DNA from: a virus
DNA length: 34,771 bases
Virus record (IMG/VR): IMGVR_UViG_3300043449_002188
Location: 1 to 34,771 of that record
Strand: one strand, 5' to 3'
Both the position numbers and the translations under genes were made by a program. Below the pieces are notes generated by a model. It did no database searches. It was not told where the DNA came from and worked only from the letters and a program-made list of their open reading frames with translations. Below, piece after piece: positions 1-34,771 of the stretch. Numbering within the stretch: position 1 is the stretch's first letter; each line of letters begins with the position of its first letter.

Positions 1-497
1 TCTTTCCCTTCGCTTTCTATAACCTTAATAACACCTGACACCATTTCATGTTGTGCCATGTTTGCCATATCCAAAACTTCATCACAGATTTCATTTTCAA
101 TATCCTGATAAGCAAACATATGTTCCATTCGGTCTTTTCCCATATAAAGAAATGGTGCGGCGGTAAACATATTTACAGCACCACATTCTCTAACTTTTTT
201 TAAAAACTCGTGTAGATATCTCATTTTAAAATGTTGAAAAACGTCAATGTTTTTTAAAAAAACCTCATCATGACCAAAATTTTCATCGACTCTTTCTTTA
301 TCCAACTTCCAAGCATCACAAGATGATAATAACGCCAATGTTGACCCGTTTTCCCACTGAACAGTGTATTGGACATCTCCAAACAATTCTTGTTTATTTT
401 TAACAATTCCTTTGGTTCCGGGGGGAACACTAGTCCACTCATCCTCCATATGTAGACAAATTACTCTGTCTCCTTTTTCTAGTTCAGGGTTTAACAT
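1..497 (-). CDS. DUF4314-like phage protein, cut by window edge
   Basis: An open frame runs from an ATG at 497 to the window edge without a stop, so the C-terminus is missing. The first 60 residues (GDRVICLHMEDEW, then VPPGTKGIV, then VQWENGSTLALL) resemble DUF4314, a small SH3/KOW-like domain common in phages and plasmids. The remainder is helical and charged and I do not recognise it. The start is the first ATG in frame and sits 18 nt below a TATATTTATT motif. It is divergent from the gene at 546. No function is known for the domain; binding to nucleic acid or protein is only a guess from its SH3-like fold. Confidence 0.75.
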   Translation of the reverse strand, partial: MLNPELEKGDRVICLHMEDEWTSVPPGTKGIVKNKQELFGDVQYTVQWENGSTLALLSSCDAWKLDKERVDENFGHDEVFLKNIDVFQHFKMRYLHEFLKKVRECGAVNMFTAAPFLYMGKDRMEHMFAYQDIENEICDEVLDMANMAQHEMVSGVIKVIESEGK

Positions 498-515
498 TTT
501 TCAAAAAATTATACT

Positions 516-540
516 AATAAATATAATTGAAGTATTTATT
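516..540. promoter_or_regulatory. Divergent pair of late-type TATTTAT motifs
   Basis: AATAAATA and TATTTATT form an inverted repeat with a 9-nt spacer. The minus copy (516-525, TATATTTATT) faces the gene starting at 497; the plus copy (531-540, AGTATTTATT) ends 5 nt before the ATG at 546. It belongs to a motif family seen upstream of many genes here. Promoter function is inferred. Confidence 0.55.
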
Positions 541-545
541 GTTGT

Positions 546-1178
546 ATGAAAATGTCAGTTTTAATAACCGAACACCAACGAAAAGTTTTAATTACGGAAT
601 CTCTTGTCGAAGATTTTGGTAATGTAATTAAAAACAATTATCGTCTTGCTACTGAAATTTTAAAGGAGTCAAAAGAACAAATGGGTGTAAACCTACAGTT
701 TATGATGACTTGGGGTGCCAGTATTGGTGGATTTGTTGGTCCGTTAACTGATTTTATTGAAGGTAGATACCCTGAATTAAATTCCGCGCAAGTTACTTCA
801 ATATTAATAGGAATTGTTGCAACTTTTTATTTGGACAATAAAAAAATTATTTCTCAAATATTAGAAAAAATTAAGGAACAAGGTTTATCTGAATATTTCA
901 AGGTAACTTTTAACAAAGCCAACGAATTAAAGAATAGTTTTTTATCTTTTGTGGAAAGTTTGAATTTAACTTTTCATAAGGTAACCAATATGATGACATA
1001 CACCTTTATAATACCTCTAGTTGAAAAATTAATATCAATTGCTCAAACAGGTCAGTTAGATGATGGTGATTTAAAACAACTTGCAATGAGAATTTCTTCT
1101 TTTGGGTTATTAACAGTATCTTCGATTGGTATTGTTAAATTGGTGAAAAAAATGGTTAATAGATTTAGAAATAATTAA
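546..1178 (+). CDS. Leader-bearing membrane-associated protein
   Basis: A 210-residue protein I do not recognise. Residues 1-20 (VLITEHQRKVLITES) fit the N-terminal leader shared by several proteins here and contain an I-T-E site. Weakly hydrophobic stretches near residues 50-65 (MTWGASIGGFVG), 80-95 (SILIGIVATFYL), 145-165 and 180-200 could be membrane segments, separated by charged helices. The C-terminus is basic (KKMVNRFRNN). The start follows a late-type motif by 5 nt. The 3' end overlaps the convergent gene by 4 bp. Possible role: a virion or membrane-active protein, inferred from the leader and promoter only. Confidence 0.8.
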   Translation: MKMSVLITEHQRKVLITESLVEDFGNVIKNNYRLATEILKESKEQMGVNLQFMMTWGASIGGFVGPLTDFIEGRYPELNSAQVTSILIGIVATFYLDNKKIISQILEKIKEQGLSEYFKVTFNKANELKNSFLSFVESLNLTFHKVTNMMTYTFIIPLVEKLISIAQTGQLDDGDLKQLAMRISSFGLLTVSSIGIVKLVKKMVNRFRNN

Positions 1179-2155
1179 ATACTATTATTGTAATCCATTA
1201 CCTGTCTTATTACTTCTTCTTGTTCTTCATCATTTAATTTGTGGATATCACCGTGTGTTTCAAACCAATTTTTTACAATTTGTTCAAAAGGTTGTTTTCT
1301 CAAATTAGCTAATCTTCTAAATCCTTTAACTTGTGCTGGAATCTCATGAGATTGTGTGTAGTATTCCAAAGAACCCTCAACATCGTCTTCATCATGACCA
1401 TCAAATTCACCTTTATAAGATTGTAATCCATGTTCTAATTCGTGGGCAATAATTTCATTTAACTCACCTACAATATTATAAAGATTTGTTTTTAGATTAT
1501 TTGGATTAAATAAAATTAAAATTTCAATTACCTCCTCATCAGGAACATAGTTACCATTTATTTTGAATCCTTCTATTTTTTTAGACGTTTTTAAAGTAAG
1601 TTCCACAGTAAATTCAACCGGATATTTTGAGAACGTGTAAAAATCACCTTTATTAGGCAAATAAAAATTACCTGATTTATTATTCTTTAAAATATTAATA
1701 ATGTCTCTAACCACTTGTCTTGTTACCTGTCTGCTCATTTTTTGTTCTCTTAACAGTTCTTCTTCATCAATTTCATAATCAAAAACAAATTCATCGATAA
1801 CAACATTTTTATAATTTTCTGTGTCGAAGAATTGAAGCACCGAAGATAGGTAATTTTCAACTCCACGTTTAAAAGTATACATATTTCTATCTAAATGATA
1901 TAATATTTTTGACCCCCCTACCTTTTTTAGTTGTAATAATATCAGTTTACTAACTTTATCTTTTATATCGGTTACTATTACTTTTATACTCATGTGTGGG
2001 TACGTATCCCCAATACGTATCATATCTCTATATCCCAACAATTCAATCTTAAAATCAATATTACCGTTTAAAGTTTGCATAAGTTCGCCTGTATAATTGA
2101 AAGTGGTATCTTTTAATATATTATTAATCCTATCTATCGCTTTTTCACTTAACAT
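1175..2155 (-). CDS. HExxH metallopeptidase-like protein
   Basis: 326 residues. A zinc-binding HELEH lies at 238-242, and E271 (SHEIPAQVKGF), 29 residues on, could be the third ligand as in gluzincin-type enzymes. The preceding NEIIAHELEH context is typical of an active-site helix. The N-terminal 200 residues are an alpha/beta region I cannot place. The protein at 8771-9811 has the same plan (HECNH, then SEPYEINAKVQE), so the two are probably related. The N-terminus (LSEKAIDRINNILKD) resembles the leader family weakly. A late-type motif ends 3 nt before the ATG. Peptidase activity and substrate are unproven; a structural role is possible. Confidence 0.8.
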   Translation of the reverse strand: MLSEKAIDRINNILKDTTFNYTGELMQTLNGNIDFKIELLGYRDMIRIGDTYPHMSIKVIVTDIKDKVSKLILLQLKKVGGSKILYHLDRNMYTFKRGVENYLSSVLQFFDTENYKNVVIDEFVFDYEIDEEELLREQKMSRQVTRQVVRDIINILKNNKSGNFYLPNKGDFYTFSKYPVEFTVELTLKTSKKIEGFKINGNYVPDEEVIEILILFNPNNLKTNLYNIVGELNEIIAHELEHGLQSYKGEFDGHDEDDVEGSLEYYTQSHEIPAQVKGFRRLANLRKQPFEQIVKNWFETHGDIHKLNDEEQEEVIRQVMDYNNSI

Positions 2156-2158
2156 AAT

Positions 2159-2168
2159 TATAAATACT
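2159..2168 (-). promoter_or_regulatory. Late-type motif AGTATTTATA
   Basis: Coding-strand AGTATTTATA lies 3 nt before the ATG at 2155. The spacing is too short for an ordinary -10 box with an untranslated leader, so it may mark the transcript start or act in translation. Confidence 0.5.
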
Positions 2169-2217
2169 CTTTGATGTTATAATGTTTTTTGTTATTATTA
2201 GGTGTTAATCAAACAAT

Positions 2218-3225
2218 ATGAACAAAAAATTCGATTTTAAAGACATCACTTTGGTACCTGAAATTCTTTCAAGCATCTCATCTCGTAATGAGATTAATAT
2301 TTTGACAGATTCTAAACATTTACCCCTTATGGTATCACCAATGGATACAGTTATTGATTACACAAGTTCTATCGATTTTTGGCAAGAAAACATGGTTCTA
2401 TGTTATCCAAGGGGGATGGAACCAACTTATACGGGTTTCAAATCGATATCATTAGATGAATTTGAGAAATTGGTAAATACCAAGTGTTCGGTACTACCAA
2501 AAATACTGGTTGATATTGCCAACGGTCATATGGAAAAATTATACAATTTATCCAAAAAGTTTATGGAACAATACCCATATGGTGAATTAATGATTGGAAA
2601 TATTGCCAACCCCAAGACATATGAAAAATTCGCCGAGATTGGTGTAAAATATATTCGTGTTGGTATCGGTGGTGGTAGTGGTTGTTTAACATCGGCAAAT
2701 ACTGGTGTCCATTACCCAATGGCGTCCTTAATTAAGGAATGTTTTGAAATTAAAAAACAGTGGGGTTATAATTCTAAAATTGTCGCAGATGGAGGCTTCA
2801 GAAATTACGATGACATTATTAAAGCTCTCGCTTTGGGTGCTGACTATGTAATGTTAGGAGGTATGTTGAATAAAACTTTGGAGTCATGTTCAGACACTCT
2901 GTTGTTTGGTAAGTTTAAATTATCCAAAGAACGGGCAATTAAAATTTGGGAAAATTATCCGTTTATGAGAAAGTATTTCTACAAAAAGTTTAGAGGTATG
3001 AGTACAAAAGAAGTACAGAAAAAATGGGGTAGAGGTAAAATTAAAACATCCGAGGGTGTCCATCGGATGAATAAAGTCGAATACACATTAATGGGTTGGA
3101 CTGAAAACTTTAAAGATTATTTGAGGTCGGCAATGTCTTATACCAATTCAAAAAATCTTGAGTCATTCAAATACTCTGATTTTGTTTTCATAACAGAAAA
3201 CGCCCGTAAAAGATACGATAAATAA
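2218..3225 (+). CDS. IMP dehydrogenase / GMP reductase family enzyme
   Basis: A 335-residue TIM-barrel enzyme of the IMPDH/GMPR family, which interconverts IMP with XMP or GMP in guanine nucleotide metabolism. Visible signatures: DITLVP near the N-terminus, the catalytic loop GIGGGSGCLTSANTG with Cys156, the phosphate-binding ADGGFRNYDDI at 190-200 with ALGADYVMLGG after it, and the flap FRGMSTKEV. It has no CBS domains. The loop departs from the usual GPGSxC (GGGSGC), so the reaction cannot be assigned; the SEG after the flap recalls GMP reductase. It stands alone on the plus strand and ends 1 bp before the convergent gene. A phage would use it to shift host purine pools. Confidence 0.85.
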   Translation: MNKKFDFKDITLVPEILSSISSRNEINILTDSKHLPLMVSPMDTVIDYTSSIDFWQENMVLCYPRGMEPTYTGFKSISLDEFEKLVNTKCSVLPKILVDIANGHMEKLYNLSKKFMEQYPYGELMIGNIANPKTYEKFAEIGVKYIRVGIGGGSGCLTSANTGVHYPMASLIKECFEIKKQWGYNSKIVADGGFRNYDDIIKALALGADYVMLGGMLNKTLESCSDTLLFGKFKLSKERAIKIWENYPFMRKYFYKKFRGMSTKEVQKKWGRGKIKTSEGVHRMNKVEYTLMGWTENFKDYLRSAMSYTNSKNLESFKYSDFVFITENARKRYDK

Positions 3226-3630
3226 TTACCAAGTTCTACAAGCCCAATATCTTGGTTTCCATCTTGGTCCAGGATTGTCACAATTGTGTCTTGCTCTAAA
3301 AGATTTTCTTCTTTCAGGATTATTTTTCTTGATTACCATTCTTTTTCCTTTTGCCGATTTTCCACCAAAACCAAAGTTTACTTTAACAACTTTTCCTTTG
3401 TCGTTTTTAACATAAACTTTAAATTTTTTAATATCACCTTGCATGATTTTACCAAGTTGTACTTTTCTACCTTGATATTCGGCTTCATTTAAAACATCAG
3501 TAGACTCTAAATCTGTTTCAACAACACTTCCATATTCATCTTCATATATAGTACCCTCATTCATCTGAATGGTAACCATCTCAATAATTCTTTTCAAATC
3601 TGACTCGGTTAATCTTATTATTTTAGCCAT
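3226..3630 (-). CDS. Leader-bearing small basic protein with Cys/Trp tail
   Basis: 134 residues. Residues 1-25 (IIRLTESDLKRIIEMV, then MNEG) are the clearest example of the shared leader, ending in a hydrophobic-x-Glu site. The middle is lysine-rich. The C-terminal 28 residues (FRARHNCDNPGPRW, then YWACRTW) form a compact Cys/His/Trp motif that I recall as recurring at the C-termini of myophage head-related proteins; this is from memory, not a search. A late-type motif lies 15 nt upstream. Likely a virion or head-assembly protein, by inference. Confidence 0.8.
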   Translation of the reverse strand: MAKIIRLTESDLKRIIEMVTIQMNEGTIYEDEYGSVVETDLESTDVLNEAEYQGRKVQLGKIMQGDIKKFKVYVKNDKGKVVKVNFGFGGKSAKGKRMVIKKNNPERRKSFRARHNCDNPGPRWKPRYWACRTW

Positions 3631-3633
3631 ATG

Positions 3634-3665
3634 TTGTATTTTTTAAATAAATACCTTTATATTTG
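3634..3665 (+). promoter_or_regulatory. Bacteroidota-type promoter TTG-N21-TATATTTG
   Basis: TTG at 3634-3636 and TATATTTG at 3658-3665 match the Bacteroidota sigma factor consensus (TTG, 17-23 nt, TAnnTTTG). It faces the membrane gene at 3683 with 17 nt to the ATG, and overlaps the oppositely directed late-type motif at 3646-3655. Confidence 0.6.
3646..3655 (-). promoter_or_regulatory. Late-type motif GGTATTTATT
   Basis: Coding-strand GGTATTTATT lies 15 nt before the ATG at 3630. It sits inside the spacer of the opposing TTG/TATATTTG promoter, so the two could exclude each other. Confidence 0.5.
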
Positions 3666-3682
3666 TATATAAATCTAAAAAA

Positions 3683-3874
3683 ATGAAATTGTTATCTACT
3701 ATAATTAAAATTTTATTATCAGCAGTGCTTGGTTTTGGATTTTGGTACTTTATTGGGGTATTATTATCTAGTAATTTTAATATTTTGGAATGGTCTATTT
3801 TTGGGAAAATAATTTATGTATTACTTTCTTGGGGTACGACTAGAAATTTGTTTGAGTTTGTTGAGGATTATTGA
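3683..3874 (+). CDS. Small two-helix membrane protein
   Basis: 63 residues with a hydrophobic helix at about 5-30 (LLSAVLGFGFWYFIGVLL) and a second at about 40-52. The C-terminus is acidic (FEFVEDY). It follows a TTG-N21-TATATTTG promoter, which supports the start and expression on its own. It overlaps the 3' end of the convergent ppk2 by 7 bp. Function unknown; small inner-membrane proteins of this kind in phages can be superinfection or holin-type proteins, but nothing here decides that. Confidence 0.7.
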   Translation: MKLLSTIIKILLSAVLGFGFWYFIGVLLSSNFNILEWSIFGKIIYVLLSWGTTRNLFEFVEDY

Positions 3875-4992
3875 GAATCTGGTCTTAGTACCGTTAAAGC
3901 TTCAGGAAAACTTTTATCTAGAATCTGTTCGTTTTTACCCTCATACGGAATATTTTGAAGTACATATCTAATTGCGTTTAGTCCGGATATTCTCTTGTCG
4001 TTAGAATCCAAAATAACCCAAGGACTATTAAGAGTAGATGTTTTATCGAATAATCTATCTTTGTACTCGGTAAATCTGTCCCAAAGGTCTTGCATATGAG
4101 CGTCATTTGGTGAATATTTCCAGTATTTTAAAGGTGATTTTTGTCTCATATCAAATCTCTTGGCTTGTGTATCCTTATCTATTGAGAACCAAAGTTTAAA
4201 CAGATAATCACCATCTTTAACCAGGTCATTCTCAAAATCCGATACATTATTCATAAAATCCTCATATTCTTCGGGACTTCCGTACCCCATTACAGGTTCT
4301 ATTAATCCTCGATTGTACCAGCTCCTGTCGAACATGTTAATCTTACCTTTTTCAATCTTACTTCTATATCTTTCCCACCAATTTTTACGTTCTTCAGGTG
4401 ACGGTATTCCAAGAGCAATTACATTATATAGTCTTGGATTCATATATTCTGTAAACTTCTTAATTGTGGAGCCTTTTCCGGCAGAATCTCTACCTTCAAA
4501 AACTATAATTACGGTTTTACCGGTTGATTTCAACCACTCTTGTAATTTTAATAACTCAACTTGTAAATAATATAGTTCTTCCTTGTATATTTTTTTAGGT
4601 ACTATAGATGGTTCTTGTAATTCAAATGATGGTTCGTCATCTAACTCGGGTTGGGTGGTAAGAATATCTTTTTGTCTTTTTTTAAGTGACTTTAAAAGTT
4701 GTTTAAAAAATTCTGAAGTGTTTTTATCTTTATTACCTTTAAGTTTTAACACTTTAATTAACCCTCGTTCCAACAAACTAAAATCAATGATTTGTTCTTT
4801 TGAATATTCTGTGATTTTATTTAAATCTTTTTGTCTTTGGGCGCTATAAACTCCTGAAAATTTAAGTAAATCTTTAATTCTATTTAGATAATATTCACTT
4901 CTATTATCCTCTTCACCTTCTTGAAGAATTATGTTGGTTTTAATACCCAACATATCATTAACTCTATTAATTTCTGATATAATTTCCTTCAT
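3868..4992 (-). CDS. ppk2: Polyphosphate kinase 2 (PPK2) with N-terminal extension
   Basis: 374 residues. Residues 136-370 are a complete PPK2 domain: Walker A EGRDSAGKGS at 166-175, the lid region with NWWERYR near 204-210, Walker B FDRSWYNRG at 221-229, then VMGYGSPEEYEDF and SPLKYWKYSPND. PPK2 moves phosphate between polyphosphate and nucleotides. The first 135 residues are not part of PPK2: they begin with EIISEINRVNDMLG and IILQE, a leader variant ending in L-Q-E, followed by a helical Lys/Glu-rich region. The start overlaps the stop of the upstream membrane gene (ATGA). The phage could use host polyphosphate to keep NTP levels up; the leader raises the possibility of packaging in the virion. 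Confidence 0.92.
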   Translation of the reverse strand: MKEIISEINRVNDMLGIKTNIILQEGEEDNRSEYYLNRIKDLLKFSGVYSAQRQKDLNKITEYSKEQIIDFSLLERGLIKVLKLKGNKDKNTSEFFKQLLKSLKKRQKDILTTQPELDDEPSFELQEPSIVPKKIYKEELYYLQVELLKLQEWLKSTGKTVIIVFEGRDSAGKGSTIKKFTEYMNPRLYNVIALGIPSPEERKNWWERYRSKIEKGKINMFDRSWYNRGLIEPVMGYGSPEEYEDFMNNVSDFENDLVKDGDYLFKLWFSIDKDTQAKRFDMRQKSPLKYWKYSPNDAHMQDLWDRFTEYKDRLFDKTSTLNSPWVILDSNDKRISGLNAIRYVLQNIPYEGKNEQILDKSFPEALTVLRPDSQ

Positions 4993-5207
4993 TTAGAATA
5001 TTTTCGAAAGAAAAAAGCTAACCCAAAGCAAAGTGCCGACAAACAGTACAAAACGAAATTTGCCTTCCACAAACTTCCTGTCCAAGATAAAAGAGAATAT
5101 TGAATCATGTCGAACCCAAATGGGTTGAAGAACATTCCTAACATTAGAAATTTTACAGATGCATTCCCCAAGAAAATTTTTCTCCAAGTTGTTTTTACTA
5201 TCTCCAT
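4989..5207 (-). CDS. Small membrane protein coupled to ppk2
   Basis: 72 residues with two hydrophobic segments (about 18-35, FLMLGMFFNPFGF; and 45-67, ANFVLYCLSALCFGLAFFF) and a basic C-terminus. Its TGA overlaps the ppk2 ATG (ATGA), so the two are translationally coupled. A second frame of similar length over the same bases lacks that coupling and is taken as a shadow. It could anchor or accompany PPK2, but no family is recognised. Confidence 0.65.
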   Translation of the reverse strand: MEIVKTTWRKIFLGNASVKFLMLGMFFNPFGFDMIQYSLLSWTGSLWKANFVLYCLSALCFGLAFFFRKYSK

Positions 5208-5259
5208 CTTCCATGTTAGGACGTTTACTTTTTATGTTTAAACAAATAATATGTCTAAC

Positions 5260-5277
5260 ATCGATAAATATATCGAT
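5260..5277. repeat. Inverted repeat ATCGATA-AATA-TATCGAT containing TATTTAT motif
   Basis: A perfect 7-bp inverted repeat with a 4-nt centre lies in the divergent gap between the genes at 5207 and 5331. Its minus strand contains GATATATTTAT (5264-5274), the late-type motif. It could be a control site for the membrane gene and ppk2. Confidence 0.45.
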
Positions 5278-5299
5278 AACAAAATAAATTGATAGTTAT

Positions 5300-5310
5300 G
5301 ATATATTTAT
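5300..5310 (+). promoter_or_regulatory. Late-type motif GATATATTTAT
   Basis: GATATATTTAT lies 20 nt before the ATG at 5331 and is the same 11-mer found on the minus strand at 5264-5274. It argues against an upstream ATG at 5289 as the start. Confidence 0.5.
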
Positions 5311-5330
5311 GGAAGAAAAGCAACTCAAAA

Positions 5331-5852
5331 ATGGAAAGAATAAAAATAGACGAGGCTCAACTAAGAAAGATAATTCGTCAAAGAATTTTAGAGGAAACAG
5401 AAATAAAAGATAACGAACGCAAACCAATGTGTTTGACCAATAATACAATTCCTTTGGATGAGATTGTTGGTAAAGCTGACGATTACGTTAATTATACTCC
5501 TGGTGTAATGAGACGTGGAGCTGGTGTAAGTTCTATGGTAGATACTATCGGTATTTTAAATAATTTGAGATTGTTTAAAGATGTTACCGACGGTGGTGCT
5601 CATTTATCATATGAAATGATGAATCATTTAAATAAGTACAGAAACAAAAATTATTACGATGAAACATCAGGTGAATGTCACAAAGCCATGGATAAGGTTA
5701 TTGAATTATATAAAGAAAACGAACATGGAACTGAATTAGTTAAAGATATTGAAAGAGTATTAGCGTTGCAGTCAAGAGATGACGAATTTACACCATCTCC
5801 AAGAGCAAAAGAATATCTTAAAAGATGTATAGCTTTAATTAAAGAAAAATAA
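5331..5852 (+). CDS. Leader-bearing hypothetical protein
   Basis: 173 residues from the ATG at 5331, chosen because the shared leader (IKIDEAQLRKIIRQRILEE) begins there and the promoter motif lies just upstream. The leader ends in I-L-E-E. The body is a soluble, helical, charged protein (for example YVNYTPGVMRRGAGVSSMVD and YLKRCIALIKEK) that I do not recognise. It is followed by a run of four hairpins, the last terminator-like. By leader and promoter I group it with the presumed virion cargo. Confidence 0.8.
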   Translation: MERIKIDEAQLRKIIRQRILEETEIKDNERKPMCLTNNTIPLDEIVGKADDYVNYTPGVMRRGAGVSSMVDTIGILNNLRLFKDVTDGGAHLSYEMMNHLNKYRNKNYYDETSGECHKAMDKVIELYKENEHGTELVKDIERVLALQSRDDEFTPSPRAKEYLKRCIALIKEK

Positions 5853-5853
5853 A

Positions 5854-5930
5854 CCTCAATACGAGGAGTCTTAGGACCGTTATCAGTTACGATAACAGAA
5901 AAAGGGGAAGCTCGCTACTGTCCCCTTTTT
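5854..5930 (+). ncRNA. Run of four hairpins ending in a terminator
   Basis: Right after the stop at 5852 come CCTC/GAGG (5854-5866), GTC/GAC (5868-5877), a perfect GTTATC/GATAAC stem with a 6-nt loop (5879-5896), and a 10-bp AAAAAGGGGA/TCCCCTTTTT stem with a 12-nt loop (5899-5930) followed by T-rich sequence. The last is a good intrinsic terminator. The first three may be a structured 3' UTR or small RNA; only the terminator part is confident. Confidence 0.5.
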
Positions 5931-5940
5931 TATTTATAAA

Positions 5941-5950
5941 ATATTTATAA
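5941..5950 (+). promoter_or_regulatory. Late-type motif ATATTTATAA
   Basis: ATATTTATAA directly follows the terminator at 5930 and lies 28 nt before the ATG at 5979. Candidate promoter for the small basic gene and the membrane gene after it. Confidence 0.45.
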
Positions 5951-5978
5951 GTAATAAACCTAAAACAAAATAAAAATT

Positions 5979-6104
5979 ATGGCAAAATCATCATCTGCGG
6001 TTGGGCAGAAAGAATCATTCGGTTCGAGAAAAAAAGGGAAGTCTAAAAGAAAGTACGGACCAAAAGAAAATAAACCAAAAGCTTATAGAGGACAAGGAAG
6101 ATAA
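5979..6104 (+). CDS. 41-residue very basic protein
   Basis: A short frame beginning MAKSSSAVGQKESFGSR and ending KAYRGQGR, with about a third Lys/Arg and no hydrophobic segment. Such tiny basic proteins bind nucleic acid or ride with packaged DNA in some phages; here this is only inference from composition. It has its own upstream late-type motif and is followed after 11 nt by the membrane gene at 6116, so the two likely form one transcript ending at the terminator at 6393-6417. Confidence 0.7.
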   Translation: MAKSSSAVGQKESFGSRKKGKSKRKYGPKENKPKAYRGQGR

Positions 6105-6115
6105 AAAACAAAAAA

Positions 6116-6388
6116 ATGAAAAATTTAATATCTGAAGTACTAAAATGGTTAAGAGGAATTTTTAACGACGAAAAAGGTAACCCATCATCTAAACGAATTG
6201 TTGGGATGGGGTGCGCCGTCGCTCTTTGTATAACAATGTATCACAATAGTTTTTCATCAGTTGAGGTCGCCCCTGCTGAGTATTTGGTAGATGCGGTTGC
6301 TTTATTAGCCTTTGGTTGTCTTGGACTTGCAAGTTTTGATAAATTTACTGCAAGAAAACACAAGAAAAAAGAAGAAGACCCTGAATAA
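6116..6388 (+). CDS. Holin-like membrane protein
   Basis: 90 residues: an amphipathic N-terminal part (LISEVLKWLRGIF), the segment DEKGNPSSKRIVG, two hydrophobic helices (about 31-45 and 58-75) and a Lys/Glu-rich C-terminus (ARKHKKKEEDPE). The NPSSKR motif before a membrane pair is, from memory, typical of putative holins in Bacteroidota phages. It ends just before a strong terminator. Lysis function is plausible but unproven; the main lysis-like block is at 10.8-12.5 kb. Confidence 0.75.
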   Translation: MKNLISEVLKWLRGIFNDEKGNPSSKRIVGMGCAVALCITMYHNSFSSVEVAPAEYLVDAVALLAFGCLGLASFDKFTARKHKKKEEDPE

Positions 6389-6392
6389 AATT

Positions 6393-6417
6393 AACCCCCT
6401 TTTTATGGGGGTTTTTT
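6393..6417. terminator. Intrinsic terminator
   Basis: AACCCCC and GGGGGTT pair around a short T/A loop, followed by six T on the plus strand. It serves the plus genes ending at 6388 and, with a T-rich minus side, perhaps the minus gene ending at 6416. Confidence 0.85.
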
Positions 6418-6556
6418 ATTTTCTTTTTTTCTTAACAGGTTCGGGTTTCTTATCGATTATTTCAACCGATATTGGACCATTCTTAAATTTATCGAGGTCA
6501 TAAGTCCAAATTGAGATTGTATCCTCGTTTTCGTATTTTCTTGTTATTTTACTCAT
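6416..6556 (-). CDS. 46-residue hypothetical protein
   Basis: Starts at the ATG at 6556, which shares one base with the TAA of the upstream gene (TAATG). The sequence is charged (MSKITRKYENEDTIS at the start, KKPEPVKKKRK at the end). The coupled start is the reason for preferring it over an earlier ATG at 6610. No recognised family. Confidence 0.55.
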   Translation of the reverse strand: MSKITRKYENEDTISIWTYDLDKFKNGPISVEIIDKKPEPVKKKRK

Positions 6557-6735
6557 TAGGTTAATAAATTTACAAAAAACAAAATTAACAATACTGTAGG
6601 AATACTCCAAAAAAACGCACTAAATAATTTTTTACATTCTTCTTTAATCGAAACATAAGTTTCACCTTTTTGGTCATAGTCAAAGAATCTTCGGGTAAAA
6701 GTGTTAATCAAACACAATATCAAAAATGTATACAT
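6556..6735 (-). CDS. Small membrane protein
   Basis: 59 residues from the ATG at 6735; a longer reading starting at 6762 would begin inside the terminator stem. Two hydrophobic stretches (MYTFLILCLINTF and FFWSIPTVLLILFFVNLL) flank a charged loop. A TATATTTG box ends 4 nt before the ATG. It is coupled to the 46-residue gene after it. Function unknown. Confidence 0.65.
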   Translation of the reverse strand: MYTFLILCLINTFTRRFFDYDQKGETYVSIKEECKKLFSAFFWSIPTVLLILFFVNLLT

Positions 6736-6739
6736 AATA

Positions 6740-6747
6740 CAAATATA
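6740..6747 (-). promoter_or_regulatory. TATATTTG box, 4 nt before ATG
   Basis: Matches the Bacteroidota -7 element TAnnTTTG. With only TATT between the box and the ATG at 6735, the transcript would be leaderless or nearly so. No clear TTG is seen upstream because the dnaK terminator occupies that space. Confidence 0.5.
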
Positions 6748-6751
6748 AGTA

Positions 6752-6777
6752 AAAAACCCCACTGAAGTGGGGTTTTT
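6752..6777. terminator. Intrinsic terminator after dnaK
   Basis: CCCCAC-TGAA-GTGGGG stem-loop flanked by A-rich and T-rich arms, 9 nt beyond the dnaK stop. It is nearly symmetrical and can act in both directions. Confidence 0.85.
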
Positions 6778-6785
6778 AATAACTT

Positions 6786-8651
6786 TTACTTTTCTTTTAC
6801 CTCTTCAAAATCCACATCGGACACTTCAACGTCAGGTTGCTGACCTTCATTTGTCTCACTGTAAATTCCTTGGGTAATTGTTTGAGTCACTAAGGCCAGT
6901 TTACCTGTACCATTTCTAACTTTTTCCATATCTTTTTCTGAAACCGCAGTTTTCAGTTCAGATAGAGCCTCCGCTAGTTGTGTCTTTTGCTCTTCGGTCA
7001 TTTTTTCTTCCAAGTCCTTCATTGTTTTTTCAGATTGGAAAATCAATGAGTCCGCTTGGTTGAGTGTGTCAACATCTTCTCTTGCCTTTTTGTCTGCTTC
7101 GGCATTCATTTCAGCGTCTTGTCTCATCTTTTCGATTTCTTCTTTTGAAAGGCCCGATGATGATTCAATTCGGATAGATTGTTGTTTGTTGGTTGCCTTA
7201 TCCATTGCCGACACGTTGATGATACCGTTTGCATCAATGTCAAAGGTTACTTCAACTTGTGGTATTCCTCGCATTGCCGGTGGTAGTCCGTCCAAAATGA
7301 AACGACCAATTGTTCGGTTGTCTTGAGCCATTGCTCTCTCTCCTTGAAGGACGTGAATCTCAACTGATGGTTGATTATCAACCGCTGTTGAAAACACTTG
7401 AGACTTTTTAGTTGGGATTGTTGTATTTGCCTCGATTAGTTTTGTAAAAACCCCACCTTGTGTTTCGATACCAAGTGATAGTGGAGTTACATCAAGTAAC
7501 AATACATCTTTAACATCCCCTGCGAGTACACCTCCTTGAATTGCCGCGCCAAGTGCAACAACTTCATCAGGGTTAACTCCTTTTGATGGTTCTTTACCGA
7601 AGAATTTTTTAACCTGTTCTTGGATTGCCGGAATACGAGTCGAACCTCCAACCAAAATAATTTCATCAATGTCGGATGGTTTCAGACCTGCGTTTTTAAG
7701 TGCTGACTTACAAGGAGCAATTGTACGTTGTACCAAACTGTCAACCAACTGCTCAAACTTTGCCTTTGTCAATGTACGAACCAAGTGTTTTGGCATACCA
7801 TCTACTGGCATAATGTAAGGAAGGTTGATTTCAGTTGATGGTGAAGATGACAATTCAATCTTTGCCTTTTCAGCTCCTTCACGAAGACGTTGAAGTGCCA
7901 TTGGGTCTTTGGTCAAATCAATTCCGTTCTCGTCTTGGAATTCTTTTGCCAACCAATCGATAATTGCTTGGTCGAAATCATCACCACCTAGGTGAGTATC
8001 ACCGTCAGTTGACAATACTTCAAATACACCCTCACCGAGTTCGAGAACCGATACGTCGTGAGTACCACCACCACAGTCAAATACAACAACTTTCATGTCT
8101 GAACCTTTTTTGTCGAGACCGTAAGCAAGTGCCGCCGCGGTTGGTTCGTTGATGATACGTTTAACAGTTAGACCCGCAATTTCACCAGCTTCTTTCGTTG
8201 CTTGACGTTGAGCGTCGTTGAAATATGCCGGTACTGTAATAACCGCCTCGGTTACTGTTTCACCCAAATAATCCTCAGCAGTTTGCTTCATCTTTTGAAG
8301 GACCATTGCCGAGATTTCTTGTGGTGAATACTTCTTGTCGTCAATCTGAACACGAGGAGTGTTACCATCACCCTTAACCACTTTATAAGGAACACGCTTG
8401 ATTTCTTTTTTACTTTCATCGTGACTTGTTCCCATAAAACGCTTAATAGAGTAAACTGTTTTATCAGGATTTGTAACCGCTTGACGCTTTGCCGGGTCAC
8501 CAATCTTTCTCTCACCACCATTTGCAAAACCAACAATCGAAGGGGTGGTTCTTTTTCCTTCACTGTTTGTAATCACAACAGGTTCGCCATTCTCCATAAC
8601 GGCTACACACGAATTTGTTGTTCCTAAGTCAATACCTATAATTTTACCCAT
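6786..8651 (-). CDS. dnaK: Molecular chaperone DnaK (Hsp70)
   Basis: 621 residues and apparently intact. It starts [20 protein letters not shown], has the phosphate-2 motif [18 protein letters not shown], the adenosine motif [16 protein letters not shown], the interdomain linker [13 protein letters not shown] and a full substrate-binding and lid domain, ending [10 protein letters not shown]. Slightly shorter than typical Bacteroidota DnaK but close in sequence feel. No dnaJ or grpE is nearby, so host co-chaperones would be needed. By eye its codons are richer in G+C than neighbouring genes, consistent with later capture from a host; I have not computed this. Expected role: folding phage proteins during the burst. 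A TTG-N20-TATATTTT promoter lies upstream. Confidence 0.97.
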
Positions 8652-8669
8652 ATAACTTTTATTTTTTTT

Positions 8670-8700
8670 AAAATATATGTTTTTTATTTTATGGAATCAA
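8670..8700 (-). promoter_or_regulatory. dnaK promoter candidate TTG-N20-TATATTTT
   Basis: TTG (8698-8700) and TATATTTT (8670-8677) are spaced 20 nt apart and lie 18 nt from the dnaK ATG; the last base differs from the TAnnTTTG consensus. A small stem TGGAA/TTCCA (8692-8706) overlaps the TTG element and could bind a regulator. Confidence 0.45.
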
Positions 8701-8744
8701 GTTCCACAAGAAAAAAGTTAAAAAACATGCCAAAAATAAAAGTA

Positions 8745-8770
8745 TGACAAATTGTCAGTAAATATGACAA
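8745..8770. promoter_or_regulatory. TGACAA operator-like repeats upstream of dnaK
   Basis: TGACAA-A-TTGTCA is a perfect 6-bp inverted repeat (8745-8757), followed by another TGACAA at 8765-8770 that runs to the end of the neighbouring gene. Repeated half-sites upstream of the dnaK promoter look like a protein binding site. No known operator is matched. Confidence 0.3.
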
Positions 8771-9811
8771 TTAAACTTCGGGTTCTATTGCGTAGAGTCT
8801 CATATACTTTTTAAGTAGAGTTTCTCCCGCCTTATTGATTCTTGGTTGGAATTTGTTGACCAAATCAACCAAGTGTTTAGACTGTTCGATATATCTTGCT
8901 GGTTTTTCATTATGGAATTTCATCCATTTAAAATAATCCGTTAAAAACCATTTATATAAATTATTTAAAACACTTAATTCTTTACCTGGTGAAACCTCAC
9001 CTATTTTTTCAAGTAAATTATCTATATAAACTTCCGCATTAAATGTCCTTAAACTATTTGCCTCTTCCCAATACCTTGAATTTTTAAATTCATCGAATGA
9101 CATTCTGGCTCTTAAACTGTACGCCTCTTGGACTTTCGCATTAATTTCATATGGTTCCGAATTGTAAACATAGTATAAAAAATCCTGCCATACATTAAAA
9201 ATTTCTTTTCTTAAATTAACATTTTTACCACCAGCCCAACTTAAACTAACATTTACTTGTTTTGCTCCCGATTCCGCTCTTTTATAAAATTCGTATAAGT
9301 GATTACACTCGTGAGTGATTGTATCTCTAAAATCAAATAACACAGATTCACTCATACTATCTTCATACGAACTAGTTAGAGTAAGGTTAAAATCTAATTT
9401 AGCAACCAATGTTTGGTCAACCTCCTCTAACACATATTTTGGTAATTCAAATGATGGTTCTTTTAAATAAGAACTTCCAGCATATTGTTTTTGTATTGAA
9501 TTAGCAACCCCACCAGACGCAAATGGAATCGTGGATTTTTTTCTTGGTGAATTTTTTAATGTCAAAACTATATGCATTTCTTCAATCGGTAATTCAATAA
9601 AATCATCCATACTGGATTGATAAACATAAGATATTTCCTCAGGAGTGATTTTGATTTTTTGTACACCACTTTTTTTAGTTTGAAGAAAATCTTTTATAAT
9701 AGGTTCTAATTTGGTGTATATTAGATTGGTATAGGCCAAAGCGGCACGAGAAACACCTAAATCTTCTTTAATTAATTTTTTTAACTGTTCTTCTGATAGT
9801 CTAACTCGCAT
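8771..9811 (-). CDS. Leader-bearing HExxH metallopeptidase-like protein
   Basis: 346 residues. The N-terminus MRVRLSEEQLKKLIKEDLG is the shared leader and ends in I-K-E. HECNH at 167-171 is a zinc-type motif, with E222 in SEPYEINAKVQEAY as possible third ligand; the same layout appears in the protein at 1175-2155. The rest is soluble and mixed alpha/beta. A late-type motif ends 3 nt before the ATG. If the leader targets the virion, this would be a packaged peptidase; substrates could be head proteins or host cell-envelope proteins. Neither is shown by the sequence. Confidence 0.82.
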   Translation of the reverse strand: MRVRLSEEQLKKLIKEDLGVSRAALAYTNLIYTKLEPIIKDFLQTKKSGVQKIKITPEEISYVYQSSMDDFIELPIEEMHIVLTLKNSPRKKSTIPFASGGVANSIQKQYAGSSYLKEPSFELPKYVLEEVDQTLVAKLDFNLTLTSSYEDSMSESVLFDFRDTITHECNHLYEFYKRAESGAKQVNVSLSWAGGKNVNLRKEIFNVWQDFLYYVYNSEPYEINAKVQEAYSLRARMSFDEFKNSRYWEEANSLRTFNAEVYIDNLLEKIGEVSPGKELSVLNNLYKWFLTDYFKWMKFHNEKPARYIEQSKHLVDLVNKFQPRINKAGETLLKKYMRLYAIEPEV

Positions 9812-9814
9812 ACT

Positions 9815-9824
9815 AATAAATACT
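9815..9824 (-). promoter_or_regulatory. Late-type motif AGTATTTATT
   Basis: AGTATTTATT on the coding strand, 3 nt before the ATG at 9811, the same spacing as at 2155 and 31260. Confidence 0.5.
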
Positions 9825-9867
9825 CGAAAAAAATTTTAAGTAATTACTTTATTTTCCAACTTTGTGT

Positions 9868-9877
9868 CGTATTTATT
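9868..9877 (+). promoter_or_regulatory. Late-type motif CGTATTTATT
   Basis: Plus-strand CGTATTTATT lies 5 nt before a ten-codon reading frame and 78 nt before the aaRS-like gene at 9956; it is the best promoter candidate for that gene. Confidence 0.4.
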
Positions 9878-9882
9878 TCAAA

Positions 9883-9912
9883 ATGATTAACAATTTAATA
9901 AATAATAAATAA
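9883..9912 (+). CDS. Possible Asn-rich leader peptide (MINNLINNK)
   Basis: A nine-residue frame with four asparagine codons and a TAA, ending 5 nt before a terminator hairpin and 43 nt before a gene related to asparaginyl-tRNA synthetase and asparagine synthetase. This is the geometry of a transcription attenuator. AT-rich DNA makes AAT codons common by chance, so the call is tentative. Confidence 0.3.
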   Translation: MINNLINNK

Positions 9913-9917
9913 ACGTA

Positions 9918-9942
9918 AACCTCCTTCGGGAGGTTTTTTTTT
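9918..9942 (+). terminator. Terminator hairpin in the leader of the aaRS-like gene
   Basis: AACCTCC-TTCG-GGAGGTT with a following T tract, 13 nt before the ATG at 9956. No plus-strand gene lies upstream for it to terminate, so it is either an attenuator or the end of a small RNA. Confidence 0.75.
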
Positions 9943-9955
9943 ACCCAAAAGTTAT

Positions 9956-10813
9956 ATGCAAAATACAAAAATTTATCACGAGTTAGTCCAAAAAATGAGG
10001 ACTTTTTTTCTAAACAAAGGTTTTATTGAGGTTCCAACTCAATCAAGACTATCAATTCTCGCAGCATGTGAGAACCCACACTCAATTACAACATTTGAGT
10101 ATAAAGGTGAGATTTGGCCGTTACCACAAACAGGTCAAATGTGGTTGGAGTATGAATTATTAAAGAATCCTGAATGGCCAGGTGTGTTCTGTATCTCAAC
10201 ATCCTATCGACAAGAAAAAGACCCAATTCCAGGTCGTCACGAATTAATCTTCCCAATGTTTGAGTTTGAATCAAAAGGTGGAATGGAAGAATTAAAAAGA
10301 TTGGAATTAGAACTTTTGACATTTTTAGGTTTTGACACACCTGTTGAAGTAAATTACGACGATGTTTGTAATGAATATGGTGGAGTTAAAATTTTGGAAA
10401 ACGAGCATGAAACAAAAATGTGGCAAGAAAAGGGTTGTGTTGTATCACTTCAAAATTTCCCACTCAGAACTAATCCATTTTGGAACATGAAATCGGGTCA
10501 GGATGACAAATTCAACAAAATCGATGTTATTCTTTATGGTCAAGAAACAATTGGTTCGGCTGAAAGAAGTTGTGACGTTGATGAGATGAGAGAAATGTTC
10601 TACACAATTGAAAATGGTGGATATTCTAACAAATTGTTTGAATTATTTGGAAAAGAGCGAGTTGAGAAGGAACTTGAGGAGTTTTTATCTCACAAATTCT
10701 TTAAAAGATTTGGTGGTGGTGTAGGTTTAACTCGTTTAGCAAGGGCTTATCAAATGATGAAAGACGAACACGCTGAATTACACATGAATTATGGTGATTT
10801 ACAGAAATTTTAA
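9956..10813 (+). CDS. Stand-alone class II aaRS-like enzyme (Asx family; asparagine synthetase-like?)
   Basis: 285 residues containing only a class II aminoacyl-tRNA synthetase catalytic core of the Asp/Asn/Lys group. Motif 2 is YRQEKDPIPGRHELIFPMFE (R85, E87) and motif 3 is GGGVGLTRLARA near 253-264, with the expected Arg. There is no anticodon-binding OB domain. Size and layout match the archaeal-type asparagine synthetase that evolved from AsnRS, and also other free-standing Asx-core paralogues. It could make asparagine or an aminoacyl-adenylate, or modify a protein as EpmA does; the sequence does not settle which. It is preceded by a possible attenuator and followed by a strong terminator. 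Confidence 0.85.
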   Translation: MQNTKIYHELVQKMRTFFLNKGFIEVPTQSRLSILAACENPHSITTFEYKGEIWPLPQTGQMWLEYELLKNPEWPGVFCISTSYRQEKDPIPGRHELIFPMFEFESKGGMEELKRLELELLTFLGFDTPVEVNYDDVCNEYGGVKILENEHETKMWQEKGCVVSLQNFPLRTNPFWNMKSGQDDKFNKIDVILYGQETIGSAERSCDVDEMREMFYTIENGGYSNKLFELFGKERVEKELEEFLSHKFFKRFGGGVGLTRLARAYQMMKDEHAELHMNYGDLQKF

Positions 10814-10814
10814 T

Positions 10815-10844
10815 GAAAAAGGGGGTTAACAACCCCCCTTTTTT
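10815..10844. terminator. Bidirectional intrinsic terminator
   Basis: AAAAAGGGGGTT and AACCCCCCTTTTT pair across a short loop with A and T tracts on the two sides. It serves the plus gene ending at 10813 and the minus block ending at 10843. Confidence 0.88.
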
Positions 10845-11373
10845 AATTAAAGAAAATAATAACATTTGTGATTGTCAACACCGTAAATAAAGCGGCAAAC
10901 CAATCGCTTCGTTCCAAATATTTTTCAGGTTTTAGATTAACTTCTCCTTTTTTGTTAGTTACGGTTTGGTAATTACCTAATGGAAAAACTCGATACTGAT
11001 TATTCATCTTATCATAACTAACGATTGCCGCTTTTAGCTCCCTAACTCTATTGGACATTTCAATTGTAGTAATATTTTGAACTGAATCTTCTTTCATTTC
11101 AAGAATAGCATAATCAATCCAATTATCTTGGTCTAATGTATACCATACTAAACTATCTCTTTGATATGAAATTGATTTAATTTCAGACTGAAGTGTCTGT
11201 ATTTTTAATCTTTGTTTTGAAAATATAGTGTTGATGTCGTCAGCTTGTTTTTTTGTCATTAAGACAATTGAGTCACCCTTAATTATCTTCATCATCGGGT
11301 AAGTCAATTGGCTGAAGGTTGTACTTTTCACCATCATCAAAATCGTTACGAGGAATAACTTTAATAGGTTCAT
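10843..11373 (-). CDS. Spanin-like secreted/membrane coiled-coil protein
   Basis: 176 residues. An N-terminal signal peptide (LLKLFLVTILMM, then TTFSQ) is followed by a coiled-coil-prone region (about 40-120) and a C-terminal hydrophobic helix (WFAALFTVLTITNVIIFF). The first 95 nt overlap the upstream gene in another frame. The convincing signal peptide favours this start over internal Met codons near 11295. Overlapping genes for a membrane coiled-coil protein and an exported partner recall Rz/Rz1 spanins, although this one lacks a lipobox Cys. Last gene of the membrane block. Confidence 0.65.
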   Translation of the reverse strand: MNLLKLFLVTILMMVKSTTFSQLTYPMMKIIKGDSIVLMTKKQADDINTIFSKQRLKIQTLQSEIKSISYQRDSLVWYTLDQDNWIDYAILEMKEDSVQNITTIEMSNRVRELKAAIVSYDKMNNQYRVFPLGNYQTVTNKKGEVNLKPEKYLERSDWFAALFTVLTITNVIIFFN

Positions 11374-11626
11374 CTTTTGTTGTTAGGTTTTCAAGCTGTG
11401 TCGACACCTCTTGTATTACAGTGGCTTGAGAGTCGACCGTTGCGGTTAATTTTTGATTTTCAGTTGTTAATTTTTGGTTTTCGTTAGTTAAGGTTTGGTT
11501 TTCCTCAACAAGTAAAATATTTTGTTTAACAGTTCCAACATGGTGTCCGCCTGTATAAGTCGCATTAACAACAAACAACAGGACAAATGAAATTAATACA
11601 ATTGTTAATAACGTTTTAGTTTTCAT
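11279..11626 (-). CDS. i-spanin-like protein (TM plus coiled coil)
   Basis: 115 residues with an N-terminal membrane anchor (LLTIVLISFVLLFVV), a regular coiled coil rich in Asn/Gln/Glu/Leu (NQTLTNENQKLTTENQKL) and an acidic tail (DLPDDEDN). This is the architecture of an inner-membrane spanin. The start overlaps the stop of the upstream gene by 4 bp, and its 3' end contains the beginning of the next gene. Assignment is by architecture, not by a sequence family. Confidence 0.7.
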   Translation of the reverse strand: MKTKTLLTIVLISFVLLFVVNATYTGGHHVGTVKQNILLVEENQTLTNENQKLTTENQKLTATVDSQATVIQEVSTQLENLTTKDEPIKVIPRNDFDDGEKYNLQPIDLPDDEDN

Positions 11627-11910
11627 TTTCTAACTTTACCACCATTCATCATTATGATTTCTTTCAAATTTTCCAGAGCTTTGGTATTATTATCAATGGT
11701 TTCTTTGATTTTGTTTTGGTCTTGTCTTACATAATCATTGATTTCTTTTTGTAATTCATCAACCTTTGTTTTTAATCTATCTTCTGACGCAATTTGTCTT
11801 TTTAACAAGAACCATAATGCCCCACCAAGACCCAAAGTAATCACACCTAAAGCTCCATACTGTGTAAGAGTTTCAAAAACTCCAAAAGATTCTACTTGTA
11901 ATAGTGTCAT
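11623..11910 (-). CDS. Holin-like protein, copy 2 of a tandem pair
   Basis: 95 residues. It shares with the upstream gene the pattern G-V/A-F-E-x-L-x-x-Y-G-x-L-G, a single hydrophobic helix ending W-F/L-x-L-K-R, and KVDELQKEI after it, so the two arose by duplication. This copy has a longer coiled C-terminal tail ending in NGGKVRK. A single N-terminal TM followed by a charged coiled coil resembles BhlA/UviB-type holins. Start and stop overlap neighbours by 4 bp on both sides. Confidence 0.72.
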   Translation of the reverse strand: MTLLQVESFGVFETLTQYGALGVITLGLGGALWFLLKRQIASEDRLKTKVDELQKEINDYVRQDQNKIKETIDNNTKALENLKEIIMMNGGKVRK

Positions 11911-12098
11911 TTGCTTCTTAATTCTTTTTCAAGTTCATCAACTTTCTGTTGGAGTCTATCTCTCTCGTTCATAAGTCTCTTTAAAAATAACCATCCTACA
12001 ACACCTAATGCTAAAACAGCAATACCTAAAACTCCGTAATCTACTAATTTTTCAAAGGCTCCTAATTGTGGTGCCGATTCTGCATCTAAAAATATCAT
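11907..12098 (-). CDS. Holin-like protein, copy 1 of a tandem pair
   Basis: 63 residues: FEKLVDYGVLGIAVLALG, then GWLFLKRLMNERDRL and QKVDELEKEL. It is clearly a paralogue of the next gene, shorter at the C-terminus. TM plus coiled coil as in BhlA-type holins. A late-type motif (GATATTTATT) lies 14 nt upstream and its stop overlaps the next start by 4 bp. Two related forms could act as holin and modulator; that is inference. Confidence 0.72.
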   Translation of the reverse strand: MIFLDAESAPQLGAFEKLVDYGVLGIAVLALGVVGWLFLKRLMNERDRLQQKVDELEKELRSK

Positions 12099-12112
12099 AA
12101 CTTTTGTTTCCT

Positions 12113-12122
12113 AATAAATATC
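12113..12122 (-). promoter_or_regulatory. Late-type motif GATATTTATT
   Basis: Lies 14 nt before the ATG at 12098, heading the duplicated holin-like pair and the spanin-like genes. Confidence 0.5.
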
Positions 12123-12155
12123 ATATTATTTACAAAATGTCGGAATGAGTTATAC

Positions 12156-12467
12156 TTAACACTCGTTATTTTTTCCTCCCTTTTGGGAACCAAAATAGTA
12201 TGAAAAAATCATTAGAGTAAGTGTCTTTATTAAATCAAAAAGTTCTCCGTTTTGTTCTTCACTTAATAATGGTGTTTTAAAGGCAATAACTTTATCAACA
12301 ATAAAGACACCAACAAGTGATGCGAATACCATAAGTATAAATCTTACAAGAACATCTTGAGTTGAGTTTGAGAATAGTTTATTTACAAAATAAACACCTA
12401 AAGAAATAAATAATATTCCTGTTATTACCGCACATATAACTATAAATGGATTTTCAGAACTGAACAT
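12156..12467 (-). CDS. Three-helix membrane protein
   Basis: 103 residues with hydrophobic helices at about 8-27 (FIVICAVITGILFISLGVYF), 42-62 (FILMVFASLVGVFIVDKV) and 84-95 (LTLMIFSYYFG), and a tail ending GGKNNEC. The size and three-helix layout would fit a class I holin, and it is the first gene of the membrane block. A late-type motif lies 13 nt upstream, just after the terminator of the nusG operon. No family is recognised. Confidence 0.7.
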   Translation of the reverse strand: MFSSENPFIVICAVITGILFISLGVYFVNKLFSNSTQDVLVRFILMVFASLVGVFIVDKVIAFKTPLLSEEQNGELFDLIKTLTLMIFSYYFGSQKGGKNNEC

Positions 12468-12480
12468 GGTTAGGTTTAGT

Positions 12481-12490
12481 TATAAATATC
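12481..12490 (-). promoter_or_regulatory. Late-type motif GATATTTATA
   Basis: Lies 13 nt before the ATG at 12467 and directly follows the terminator at 12493-12518 on the minus strand. Confidence 0.5.
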
Positions 12491-12492
12491 AA

Positions 12493-12518
12493 AAAACCCC
12501 TCAATCACGAGGGGTTTT
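12493..12518 (-). terminator. Terminator of the nusG operon
   Basis: AAAACCCCTC and GAGGGGTTTT pair around a 6-nt loop, 5 nt past the stop of the metallophosphoesterase, with a T-rich tract on the minus strand. Confidence 0.87.
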
Positions 12519-12522
12519 CAAT

Positions 12523-13212
12523 TTAGATAAAATCCAACTTATTCGTTACAGGGTCCCATTCTACTGTCAGTGGTTTTTGGGTGTATTGATACTGTTCATC
12601 TAAAACGGAAGCATTAATGTAGTGAGTATCACCATCAAAAACATAACCATACCCTGAATGTATATGTCCGCAGACATGAATTTTGGGTTTTATTGTCTTA
12701 ATTCTTTTTGCCAGTAATTCACAACCAAGATTAAGATATTGACCAATAATTTTGTCTAAATAACCTAACGCAGGTCCGTGAGTTACAAGTATGTCAGTAT
12801 CCTCAGGAATGTTGTTCCACTTTTGTTCAAGTTCTAATCCACCTTTTAATAAGTTAAACGCCCAATTGTGAAATTCAGGTTGCCAAGGACTGCCATAAAT
12901 TTTAACATAATTTTCGGTATCAACTCCATAACCCAAAAAACTATCCTGAAGATAAAGAATGTCCTTATAAAAATTAACAACCTCTTTAGCCATTTCAGGT
13001 TCTTTTTCAAACCCAAAGTCGTGATTACCAGCAATGAATGTTTTAACTGTATAATTTTCTAAACTGTTAAACCACTTACAGAATTCTTGGATTTCATGCT
13101 TATAACCCATTGATGATATATCACCAGCATGAATCAATAAATCACCTCCAGGTAAAGAACTTGTTACCTGTTTGTGTTTATTATGAGTATCGCTGATGAA
13201 TGTTATTTTCAT
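12523..13212 (-). CDS. Calcineurin-like metallophosphoesterase (MPPED-like)
   Basis: 229 residues with the full set of metal ligands in order: SDTHNKH near the N-terminus, HAGDISSMG, AGNHDFGFE, THGPALGYLD and CGHIHSGYG. The pattern resembles the MPPED/UPF0046 branch of metallophosphoesterases. Such enzymes hydrolyse phosphodiesters or phosphomonoesters; the substrate cannot be read from the sequence. The ATG overlaps the nusG stop (ATGA), and a terminator follows, so it is the last gene of an operon with nusG. It is not closely similar to the second metallophosphoesterase at 30526. Confidence 0.9.
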   Translation of the reverse strand: MKITFISDTHNKHKQVTSSLPGGDLLIHAGDISSMGYKHEIQEFCKWFNSLENYTVKTFIAGNHDFGFEKEPEMAKEVVNFYKDILYLQDSFLGYGVDTENYVKIYGSPWQPEFHNWAFNLLKGGLELEQKWNNIPEDTDILVTHGPALGYLDKIIGQYLNLGCELLAKRIKTIKPKIHVCGHIHSGYGYVFDGDTHYINASVLDEQYQYTQKPLTVEWDPVTNKLDFI

Positions 13213-13730
13213 TTTCTTACTTGGGTGTCTTCTAATTCAACAGATGTTGGTCTGCCAAAGATAAGAACATTTACTTTAATCTTACCTTTTTCTTTATCAA
13301 TAAATTCAATGTTGCCTTTGAAAGATGTAAACGGTCCTTCGGTTACAGTTACCTCATCACCAACGCTGAATATGTCTGAAAAACTTTTTGTTTTATTTTC
13401 CTCGTGGAGACCAATCATTCGACTTACTTCTTGGTCTGATACGACTTGAATATTTCCCGCTCTGTCAGATAACAAACCTGTGGCTCCATCAATTTTTTTA
13501 ACAACTTGTTTTAGTTCTCCGATTGCGGATGTCTCAACAAAAACATATCCGGGAAATAAAACTTTTTCACGTTGTGTTTTTTTGCCATCCTTGGTTGCAA
13601 AAACTTTTTCCATTGGAACCACGACTCTACCGATTACTCCATTGAGTTCCCCTTTGTCGGCTTCTTTTAAAATTCTTTCTGAGACTTTTCTCTCACGATT
13701 TGATTGTGCTCTTACAATGTACCATTCCAT
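13209..13730 (-). CDS. nusG: Transcription elongation factor NusG
   Basis: 173 residues. The NGN domain starts EWYIVRAQSNRERKV and includes FPGYVFVE, and the C-terminal KOW domain reads VGDEVTVTEGPFTSFKGNIE. Close in length to bacterial NusG. It binds RNA polymerase at the clamp helices and raises processivity. A phage copy may favour phage templates, or work with a modified polymerase; both are inference. It is coupled to the metallophosphoesterase downstream (ATGA) and preceded by a conserved phage protein of unknown function. The operon begins at a TATATTTG box at 14578-14585. Confidence 0.95.
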   Translation of the reverse strand: MEWYIVRAQSNRERKVSERILKEADKGELNGVIGRVVVPMEKVFATKDGKKTQREKVLFPGYVFVETSAIGELKQVVKKIDGATGLLSDRAGNIQVVSDQEVSRMIGLHEENKTKSFSDIFSVGDEVTVTEGPFTSFKGNIEFIDKEKGKIKVNVLIFGRPTSVELEDTQVRK

Positions 13731-13742
13731 AATTTTAATTTT

Positions 13743-14261
13743 TTAGTCCCACCAACCATCAATATGTTTGGCGATAAATTTATATGCTTCTTTTTTATCT
13801 TTCATGTATTCTTTACGAGCGGTTTTCATAGCCGCTCTTAAATCCTCTGAATATTTTTCTTTATCTTCAGGAGTTTTAACTTTCTCAGTTTTTGAAACCA
13901 TTTCACTAACATTTGGTCTTTCCTCAAGTGGAATAAATTCAAAAGTTGTCTTACCCCACTTTTCTTCAATTATGTCGTGAGCCGGTTCTTCATAGAATTC
14001 CCAAGAATCTTTTGTCATATGAAGTCGGTCAATCGCTTCTTGAATTTCCTCGGCAACTTTTTCAGCCTCTGCAATGTGAGTCCTGTCAGATAAAAAGAAA
14101 TCACGAGTGTGCTCAAGTTTTTTGATTAAGATTTCAACGATAAAGTGATTATCATAGTCTTCATCTTTCCAAATTGTGGGAAGCCATCGAAAAACATTCT
14201 TTATCTTCCTGAATAATCTCCTAAACGGATATGTAATATTATTAAAGTTTACCCCAGCCAT
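13743..14261 (-). CDS. Conserved phage-type hypothetical protein
   Basis: 172 residues from the ATG at 14261 (MAGVNFNNITYPF); an ATG at 14282 would add seven residues. The N-terminus is basic and aromatic (RRLFRKIKNVFRWLPTIWKD), then a helical region with HTRDFFLSDRTHI, EEIQEAIDRLHM, then an acidic middle and a C-terminus ending DGWWD. I recall similar proteins in other large phages without known function. It sits between the tiny coupled frame at 14242-14337 and nusG, in the same operon. Confidence 0.75.
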   Translation of the reverse strand: MAGVNFNNITYPFRRLFRKIKNVFRWLPTIWKDEDYDNHFIVEILIKKLEHTRDFFLSDRTHIAEAEKVAEEIQEAIDRLHMTKDSWEFYEEPAHDIIEEKWGKTTFEFIPLEERPNVSEMVSKTEKVKTPEDKEKYSEDLRAAMKTARKEYMKDKKEAYKFIAKHIDGWWD

Positions 14262-14337
14262 TTTTATATTGTGTTTTATCAATTCCTTCTGAAACTATTT
14301 TAAAAAAATCAACAACTTTCTTCCAAAACTTTTTCAT
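14242..14337 (-). CDS. 31-residue coupled mini-gene
   Basis: MKKFWKKVVDFFKIVSEG and on to NGWGKL. The ATG overlaps the TGA of the upstream gene (ATGA), as at many real junctions here, and the frame ends just inside the next gene. The N-terminal half is a cationic amphipathic helix. Real expression is supported only by the coupling, so confidence is moderate. Confidence 0.45.
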   Translation of the reverse strand: MKKFWKKVVDFFKIVSEGIDKTQYKNGWGKL

Positions 14338-14573
14338 ACGATTAATTTATCAGGATTTATACCGTTTTCTTCCAAAAGTTCGCGAAGTCTATCATAAACG
14401 GCGTCAACTCCCTTATGAAAACCATCATCTTCACCATAACCATTGGTTATACTACGATAAGAATTATGGGTTAGTTCCCAAAGTACAAATGCCATGTCAG
14501 TTGCCTTGACACATCTCTCGTGAGCCATACGGTCATCGAAATCATTTAAATCAAATTCAAGTATTCCTTTCAT
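14334..14573 (-). CDS. Conserved phage-type hypothetical protein
   Basis: 79 residues from the ATG at 14573 (MKGILEFDLNDFDDRMAHER, then CVKATDMAFVLWEL). I recall this N-terminal pattern in small proteins of many unrelated phages, function unknown. The start is fixed by the TATATTTG box, which ends 4 nt upstream; an earlier ATG at 14591 would lie upstream of the box. The 3' end overlaps the next tiny gene by 4 bp. First gene of the nusG operon. Confidence 0.78.
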   Translation of the reverse strand: MKGILEFDLNDFDDRMAHERCVKATDMAFVLWELTHNSYRSITNGYGEDDGFHKGVDAVYDRLRELLEENGINPDKLIV

Positions 14574-14577
14574 GATA

Positions 14578-14585
14578 CAAATATA
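14578..14585 (-). promoter_or_regulatory. TATATTTG box of the nusG operon
   Basis: TATATTTG followed by TATC and the ATG at 14573. The spacing implies a near-leaderless transcript, the same arrangement as at 6740 and 31196. No TTG at proper distance is seen. Confidence 0.55.
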
Positions 14586-14603
14586 CGACAAGTTTTTTAA
14601 TGA

Positions 14604-14637
14604 AAAAAGGGACTTAACAAAATTTAAGTCCCTTTTT
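14604..14637. terminator. Strong terminator with 14-bp stem
   Basis: AAAAAGGGACTTAA and its complement pair around CAAAAT, with A and T tracts. It would end the minus gene at 14728. A second small stem, CTCTC-CGAT-GAGAG, lies at 14649-14662. Nothing else is visible between 14638 and 14727. Confidence 0.85.
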
Positions 14638-14727
14638 CTATATATAGGCTCTCCGATGAGAGTGATAGTATTATTAAATAGTGAAATTTGAGAAAAAATA
14701 CTACATACACCCTAAAAAATCAACTTT

Positions 14728-14970
14728 TTACAAAAATTGTCCTATTGAAATTAATTTTTCTTGCTCAAACACAAAAATATACTCTTCTTTTTCTTTTTCT
14801 GAGATGACTTTTCTCCATTTATGTAAAAAAATCATAAATATTTTGTTAGAAACACCAATATGGTTAAAGTTAGTACTGGACGACAGTACTTTTACAACCC
14901 ATTCAAAGTCTTTCTCAATTTTTTTTCGATTTTCGTATTTTTTTAAAAACGAAATAGTGGATTCAAACAT
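14728..14970 (-). CDS. Hypothetical protein
   Basis: 80 residues, charged and helical (FLKKYENRKKIEKDFEWVV, then KWRKVISEKEKEEYIFVF). It was preferred over a plus-strand frame covering the same bases, which is Ser/Phe/Leu-rich and looks like its shadow. A strong terminator lies downstream. No recognised family. Confidence 0.6.
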   Translation of the reverse strand: MFESTISFLKKYENRKKIEKDFEWVVKVLSSSTNFNHIGVSNKIFMIFLHKWRKVISEKEKEEYIFVFEQEKLISIGQFL

Positions 14971-15038
14971 AAAAATTAGTTTAAGTTATGGTTATTTATT
15001 ATTATAATTATCTTTCTATCATATCAAATTAAAAAATC

Positions 15039-15329
15039 ATGAAAGGTTGTTTATTAGTACTATTAAATTACGTTTTTTACAAGGATATCGAGCTTTTATT
15101 CGGAAAAAACAGTATTGTTGACATTTTGTCAGTAAAATATTGTACCACTAAAAAATCTTACATGGTAGATTGTAAACTTTACCTATCTGACATAGATTTA
15201 TTTGAAGAATCTCAGATTTCCTCACTAAATGTCGTCATTGAAGATTGTTGGAAATACACTGGATTGAGTAGTGATAACCTGATTATACAATCATCATATG
15301 ATTTAGTCGAAAATTACTCTTCGTCATGA
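15039..15329 (+). CDS. Hypothetical protein
   Basis: 96 residues (MKGCLLVLLNYVFYKDIELL and on), apparently soluble alpha/beta with no known motif. A weak late-type motif GTTATTTATT lies at 14991-15000. Its last 16 nt overlap the end of the convergent 59-residue gene. I do not recognise the family. Confidence 0.65.
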   Translation: MKGCLLVLLNYVFYKDIELLFGKNSIVDILSVKYCTTKKSYMVDCKLYLSDIDLFEESQISSLNVVIEDCWKYTGLSSDNLIIQSSYDLVENYSSS

Positions 15330-15493
15330 ATTAAACCATCCCTTTTCATCGATTGAAAAGCGATTGGAACCGCAGTGGCGATAGGAGTGTGGTATTCCTT
15401 AGTAATTTTTTCGGTTCTTTTGTGTAATTCTTCCATTAAGCCTTGATTATAGGCAATGTAGAACAATTCTTCCATTAATTTTTCGCTTGTCAT
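15314..15493 (-). CDS. 59-residue hypothetical protein
   Basis: A short frame starting MTSEKLMEELFYIAYNQGLM and ending LIHDEE. It is mostly helical and acidic, with a conserved-looking TPIATAVPIAFQSM segment. A late-type motif (CATATTTATA) lies 31 nt upstream. Its tail overlaps the convergent gene by 16 bp, with sensible codons in both frames. Confidence 0.65.
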   Translation of the reverse strand: MTSEKLMEELFYIAYNQGLMEELHKRTEKITKEYHTPIATAVPIAFQSMKRDGLIHDEE

Positions 15494-15524
15494 TCCCCCA
15501 AATGATTTTAAAAAGATTATATAT

Positions 15525-15534
15525 TATAAATATG
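15525..15534 (-). promoter_or_regulatory. Late-type motif CATATTTATA
   Basis: Minus-strand motif 31 nt before the ATG at 15493, close to the end of the membrane gene at 15540. Confidence 0.4.
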
Positions 15535-15539
15535 CTAAA

Positions 15540-15710
15540 TTATTTATTTTTTTGTTCTATTTCATTCAATAAATTGACCCAAAGGACCGTTTGAAACAAC
15601 ATTAAAACGGAACCTGTCAATATTATATAAGGTGATGTTGAAAGTGCAACCATTAAAAGGGCTGTTGGTAGCACCCACATAGTTAAAGTAAGTCGAGTTT
15701 TGATGTTCAT
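15540..15710 (-). CDS. Small membrane protein
   Basis: 56 residues from the ATG at 15710: MNIKTRLTLTMWVLPTALLM, then a second hydrophobic helix (YIILTGSVLMLFQTVLWV) and an NEIEQKNK tail. The start is chosen because a TTG-N20-TATATTTG promoter lies just upstream; an ATG at 15755 would overlap that promoter. Function unknown. Confidence 0.65.
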   Translation of the reverse strand: MNIKTRLTLTMWVLPTALLMVALSTSPYIILTGSVLMLFQTVLWVNLLNEIEQKNK

Positions 15711-15724
15711 GTAAATATTTTTTA

Positions 15725-15755
15725 CAAATATATAACTTTTTATGTTTCCCCCCAA
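15725..15755 (-). promoter_or_regulatory. Bacteroidota-type promoter TTG-N20-TATATTTG
   Basis: TATATTTG at 15725-15732 and TTG at 15753-15755, 14 nt from the ATG at 15710. One of the best matches to the consensus in the window. Confidence 0.6.
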
Positions 15756-15826
15756 AAAAAATTAGGTTTTTTTGATTAATGGTTTGTTAAATGAAAAAAA
15801 TACCTTATTATTTAAAAAAATACATT

Positions 15827-16252
15827 ATGAAAACAATACAAGATTCAGATTCAGTATCGGTTAACTACACCGGTCGATTGGAAGATGGTTCAGTTTTCGA
15901 TTCTTCACTTACCGAAGGTCGTGAGCCATTGAAAGCTAAATTAGGTCAAGGTCAATTAATCAAAGGTTTTGAAAAAGGTTTGATTGGTATGACAATTGGT
16001 GAAACAAAAACCATTGAAATTCCTTGCGAGGAGGCTTATGGTGAGGTAAACGAAATGATGGTCAGCGAAATTTCAAAGGACCAAGTGCCGGAAAACGTAT
16101 CAGTTGGTGATATGTTGCAGGGTATGGGACCAAACGGACCAATTAATGTTCGTATTACTGAAATTGGTGAATCAACTGTTAAAATTGATGCTAATCACCC
16201 TTTGGCGGGTAAAAAATTGATTTTTGATTTGGAAGTTGTCGGTATAGACTAA
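15827..16252 (+). CDS. FKBP-type peptidyl-prolyl isomerase (SlyD-like)
   Basis: 141 residues from the ATG at 15827 (MKTIQDSDSVSVNYTGRLED), which is where FKBP homology begins; an ATG at 15791 would add 12 residues that do not match the family. The first half has VFDSS, GQGQLIKGFEKGLIGM and ETKTIEIP, followed by a SlyD-type insert-in-flap domain and the closing NHPLAGKKLIFDLEVVGI. The His-rich metal tail of SlyD is absent. It speeds proline isomerisation and can act as a chaperone, and fits with DnaK as a protein-folding aid in this genome. Confidence 0.93.
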   Translation: MKTIQDSDSVSVNYTGRLEDGSVFDSSLTEGREPLKAKLGQGQLIKGFEKGLIGMTIGETKTIEIPCEEAYGEVNEMMVSEISKDQVPENVSVGDMLQGMGPNGPINVRITEIGESTVKIDANHPLAGKKLIFDLEVVGID

Positions 16253-16256
16253 TATT

Positions 16257-16646
16257 CTATTCATACATCATTTCTTCAAAGTTCGGGAATTTCTTCTCGA
16301 ACTTTTTTATTAATGAGCCGGATAGAGCATTTGCCTCATCTTCATTAATACCTCCAATATCTTGACCTCGTTCTCTATTTAAAACACCTCGTTGATATTC
16401 GTGAACCCATTCGTGAGCCAAAGTTCTTAAAATATCTCTATTAATTCTATCCTTAACTAAAACTTTGATTGCATGATTTTCATCACGAGCACCTGTTGTC
16501 ATGTGACCTATTCTATTTTTAAGGAAAAATATTTTTATATCGTGTTTTAAAGGTAGTTCTGAAAACAAAAATTTAATAAAGGTGTCACAAACATCTTTAT
16601 GTCTTGATAATCTGTCCTTATCTTGATGGTATACAGTAACTTTCAT
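16257..16646 (-). CDS. Small HExxH metallopeptidase-like protein
   Basis: 129 residues. HEWVHEYQRG places a zinc motif at 78-82, and E102 or E104 (INEDEANALSG) about 20 residues on fits a third ligand in a gluzincin-like helix. The N-terminal half is alpha/beta (KIFFLKNRIGHMTTGA, then IKVLVKD). It lacks the leader and is smaller than the other two HExxH proteins of this window. It shares a perfect palindromic late-type motif with the divergent GH19 gene, so the two are probably expressed together. Substrate unknown. Confidence 0.78.
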   Translation of the reverse strand: MKVTVYHQDKDRLSRHKDVCDTFIKFLFSELPLKHDIKIFFLKNRIGHMTTGARDENHAIKVLVKDRINRDILRTLAHEWVHEYQRGVLNRERGQDIGGINEDEANALSGSLIKKFEKKFPNFEEMMYE

Positions 16647-16661
16647 TTTAGTAATTTACTA

Positions 16662-16679
16662 TTATAAATATATTTATAA
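16662..16679. promoter_or_regulatory. Perfect 18-bp palindrome: back-to-back late-type motifs
   Basis: TTATAAATATATTTATAA reads the same on both strands, giving ATATTTATAA 13 nt before the plus ATG at 16693 and 15 nt before the minus ATG at 16646. It would drive both genes from one site. Confidence 0.6.
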
Positions 16680-16692
16680 CAAAAAGGTTGTA

Positions 16693-17517
16693 ATGAGAAA
16701 AATATTAATTTCAGAACAAGAAAAAAATCATATTAAAAAACTTCATAATATAAATGAACAGTCTTTCATTGAAAAAAGTCTTGAGATGGCTTTGAAAAGA
16801 ATGTTTGAAAAACCTAAATCCTCATCAGAAACTACCTCATCTGAAACTAAACCGTCAGATTCTACATCATCTGACACCGGTCCAATTGATGGGGATGTAA
16901 AATTAGTGGGTAATTTTGACGATACCCAAAAAAGAAACATTAAATTAATGATTGATTATATGAATGAAAAAGGAATTACTGACCCACTCGCTCAAATAGG
17001 TATATTATCAGTAATTTCAAAAGAATGTAACTTCAAACCAAAATCAGAGGTCTCATATGCCACAACATCGAATTCAAGAATTAGAAAAATTTTCGGTAAA
17101 AGGGTTGCAAAATATTCTGATAGTGAGTTAAATTCAATAAAGCAAGATGAAGAAAGATTTTTTAATATAGTATACGCAAATATAATAGGTAATGGTAATG
17201 AAGCTAGTGGTGATGGGTATAGATACAGAGGCAGAGGATTTAACCAATTAACCGGAAGAGGGAATTATAGAAAATATGGTAATATGATTGGTAAGGATTT
17301 AGTTGGTAATCCTGATTTAGTAAATGACCCTGAAACCGCGGCGGAAATCGCAATTGCATTTTTTACAAAAGGTAAATCAGGTGGTTCTTTTCCTAGATTT
17401 ACAGACAAAGAGGATGCTGCAGGATATTTTGCAGATATAAATGCAGGAGGAGGTTCGAGCTCTCACAGAGGTAATGCTATCGCCGCTTCAACAAAGTTTG
17501 ATGTTAACGTCGCTTAA
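16693..17517 (+). CDS. GH19 chitinase/lysozyme-like enzyme with leader
   Basis: 274 residues. Residues 1-22 (KILISEQEKNHIKKLHNINE) are a leader variant ending I-N-E. A Ser/Thr-rich linker (about 42-62) leads to a GH19-type domain from residue 75: E111 in SVISKECNFKP and E119 nearby are candidate catalytic acids, and RGRGFNQLTGRGNY at 179-192 is the GH19 signature. In phages GH19 enzymes usually cut peptidoglycan. The linker is typical of secreted or virion-associated hydrolases. With the leader, it could be a packaged entry lysin rather than, or as well as, the lysis endolysin. Confidence 0.88.
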   Translation: MRKILISEQEKNHIKKLHNINEQSFIEKSLEMALKRMFEKPKSSSETTSSETKPSDSTSSDTGPIDGDVKLVGNFDDTQKRNIKLMIDYMNEKGITDPLAQIGILSVISKECNFKPKSEVSYATTSNSRIRKIFGKRVAKYSDSELNSIKQDEERFFNIVYANIIGNGNEASGDGYRYRGRGFNQLTGRGNYRKYGNMIGKDLVGNPDLVNDPETAAEIAIAFFTKGKSGGSFPRFTDKEDAAGYFADINAGGGSSSHRGNAIAASTKFDVNVA

Positions 17518-17528
17518 AAATATTTGAT

Positions 17529-17565
17529 ATTTTTACCAATATAAGATTTGTTAAATGGTAAAAAT
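17529..17565. terminator. Inverted repeat between convergent genes
   Basis: ATTTTTACCA and TGGTAAAAAT are perfect 10-nt arms with a 17-nt loop, in the 63-nt gap between convergent genes. It may be a weak bidirectional terminator; the stem is AT-rich. Confidence 0.4.
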
Positions 17566-17580
17566 AGAAAGGTATTTTTT

Positions 17581-18102
17581 TCACACCAAATGATAGGTTA
17601 ACCCCTTGCTCCAATAACCACCATATTCTTTAAACACTTCCAAGTCAGTTTCGGCGTATTGAATCTTTGTGATTAAGTCTAATCCGTCAATAACCTCAGT
17701 AATTACTGGTCTTAATTTATCGGAATCAAATTCTTCTTCTAATTCTATTTCGTAGTTAAAAAACTCACCCTTTGTGTAATCGTCTACTATAAGATAATTA
17801 CCTTCATCGGTTATGAATTCATACTCTTCGTCTTTAAATTCGTGATTGTTCTCTGATGACCAAACTTTATTATTGTTTTCGTTAAAAACTTCTATGATAT
17901 AAGTTTCAGGGTCGTTATAAGGGCCTAAAAATATCGTGTCAGTCTCAAAAATATCATCTTTATCTAAAATTTCACTGATAGTCTCATGTTCACCATAAGA
18001 ATTATCAATTCCTAATTCGGACAATTTTGATTTTTGATTTTCGTCAATAGAGTGGACGTAGCACTCTGAACCACGCCCACTCACAATGATTTTATACTTC
18101 AT
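17581..18102 (-). CDS. Acidic hypothetical protein
   Basis: 173 residues, strongly acidic (for example EFKDEEYEFITDEG and YEIELEEEFDSD), probably soluble beta-rich. No signal peptide and no known motif. Its start overlaps the stop of the upstream gene by 4 bp. I do not recognise it; acidic phage proteins of this size are sometimes DNA mimics, but nothing specific supports that here. Confidence 0.7.
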   Translation of the reverse strand: MKYKIIVSGRGSECYVHSIDENQKSKLSELGIDNSYGEHETISEILDKDDIFETDTIFLGPYNDPETYIIEVFNENNNKVWSSENNHEFKDEEYEFITDEGNYLIVDDYTKGEFFNYEIELEEEFDSDKLRPVITEVIDGLDLITKIQYAETDLEVFKEYGGYWSKGLTYHLV

Positions 18103-18332
18103 TTTTCAATAACCATATTTGTATTAACAATTGGTACTCGTAGTACGGGAATTGCCGAATACCCTGATGGTGCAGTAGAACTATCAACTCGTTGCATTAT
18201 TTCGTAATATCCGTCCAAAGGTTTTACGGTTGATACATTCTCGTAGTGAAACACTACTTCGTCTGGAATTGATGCCGAGAAAACTCGTGCTGTTTTTTGT
18301 GTTGTGTTAAATACTAGTGTTTGTAATGACAT
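18099..18332 (-). CDS. Hypothetical protein
   Basis: 77 residues (MSLQTLVFNTTQKTARVFSA and on), predicted beta-rich with PSGYSAIPVLRVPIVNTNM near the C-terminus. No signal peptide. It is coupled to the acidic protein after it (4-bp overlap). The style resembles small phage accessory virion proteins, but no family is recognised. Confidence 0.65.
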   Translation of the reverse strand: MSLQTLVFNTTQKTARVFSASIPDEVVFHYENVSTVKPLDGYYEIMQRVDSSTAPSGYSAIPVLRVPIVNTNMVIEK

Positions 18333-18386
18333 ATTTTATTAATTTGATATAAACATACTAAAACTAAAATAAAAAATCAAATGTTT

Positions 18387-18959
18387 TTACCTAACAACCG
18401 TTACATGACCGAAAATTATTTCAGGTTCGTTGTCAATTCCATTCCAAGTAACCTTATATTCATAAACATCATTTTGAACATAGTAGTCACCACCTCTGAA
18501 ATTTCCAATCCATTGCCCTTTTGGGTCAACTGATTTAAATACTAGTTCCCCCCATCTATCAAACACAAGTACTTCGATACTTTCCCATCCTTTTCCTTGT
18601 GGGAACCAAATATCGTTAATACCATCACCATTTGGGGTAAATGCATTTGGAATATATATAGAAGAACATTCACCTATAAAAACTCGATACCTTAATGGGT
18701 CTGATAAACATTCTTCTGTTTTACCATAAACAGTTATTTCATGTATACCAGGTGAATAAGTTTCCCAGTCAACGGTTAAGGTTTGTCCAAAATGGTAAAC
18801 TCCGTCTATATACCAATAAAATGTTGTATTTGGTGTGTCAGATTGTACAGAGTACGTATACTCTTTTTTAGAGTCTTCCTCACAAATATCTATTTCTTGT
18901 TGCTGTCCAAGCACAACCATAACGAAAAACAACAACAAGATTGTTTTTATGTTTTTCAT
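18387..18959 (-). CDS. Secreted protein with T9SS type B (CHU_C) sorting domain
   Basis: 190 residues. A signal peptide (TILLLFFVMVVLGQQ) is followed by an Ig-like region (about 30-90) and a complete gliding-motility-associated C-terminal domain: YIPNAFTPNGDGINDIW near 97-113, then VLVFDRWGELVFKS and a closing FGHVTVVR. This domain directs proteins through the Bacteroidota type IX secretion system to the cell surface. It is the last of three signal-peptide proteins in a row (20714 to 18387) and starts 2 nt past the previous stop. Finding it in a phage context suggests surface remodelling of the infected cell, or a virion protein borrowed from a host adhesin. Confidence 0.88.
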   Translation of the reverse strand: MKNIKTILLLFFVMVVLGQQQEIDICEEDSKKEYTYSVQSDTPNTTFYWYIDGVYHFGQTLTVDWETYSPGIHEITVYGKTEECLSDPLRYRVFIGECSSIYIPNAFTPNGDGINDIWFPQGKGWESIEVLVFDRWGELVFKSVDPKGQWIGNFRGGDYYVQNDVYEYKVTWNGIDNEPEIIFGHVTVVR

Positions 18960-18961
18960 TA

Positions 18962-19519
18962 TTAGTCATGCGAAATATTGTCTAAAACAGGAATTGGATA
19001 GACGGTCATATCAGCTGTCGCAGTGAATGTACATCCCGCCTCAGTTATGGTGTAAGTCACCGTTTCTGTTCCCTCCGTTTGTGGGCAATATTGACCATTA
19101 ACAATGTTTGGTCCTGAGAATACACCACCAGCTGGTGTTGCAACCAAATCTTCGCAAGGGTCACCTTCACAAAATACAAGTGGAGTAATCACAGGGTTGA
19201 TTTCAAGAATAAATACATTCATCGTGATTGGTGGTCCGTCACAACCCGCAGGTGTTGTTGCATAAACACTAACCGCATCTACGATAGGACCGCCAGCAGG
19301 TGCTGCCGACCAATCAACCGTTATTTCATTTGTTCCTTGACCTGATGTTAAAACACCAGGAGCAGAAACAGTCCAGTTATAAGTATAGTTTGGAGTATTT
19401 GGAACCTGATAAGTTGCAAAAGGGTCATTAATACAAACTGTATCAGGATTAATCGTTGTAAATTGAGCAAAAAGTGTGATTGGTAGTATTGCCAATACAA
19501 GTAATAAGAGTTTTTTCAT
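18962..19519 (-). CDS. Secreted Ig/PKD-like repeat protein
   Basis: 185 residues: a signal peptide (LLLLVLAILPITLFAQ) followed by two Ig/PKD-like beta domains with YNWTVSAPG, NEITVDWSA, VTYTITEAGCTFTATADMTV. These modules fill large Bacteroidota surface adhesins. It has no sorting domain and ends in ISHD, as does the protein at 19566. A late-type motif lies 27 nt upstream and the CHU_C protein follows immediately. It may assemble with its neighbours or be exported only to the periplasm. Confidence 0.8.
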   Translation of the reverse strand: MKKLLLLVLAILPITLFAQFTTINPDTVCINDPFATYQVPNTPNYTYNWTVSAPGVLTSGQGTNEITVDWSAAPAGGPIVDAVSVYATTPAGCDGPPITMNVFILEINPVITPLVFCEGDPCEDLVATPAGGVFSGPNIVNGQYCPQTEGTETVTYTITEAGCTFTATADMTVYPIPVLDNISHD

Positions 19520-19546
19520 GTTTAAAGTAGTTAGAGTTTATTCTAC

Positions 19547-19556
19547 TATAAATATC
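19547..19556 (-). promoter_or_regulatory. Late-type motif GATATTTATA
   Basis: Lies 27 nt before the ATG at 19519, inside the gap between two secreted-protein genes; candidate promoter for the last two of them. Confidence 0.5.
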
Positions 19557-19565
19557 TGAAAAAAT

Positions 19566-20714
19566 CTAATCGTGACTAATAATTCCTGGTATTATCGGAA
19601 TTTCGTAAACTTCCACTTCACAATTTGCAATATCAGTGCAGTTTGTTCCCACAACATGTGCAGTCATCGTTACATTATAGACACCGGGAGAAATATAAGT
19701 GTGAGATGGAGAATATAAGTTTGAAGTTTGTCCGTCATCGAAGTCCCATAAATATGTAGTTTCATATCCCTGTATTGTAGGTGTTAAATTTGTAAAATTA
19801 ACTATATCAGGAAAACATACATCTTCACATATTATGCTCGATAGTAAAGGTATCGGGTCAAGGACTATTTGAAGGTCAAGTTCACATCCTGTAACAGTTG
19901 TAACATTTAATGTTAAATTTGTGTAAGTATTTGATGGTACTGTTATAACTCTTGTAGTATCTCCTGTTGGTGACCAATCATATGTTGCGAATCCTTCTGG
20001 ACCTTCAATTAGTGTGGAATCACTTGCCTGACAATAACGAATTTTTGTTTCAATTGGACTACACGATATTGCGTCAACATATGCATATCCGTAGTGTCCT
20101 CCTAAATCACAATCACCAGTTTCAAATTCAAGTGTAACACTTTGTCCAATGTATCCTGATAAGTCTAATGACACTACTCTCCAATCACTCCAAGCAATTG
20201 GTACTGGATTACCGGGTATTGTACAATAATTAAATCCCTGTAAGTTGGGTCCTGCCGTTACCATATATTCCGTACAAGGAATCACTGTTCCGTTCGCCAG
20301 TCTAACTCTTGATTGAAATCTTGGCTGGTCACCGTCACTATGTCCTGGGTCTTGTAAGACAACCGCGTAAGCATATTGTACCAAAGTTGTTGTGGGACTA
20401 ACTGTAAATGTGTAATATAAACCTTCAGCTCTTGCTTGGTTTTGGTTATTTCCAAGTCTTGCAGAAAAATTCCCTTCATAAACCATGTTTAGTCCTCCGC
20501 ATGTGTTTGGGTCAAGACCTGCACTCACTATGGTTTGTCTACCGGCAAATATACCAACAAAAGGTAAATTAATGGGACAACAAAATCCTCTTCTTCCCGT
20601 CCAATTTGTAAAGTCACCAAATTCAAAATTTGCGTTTGGACATTGGGCAATAGAGATTAACCCACATAATGTGAGTATTATTAAAACAATAATATTCTTA
20701 AACTTCTGACCCAA
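19566..20714 (-). CDS. Large secreted protein with PKD domain
   Basis: 382 residues. A signal peptide (IIVLIILTLCGLISIAQ) is followed by a roughly 200-residue beta-rich region beginning CPNANFEFGDFTNWTGRRGF and holding SLDLSGYIGQSVTLEFETGD, which resembles jelly-roll carbohydrate-binding modules. An Ig-like region follows, then a PKD domain with YLWDFDDGQTSNLYSPSHTY. It ends in ISHD with no sorting domain. The start is a TTG at 20714 that overlaps the thioesterase stop; no ATG gives a complete signal peptide. Glycan or surface binding is likely from the domains. Confidence 0.8.
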   Translation of the reverse strand: MGQKFKNIIVLIILTLCGLISIAQCPNANFEFGDFTNWTGRRGFCCPINLPFVGIFAGRQTIVSAGLDPNTCGGLNMVYEGNFSARLGNNQNQARAEGLYYTFTVSPTTTLVQYAYAVVLQDPGHSDGDQPRFQSRVRLANGTVIPCTEYMVTAGPNLQGFNYCTIPGNPVPIAWSDWRVVSLDLSGYIGQSVTLEFETGDCDLGGHYGYAYVDAISCSPIETKIRYCQASDSTLIEGPEGFATYDWSPTGDTTRVITVPSNTYTNLTLNVTTVTGCELDLQIVLDPIPLLSSIICEDVCFPDIVNFTNLTPTIQGYETTYLWDFDDGQTSNLYSPSHTYISPGVYNVTMTAHVVGTNCTDIANCEVEVYEIPIIPGIISHD

Positions 20715-21150
20715 TTCTAAATTTTTCTTCGGGGGTTAATAAACCCTTTCCAAATTTTTCTTTTCTTTCCCAATATCTTTCTTTGACGTGTTGATGAATC
20801 GGTCTGGGTTTTCCGTCCTCATCAATTCTAACAAAAACAATTTTTGTTTGGGTTACAATGTCTTGCTCACCTGTATAAACATTGTGTTTTCTAACTTCAA
20901 TATAAAGTGTGACTGAGGTATTACCGAATGAAACAACTTCACCATAAACTTTTAATATGTTTCCAACCTTCACCGCTCGTTTAAATAACAACTCGTCAAT
21001 TTTAAGTGTTACAATTTTTTGGGTGTCACAGATTTGTGACGCATATGAGGCTGCAGCATCATCAATAAGTCCAAGTATTAAACCTCCGAACATATTTCCA
21101 TGAACCCCCTCGTCACCTTTCTTACAAATGTATGTTGTTATTAATTCCAT
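20698..21150 (-). CDS. Hotdog-fold acyl-CoA thioesterase (YciA-like)
   Basis: 150 residues with the hotdog signature GNMFGGLILGLIDDAAASYA, followed by TLKIDELLFKRAVKVGN and ITQTK-type strands (DIVTQTKIVFVRIDEDGKP). This matches bacterial acyl-CoA thioesterases of the YciA/BFIT group, which release free fatty acid from acyl-CoA. It overlaps the previous gene by 10 bp and the secreted protein gene by 17 bp, so it is part of that transcript. A role in membrane lipid metabolism during infection is possible but not shown. Confidence 0.88.
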   Translation of the reverse strand: MELITTYICKKGDEGVHGNMFGGLILGLIDDAAASYASQICDTQKIVTLKIDELLFKRAVKVGNILKVYGEVVSFGNTSVTLYIEVRKHNVYTGEQDIVTQTKIVFVRIDEDGKPRPIHQHVKERYWERKEKFGKGLLTPEEKFRIGSEV

Positions 21151-21491
21151 TCTTCGCTATTTGTATCATCATCTTCAAGTCCATCCATTAATGTATTGTC
21201 CCAATCTTCCATATCATCTGTATGCTCGTAAGCACCATCCGGTCCAATCTGAAAGTCATCTGATACATAAGGTTCAATATTTTCTTCGGCACATTCCTCA
21301 GCCATCTTCATCGCATAATCTTTTTTTCTCGCAAATGGTTTCTCGGGACATAGTTCTTCTTTTCCTCTATAAACCGCCCACCACCATTGATGTTCTTTCA
21401 TTTGTTCGACTCGGAGCGTCATATCACGATACTTGGCAACATAATCGTCCTCGTCAATTTGTTCCCATTTATGTTTTAAATCTTCCGTCAT
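21141..21491 (-). CDS. Acidic hypothetical protein
   Basis: 116 residues from the ATG at 21491, which overlaps the upstream stop (ATGA); an ATG at 21503 would add four residues. Sequence is Glu/Asp/Trp-rich (HQWWWAVYRGKEEL, MKMAEECAEENIEPYVSDDF, and an acidic tail). Soluble, no known motif. It sits between an unknown gene and the thioesterase. Confidence 0.65.
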   Translation of the reverse strand: MTEDLKHKWEQIDEDDYVAKYRDMTLRVEQMKEHQWWWAVYRGKEELCPEKPFARKKDYAMKMAEECAEENIEPYVSDDFQIGPDGAYEHTDDMEDWDNTLMDGLEDDDTNSEEWN

Positions 21492-21943
21492 ATTTTTTTC
21501 CATTTATTATCTGAATCCAATTCAAATGTTCCAATGTGGTTTTCTTTCCACTCGGTTGGTTTAATTAATGATAAGAAATACTCACCACTTTTTCTACGAT
21601 ACAAATAATATTCTTGCCCAATAATTGGTTGGAAATTATATGTTGCATTATAGACAATACTATTCCACTCAAACTCCTCAAGTAGTTTTTGATATTGTTC
21701 CTTTATCTCCTCGTATTTTCTGTTGAAGTAATGATTGGTTTTTAAAATTTTTTCGTTCTTCCAAGTTGATACATTGTCGGGTGATATGACTGGCGCTCCG
21801 ATGTTTGTTGCATATGGAAGAAGGTGAGCGTAATAACCACGCTCTTCACTCCATACAACATTGTCGGGATATTTCTTTTTTGGTTGTTCGTAACTCATTA
21901 CACTTGGTAGGTCAGAATAATGGCACCACAGGTCATCTTCCAT
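21488..21943 (-). CDS. Hypothetical protein
   Basis: 151 residues (MEDDLWCHYSDLPSVMSYEQ and on) with many Tyr/Trp; the C-terminal part (IIGQEYYLYRRKSGEYFLSL, then GTFELDSDNKW) looks like a small beta fold. No signal peptide. First gene of the transcript leading to the thioesterase and the secreted proteins. A hairpin with a T tract lies directly upstream. Confidence 0.68.
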   Translation of the reverse strand: MEDDLWCHYSDLPSVMSYEQPKKKYPDNVVWSEERGYYAHLLPYATNIGAPVISPDNVSTWKNEKILKTNHYFNRKYEEIKEQYQKLLEEFEWNSIVYNATYNFQPIIGQEYYLYRRKSGEYFLSLIKPTEWKENHIGTFELDSDNKWKKI

Positions 21944-21960
21944 GTCCTAAATATAAAAAA

Positions 21961-21982
21961 AGGATTAGTATAAACCAACCCC
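21961..21982 (-). terminator. Hairpin with T tract upstream of the 21943 gene
   Basis: On the minus strand GGGGTTGGT and ACTAATCCT form nine pairs including G-U wobbles, followed by seven T. It fits the minus strand only. The nearest minus gene upstream ends at 22421 with a plus gene in between, so it is either a distant terminator or a leader attenuator of the 21943 gene. Confidence 0.5.
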
Positions 21983-22042
21983 TTTTCAATATTATTTGGG
22001 TTAAATTTAATTTCTAAATATTTACATATAAAGTAAGACATT

Positions 22043-22387
22043 ATGGAAAACAAAATGAGAGAACAAATAAATAAAGTAAAGAACTTTGGACAATTATTGA
22101 ATGAAGGATTATCTAACGATAAATTTCTAATAATTTATCAGATAACTAACTTCAAAGCTGAAACCGATTTCAGTTATGAAAAAATTAATAGATTGTTAAC
22201 TAAAAATATTTCTGAATGGAAATCACCAATTTATTCTTACATTCAAAAAGCAAAAACAGAAGATGAAGCAAGAGAATTGTTTGATAATAAATGGAACGAA
22301 CTCGCTAATTATGAGCCAAAACCTAAATTGGAAATACTTTCAGTGCAAGAAATTGGCGAAATCTCGGATAAAATACACACTTATTAA
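22043..22387 (+). CDS. Small charged protein with possible leader
   Basis: 114 residues. The start (MENKMREQINKVKNFGQLLN, then EGL) has an L-N-E site and recalls the shared leader and the phage T4 type KxFxxFLxE. The body is helical and charged with an aromatic segment (FLIIYQITNFKAETDFSYEK). A weak motif AAATATTTAC lies 18 nt upstream. Not a recognised family. Confidence 0.65.
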   Translation: MENKMREQINKVKNFGQLLNEGLSNDKFLIIYQITNFKAETDFSYEKINRLLTKNISEWKSPIYSYIQKAKTEDEARELFDNKWNELANYEPKPKLEILSVQEIGEISDKIHTY

Positions 22388-22420
22388 AGTTGGTGGATAA
22401 AATTATTACACCATAAATCG

Positions 22421-22615
22421 TCAGTGTTCTCCATTTGTGAGGGATATTCCATGTCTTAGTCCTTGAACAAAATCTTTGAAGTCCTGTTCGGTTGTTATAT
22501 AATTTCCGATGGCAATTCCAACTTCATTTCCAACGTCTGACAAATCTCCATTGTCGTATGATACCTTTGATAGAGATTCTGAAATTTGTTTTAAAATGTG
22601 TTGGAAATTACCCAT
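22421..22615 (-). CDS. 64-residue hypothetical protein
   Basis: Start at the ATG at 22615 (MGNFQHILKQISESLSKVSY); an ATG at 22651 lies inside the terminator stem. Helical, with VGNEVGIAIGNYITTEQDF. A TTG-N20-TATATTTG promoter ends 5 nt before the ATG. Function unknown. Confidence 0.65.
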   Translation of the reverse strand: MGNFQHILKQISESLSKVSYDNGDLSDVGNEVGIAIGNYITTEQDFKDFVQGLRHGISLTNGEH

Positions 22616-22620
22616 ACCAT

Positions 22621-22651
22621 CAAATATAAAAAAAGGGCTGGAATAATCCAA
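22621..22651 (-). promoter_or_regulatory. Bacteroidota-type promoter overlapping a terminator
   Basis: TATATTTG at 22621-22628 and TTG at 22649-22651 are 20 nt apart. The TTG lies in the stem of the terminator of the M43 gene, so promoter and terminator share bases. Confidence 0.55.
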
Positions 22652-22655
22652 CCCT
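22634..22655 (-). terminator. Terminator of the M43 protease gene
   Basis: AGGGTTGGA and TCCAGCCCT (minus strand) pair with one wobble around a 4-nt loop, followed by T7, 27 nt past the stop at 22682. Confidence 0.8.
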
Positions 22656-22681
22656 CTCTATGAAATAAATTTATTAATTTT

Positions 22682-23662
22682 TTAAGGTTGTGCAAAACTA
22701 TTTCTCGGACCACCAACTGCAAACACAGCCATCGCTCTTGTTTTCTGACCTTGTGTAAACATATACATACAAGCATCATTTGTGTAATCCATATAATTCA
22801 TTGTCATCTCCACAGGAGTTCCTGTACAAGTTGAGTAGTGAGGATAAGTCGGACAAGAATAATTGGCCGTGTTGTGTTGTGGAGTATCCCCAACCAAATC
22901 ACTACCACAAGTTGCATCTCCCCAAATGTGACGAAGGTTTAACCAGTGACCAACTTCGTGAGTTGCAGTTCTACCTTTATTGTAAGGAGCGGTAACTGTT
23001 CCAACAGAACCAAATGCGTTGTCATCAATTACAACACCATCAGTTGCGGCGGCTCCACCAGGAAACTGAGCGTAACCCAAAATACCATTACCCATATTAC
23101 AAACCCAAATGTTGAGTTTTGTAGTTGGTGTAGTTGCATTTATTCCACCTTGTGAAGCATATTTCATTGCGTTATTTGTGCTCCAAGATGATTTTGAAGT
23201 TTGTTTTCTAACAACACTACTTAATACAAATTCAATTCCGAAGTTACCAGAGCGAACTGACTGGAAAATTGCCGGTGTAAGATTGTAGTCAGTGTTAAGT
23301 GCTTTGAAGTCGTTATTCAACACCGTAATTTGTGAAGCAATTTGAGCGTCAGAAATATTCTGAGCCGATGTCTTATAAAGGACATTAACAACAACAGGAA
23401 TCTGAATAACACCATTACTCAAAAGTGTTCTTGATGAAACAAACTCTTGAGTGAATCTTTCAAGTTCTTCCAATCTTTGAGCTCTTGATGGGTCAGCCTC
23501 AATTTCTTCTAAAAGAACATCGTGAGCCGCACAGGTTCTCTCTTCAGGAAGTGATGTTAAATCCTCAACTTGAGAATCAACATTGATTTCTTTTTTACAA
23601 CCGACAATAGATATGCCGATAATGAAAAAAGATAAAAGGAATAAAGATACTATTTTTTTCAT
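22682..23662 (-). CDS. M43 (pappalysin-like) zinc metalloprotease lipoprotein
   Basis: 326 residues. A lipoprotein signal (FFIIGISIVGCKK, lipid-bearing Cys22) leads to a prodomain-like region and an M43B catalytic domain: HEVGHWLNLRH at 235-245 with the third His, and the Met-turn MNYMDYTND near 288. Family members cleave extracellular proteins and bind zinc through three His. It ends without a T9SS sorting domain. A late-type motif lies 15 nt upstream and a terminator follows. In a phage this could shed host surface proteins, aid lysis or limit superinfection; all inferred. Confidence 0.9.
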   Translation of the reverse strand: MKKIVSLFLLSFFIIGISIVGCKKEINVDSQVEDLTSLPEERTCAAHDVLLEEIEADPSRAQRLEELERFTQEFVSSRTLLSNGVIQIPVVVNVLYKTSAQNISDAQIASQITVLNNDFKALNTDYNLTPAIFQSVRSGNFGIEFVLSSVVRKQTSKSSWSTNNAMKYASQGGINATTPTTKLNIWVCNMGNGILGYAQFPGGAAATDGVVIDDNAFGSVGTVTAPYNKGRTATHEVGHWLNLRHIWGDATCGSDLVGDTPQHNTANYSCPTYPHYSTCTGTPVEMTMNYMDYTNDACMYMFTQGQKTRAMAVFAVGGPRNSFAQP

Positions 23663-23677
23663 ATTTTTAGGTTTTTC

Positions 23678-23687
23678 AATAAATATC
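23678..23687 (-). promoter_or_regulatory. Late-type motif GATATTTATT
   Basis: Lies 15 nt before the ATG of the M43 protease gene at 23662. Confidence 0.5.
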
Positions 23688-23710
23688 TTAAAACCTAATT
23701 GGATATGAAA

Positions 23711-24781
23711 TTAATTGGATAATGGGGCCTTAATTACCTGATGTGATTGATAATCTATTAAATAAAAATCATCAGGTACAAAGTCTTTTAAATTTTTATC
23801 ATATTCACCCTCTCTATAATCCACACCTAATTTAGGCAAATTATAAGGTGTTCTACTAATTTGTTCCTTAGCCTGCTCAATATGATTTAGATATAAATGT
23901 ACATCACCTAAGTTACCAATCAACTCATCAGGTAGCATATTAACTGCCTTAGCAATAAGTTCTAGTAGCAGTCCATAGCTAGCAATGTTGAATGGTAAAC
24001 CTAAGAATGTATCTACTGACCTTTGATTCCACATTAAAGAGATTGCTCTGGTTGGGGCATTAAATTTCTCAAGAACTTCAGCAACATTACCTTCCCATCC
24101 TAATCTATCAAAAAATTTAGGCATTTGTTGACTTCTATTTTTGATGACCCAATCTCTACGTTCACCATTACATAACTCTCTTGTATAAACTTGAAATCCG
24201 TAATGACAAGGTGGAAGAACCATTTGGTCTAATTCACCTACATTCCAAGCATTAACCATTAATCGTCTTGAGTCTGGGTTTGTTTTGAGTTCAGAGATTA
24301 GGTTTGCGATTTGGTCTGTACCCCCCTTATTGAGTTCACCTGGAATGTTTAACCAATTTCTCCATTGTGCTCCATAGATTGGCCCTAACTCACCCCACTT
24401 TTTAAAAAACTCATCACCTGTTTTAATTTTGTTGATGAATTCTTCCTTTGTTAAATCTTCAGGATACAATGCACCAGGTGAACCATTATCTAACCAAGTT
24501 CTGTATCGTTTGTAAGCGTCTCCATCCCAAATATGACAATTGTTATCAACAAGATACTTGATATTAGTATCGCCTCTTAAAAACCATAGTAATTCAGTTA
24601 CCATAGTTTTAAAGGCCATCTTCTTGGTTGTAAGCAATGGAAACCCATCCTTCATGTTATGACGAATCTGTCTACCGAATATTGATAAGGTACCAGTACC
24701 TGTTCTATCTTTCTTTTCAACACCCTTTTCTAAAATATCTTCTAACAGATGAAGATATTGTGTTTCTATCCAATTACTCAT
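23711..24781 (-). CDS. thyA: Thymidylate synthase ThyA
   Basis: 356 residues. It has RTGTGTLSIFGRQ, FPLLTTKKM, the LWFLRGDTNIKYL block, the catalytic Cys192 in LPPCHYGFQVY, RSVDTFLGLPFNIASYG and HLYLNHIEQ. It converts dUMP to dTMP with methylene-tetrahydrofolate. It is longer than the E. coli enzyme (264 residues), mainly because of an insert at about 88-130 as in the longer Lactobacillus type. The last residues do not match the usual C-terminal motif closely. Last gene of a long operon of small genes; no dihydrofolate reductase is in the window. Confidence 0.96.
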   Translation of the reverse strand: MSNWIETQYLHLLEDILEKGVEKKDRTGTGTLSIFGRQIRHNMKDGFPLLTTKKMAFKTMVTELLWFLRGDTNIKYLVDNNCHIWDGDAYKRYRTWLDNGSPGALYPEDLTKEEFINKIKTGDEFFKKWGELGPIYGAQWRNWLNIPGELNKGGTDQIANLISELKTNPDSRRLMVNAWNVGELDQMVLPPCHYGFQVYTRELCNGERRDWVIKNRSQQMPKFFDRLGWEGNVAEVLEKFNAPTRAISLMWNQRSVDTFLGLPFNIASYGLLLELIAKAVNMLPDELIGNLGDVHLYLNHIEQAKEQISRTPYNLPKLGVDYREGEYDKNLKDFVPDDFYLIDYQSHQVIKAPLSN

Positions 24782-24797
24782 AACTTTCTATTGTTTT
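24778..24797. repeat. 20-nt direct repeat at gene junction, copy 1
   Basis: The 20 bases spanning the thyA start and the preceding stop recur exactly at 24970-24989, spanning the start of the preceding gene. On the minus strand it provides AATAGAAAGTTATGA, stop plus start region. Confidence 0.7.
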
Positions 24798-24973
24798 GGT
24801 TTTAATTCTTCTTCAATAATCCTCACCATATCATCAAACGTAACACCATTTTCATCAGCCCTACTTTGAATGTATTTTTCAGAAAGGTGGATGTAATTAG
24901 CCTTAGGTGTTCTATCAATTTCTTGAGATACCTTTAACAATTTAGTCAATAATTCTTGTTGTTCTTTATTCAT
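24788..24973 (-). CDS. 61-residue hypothetical protein
   Basis: Helical, charged, ends FDDMVRIIEEELKPKQ. The NYIHLSEKYIQSRADENGVTF segment has a ribbon-helix-helix feel, but this is not a confident call. It overlaps the previous gene by 8 bp and is followed by thyA after 6 nt. Confidence 0.65.
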   Translation of the reverse strand: MNKEQQELLTKLLKVSQEIDRTPKANYIHLSEKYIQSRADENGVTFDDMVRIIEEELKPKQ

Positions 24974-25247
24974 AACTTTCTATTGTTTTTTCTAGTTGAT
25001 GAAACATTTCTTTAATTCTCATTCCCAATTCGTATGGGTCAGCATGTTTAACCATTTCTAATGTTAGAATATGATTGGCTTTAAACCATTGAGGTGTTTT
25101 TGATTGTTTCTCCTGTCCCCACATTCCCTTATATGTTCTATATGCAACATCATGCATTGTTACCATACAATCAAATCGTATCTCACAAACTCGTCTTGTG
25201 TCAGCAACCACTTCGGGTACTGGTGTTATTTCAATTTCTTTATTCAT
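24966..25247 (-). CDS. Hypothetical protein
   Basis: 93 residues (MNKEIEITPVPEVVADTRRV and on), with HDVAYRTYKGMWGQEKQSK and a helical C-terminus (YELGMRIKEMFHQLEKTIES). No known motif. Overlaps of 4 and 8 bp with its neighbours place it in the thyA operon. Confidence 0.68.
   Translation of the reverse strand: MNKEIEITPVPEVVADTRRVCEIRFDCMVTMHDVAYRTYKGMWGQEKQSKTPQWFKANHILTLEMVKHADPYELGMRIKEMFHQLEKTIESYE
24970..24989. repeat. 20-nt direct repeat at gene junction, copy 2
   Basis: Exact copy of 24778-24797. The reading frame across the two copies differs, so the conservation is not protein-driven; it may be a duplicated translation start region. Confidence 0.7.
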
Positions 25248-25495
25248 ATATTTTTTATTTCTTGTTTTACTTCTTGCCAGTATTTATAATTCGCTGAGTC
25301 TTCTACATTTGTAGAGTCTAAAACTCCAGCATCTTTAAGACTATCATACACCCCAACAAATTGATTTATAATCTCATCTACCGCTATCAAAGCACATTTC
25401 TTAGCATTTTCTAACTTCATATTATTAGTTAGAAATGACATTATGTTATTGTAATAAACGTTTACTAATTGGTCAGCCTTTTCTTTTGGTGTCAT
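25244..25495 (-). CDS. Hypothetical protein
   Basis: 83 residues, helical: MTPKEKADQLVNVYYNNIMS, then LENAKKCALIAVDEIINQF. The pattern of a helical bundle with AxxCALIAVDEII is common in small phage proteins of Bacteroidota, function unknown. Overlaps 23 bp with the upstream gene and 4 bp with the downstream one. Confidence 0.68.
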   Translation of the reverse strand: MTPKEKADQLVNVYYNNIMSFLTNNMKLENAKKCALIAVDEIINQFVGVYDSLKDAGVLDSTNVEDSANYKYWQEVKQEIKNI

Positions 25496-25979
25496 TTGTT
25501 ACATCCTTGTTTAAGTGATTGATGAGATTAGTTTTTGATACTCCTAGCGAAGCATTACTCCCATATTCATATGCTTTCCTGACTTGTTCCTCAGTATAAA
25601 GAGTTTCTTTGGCTTTTTTATAACCCGCATAATAACCCAAATTAAGCGGTCTAAACCACGTCGCATCTTCAAATGCATGATATACTTTAAAGGCATATTC
25701 TTCAGCCAATTTTACAACATCATCTTCTACCTTCTTAGCAACATCAGGAATATGGTTGATTAGTTTGGCGTAAGTCAATCCATTCACCCCAACTTCACCA
25801 TTTTCCCATTCTGTGACTATCTCAAACTCTATCTCATTTGTAAACTTTGATGTGAAGCAAGTATCCATCATTTCAATAAAGTCCGGATGTAATGGAAGTG
25901 TTTCCCAATCATTCTTATTTATAGAGTAATCGTAATTTACCACCCACCCTCGGTCTGTTTTAGTTAATGTTCCTTTCAT
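25473..25979 (-). CDS. Hypothetical protein
   Basis: 168 residues. The N-terminal half is beta-rich (KGTLTKTDRGWVVNYDYS, then EFEIVTEWENGEVG); the C-terminal half is helical with GYYAGYKKAKETLYTEEQVR and KAYEYG, a pattern I recall from small Bacteroidota phage proteins. No enzyme motif. Coupled to both neighbours (4 bp and 23 bp overlaps). Confidence 0.7.
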   Translation of the reverse strand: MKGTLTKTDRGWVVNYDYSINKNDWETLPLHPDFIEMMDTCFTSKFTNEIEFEIVTEWENGEVGVNGLTYAKLINHIPDVAKKVEDDVVKLAEEYAFKVYHAFEDATWFRPLNLGYYAGYKKAKETLYTEEQVRKAYEYGSNASLGVSKTNLINHLNKDVTNDTKRKG

Positions 25980-26167
25980 TTATCACCTACATTCATTACA
26001 GTTGTAGGTGTATCATCATGTGGAATGCTCTTGTTGTCTCTAATCCTTTCAAGATTACCTAGTTGTTTTTTAAAGGCATCAAGTTCCGCATTTAGAATCA
26101 TCTTTTCGTTTTGAAGGTTCTTGATATGCTCTTCACAGTCTCTAATTGCAAATTCTATCTTGTTCAT
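25976..26167 (-). CDS. Coiled-coil hypothetical protein ending -GDK
   Basis: 63 residues. A coiled coil (CEEHIKNLQNEKMILNAELD, then FKKQLGNLERIRD) fills the N-terminal two thirds; the tail ends VMNVGDK because a GTAGGTGATAAATGA ribosome-binding/stop/start junction is embedded there. Function unknown. Confidence 0.68.
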   Translation of the reverse strand: MNKIEFAIRDCEEHIKNLQNEKMILNAELDAFKKQLGNLERIRDNKSIPHDDTPTTVMNVGDK

Positions 26168-26170
26168 TGT

Positions 26171-26368
26171 TTAGATTGTTTCAATTTTAGTAATAATTGT
26201 TTGTCTAATAGGATAATAGGCAATTACAACATATCCATCTTCTCTTTTATTAAAGAACTCATATACGCCTGCACTACTATAATTCATACCATCACATTCA
26301 ATTGTTATTTGTTCTGTGGTGTCTGAGTTTCTGTAGTATCCAAGTATTGTAATGTGGAATCGTTTCAT
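26171..26368 (-). CDS. Hypothetical protein
   Basis: 65 residues, beta-rich (MKRFHITILGYYRNSDTTEQ, then GYVVIAYYPIRQTIITKI). No known motif. Its ATG overlaps the previous stop (ATGA) behind an embedded GGAGGTGA. It is followed after 3 nt by the coiled-coil gene. Confidence 0.65.
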   Translation of the reverse strand: MKRFHITILGYYRNSDTTEQITIECDGMNYSSAGVYEFFNKREDGYVVIAYYPIRQTIITKIETI

Positions 26369-26544
26369 TTGTCACCTCCATTTAATGCGCGTATGGTTTT
26401 AAAATCAGTCACTACCTCAGTAAGCAAAATTTTCATATCATTCATCATATCTAATGTATCTTCATCCATTAGATGTTTTGTCTGTTCAACTCCTTTGTTC
26501 AAGTAGTCTAACTTTGCTTCATATTTTTCAATTATCTCATTCAT
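26365..26544 (-). CDS. 59-residue helical protein ending -GGDK
   Basis: MNEIIEKYEAKLDYLNKGVE and on to LNGGDK. All helical. The ATG and the stop both overlap neighbours by 4 bp (ATGA), and the last codons double as a GGAGGTGA ribosome-binding site for the next gene. Coupling at both ends makes this short gene convincing. Confidence 0.72.
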   Translation of the reverse strand: MNEIIEKYEAKLDYLNKGVEQTKHLMDEDTLDMMNDMKILLTEVVTDFKTIRALNGGDK

Positions 26545-26744
26545 TTTTCACCTCCGTTTGAGTTTGACTTTTTCAAAAACTCTCTCATTCCTTCAACTAC
26601 CTCTAAATCATTTTCAACTAATTTGCCCTTAACGAAAATGTCTCCGTTTTGACATAATTTAATGATTGGTTCTGTTTCATCTGCGGTAATGAAACTTATT
26701 GTGTTTGACTCTAAGTCCGATTGTTTGATTGTTATCTCTTCCAT
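26541..26744 (-). CDS. Small hypothetical protein ending -GGEK
   Basis: 67 residues from the ATG at 26744 (MEEITIKQSDLESNTISFIT); a GTG at 26762 would put six lysine-rich residues in front and leave no room for the ribosome-binding site GGAGGTGA. Beta-rich N-terminus, helical C-terminus, ending SNGGEK. Function unknown. Confidence 0.65.
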   Translation of the reverse strand: MEEITIKQSDLESNTISFITADETEPIIKLCQNGDIFVKGKLVENDLEVVEGMREFLKKSNSNGGEK

Positions 26745-26751
26745 TTTTATT

Positions 26752-27027
26752 TTATTTTTCACCTCCGTATGTTTCTTGAAAATATTGTTCAGCGTCCTTG
26801 ATTATTTTATTTTTCTGAGCGTTTAAACCTAATGTGTCTATATGTTCTAATTTAGCTTTCATATAACCCTCTATTATCTGTTCATTCACCATCGCTTTGG
26901 CGCTTTGGATTACTTCGTCATACAATTTAACCGCATCTTTTTTTGATAAAGTTTTATTGTTGGAAATTAGTTCAACTTGCTCAACCATCCATTCAACCGC
27001 AGTTTGTTTTTTCATATTAGAATTCAT
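26752..27027 (-). CDS. Helical hypothetical protein ending -GGEK
   Basis: 91 residues: MNSNMKKQTAVEWMVEQVEL, DAVKLYDEVIQSAKAMVNEQ, ending QETYGGEK. The TAVEWLxE opening recurs in small Bacteroidota phage proteins I have seen; function unknown. Its tail carries an embedded GGAGGTGA for the next gene. It overlaps the upstream gene by 11 bp. Confidence 0.7.
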   Translation of the reverse strand: MNSNMKKQTAVEWMVEQVELISNNKTLSKKDAVKLYDEVIQSAKAMVNEQIIEGYMKAKLEHIDTLGLNAQKNKIIKDAEQYFQETYGGEK

Positions 27028-27280
27028 AATACACTATTTTAGGGTTATCAATTTCTCTGTCTTCCTTTAAATAATTAACAGCATCTTCTTCTGTATTATG
27101 TGTCCTATAAGGCAATCTTGGTTTTACACCACTTTTCGCATTATATACATTAACATTATTATGACAATCAAATGTTACAATTAATTTTTTAACATCAATT
27201 TCTTTTGTTTGATTTATCGTAACTGTAATTACTTTATCCGCAGATTCGGCAAACTGTTTGCCGGTAGTTTCTTGCTTCAT
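27017..27280 (-). CDS. Hypothetical protein
   Basis: 87 residues, alpha/beta (DKVITVTINQTKEIDVKKLI, then YRTHNTEEDAVNYLKED). No recognised family. Overlaps of 4 and 11 bp tie it to its neighbours. Confidence 0.66.
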   Translation of the reverse strand: MKQETTGKQFAESADKVITVTINQTKEIDVKKLIVTFDCHNNVNVYNAKSGVKPRLPYRTHNTEEDAVNYLKEDREIDNPKIVYYEF

Positions 27281-27510
27281 AACTCTTCGTCTATTTCGTC
27301 TTGAATCTGATTTATTTTACTTTTCACATATTCTTCAAGTTCCTCGGAAATTTTTATATATGATTCTCTCAAAGAATGAAACTTTTCATCTTCAACTTCT
27401 TCAAATGATGAGTAGTGTTTAAAACAATAATCAAAACCTTCATTACCCATTCTATATTGTACCATTTGAAAGTTCTCGAGTTGCTCGTATAGTTTATCAA
27501 TTTTTTCCAT
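27277..27510 (-). CDS. Helical hypothetical protein
   Basis: 77 residues, acidic and coiled-coil-prone (MEKIDKLYEQLENFQMVQYR, ending KSKINQIQDEIDEEL), with an aromatic middle (GFDYCFKHYSSF). Overlaps 14 bp and 4 bp with neighbours. Function unknown. Confidence 0.66.
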   Translation of the reverse strand: MEKIDKLYEQLENFQMVQYRMGNEGFDYCFKHYSSFEEVEDEKFHSLRESYIKISEELEEYVKSKINQIQDEIDEEL

Positions 27511-27760
27511 ATACTTTATCTAATATTTGTTCGTAAGCGTTGTCGTATTTAACCTTCTGTTCTTCGGTCAATGTTTCATATATATTTGACATAAACCATT
27601 CATCCATCTGATATGACACCTTCAAATCCTTTAAATAAGTTTCACAATAATGTCCGTCAGGATGCATTTGACACATCGTTGCTTTACAACAACCATCTTC
27701 ACCACATCCCGAACATACGGGACAATACGGAGAAGTCATATCATTAGTAGGTGTTTCCAT
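27497..27760 (-). CDS. Cysteine-rich (zinc-binding?) small protein
   Basis: 87 residues. The N-terminal 40 residues hold CPVCSGCGEDGCC, then C, MHPDGHYC: enough Cys/His for one or two zinc sites. The C-terminal half is helical (ETLTEEQKVKYDNAYEQILD). First gene of the thyA operon, with a TAAATTTG box 4 nt before the ATG. A DNA- or protein-binding regulator is possible. Confidence 0.7.
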   Translation of the reverse strand: METPTNDMTSPYCPVCSGCGEDGCCKATMCQMHPDGHYCETYLKDLKVSYQMDEWFMSNIYETLTEEQKVKYDNAYEQILDKVYGKN

Positions 27761-27764
27761 TTTA

Positions 27765-27772
27765 CAAATTTA
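27765..27772 (-). promoter_or_regulatory. TAAATTTG box heading the thyA operon
   Basis: TAAATTTG matches TAnnTTTG and lies 4 nt before the ATG at 27760. A TTG occurs 15 nt further up, a little closer than usual. Confidence 0.5.
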
Positions 27773-27814
27773 AACCATTTTACTTTACAAAAAAAGAACT
27801 TTTTATTTTACACT

Positions 27815-29296
27815 TTAGGAATTTTTCAACACTCCGTTAACTCTACCCTGTTGTGATGTTGTATCAAAACTAATTGAATTTGACCCAATTTCCAAAACAT
27901 TTTGAACAAGATGCTCACACATAAAAACATCATGTCCGTATGTCATATTATCATCCTCGGCAATTTTTAACTTATCTGTTACTTTATCCGATTCATCAAG
28001 AATATGACTAACAACAACATCTTGAAATGGATTTTCTCCTCTTAATTTTTCTACGGTCTTTATTTCAATCTCACTGGTTCCGTAATTCAAAACATTATTA
28101 ATGAATTTTTCTTCATCCACCAACTCACCTGAACGATATGTATTAATGGTATTATTTAGTATTTCATCTGTTACATAATCATCATTGTGGTATGCCTCTC
28201 CAATTGTTTCTACATCGTGGTTTAATATATCTTCCACCAATCCTTCTTGAGCCCATTGCACCTTAACAGTTGTTTTTACCTCATGGTTTAATACCTCTTC
28301 CGTCATCGAATTTTTCGGCATATAACTCCAATCGGCGGTTTCTATCTCGTGGTTTAATAGTTCTTCAACCGTGTTATTGAGTGGTAAATCCTCCCATTGA
28401 GTTGTTTCTACCTCGTTATTTAATACCTCTTCCACCGCTCCATAGTTGTTGAATGGATGAAATGCGGTTGTTTCTACCTCGCAATTTAATACCTTTTCCA
28501 CCCATTGATAATGCACCATCGTTCCTGGCGCTGTTGTTTCTACCTCGCAATTTAATACCTGTTCTACCTCAAAAGGCTCCATCACCTTATTCATTGAAGT
28601 TGTTTCTACATTGTGGTCTAACACCTCTTCCACCATTCCTTCTTTAATGAGTATTTGCGCACTAGTTGTTTCTACCTCGTGGTTTAATACCTCTTCCACC
28701 TCTGTTTGGAGCATTCGTTGGAATCCACTGGTTGTTTCTACCTCACAATTTAATACCGTTTCCACCAGTCTTGGCTTTTGTAGAAATTGGCGAGCGGTTG
28801 TTTCTACCTCGTGGTTTAATATTTCGCCAACCGCAATCGGGTGTAATTCCTGTTTTTCAGCTGTAGTCTTTAAATTACTATTTAATACCTCTTTCACCGA
28901 TGCGACATTTTCAGACTCTTGGTAATTTGTTGTTTCCACCTCGTGGTTTAACACCTCTTTAACTTCTTCTTTAAAGTTAATGATACTTCCAACGGTCTTA
29001 AAAACTTTATTGGGGTACTTACATTCAAGAATTTGTTTCTTATTCAAAATTGAACTAACAAGCTCACCAAACAGATACTGATGTTCTTCACCATTTAGTG
29101 AAAACATTGTAAGGGCAGATTGGAAATGTGACCACCTCCACCAAAGGTGTTTATCTGTTTTATGGTATTCAAAATACCAATATTTCTGTTCTCTATCGAT
29201 AAACCAAATACTATCTTTGTAGTAAATGATTTCAACCGGCATAAGGTCTTTAAGTAGAAATTCTACGATTAATTTTTTTAGTCTGTCGGAAAACAT
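27815..29296 (-). CDS. Repeat protein with thirteen 22-residue units
   Basis: 493 residues. Residues 1-110 are a non-repetitive Trp/Tyr-rich domain (IDREQKYWYFEYHKTDKHLW, then WRWSHFQSA). From about 111 to 387, thirteen units of exactly 22 residues follow: a conserved 12-residue core (VEEVLNHEVETT) plus 10 residues that differ completely from unit to unit. The last 105 residues have degenerate cores (INNVLNYGTSEI, VQNVLEIG). The core looks like a short helix, so a solenoid or beads-on-a-string with variable loops is likely. Last gene of the operon that starts at 31191. I know no function. The unbroken frame and non-repeat ends support real coding. Confidence 0.85.
   Translation of the reverse strand: MFSDRLKKLIVEFLLKDLMPVEIIYYKDSIWFIDREQKYWYFEYHKTDKHLWWRWSHFQSALTMFSLNGEEHQYLFGELVSSILNKKQILECKYPNKVFKTVGSIINFKEEVKEVLNHEVETTNYQESENVASVKEVLNSNLKTTAEKQELHPIAVGEILNHEVETTARQFLQKPRLVETVLNCEVETTSGFQRMLQTEVEEVLNHEVETTSAQILIKEGMVEEVLDHNVETTSMNKVMEPFEVEQVLNCEVETTAPGTMVHYQWVEKVLNCEVETTAFHPFNNYGAVEEVLNNEVETTQWEDLPLNNTVEELLNHEIETADWSYMPKNSMTEEVLNHEVKTTVKVQWAQEGLVEDILNHDVETIGEAYHNDDYVTDEILNNTINTYRSGELVDEEKFINNVLNYGTSEIEIKTVEKLRGENPFQDVVVSHILDESDKVTDKLKIAEDDNMTYGHDVFMCEHLVQNVLEIGSNSISFDTTSQQGRVNGVLKNS
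28137..28964 (-). repeat. Thirteen 66-bp tandem units: 36-bp core plus 30-bp variable segment
   Basis: Cores begin at 28137 (degenerate), 28203, 28269, 28335, 28401, 28467, 28533, 28599, 28665, 28731, 28797, 28863 and 28929 with no change in spacing. Core bases are conserved even at many third codon positions, while the 30-bp segments show no similarity to each other. The variation inside cores is mostly at one codon (His, Cys or Asn). Confidence 0.9.
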
Positions 29297-29299
29297 TTT

Positions 29300-29470
29300 T
29301 TAATCTCCTATTTGTCGTTCAGGAACGCTTGTTGTTTGTTTGAAGTCGTTTGGAGCCTCAATAGTATCGGTGTCGATAGTTTTTTCTTTTGACATATCCA
29401 TATAGACATGAACTTTTACACCCAAAATACCGGCAATAGTTTGAAGAATTTTAGTTTTGAAATTAAACAT
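29300..29470 (-). CDS. 56-residue hypothetical protein
   Basis: Start at the ATG at 29470 (MFNFKTKILQTIAGILGVKV), overlapping the upstream stop; an ATG at 29515 would lie deep in the upstream gene. N-terminal amphipathic helix, polar C-terminus ending SVPERQIGD. It lies 3 nt before the repeat-protein gene. Function unknown. Confidence 0.6.
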   Translation of the reverse strand: MFNFKTKILQTIAGILGVKVHVYMDMSKEKTIDTDTIEAPNDFKQTTSVPERQIGD

Positions 29471-29663
29471 GATGTTTTTGTGTTTTAGTAATTTGAAATC
29501 CAAAGTCCCATACAAGGAACCCTATGGCAAATATATAAAGATTTATATAATCTCCGACTTCAATATCAAAATATTCACTTTTAGTAAATGTTAAACTTGG
29601 AATCACATGCACTTGAAAAAATTCATCATGATATGTTTTATGACAATATAGTTCAGTCTTCAT
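29463..29663 (-). CDS. Small protein with one membrane helix
   Basis: 66 residues; a hydrophobic helix near 40-58 (YINLYIFAIGFLVWDFGF) after a polar N-terminal part with several His. Overlaps 11 bp upstream and 8 bp downstream. Function unknown. Confidence 0.62.
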   Translation of the reverse strand: MKTELYCHKTYHDEFFQVHVIPSLTFTKSEYFDIEVGDYINLYIFAIGFLVWDFGFQITKTQKHHV

Positions 29664-29898
29664 TTGTAAAAATTTTTTCTTTTAAAAATGTTAATAATTG
29701 TCTTGATTCACGAATTGTTCTTTCCTCTTTTGTGAAAAGTTCCAACTCATCATCGGTTGCCAGTTGACAAATTTTGTCAAGTTCAGATTCATTAATTCTG
29801 AAAACTTTCATCATTACACCATCCATTAATCCGAATATACTATTGCTAACGGGATGGTCTTGTTCTTGATAGGTGTGTTTTTTATCTAGTCGTGTCAT
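29653..29898 (-). CDS. Hypothetical protein
   Basis: 81 residues, helical and acidic in the C-terminal half (ESELDKICQLATDDELELFT, then RTIRESRQLLTFLKEKIF). No known motif. It follows the P-loop kinase gene after 3 nt and overlaps the next gene by 11 bp. Confidence 0.64.
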   Translation of the reverse strand: MTRLDKKHTYQEQDHPVSNSIFGLMDGVMMKVFRINESELDKICQLATDDELELFTKEERTIRESRQLLTFLKEKIFTNED

Positions 29899-29901
29899 AT
29901 A

Positions 29902-30315
29902 TTATAATTGAATTTCAAAACGATTTTTCATAATCCCAACTTTTTCATCAGGAACTCCGTGAATGTTTTTTCCTCCGTGCCTATTTTCAACAATCATAGA
30001 AAAAACTTTGTAGTCATATTTCTCTGCTAGTTTGAAATACCAATCCATTTCCCACTCTTGGGTGAATGTATTTGACACAACGATGGTCGGATGATATTGT
30101 GGGTTTTCTTGATTTTTCTTCATTTTATTTTCAACCTCATCCTTACACCACTGATGAGCAATTTTAATTTCATCAGGATTAAACTCATATTCACCAGTTT
30201 CTTTATTTACAAAGAATTGGTCGGCCTCACAAATGGAACCACTATGTACTAATGTCTTTGCGAGTGTTGATTTACCACTACCAGGTAATCCTCTTAAAAT
30301 ATACAATGTTCTCAT
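29902..30315 (-). CDS. P-loop kinase (polynucleotide-kinase / N4BP2-like, AAA_33)
   Basis: 137 residues from the ATG at 30315, which overlaps the upstream stop (ATGA). Walker A is RGLPGSGKSTLAKTL near residues 8-22, an acidic EADQFF follows the first helix, and VVSNTFTQEWEMDWYFKLAE resembles the substrate-side region of N4BP2/T4 Pnkp-type kinases. These phosphorylate the 5'-OH of RNA or DNA ends. No phosphatase domain is fused. In the same operon is a metallophosphoesterase, and an RNA ligase lies 3.4 kb away, so an RNA-end repair role is reasonable, though small-molecule kinases share this fold. Confidence 0.82.
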   Translation of the reverse strand: MRTLYILRGLPGSGKSTLAKTLVHSGSICEADQFFVNKETGEYEFNPDEIKIAHQWCKDEVENKMKKNQENPQYHPTIVVSNTFTQEWEMDWYFKLAEKYDYKVFSMIVENRHGGKNIHGVPDEKVGIMKNRFEIQL

Positions 30316-30524
30316 ATCTTTTCTAATATACAATCGTTTTTTTCCGCCAATGTTTTAACTCCGTTGCCATGGTCTCTGACCACGAGGGGATACCCAATGA
30401 ATTCCAATTTGTTCTCAGGAATTTTATCCAATATAATTTCCCCTCGTGGTACAGTTATTTTTTCACCATAAACTATGTTATATAGATTATGTTTTAGTTT
30501 CACACAATAAAGTTCTTCACTCAT
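30312..30524 (-). CDS. Hypothetical protein
   Basis: 70 residues, beta-rich (MSEELYCVKLKHNLYNIVYG, then YPLVVRDHGNGVKTLAEKND). No known motif. Lies 1 nt after the metallophosphoesterase stop and overlaps the kinase start by 4 bp, so it belongs to that operon. Confidence 0.65.
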   Translation of the reverse strand: MSEELYCVKLKHNLYNIVYGEKITVPRGEIILDKIPENKLEFIGYPLVVRDHGNGVKTLAEKNDCILEKI

Positions 30525-30525
30525 A

Positions 30526-31191
30526 TCACCTTGAATTTAAAAGCCTCTCAACGTGGTGGTCATTTAACATGTCTGACCTCACATCTCGTTTATCCATTAT
30601 GGGTAAAATTTCCCTCATAATATTATAAGGCCTAAACTCGGGATGTCCATCAATTCCAACATCCATTTTCTTTCCTTGCCCAAATTTTCTATTTGGTGGA
30701 AGGTGAACGTGTCCGTGAAGGTGAATATCGCCATCATTCATTCCATTCCAACTCTGTATTGGGTAGTGAAATAAACGGAATCTCTTCTTATTAATTACCA
30801 GTGTTTCGTAATGGCTGACGCTTGTAAAAAGTCTTTGAATGTCATCCCTGTTTCTTTCAATGTGGTGGTCGTGATTACCTAAAACAAGGTGAATATTCCT
30901 ACAAATAATTCTATTTCTAAATTCTTCAATTGATTCAAATCCACCAAATGACCAGTCACCAAGACAAATCAAAATATCATCTTGACCTACATTTTGGTTA
31001 ATTCCATTGAGAATTGACTCATTCATTTTTTCAAGGGTTGCAAAATCCCTTGTTTGTTCCAATGGAATTTCACCATCTAATGTCCTCCAACTTGTTGTTC
31101 CACGGCATATGTTTTTGTGGTTATAGTGGGGGTCTGAGAAAATCCATACCTCAGGAAATGTTCCGTCATTATTTTTCTCAATCTTTATCAT
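30526..31191 (-). CDS. Calcineurin-like metallophosphoesterase
   Basis: 221 residues with ordered metal ligands: FSDPHYNHKN, CLGDWSFGGF, LGNHDHHIE, FHYPIQSWNG and LHGHVHLPPN. The layout resembles stand-alone phage and bacterial phosphoesterases whose substrates are mostly unknown. First gene of a seven-gene operon with a P-loop kinase and the repeat protein, starting at a TTG-N20-TATATTTG promoter 4 nt before the ATG. With kinase and ligase it could remove 2',3'-cyclic or 3' phosphates from cut RNA, as bacterial Pnkp phosphoesterase domains do; this is inference. Confidence 0.9.
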   Translation of the reverse strand: MIKIEKNNDGTFPEVWIFSDPHYNHKNICRGTTSWRTLDGEIPLEQTRDFATLEKMNESILNGINQNVGQDDILICLGDWSFGGFESIEEFRNRIICRNIHLVLGNHDHHIERNRDDIQRLFTSVSHYETLVINKKRFRLFHYPIQSWNGMNDGDIHLHGHVHLPPNRKFGQGKKMDVGIDGHPEFRPYNIMREILPIMDKRDVRSDMLNDHHVERLLNSR

Positions 31192-31195
31192 GGTG

Positions 31196-31226
31196 CAAAT
31201 ATAGTCAGGTTATTTCAATTACACAA
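31196..31226 (-). promoter_or_regulatory. Bacteroidota-type promoter TTG-N20-TATATTTG, 4 nt before ATG
   Basis: TATATTTG at 31196-31203, TTG at 31224-31226. With CACC between the box and the ATG at 31191 the mRNA should be nearly leaderless. Heads the operon running to 27815. Confidence 0.65.
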
Positions 31227-31246
31227 CAAAAATATCATTTTTTGGA

Positions 31247-31256
31247 GGTATTTATT
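31247..31256 (+). promoter_or_regulatory. Late-type motif GGTATTTATT
   Basis: Lies 3 nt before the ATG at 31260 and is preceded by GGA, giving GGAGG plus the motif; a ribosome-binding role is therefore also possible. Confidence 0.5.
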
Positions 31257-31259
31257 AAC

Positions 31260-31709
31260 ATGAGTTTAAGAGAAACCATTAAAAGAATATTAAAAGAAGA
31301 AAGGGCACCTAGCAAAGTATTAAGAAGGACTTACGAGATTGATAGGGAATTTAAAAGATTAATGAGTGCGGTTTATAGACCAAATTCAATTTGTAGATAT
31401 GAAAATGGTAGAGAATTGGGTGATGTTGTAACTGAAGCGATTTTAGAAAATCTGTATTATAATACTTTTTATGAAATAGATGACAGGTCCGATGAGTGGA
31501 TAGACATTTCTAACTTTGTGGTTAAATACATAAGAGAAAACTACGGAGAAGAATTAACAAATTATTACAATGATAATTGTAATTCAGATAAAATGGAAAC
31601 AAATGAATCAGAACTAACTGAAAAGTGTTGGCCAGGTTATACTCAAAAAGGAATGAAAACTATGTTTGGTAAAAGATATCCAAATTGTGTTAAAAAGACA
31701 AAGAAATGA
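31260..31709 (+). CDS. Leader-bearing protein with CWPGY/PNCVKK tail
   Basis: 149 residues from the ATG at 31260, where the shared leader begins (MSLRETIKRILKEERAPSK, ending I-L-K-E); a longer frame from 31014 would cross the opposing gene. The middle is helical and acidic. The last 27 residues (CWPGYTQKGMKTMFGKRYPN, then CVKKTKK) form a two-Cys basic motif that I recall at the C-termini of myophage head-associated proteins. It overlaps the next leader-bearing gene by 4 bp. Probable virion protein, by inference. Confidence 0.8.
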   Translation: MSLRETIKRILKEERAPSKVLRRTYEIDREFKRLMSAVYRPNSICRYENGRELGDVVTEAILENLYYNTFYEIDDRSDEWIDISNFVVKYIRENYGEELTNYYNDNCNSDKMETNESELTEKCWPGYTQKGMKTMFGKRYPNCVKKTKK

Positions 31710-32308
31710 ATCTAAAAGAAACCATAAAAAAAGTATTAAGAGAAGAAAGTCGGTTAAAAAAAACGGTTAATGATTATATTAGTCAGTTCGGATTAAAGGA
31801 TACTGCAAAAATGATGGGTATAAGTTTAGCCAAAATAGTAGAAATTTCAGACCACCCGATAGATTCAGAAGTCGCTCACGAATTATTAATTGATAATCTT
31901 AAAAATAAAAAATTACCAAGAGAATATAGAGATTTTAAAATTTCAAATGGAATAGACGGAGTTGTATATTGGGAAATGAGTAGAGATTCAAAACATTTTT
32001 TACCAGGTATGACCGAACAAATTTCAGTGCTTGCAACTCCTTTTTGGGATGGAAACCCGTGGACTCCTGTTGATATTGATTGGTTTACTTTACTTAATGA
32101 AGATGGTGATATAATAGCCGAAAAGCAACCTAGTGGAGATTACTACGTCCAACTTAAACATAAAACATCTTTTGATACCGTGGATGAACTATTTGAATGG
32201 TATCATGAATATTATCTACCGGTAGTTTACTCAACTGTTATGAGAGATTTATTACCGGGAGTATATCAAGAAATTGATGATAAATTAGATAACGAAGGTG
32301 GTTATTAA
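31706..32308 (+). CDS. Leader-bearing hypothetical protein
   Basis: 200 residues. The leader MNLKETIKKVLREESRLKK is a near copy of the one on the upstream protein, ending V-L-R-E. A short helical region (DYISQFGLKDTAKMMGISLA) looks like a helix-turn-helix-type or capsid-interaction segment, followed by a mixed domain (WEMSRDSKHFLPGMTEQISV, then PWTPVDIDWFTLL). Coupled to the upstream gene (ATGA). Its last 4 bp overlap the convergent reductase gene. Function unknown. Confidence 0.78.
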   Translation: MNLKETIKKVLREESRLKKTVNDYISQFGLKDTAKMMGISLAKIVEISDHPIDSEVAHELLIDNLKNKKLPREYRDFKISNGIDGVVYWEMSRDSKHFLPGMTEQISVLATPFWDGNPWTPVDIDWFTLLNEDGDIIAEKQPSGDYYVQLKHKTSFDTVDELFEWYHEYYLPVVYSTVMRDLLPGVYQEIDDKLDNEGGY

Positions 32309-33012
32309 GAAGGTGTATGTTCCGTAAAATGTTTTAAAAAGTTCTCCATCTTACTAACATTCATTGAAATGTTTTTTGGAACATGGGGTGGCGAAACAAT
32401 GTTTTTAACATTCTTATTTGTCCTTTGAGCAAGTTCATAGATTGTCTTTCTTTCAGTCCCAACATTATAAAGTCCTTCAGCGCCATTCTTAATTAACTCA
32501 ATCACAAGTCCCGAAATCACCGGCGTATAATCGGCGTTTGTTATAACATCAACCCAAGCACTATCATATGGAAATGGATAAGGTTTGTGGGATAAACGGC
32601 ATATCAAATAGTTTTTGGCATGTTCTTTCAAATATTCATCAGCAAGTAGTTTTGTAAACATATACCAAGTATGCTCAAACAATGGTTCATCTTCTTCTGT
32701 TGCATCATCAACTGAATTCTGATAAAGATAGTCTGTTGAAATATGTACTAGTTTCTTTCCGTTGTCGTCACAATACTCGGCAAGGAATGTTACAAGTTCA
32801 TAATTTGCCTTCCAATGTTTTTCTTTATCGTCAGAATATGTGTCGGTGTTTGCAATACAATTTACAACCACATCATATCCATCCATTCTATTTTTCCATT
32901 CATCAAAATTATCGATTGTAATTTCATGTTCGGCTCTACATAGATAATCCCAACCTGTTTGTTTAACAATCTCTCCACCTAACTTTCCTTTTCCTAATAC
33001 TATTACTTTCAT
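32305..33012 (-). CDS. RmlD-like NAD(P)-dependent sugar reductase
   Basis: 235 residues of the short-chain dehydrogenase/RmlD group: the nucleotide-binding start MKVIVLGKGKLGGEIVK, NCIANTDTYSDD, the catalytic HISTDYLYQ and YMFTK (Tyr-x3-Lys), and a late YNVGTERKTIYELA. RmlD reduces dTDP-4-dehydrorhamnose; this shorter protein may act on another nucleotide sugar. Just upstream is a glycosyltransferase-like gene, so a role in glycan or phage DNA/protein glycosylation is plausible. The gap to the previous gene is 6 nt. Confidence 0.86.
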   Translation of the reverse strand: MKVIVLGKGKLGGEIVKQTGWDYLCRAEHEITIDNFDEWKNRMDGYDVVVNCIANTDTYSDDKEKHWKANYELVTFLAEYCDDNGKKLVHISTDYLYQNSVDDATEEDEPLFEHTWYMFTKLLADEYLKEHAKNYLICRLSHKPYPFPYDSAWVDVITNADYTPVISGLVIELIKNGAEGLYNVGTERKTIYELAQRTNKNVKNIVSPPHVPKNISMNVSKMENFLKHFTEHTPS

Positions 33013-33018
33013 AACTTT

Positions 33019-33696
33019 TTAATAATTAGAATCTAAAATAATATCAAAATTATTTTCTCTTCTTTTTTGTAATAACGCCCAATCATGGTCTCCGTGAGAC
33101 CTATTTTTCATTTCAACTTCGTCACCTTGTATTAACCCATGATTATGATTAAAAGGGTCAATACCCCGAATAAATACATTCCTTTTTAGTATTTTTGAAA
33201 CTTCCGTATATTCATCATCACAAAATAGTGATTTATAAGATGGATGATAAACATATCCAAATCTATCATAATATTTTTTACCTAAAACACAATAAATATC
33301 TAAAGAATCAGACCATCTTGGTGTTTGGAAGTGTAACATACAATCTAACCCGTATTCTGATTTTTCAAATTGACTAACGATTAGGTCATCATAACCGTCG
33401 TATGTTGGGGTCAAATCGTCCTGAATATAAATTAATATATCAAATTCCTCGTCATCTAAATCCGCATTTATTGCGTCAACCTTACTTTTATTATTCCTGA
33501 AATTTATTTTTTTCCTAATAGGTAAGGATTTCATAAATTCAATCATCTCACCATTATTCATGGTTCTATCATCAATATCAAGTGAAAATAAAAACTTCAC
33601 ATTATGTTTACCTGATAATTTGTCTATAAATTTTTTAGAAGTTTGTTTAAATAAATCAGGTCTTCCCTTAGATGGGTACTTAATTAAAATATTCAT
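33019..33696 (-). CDS. GT-A-fold glycosyltransferase-like protein
   Basis: 225 residues. It opens MNILIKYPSKGRPDLFKQTS, has FSLDIDDRTM and LIYIQDDLTPTYDGYDDL, where the second DD follows a beta strand as in the GT-A DxD, and later FCDDEYTEVSKIL and HGDHDWALLQKRR. The pattern is of family-2-type glycosyltransferases, though divergent. It sits between the RNA ligase and the RmlD-like reductase with gaps of 4 and 6 nt, so the three are one transcript. Acceptor unknown. Confidence 0.75.
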   Translation of the reverse strand: MNILIKYPSKGRPDLFKQTSKKFIDKLSGKHNVKFLFSLDIDDRTMNNGEMIEFMKSLPIRKKINFRNNKSKVDAINADLDDEEFDILIYIQDDLTPTYDGYDDLIVSQFEKSEYGLDCMLHFQTPRWSDSLDIYCVLGKKYYDRFGYVYHPSYKSLFCDDEYTEVSKILKRNVFIRGIDPFNHNHGLIQGDEVEMKNRSHGDHDWALLQKRRENNFDIILDSNY

Positions 33697-33700
33697 ATTA

Positions 33701-34762
33701 TTAAAGTTTCTTAAACTCTGGTCTTACCAGATTCCATATCATTTTATTATAATTCTTTTTATCCCACATCGCAAAGCATATCGCCCTTACTTTTGGATGG
33801 ACTTCAGATTTTTCTAAATGAAGAGCAAAATCCTTTTTACTTGGCTCGGGGTCTCTATCACCATATTTTCCATAACGGAAATATTCGTGTATCTTCCCTG
33901 CATATTCATTATACCGATAATAGTTGTAGTTTAAATCATCAACATAACTCTTAACCTTTTTGTAAAACTCATCAGGAACGTCTTTAATTATTTCCAAAAC
34001 ATCTCTACCTTCACTTAACATCTCCCACACCGCAGTTGTAGATATGTTTGTCATTATCTTATGTAATCTTAAATATTCCTCACCCTTAACTTTCATTCTA
34101 TCTCCATTTGAGAACTTAACAACAAAACCTTCTTCATCATCTTTTATTATTTCCTTTAAAACAGAATAATCATTTATTCCATCATACTTCTTAACAACTT
34201 TGAATCCAAGATTGTTTATCATATTCTTCAACCTAACATCACTACCTTCACCATACAAATCAACTTCATATCCAGTTTTGGTATGTATCATTCCAAGTAA
34301 TATCAAATCTTCATAATCATACTTAACAACTATACGATTGTCATCATAGATTATCTCAAACAAATAAGTATAATCTTTGTGAAGTTTTTGATACTCATAC
34401 TTTTGTAACATCTCAAATCCTTTTACCGATTGGTCAGAAGTAAATGACCCGCGAGTTGCAAGTACCCATTCTCCTTCATAGTAAAATAATATTCCAAGAG
34501 ACCCATCCATTTTTTCATAAACATCAAAATCAGGAGTTGGTGTGTGTTTCTTTTCTGAATCGTTGAAGAACTTCTTGAATGGTCGGGCCACTATGTTTCC
34601 TTTGTCGTCTGTAACAAGTCCACGAGTTTGTGTTGTGATATCATCCCACAAATTGTCATACTGAACTTTTTCAGAATAGTTCCATATGATAAGTGGAAGA
34701 GTGGGATGTACTTGTTTATACATCAAATTATCCTCATAATATTTGTTTAATATGTCATTCAT
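33701..34762 (-). CDS. T4 Rnl1-like RNA ligase
   Basis: 353 residues with the nucleotidyltransferase motifs: EKMDGSLGI with the AMP-accepting Lys84, the upstream ARPFKKFFN, LFEIIY (motif III/IIIa), EEGFVVKF (motif IV) and RMKVKGEEY (motif V, Lys-x-Lys). The long C-terminal helical part fits the Rnl1 family, which seals RNA breaks such as anticodon-loop nicks made by host nucleases. It begins 9 nt inside the window, so its promoter is not visible. Together with the P-loop kinase at 29902 it could repair cleaved tRNA. Confidence 0.92.
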   Translation of the reverse strand: MNDILNKYYEDNLMYKQVHPTLPLIIWNYSEKVQYDNLWDDITTQTRGLVTDDKGNIVARPFKKFFNDSEKKHTPTPDFDVYEKMDGSLGILFYYEGEWVLATRGSFTSDQSVKGFEMLQKYEYQKLHKDYTYLFEIIYDDNRIVVKYDYEDLILLGMIHTKTGYEVDLYGEGSDVRLKNMINNLGFKVVKKYDGINDYSVLKEIIKDDEEGFVVKFSNGDRMKVKGEEYLRLHKIMTNISTTAVWEMLSEGRDVLEIIKDVPDEFYKKVKSYVDDLNYNYYRYNEYAGKIHEYFRYGKYGDRDPEPSKKDFALHLEKSEVHPKVRAICFAMWDKKNYNKMIWNLVRPEFKKL

Positions 34763-34771
34763 ACCGCAAAG

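Follow-up and report, generated by a model that had tools for sequence, protein, structure and literature searches.

In Flavobacterium columnare, the repeats of the type II-C and type VI-B CRISPR arrays are both 36 bp long and have a leader-distal GTTGT in common, and the VI-B locus acquires spacers with the II-C enzymes in trans (PMC8092290). VI-B2 arrays alternate 36-nt repeats with 30-nt spacers (PMC13187072). Our literature searches found no description of translated CRISPR arrays or of phage decoy arrays. To our knowledge, copying of a fixed repeat, addition of a new spacer of fixed length, polarity and whole-spacer turnover occur together only in CRISPR adaptation. Here we describe a phage gene that probably carries a translated CRISPR-like array, one that would grow by insertion of a spacer together with a copy of the repeat; this mode of growth appears well supported by sequence comparison.

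The stretch of DNA that was analysed (the window) is an IMG/VR record of 34,771 bases. To judge from its genes, it derives from a large Bacteroidota phage; short DNA stretches of the thymidylate synthase gene match Flavobacterium phages of the immuto group at 81-92% identity. An uninterrupted ORF of 493 aa with an ATG start lies at 29296-27815 (-); its features are listed in Table 1. As described in the original prediction, and confirmed here for both the ORF and the units, residues 112-397 consist of 13 back-to-back 66-nt units (28963-28106), each made of a 12-residue core and 10 unrelated residues. The consensus of the 36-nt repeat is GGTGGAAGAGGTATTAAACCACGAGGTAGAAACAAC, and the fifth-unit repeat (28665..28700) includes the out-of-phase leading G discussed below. 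Towards either end of the array, the repeats of the window are more degenerate than is usual among the relatives. The domain ends in the helix that gives VEEVLN in relatives, and the C-terminal region contains decayed unit-like pieces (INNVLN, VVSHILD, LVQNVLE). The spacer RSGELVDEEK is recognisable in distant relatives as SHGTLIDEDK (L006) and DGGEMIDEES (L026). No protein family library matches the gene (Pfam, PHROGs and PDB sequences were searched, and the N-terminal domain has no convincing family).

Table 1. Features of the array-bearing gene, in window coordinates.
Feature	Position	Strand	Basis
Conserved N-terminal domain, residues 1-87, uncharacterised	29036..29296	-	alignment of 26 relatives; AlphaFold of L021 relative
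Linker from domain to first unit (LECKYPNKVFKTVGSIINFKEE region), window clade	28964..29035	-	also in L003/L006 orthologue
Array, 13 units of 66 nt (36-nt repeat + 30-nt variable segment), one open frame	28106..28963	-	
Best-preserved 36-nt DNA repeat of the array, fifth unit, VEEVLNHEVETT	28665..28700	-	
Oldest, domain-distal spacer, RSGELVDEEK	28106..28135	-	
C-terminal region	27818..28105	-	conserved in L003/L006 orthologue
Stop codon	27815..27817	-	

Relatives were collected from IMG/VR with a DNA pattern of two cores spaced 66 nt apart, followed by an alignment search and a broader pattern. The family comprises 51 distinct genes in contigs of freshwater phages, which are metagenomic and in many cases incomplete, and its layout is one conserved domain of ~80 aa followed by the array. 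INPHARED contains no relative of the family. In 257 Gb of prokaryote genomes (GTDB) the repeat pattern gave only two matches, both in unrelated sequences. Up to four family genes are present per phage, some of them arranged in tandem such that the stop codon of one overlaps the start codon of the next. For example, L011:7199-9447 and L014:7352-9456 each hold three tandem paralogues with this overlap, and translation through each array may thus be needed for expression of the next gene. One homologue (L015:13995-14393) has no array. No neighbouring integrase or other helper gene is common to the clades; a tyrosine integrase was found in one record only.

An orthologue of the window gene is present in four identical IMG/VR contigs with the same gene neighbourhood. 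The ends of the two proteins align well and the cores are similar, while all loops but the last differ and the unit count of the orthologue is about half that of the window. Comparison of the locus across related phages thus agrees with the prediction that loops vary while cores persist between orthologues. The frame is also intact in relatives, so that the prediction survived its own test, which was for loops conserved in place between related phages or for the lack of a homologue with an intact frame.

Elsewhere in the window, a phage-encoded polyphosphate kinase 2 is found at 3868-4992 (-) (PF03976, E 8e-71), together with complete-looking genes for what we take, from sequence, to be DnaK, a NusG-like protein and an FKBP-type isomerase (6786-8651 (-), 13209-13730 (-) and 15791-16252 (+), respectively). 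Three secreted-looking proteins are encoded at 18387-20714 (-), and one of them appears, by eye, to end like the gliding/T9SS proteins of Bacteroidota, in a segment resembling their C-terminal sorting domain. A short N-terminal segment of the type LITExQLxxII recurs, in similar form, at the start of many phage proteins that are otherwise unrelated. In the window it is found in the ORFs at 8771-9811 (-), 16693-17517 (+), 546-1178 (+), 3226-3630 (-), 31706-32308 (+) and 1175-2155 (-), and it recurs in many ORFs of L090-L128. A rough version of the motif is present within residues 2-16 in 112 of 836 ORFs, against ~19 for internal segments. This segment could be a packaging or targeting tag.

In an AlphaFold model of the L021 relative, residues 1-85 form a domain with a pLDDT of ~93, predicted to consist of a helix, four strands and two helices, the last of which ends in VEEVLN. 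The array is predicted to be disordered (pLDDT 31-39, from a shallow alignment of 29 sequences). The original prediction had envisaged a 22-residue solenoid as scaffold, and this model does not support a solenoid repeat protein; the suggested multi-target binder or antigen-like display is conceivable. Comparison of the domain with the PDB (Foldseek, VIA-align) gave nothing above Z 4.2, which does not in itself show a new fold. The nearest predicted structures are the uncultured Caudovirales phage proteins A0A6J5L6U7, A0A6J5L9N2 and A0A6J5L9L5, which are 42-45% identical and as long as the array-bearing members; structure comparison also retrieved shorter proteins with the same domain (A0A6J5L5X4, A0A6J5L5U3). 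These entries are named as uncharacterised only, and the record names mention no array behaviour.

Across 167 units that were drawn from all of the family and differ in their spacers, information is 0.4-2 bits per base over exactly 36 nt and falls to ~0.05-0.2 bit over the next 30 nt, a contrast that places the pattern far from chance. The conserved block is one base out of codon phase. Its first base is the third position of the last variable codon (G in 162 of 167 units), and its last base is the second position of the final Thr codon, whose wobble base is left outside. The leading G would be explained if every repeat were ultimately a copy of the first repeat, which follows the Trp codon TGG of the domain. 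The junction of domain and repeat reads ...TCTTG|GGTGG..., with the motif GGTGGAAGAGG. Comparison of the first repeat among 23 diverged genes shows six synonymous positions without any variation (GTG 21/21, GAA 22/22, GAG 20/20, AAT 22/22, AAG 18/18 and ACA 15/15), while the other wobble sites are free. The upstream domain is largely saturated, the exception being its final codons at the junction (TCT 10/10). Differences of cores from the consensus of their own gene amount to 365 nonsynonymous and 196 synonymous codons, and this excess of nonsynonymous change among copies argues that protein constraint on the cores is weak. The near-constancy of the cores that had been noted in the window is that of a sharp, family-wide DNA block of 36 nt; the cores are not strongly constrained as protein, and the window copies are comparatively degenerate. 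The repeat ends in ACAAC on the domain-distal side, which is GTTGT on the opposite strand. The repeat versions differ between clades, and a hairpin is found in only some of them, none being conserved.

Spacers were 30 nt long in 221 of the 239 gaps of a frame-blind scan; five gaps of 36 nt are copies of one unit type with a 6-nt insertion inside its repeat. Distances between pairs of spacers are bimodal, with 17 pairs at 1-6, none at 7-10 and the rest random-like. Spacers are thus either common as a whole or unrelated. It had been proposed that the variable parts were exchanged or strongly diversified: replacement is seen, and it is of whole spacers, whereas strong diversification finds no counterpart in any gradual divergence. 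The repeats beside the domain are near-identical, and in 32 of 34 genes the repeats decay more the farther they lie from the domain (pooled rho -0.49), the window array being one of the two without this polarity. Unique spacers concentrate at the domain end, filling 10 of 27 first places but 3 of 48 in the last two (p=0.0013), and the far end is common by descent; the relatedness of alleles means that tests across genes are not fully independent. The CRISPR-like geometry that was first noticed in the window goes much deeper than claimed, and extends to repeat copying at the DNA level, constant spacer length, polarity and whole-spacer turnover.

The composition of the spacers is foreign to their surroundings. 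Spacer GC is 0.411; the loci have ~0.32, and the domain sequences range over 0.24-0.34 (~29%). In all arrays that hold at least three spacers, spacer GC exceeds that of the accompanying domain sequence. GC showed no drift with spacer age. Flavobacterium DNA has a mean GC below that of the spacers. In the ORF-based set there are no in-frame stops, against 26-53% in the other frames. This set had been collected through open frames, and the count was therefore redone on the frame-blind scan, in which one of 157 spacers has an in-frame stop. That spacer follows the seventh unit of L035 (-), carries an in-frame TAG and is succeeded by decayed, out-of-frame repeats; this array was apparently cut off by its own insertion. 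Codon usage of the spacers in frame is above that of shuffled spacers and well below that of real phage coding sequence, as expected of captured DNA filtered for stops. No source of the spacers was found in INPHARED (~110 spacers), plasmids (22), IMG/VR (8, exact matches) or ~1.5 Mb of DNA from kin phages (all spacers), the best local matches of 17-22 nt being at chance level for 158 spacers.

Sequence comparison shows that the repeated unit is one of DNA, that spacers keep to 30 nt and are turned over whole, that the arrays are polar, that the composition of the spacers is foreign and that the frame is under selection to stay open. We propose that a small folded domain is followed by a disordered tail that would lengthen by 66 nt per step, each step adding one copy of the 36-nt repeat and 30 nt of new, foreign DNA. 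The repeat would represent the end of the last helix of the domain plus the first tail residues (GGTGGAAGAGGTNYTRAATNNNAAGGTNNNNACAAC). Since 36 and 30 make 66, an insertion would keep the frame. Entry would be mainly at the junction of the domain-coding sequence, which would act as leader, and the first repeat, with older units drifting toward the 3' end. Units would also be lost and shuffled through recombination between repeats, and spacers that bring a stop would be selected out. Several findings speak against this proposal: no spacer source and no cas1 or cas2 turned up in the searches described here, no matching array in GTDB and no conserved hairpin were seen, the window array shows no polarity, and the spacers exceed Flavobacterium DNA in GC.

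We consider it rather unlikely that the arrays arise by cassette shuffling alone, with the 36-nt repeats serving as recombination homology for units swapped from a large pool among paralogues and co-infecting relatives, and with the protein presenting variable peptides (as a binder, a decoy or an antigen-like display). Groups of alleles keep the order of their common spacers with gains and losses, L027 holds a B-type unit in another gene, two tandem paralogues in L034 have their last spacer in common, and selection for open frames is strong, all of which fits such exchange. However, shuffling makes no new spacers, and it leaves the foreign GC, the polarity and the uniform 30 nt unexplained, as well as the synonymous constraint on the first repeat across genes without common spacers. 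Nor was a common pool seen: unrelated clades have no spacers in common. Gains are seen in related arrays. In L037 an additional internal spacer is flanked by two identical copies of a local variant repeat, which L011 and L017 have only once, and L057 has one 5' unit more than L054, although the repeat variants of this pair do not reflect a simple duplication.

It is improbable that the locus is a guide-producing CRISPR array whose translation is incidental and whose transcripts are used by a host Cas13b or Cas9 against competitors. The 36/30 geometry is like that of type VI-B (PMC13187072), phages with CRISPR arrays are known (PMC4916379), and CRISPR arrays are documented as a source of spurious proteins (PMC7673337). 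Against this stand the in-frame fusion to a conserved folded domain, the near absence of stops from the spacers, the decay of the repeats and their differences between clades, the lack of a conserved hairpin, and the finding that no GTDB genome holds a CRISPR array fitting the repeat pattern. An ordinary repeat protein, whose loops accumulate point mutations through diversifying selection or hypermutation (e.g. DGR-like), would account for loops more variable than cores, but is scarcely credible given the lack of intermediate spacer distances, a block out of codon phase, weak protein constraint on the cores, a tail predicted to be disordered and no reverse transcriptase in the records. A diversity-generating retroelement was likewise rejected, since RVT_1 was not found in 16 phage records and spacers show no gradual divergence.

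If the arrays grow by insertion, an agent has to be named. Cas1 was not found in 31 phage records, nor Cas2 above the cut-off in 16, records that may be incomplete; together with the lack of a reverse transcriptase, this means that the enzyme at work would have to come from the host or be a phage enzyme of unknown kind. The leading candidate, put forward tentatively, is the host Cas1-Cas2 acting in trans, since the II-C and VI-B arrays of Flavobacteriia likewise have 36-bp repeats with a leader-distal GTTGT. As to function, the array might serve as a sink that draws host spacer-acquisition complexes into a harmless phage tail and away from the host array, a doubtful suggestion with which the 66-nt step, neutral to the frame, and a junction that mimics leader and repeat would agree. 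More speculative still is the composite idea that a coding sequence mimicking this junction is at once an adaptation sink and a translated record of DNA sampled in the cell. Peptide display, for its part, fits the selection for open frames.

A growing CRISPR-like array that is also a selected coding sequence has not been described in the literature searched. Should the host adaptation machinery write the array, it would represent an undescribed phage counter-defence, and the arrays would serve as a natural record of the DNA inside freshwater bacteria under infection. Should an unknown phage enzyme write it, this would be a DNA-insertion machine of an undescribed kind, working to a 36/30 ruler.

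Like CRISPR arrays in general, the family has direct repeats and spacers of constant length, with polarity (in the family, not in the window array); unlike them, it is coding, its frame being under selection and fused to a conserved domain. With the VI-B and II-C arrays of Flavobacteriia (PMC8092290, PMC13187072) it has in common the 36-nt repeat, the 30-nt spacer, polarity from the leader end, decayed distal repeats, the leader-distal GTTGT (on the opposite strand) and duplication of a repeat with each new spacer, though the resemblance to the Flavobacterium repeats themselves is limited to length and this five-base motif. It differs from them in that the phage array lies in a translated gene, is fused to a domain and is selected against stops, and in that no cas genes, conserved repeat hairpin or spacer source were found for it. 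Spurious translated CRISPR arrays also alternate constant blocks with unrelated segments in the protein (PMC7673337), whereas here the frame is part of a conserved gene family, and 156 of 157 spacers leave it open. Diversity-generating retroelements, finally, are a comparable case of phage-borne, targeted protein variation; in the present family, where no reverse transcriptase was found, variation takes the form of whole-segment replacement and copy-number change rather than base-specific mutation.
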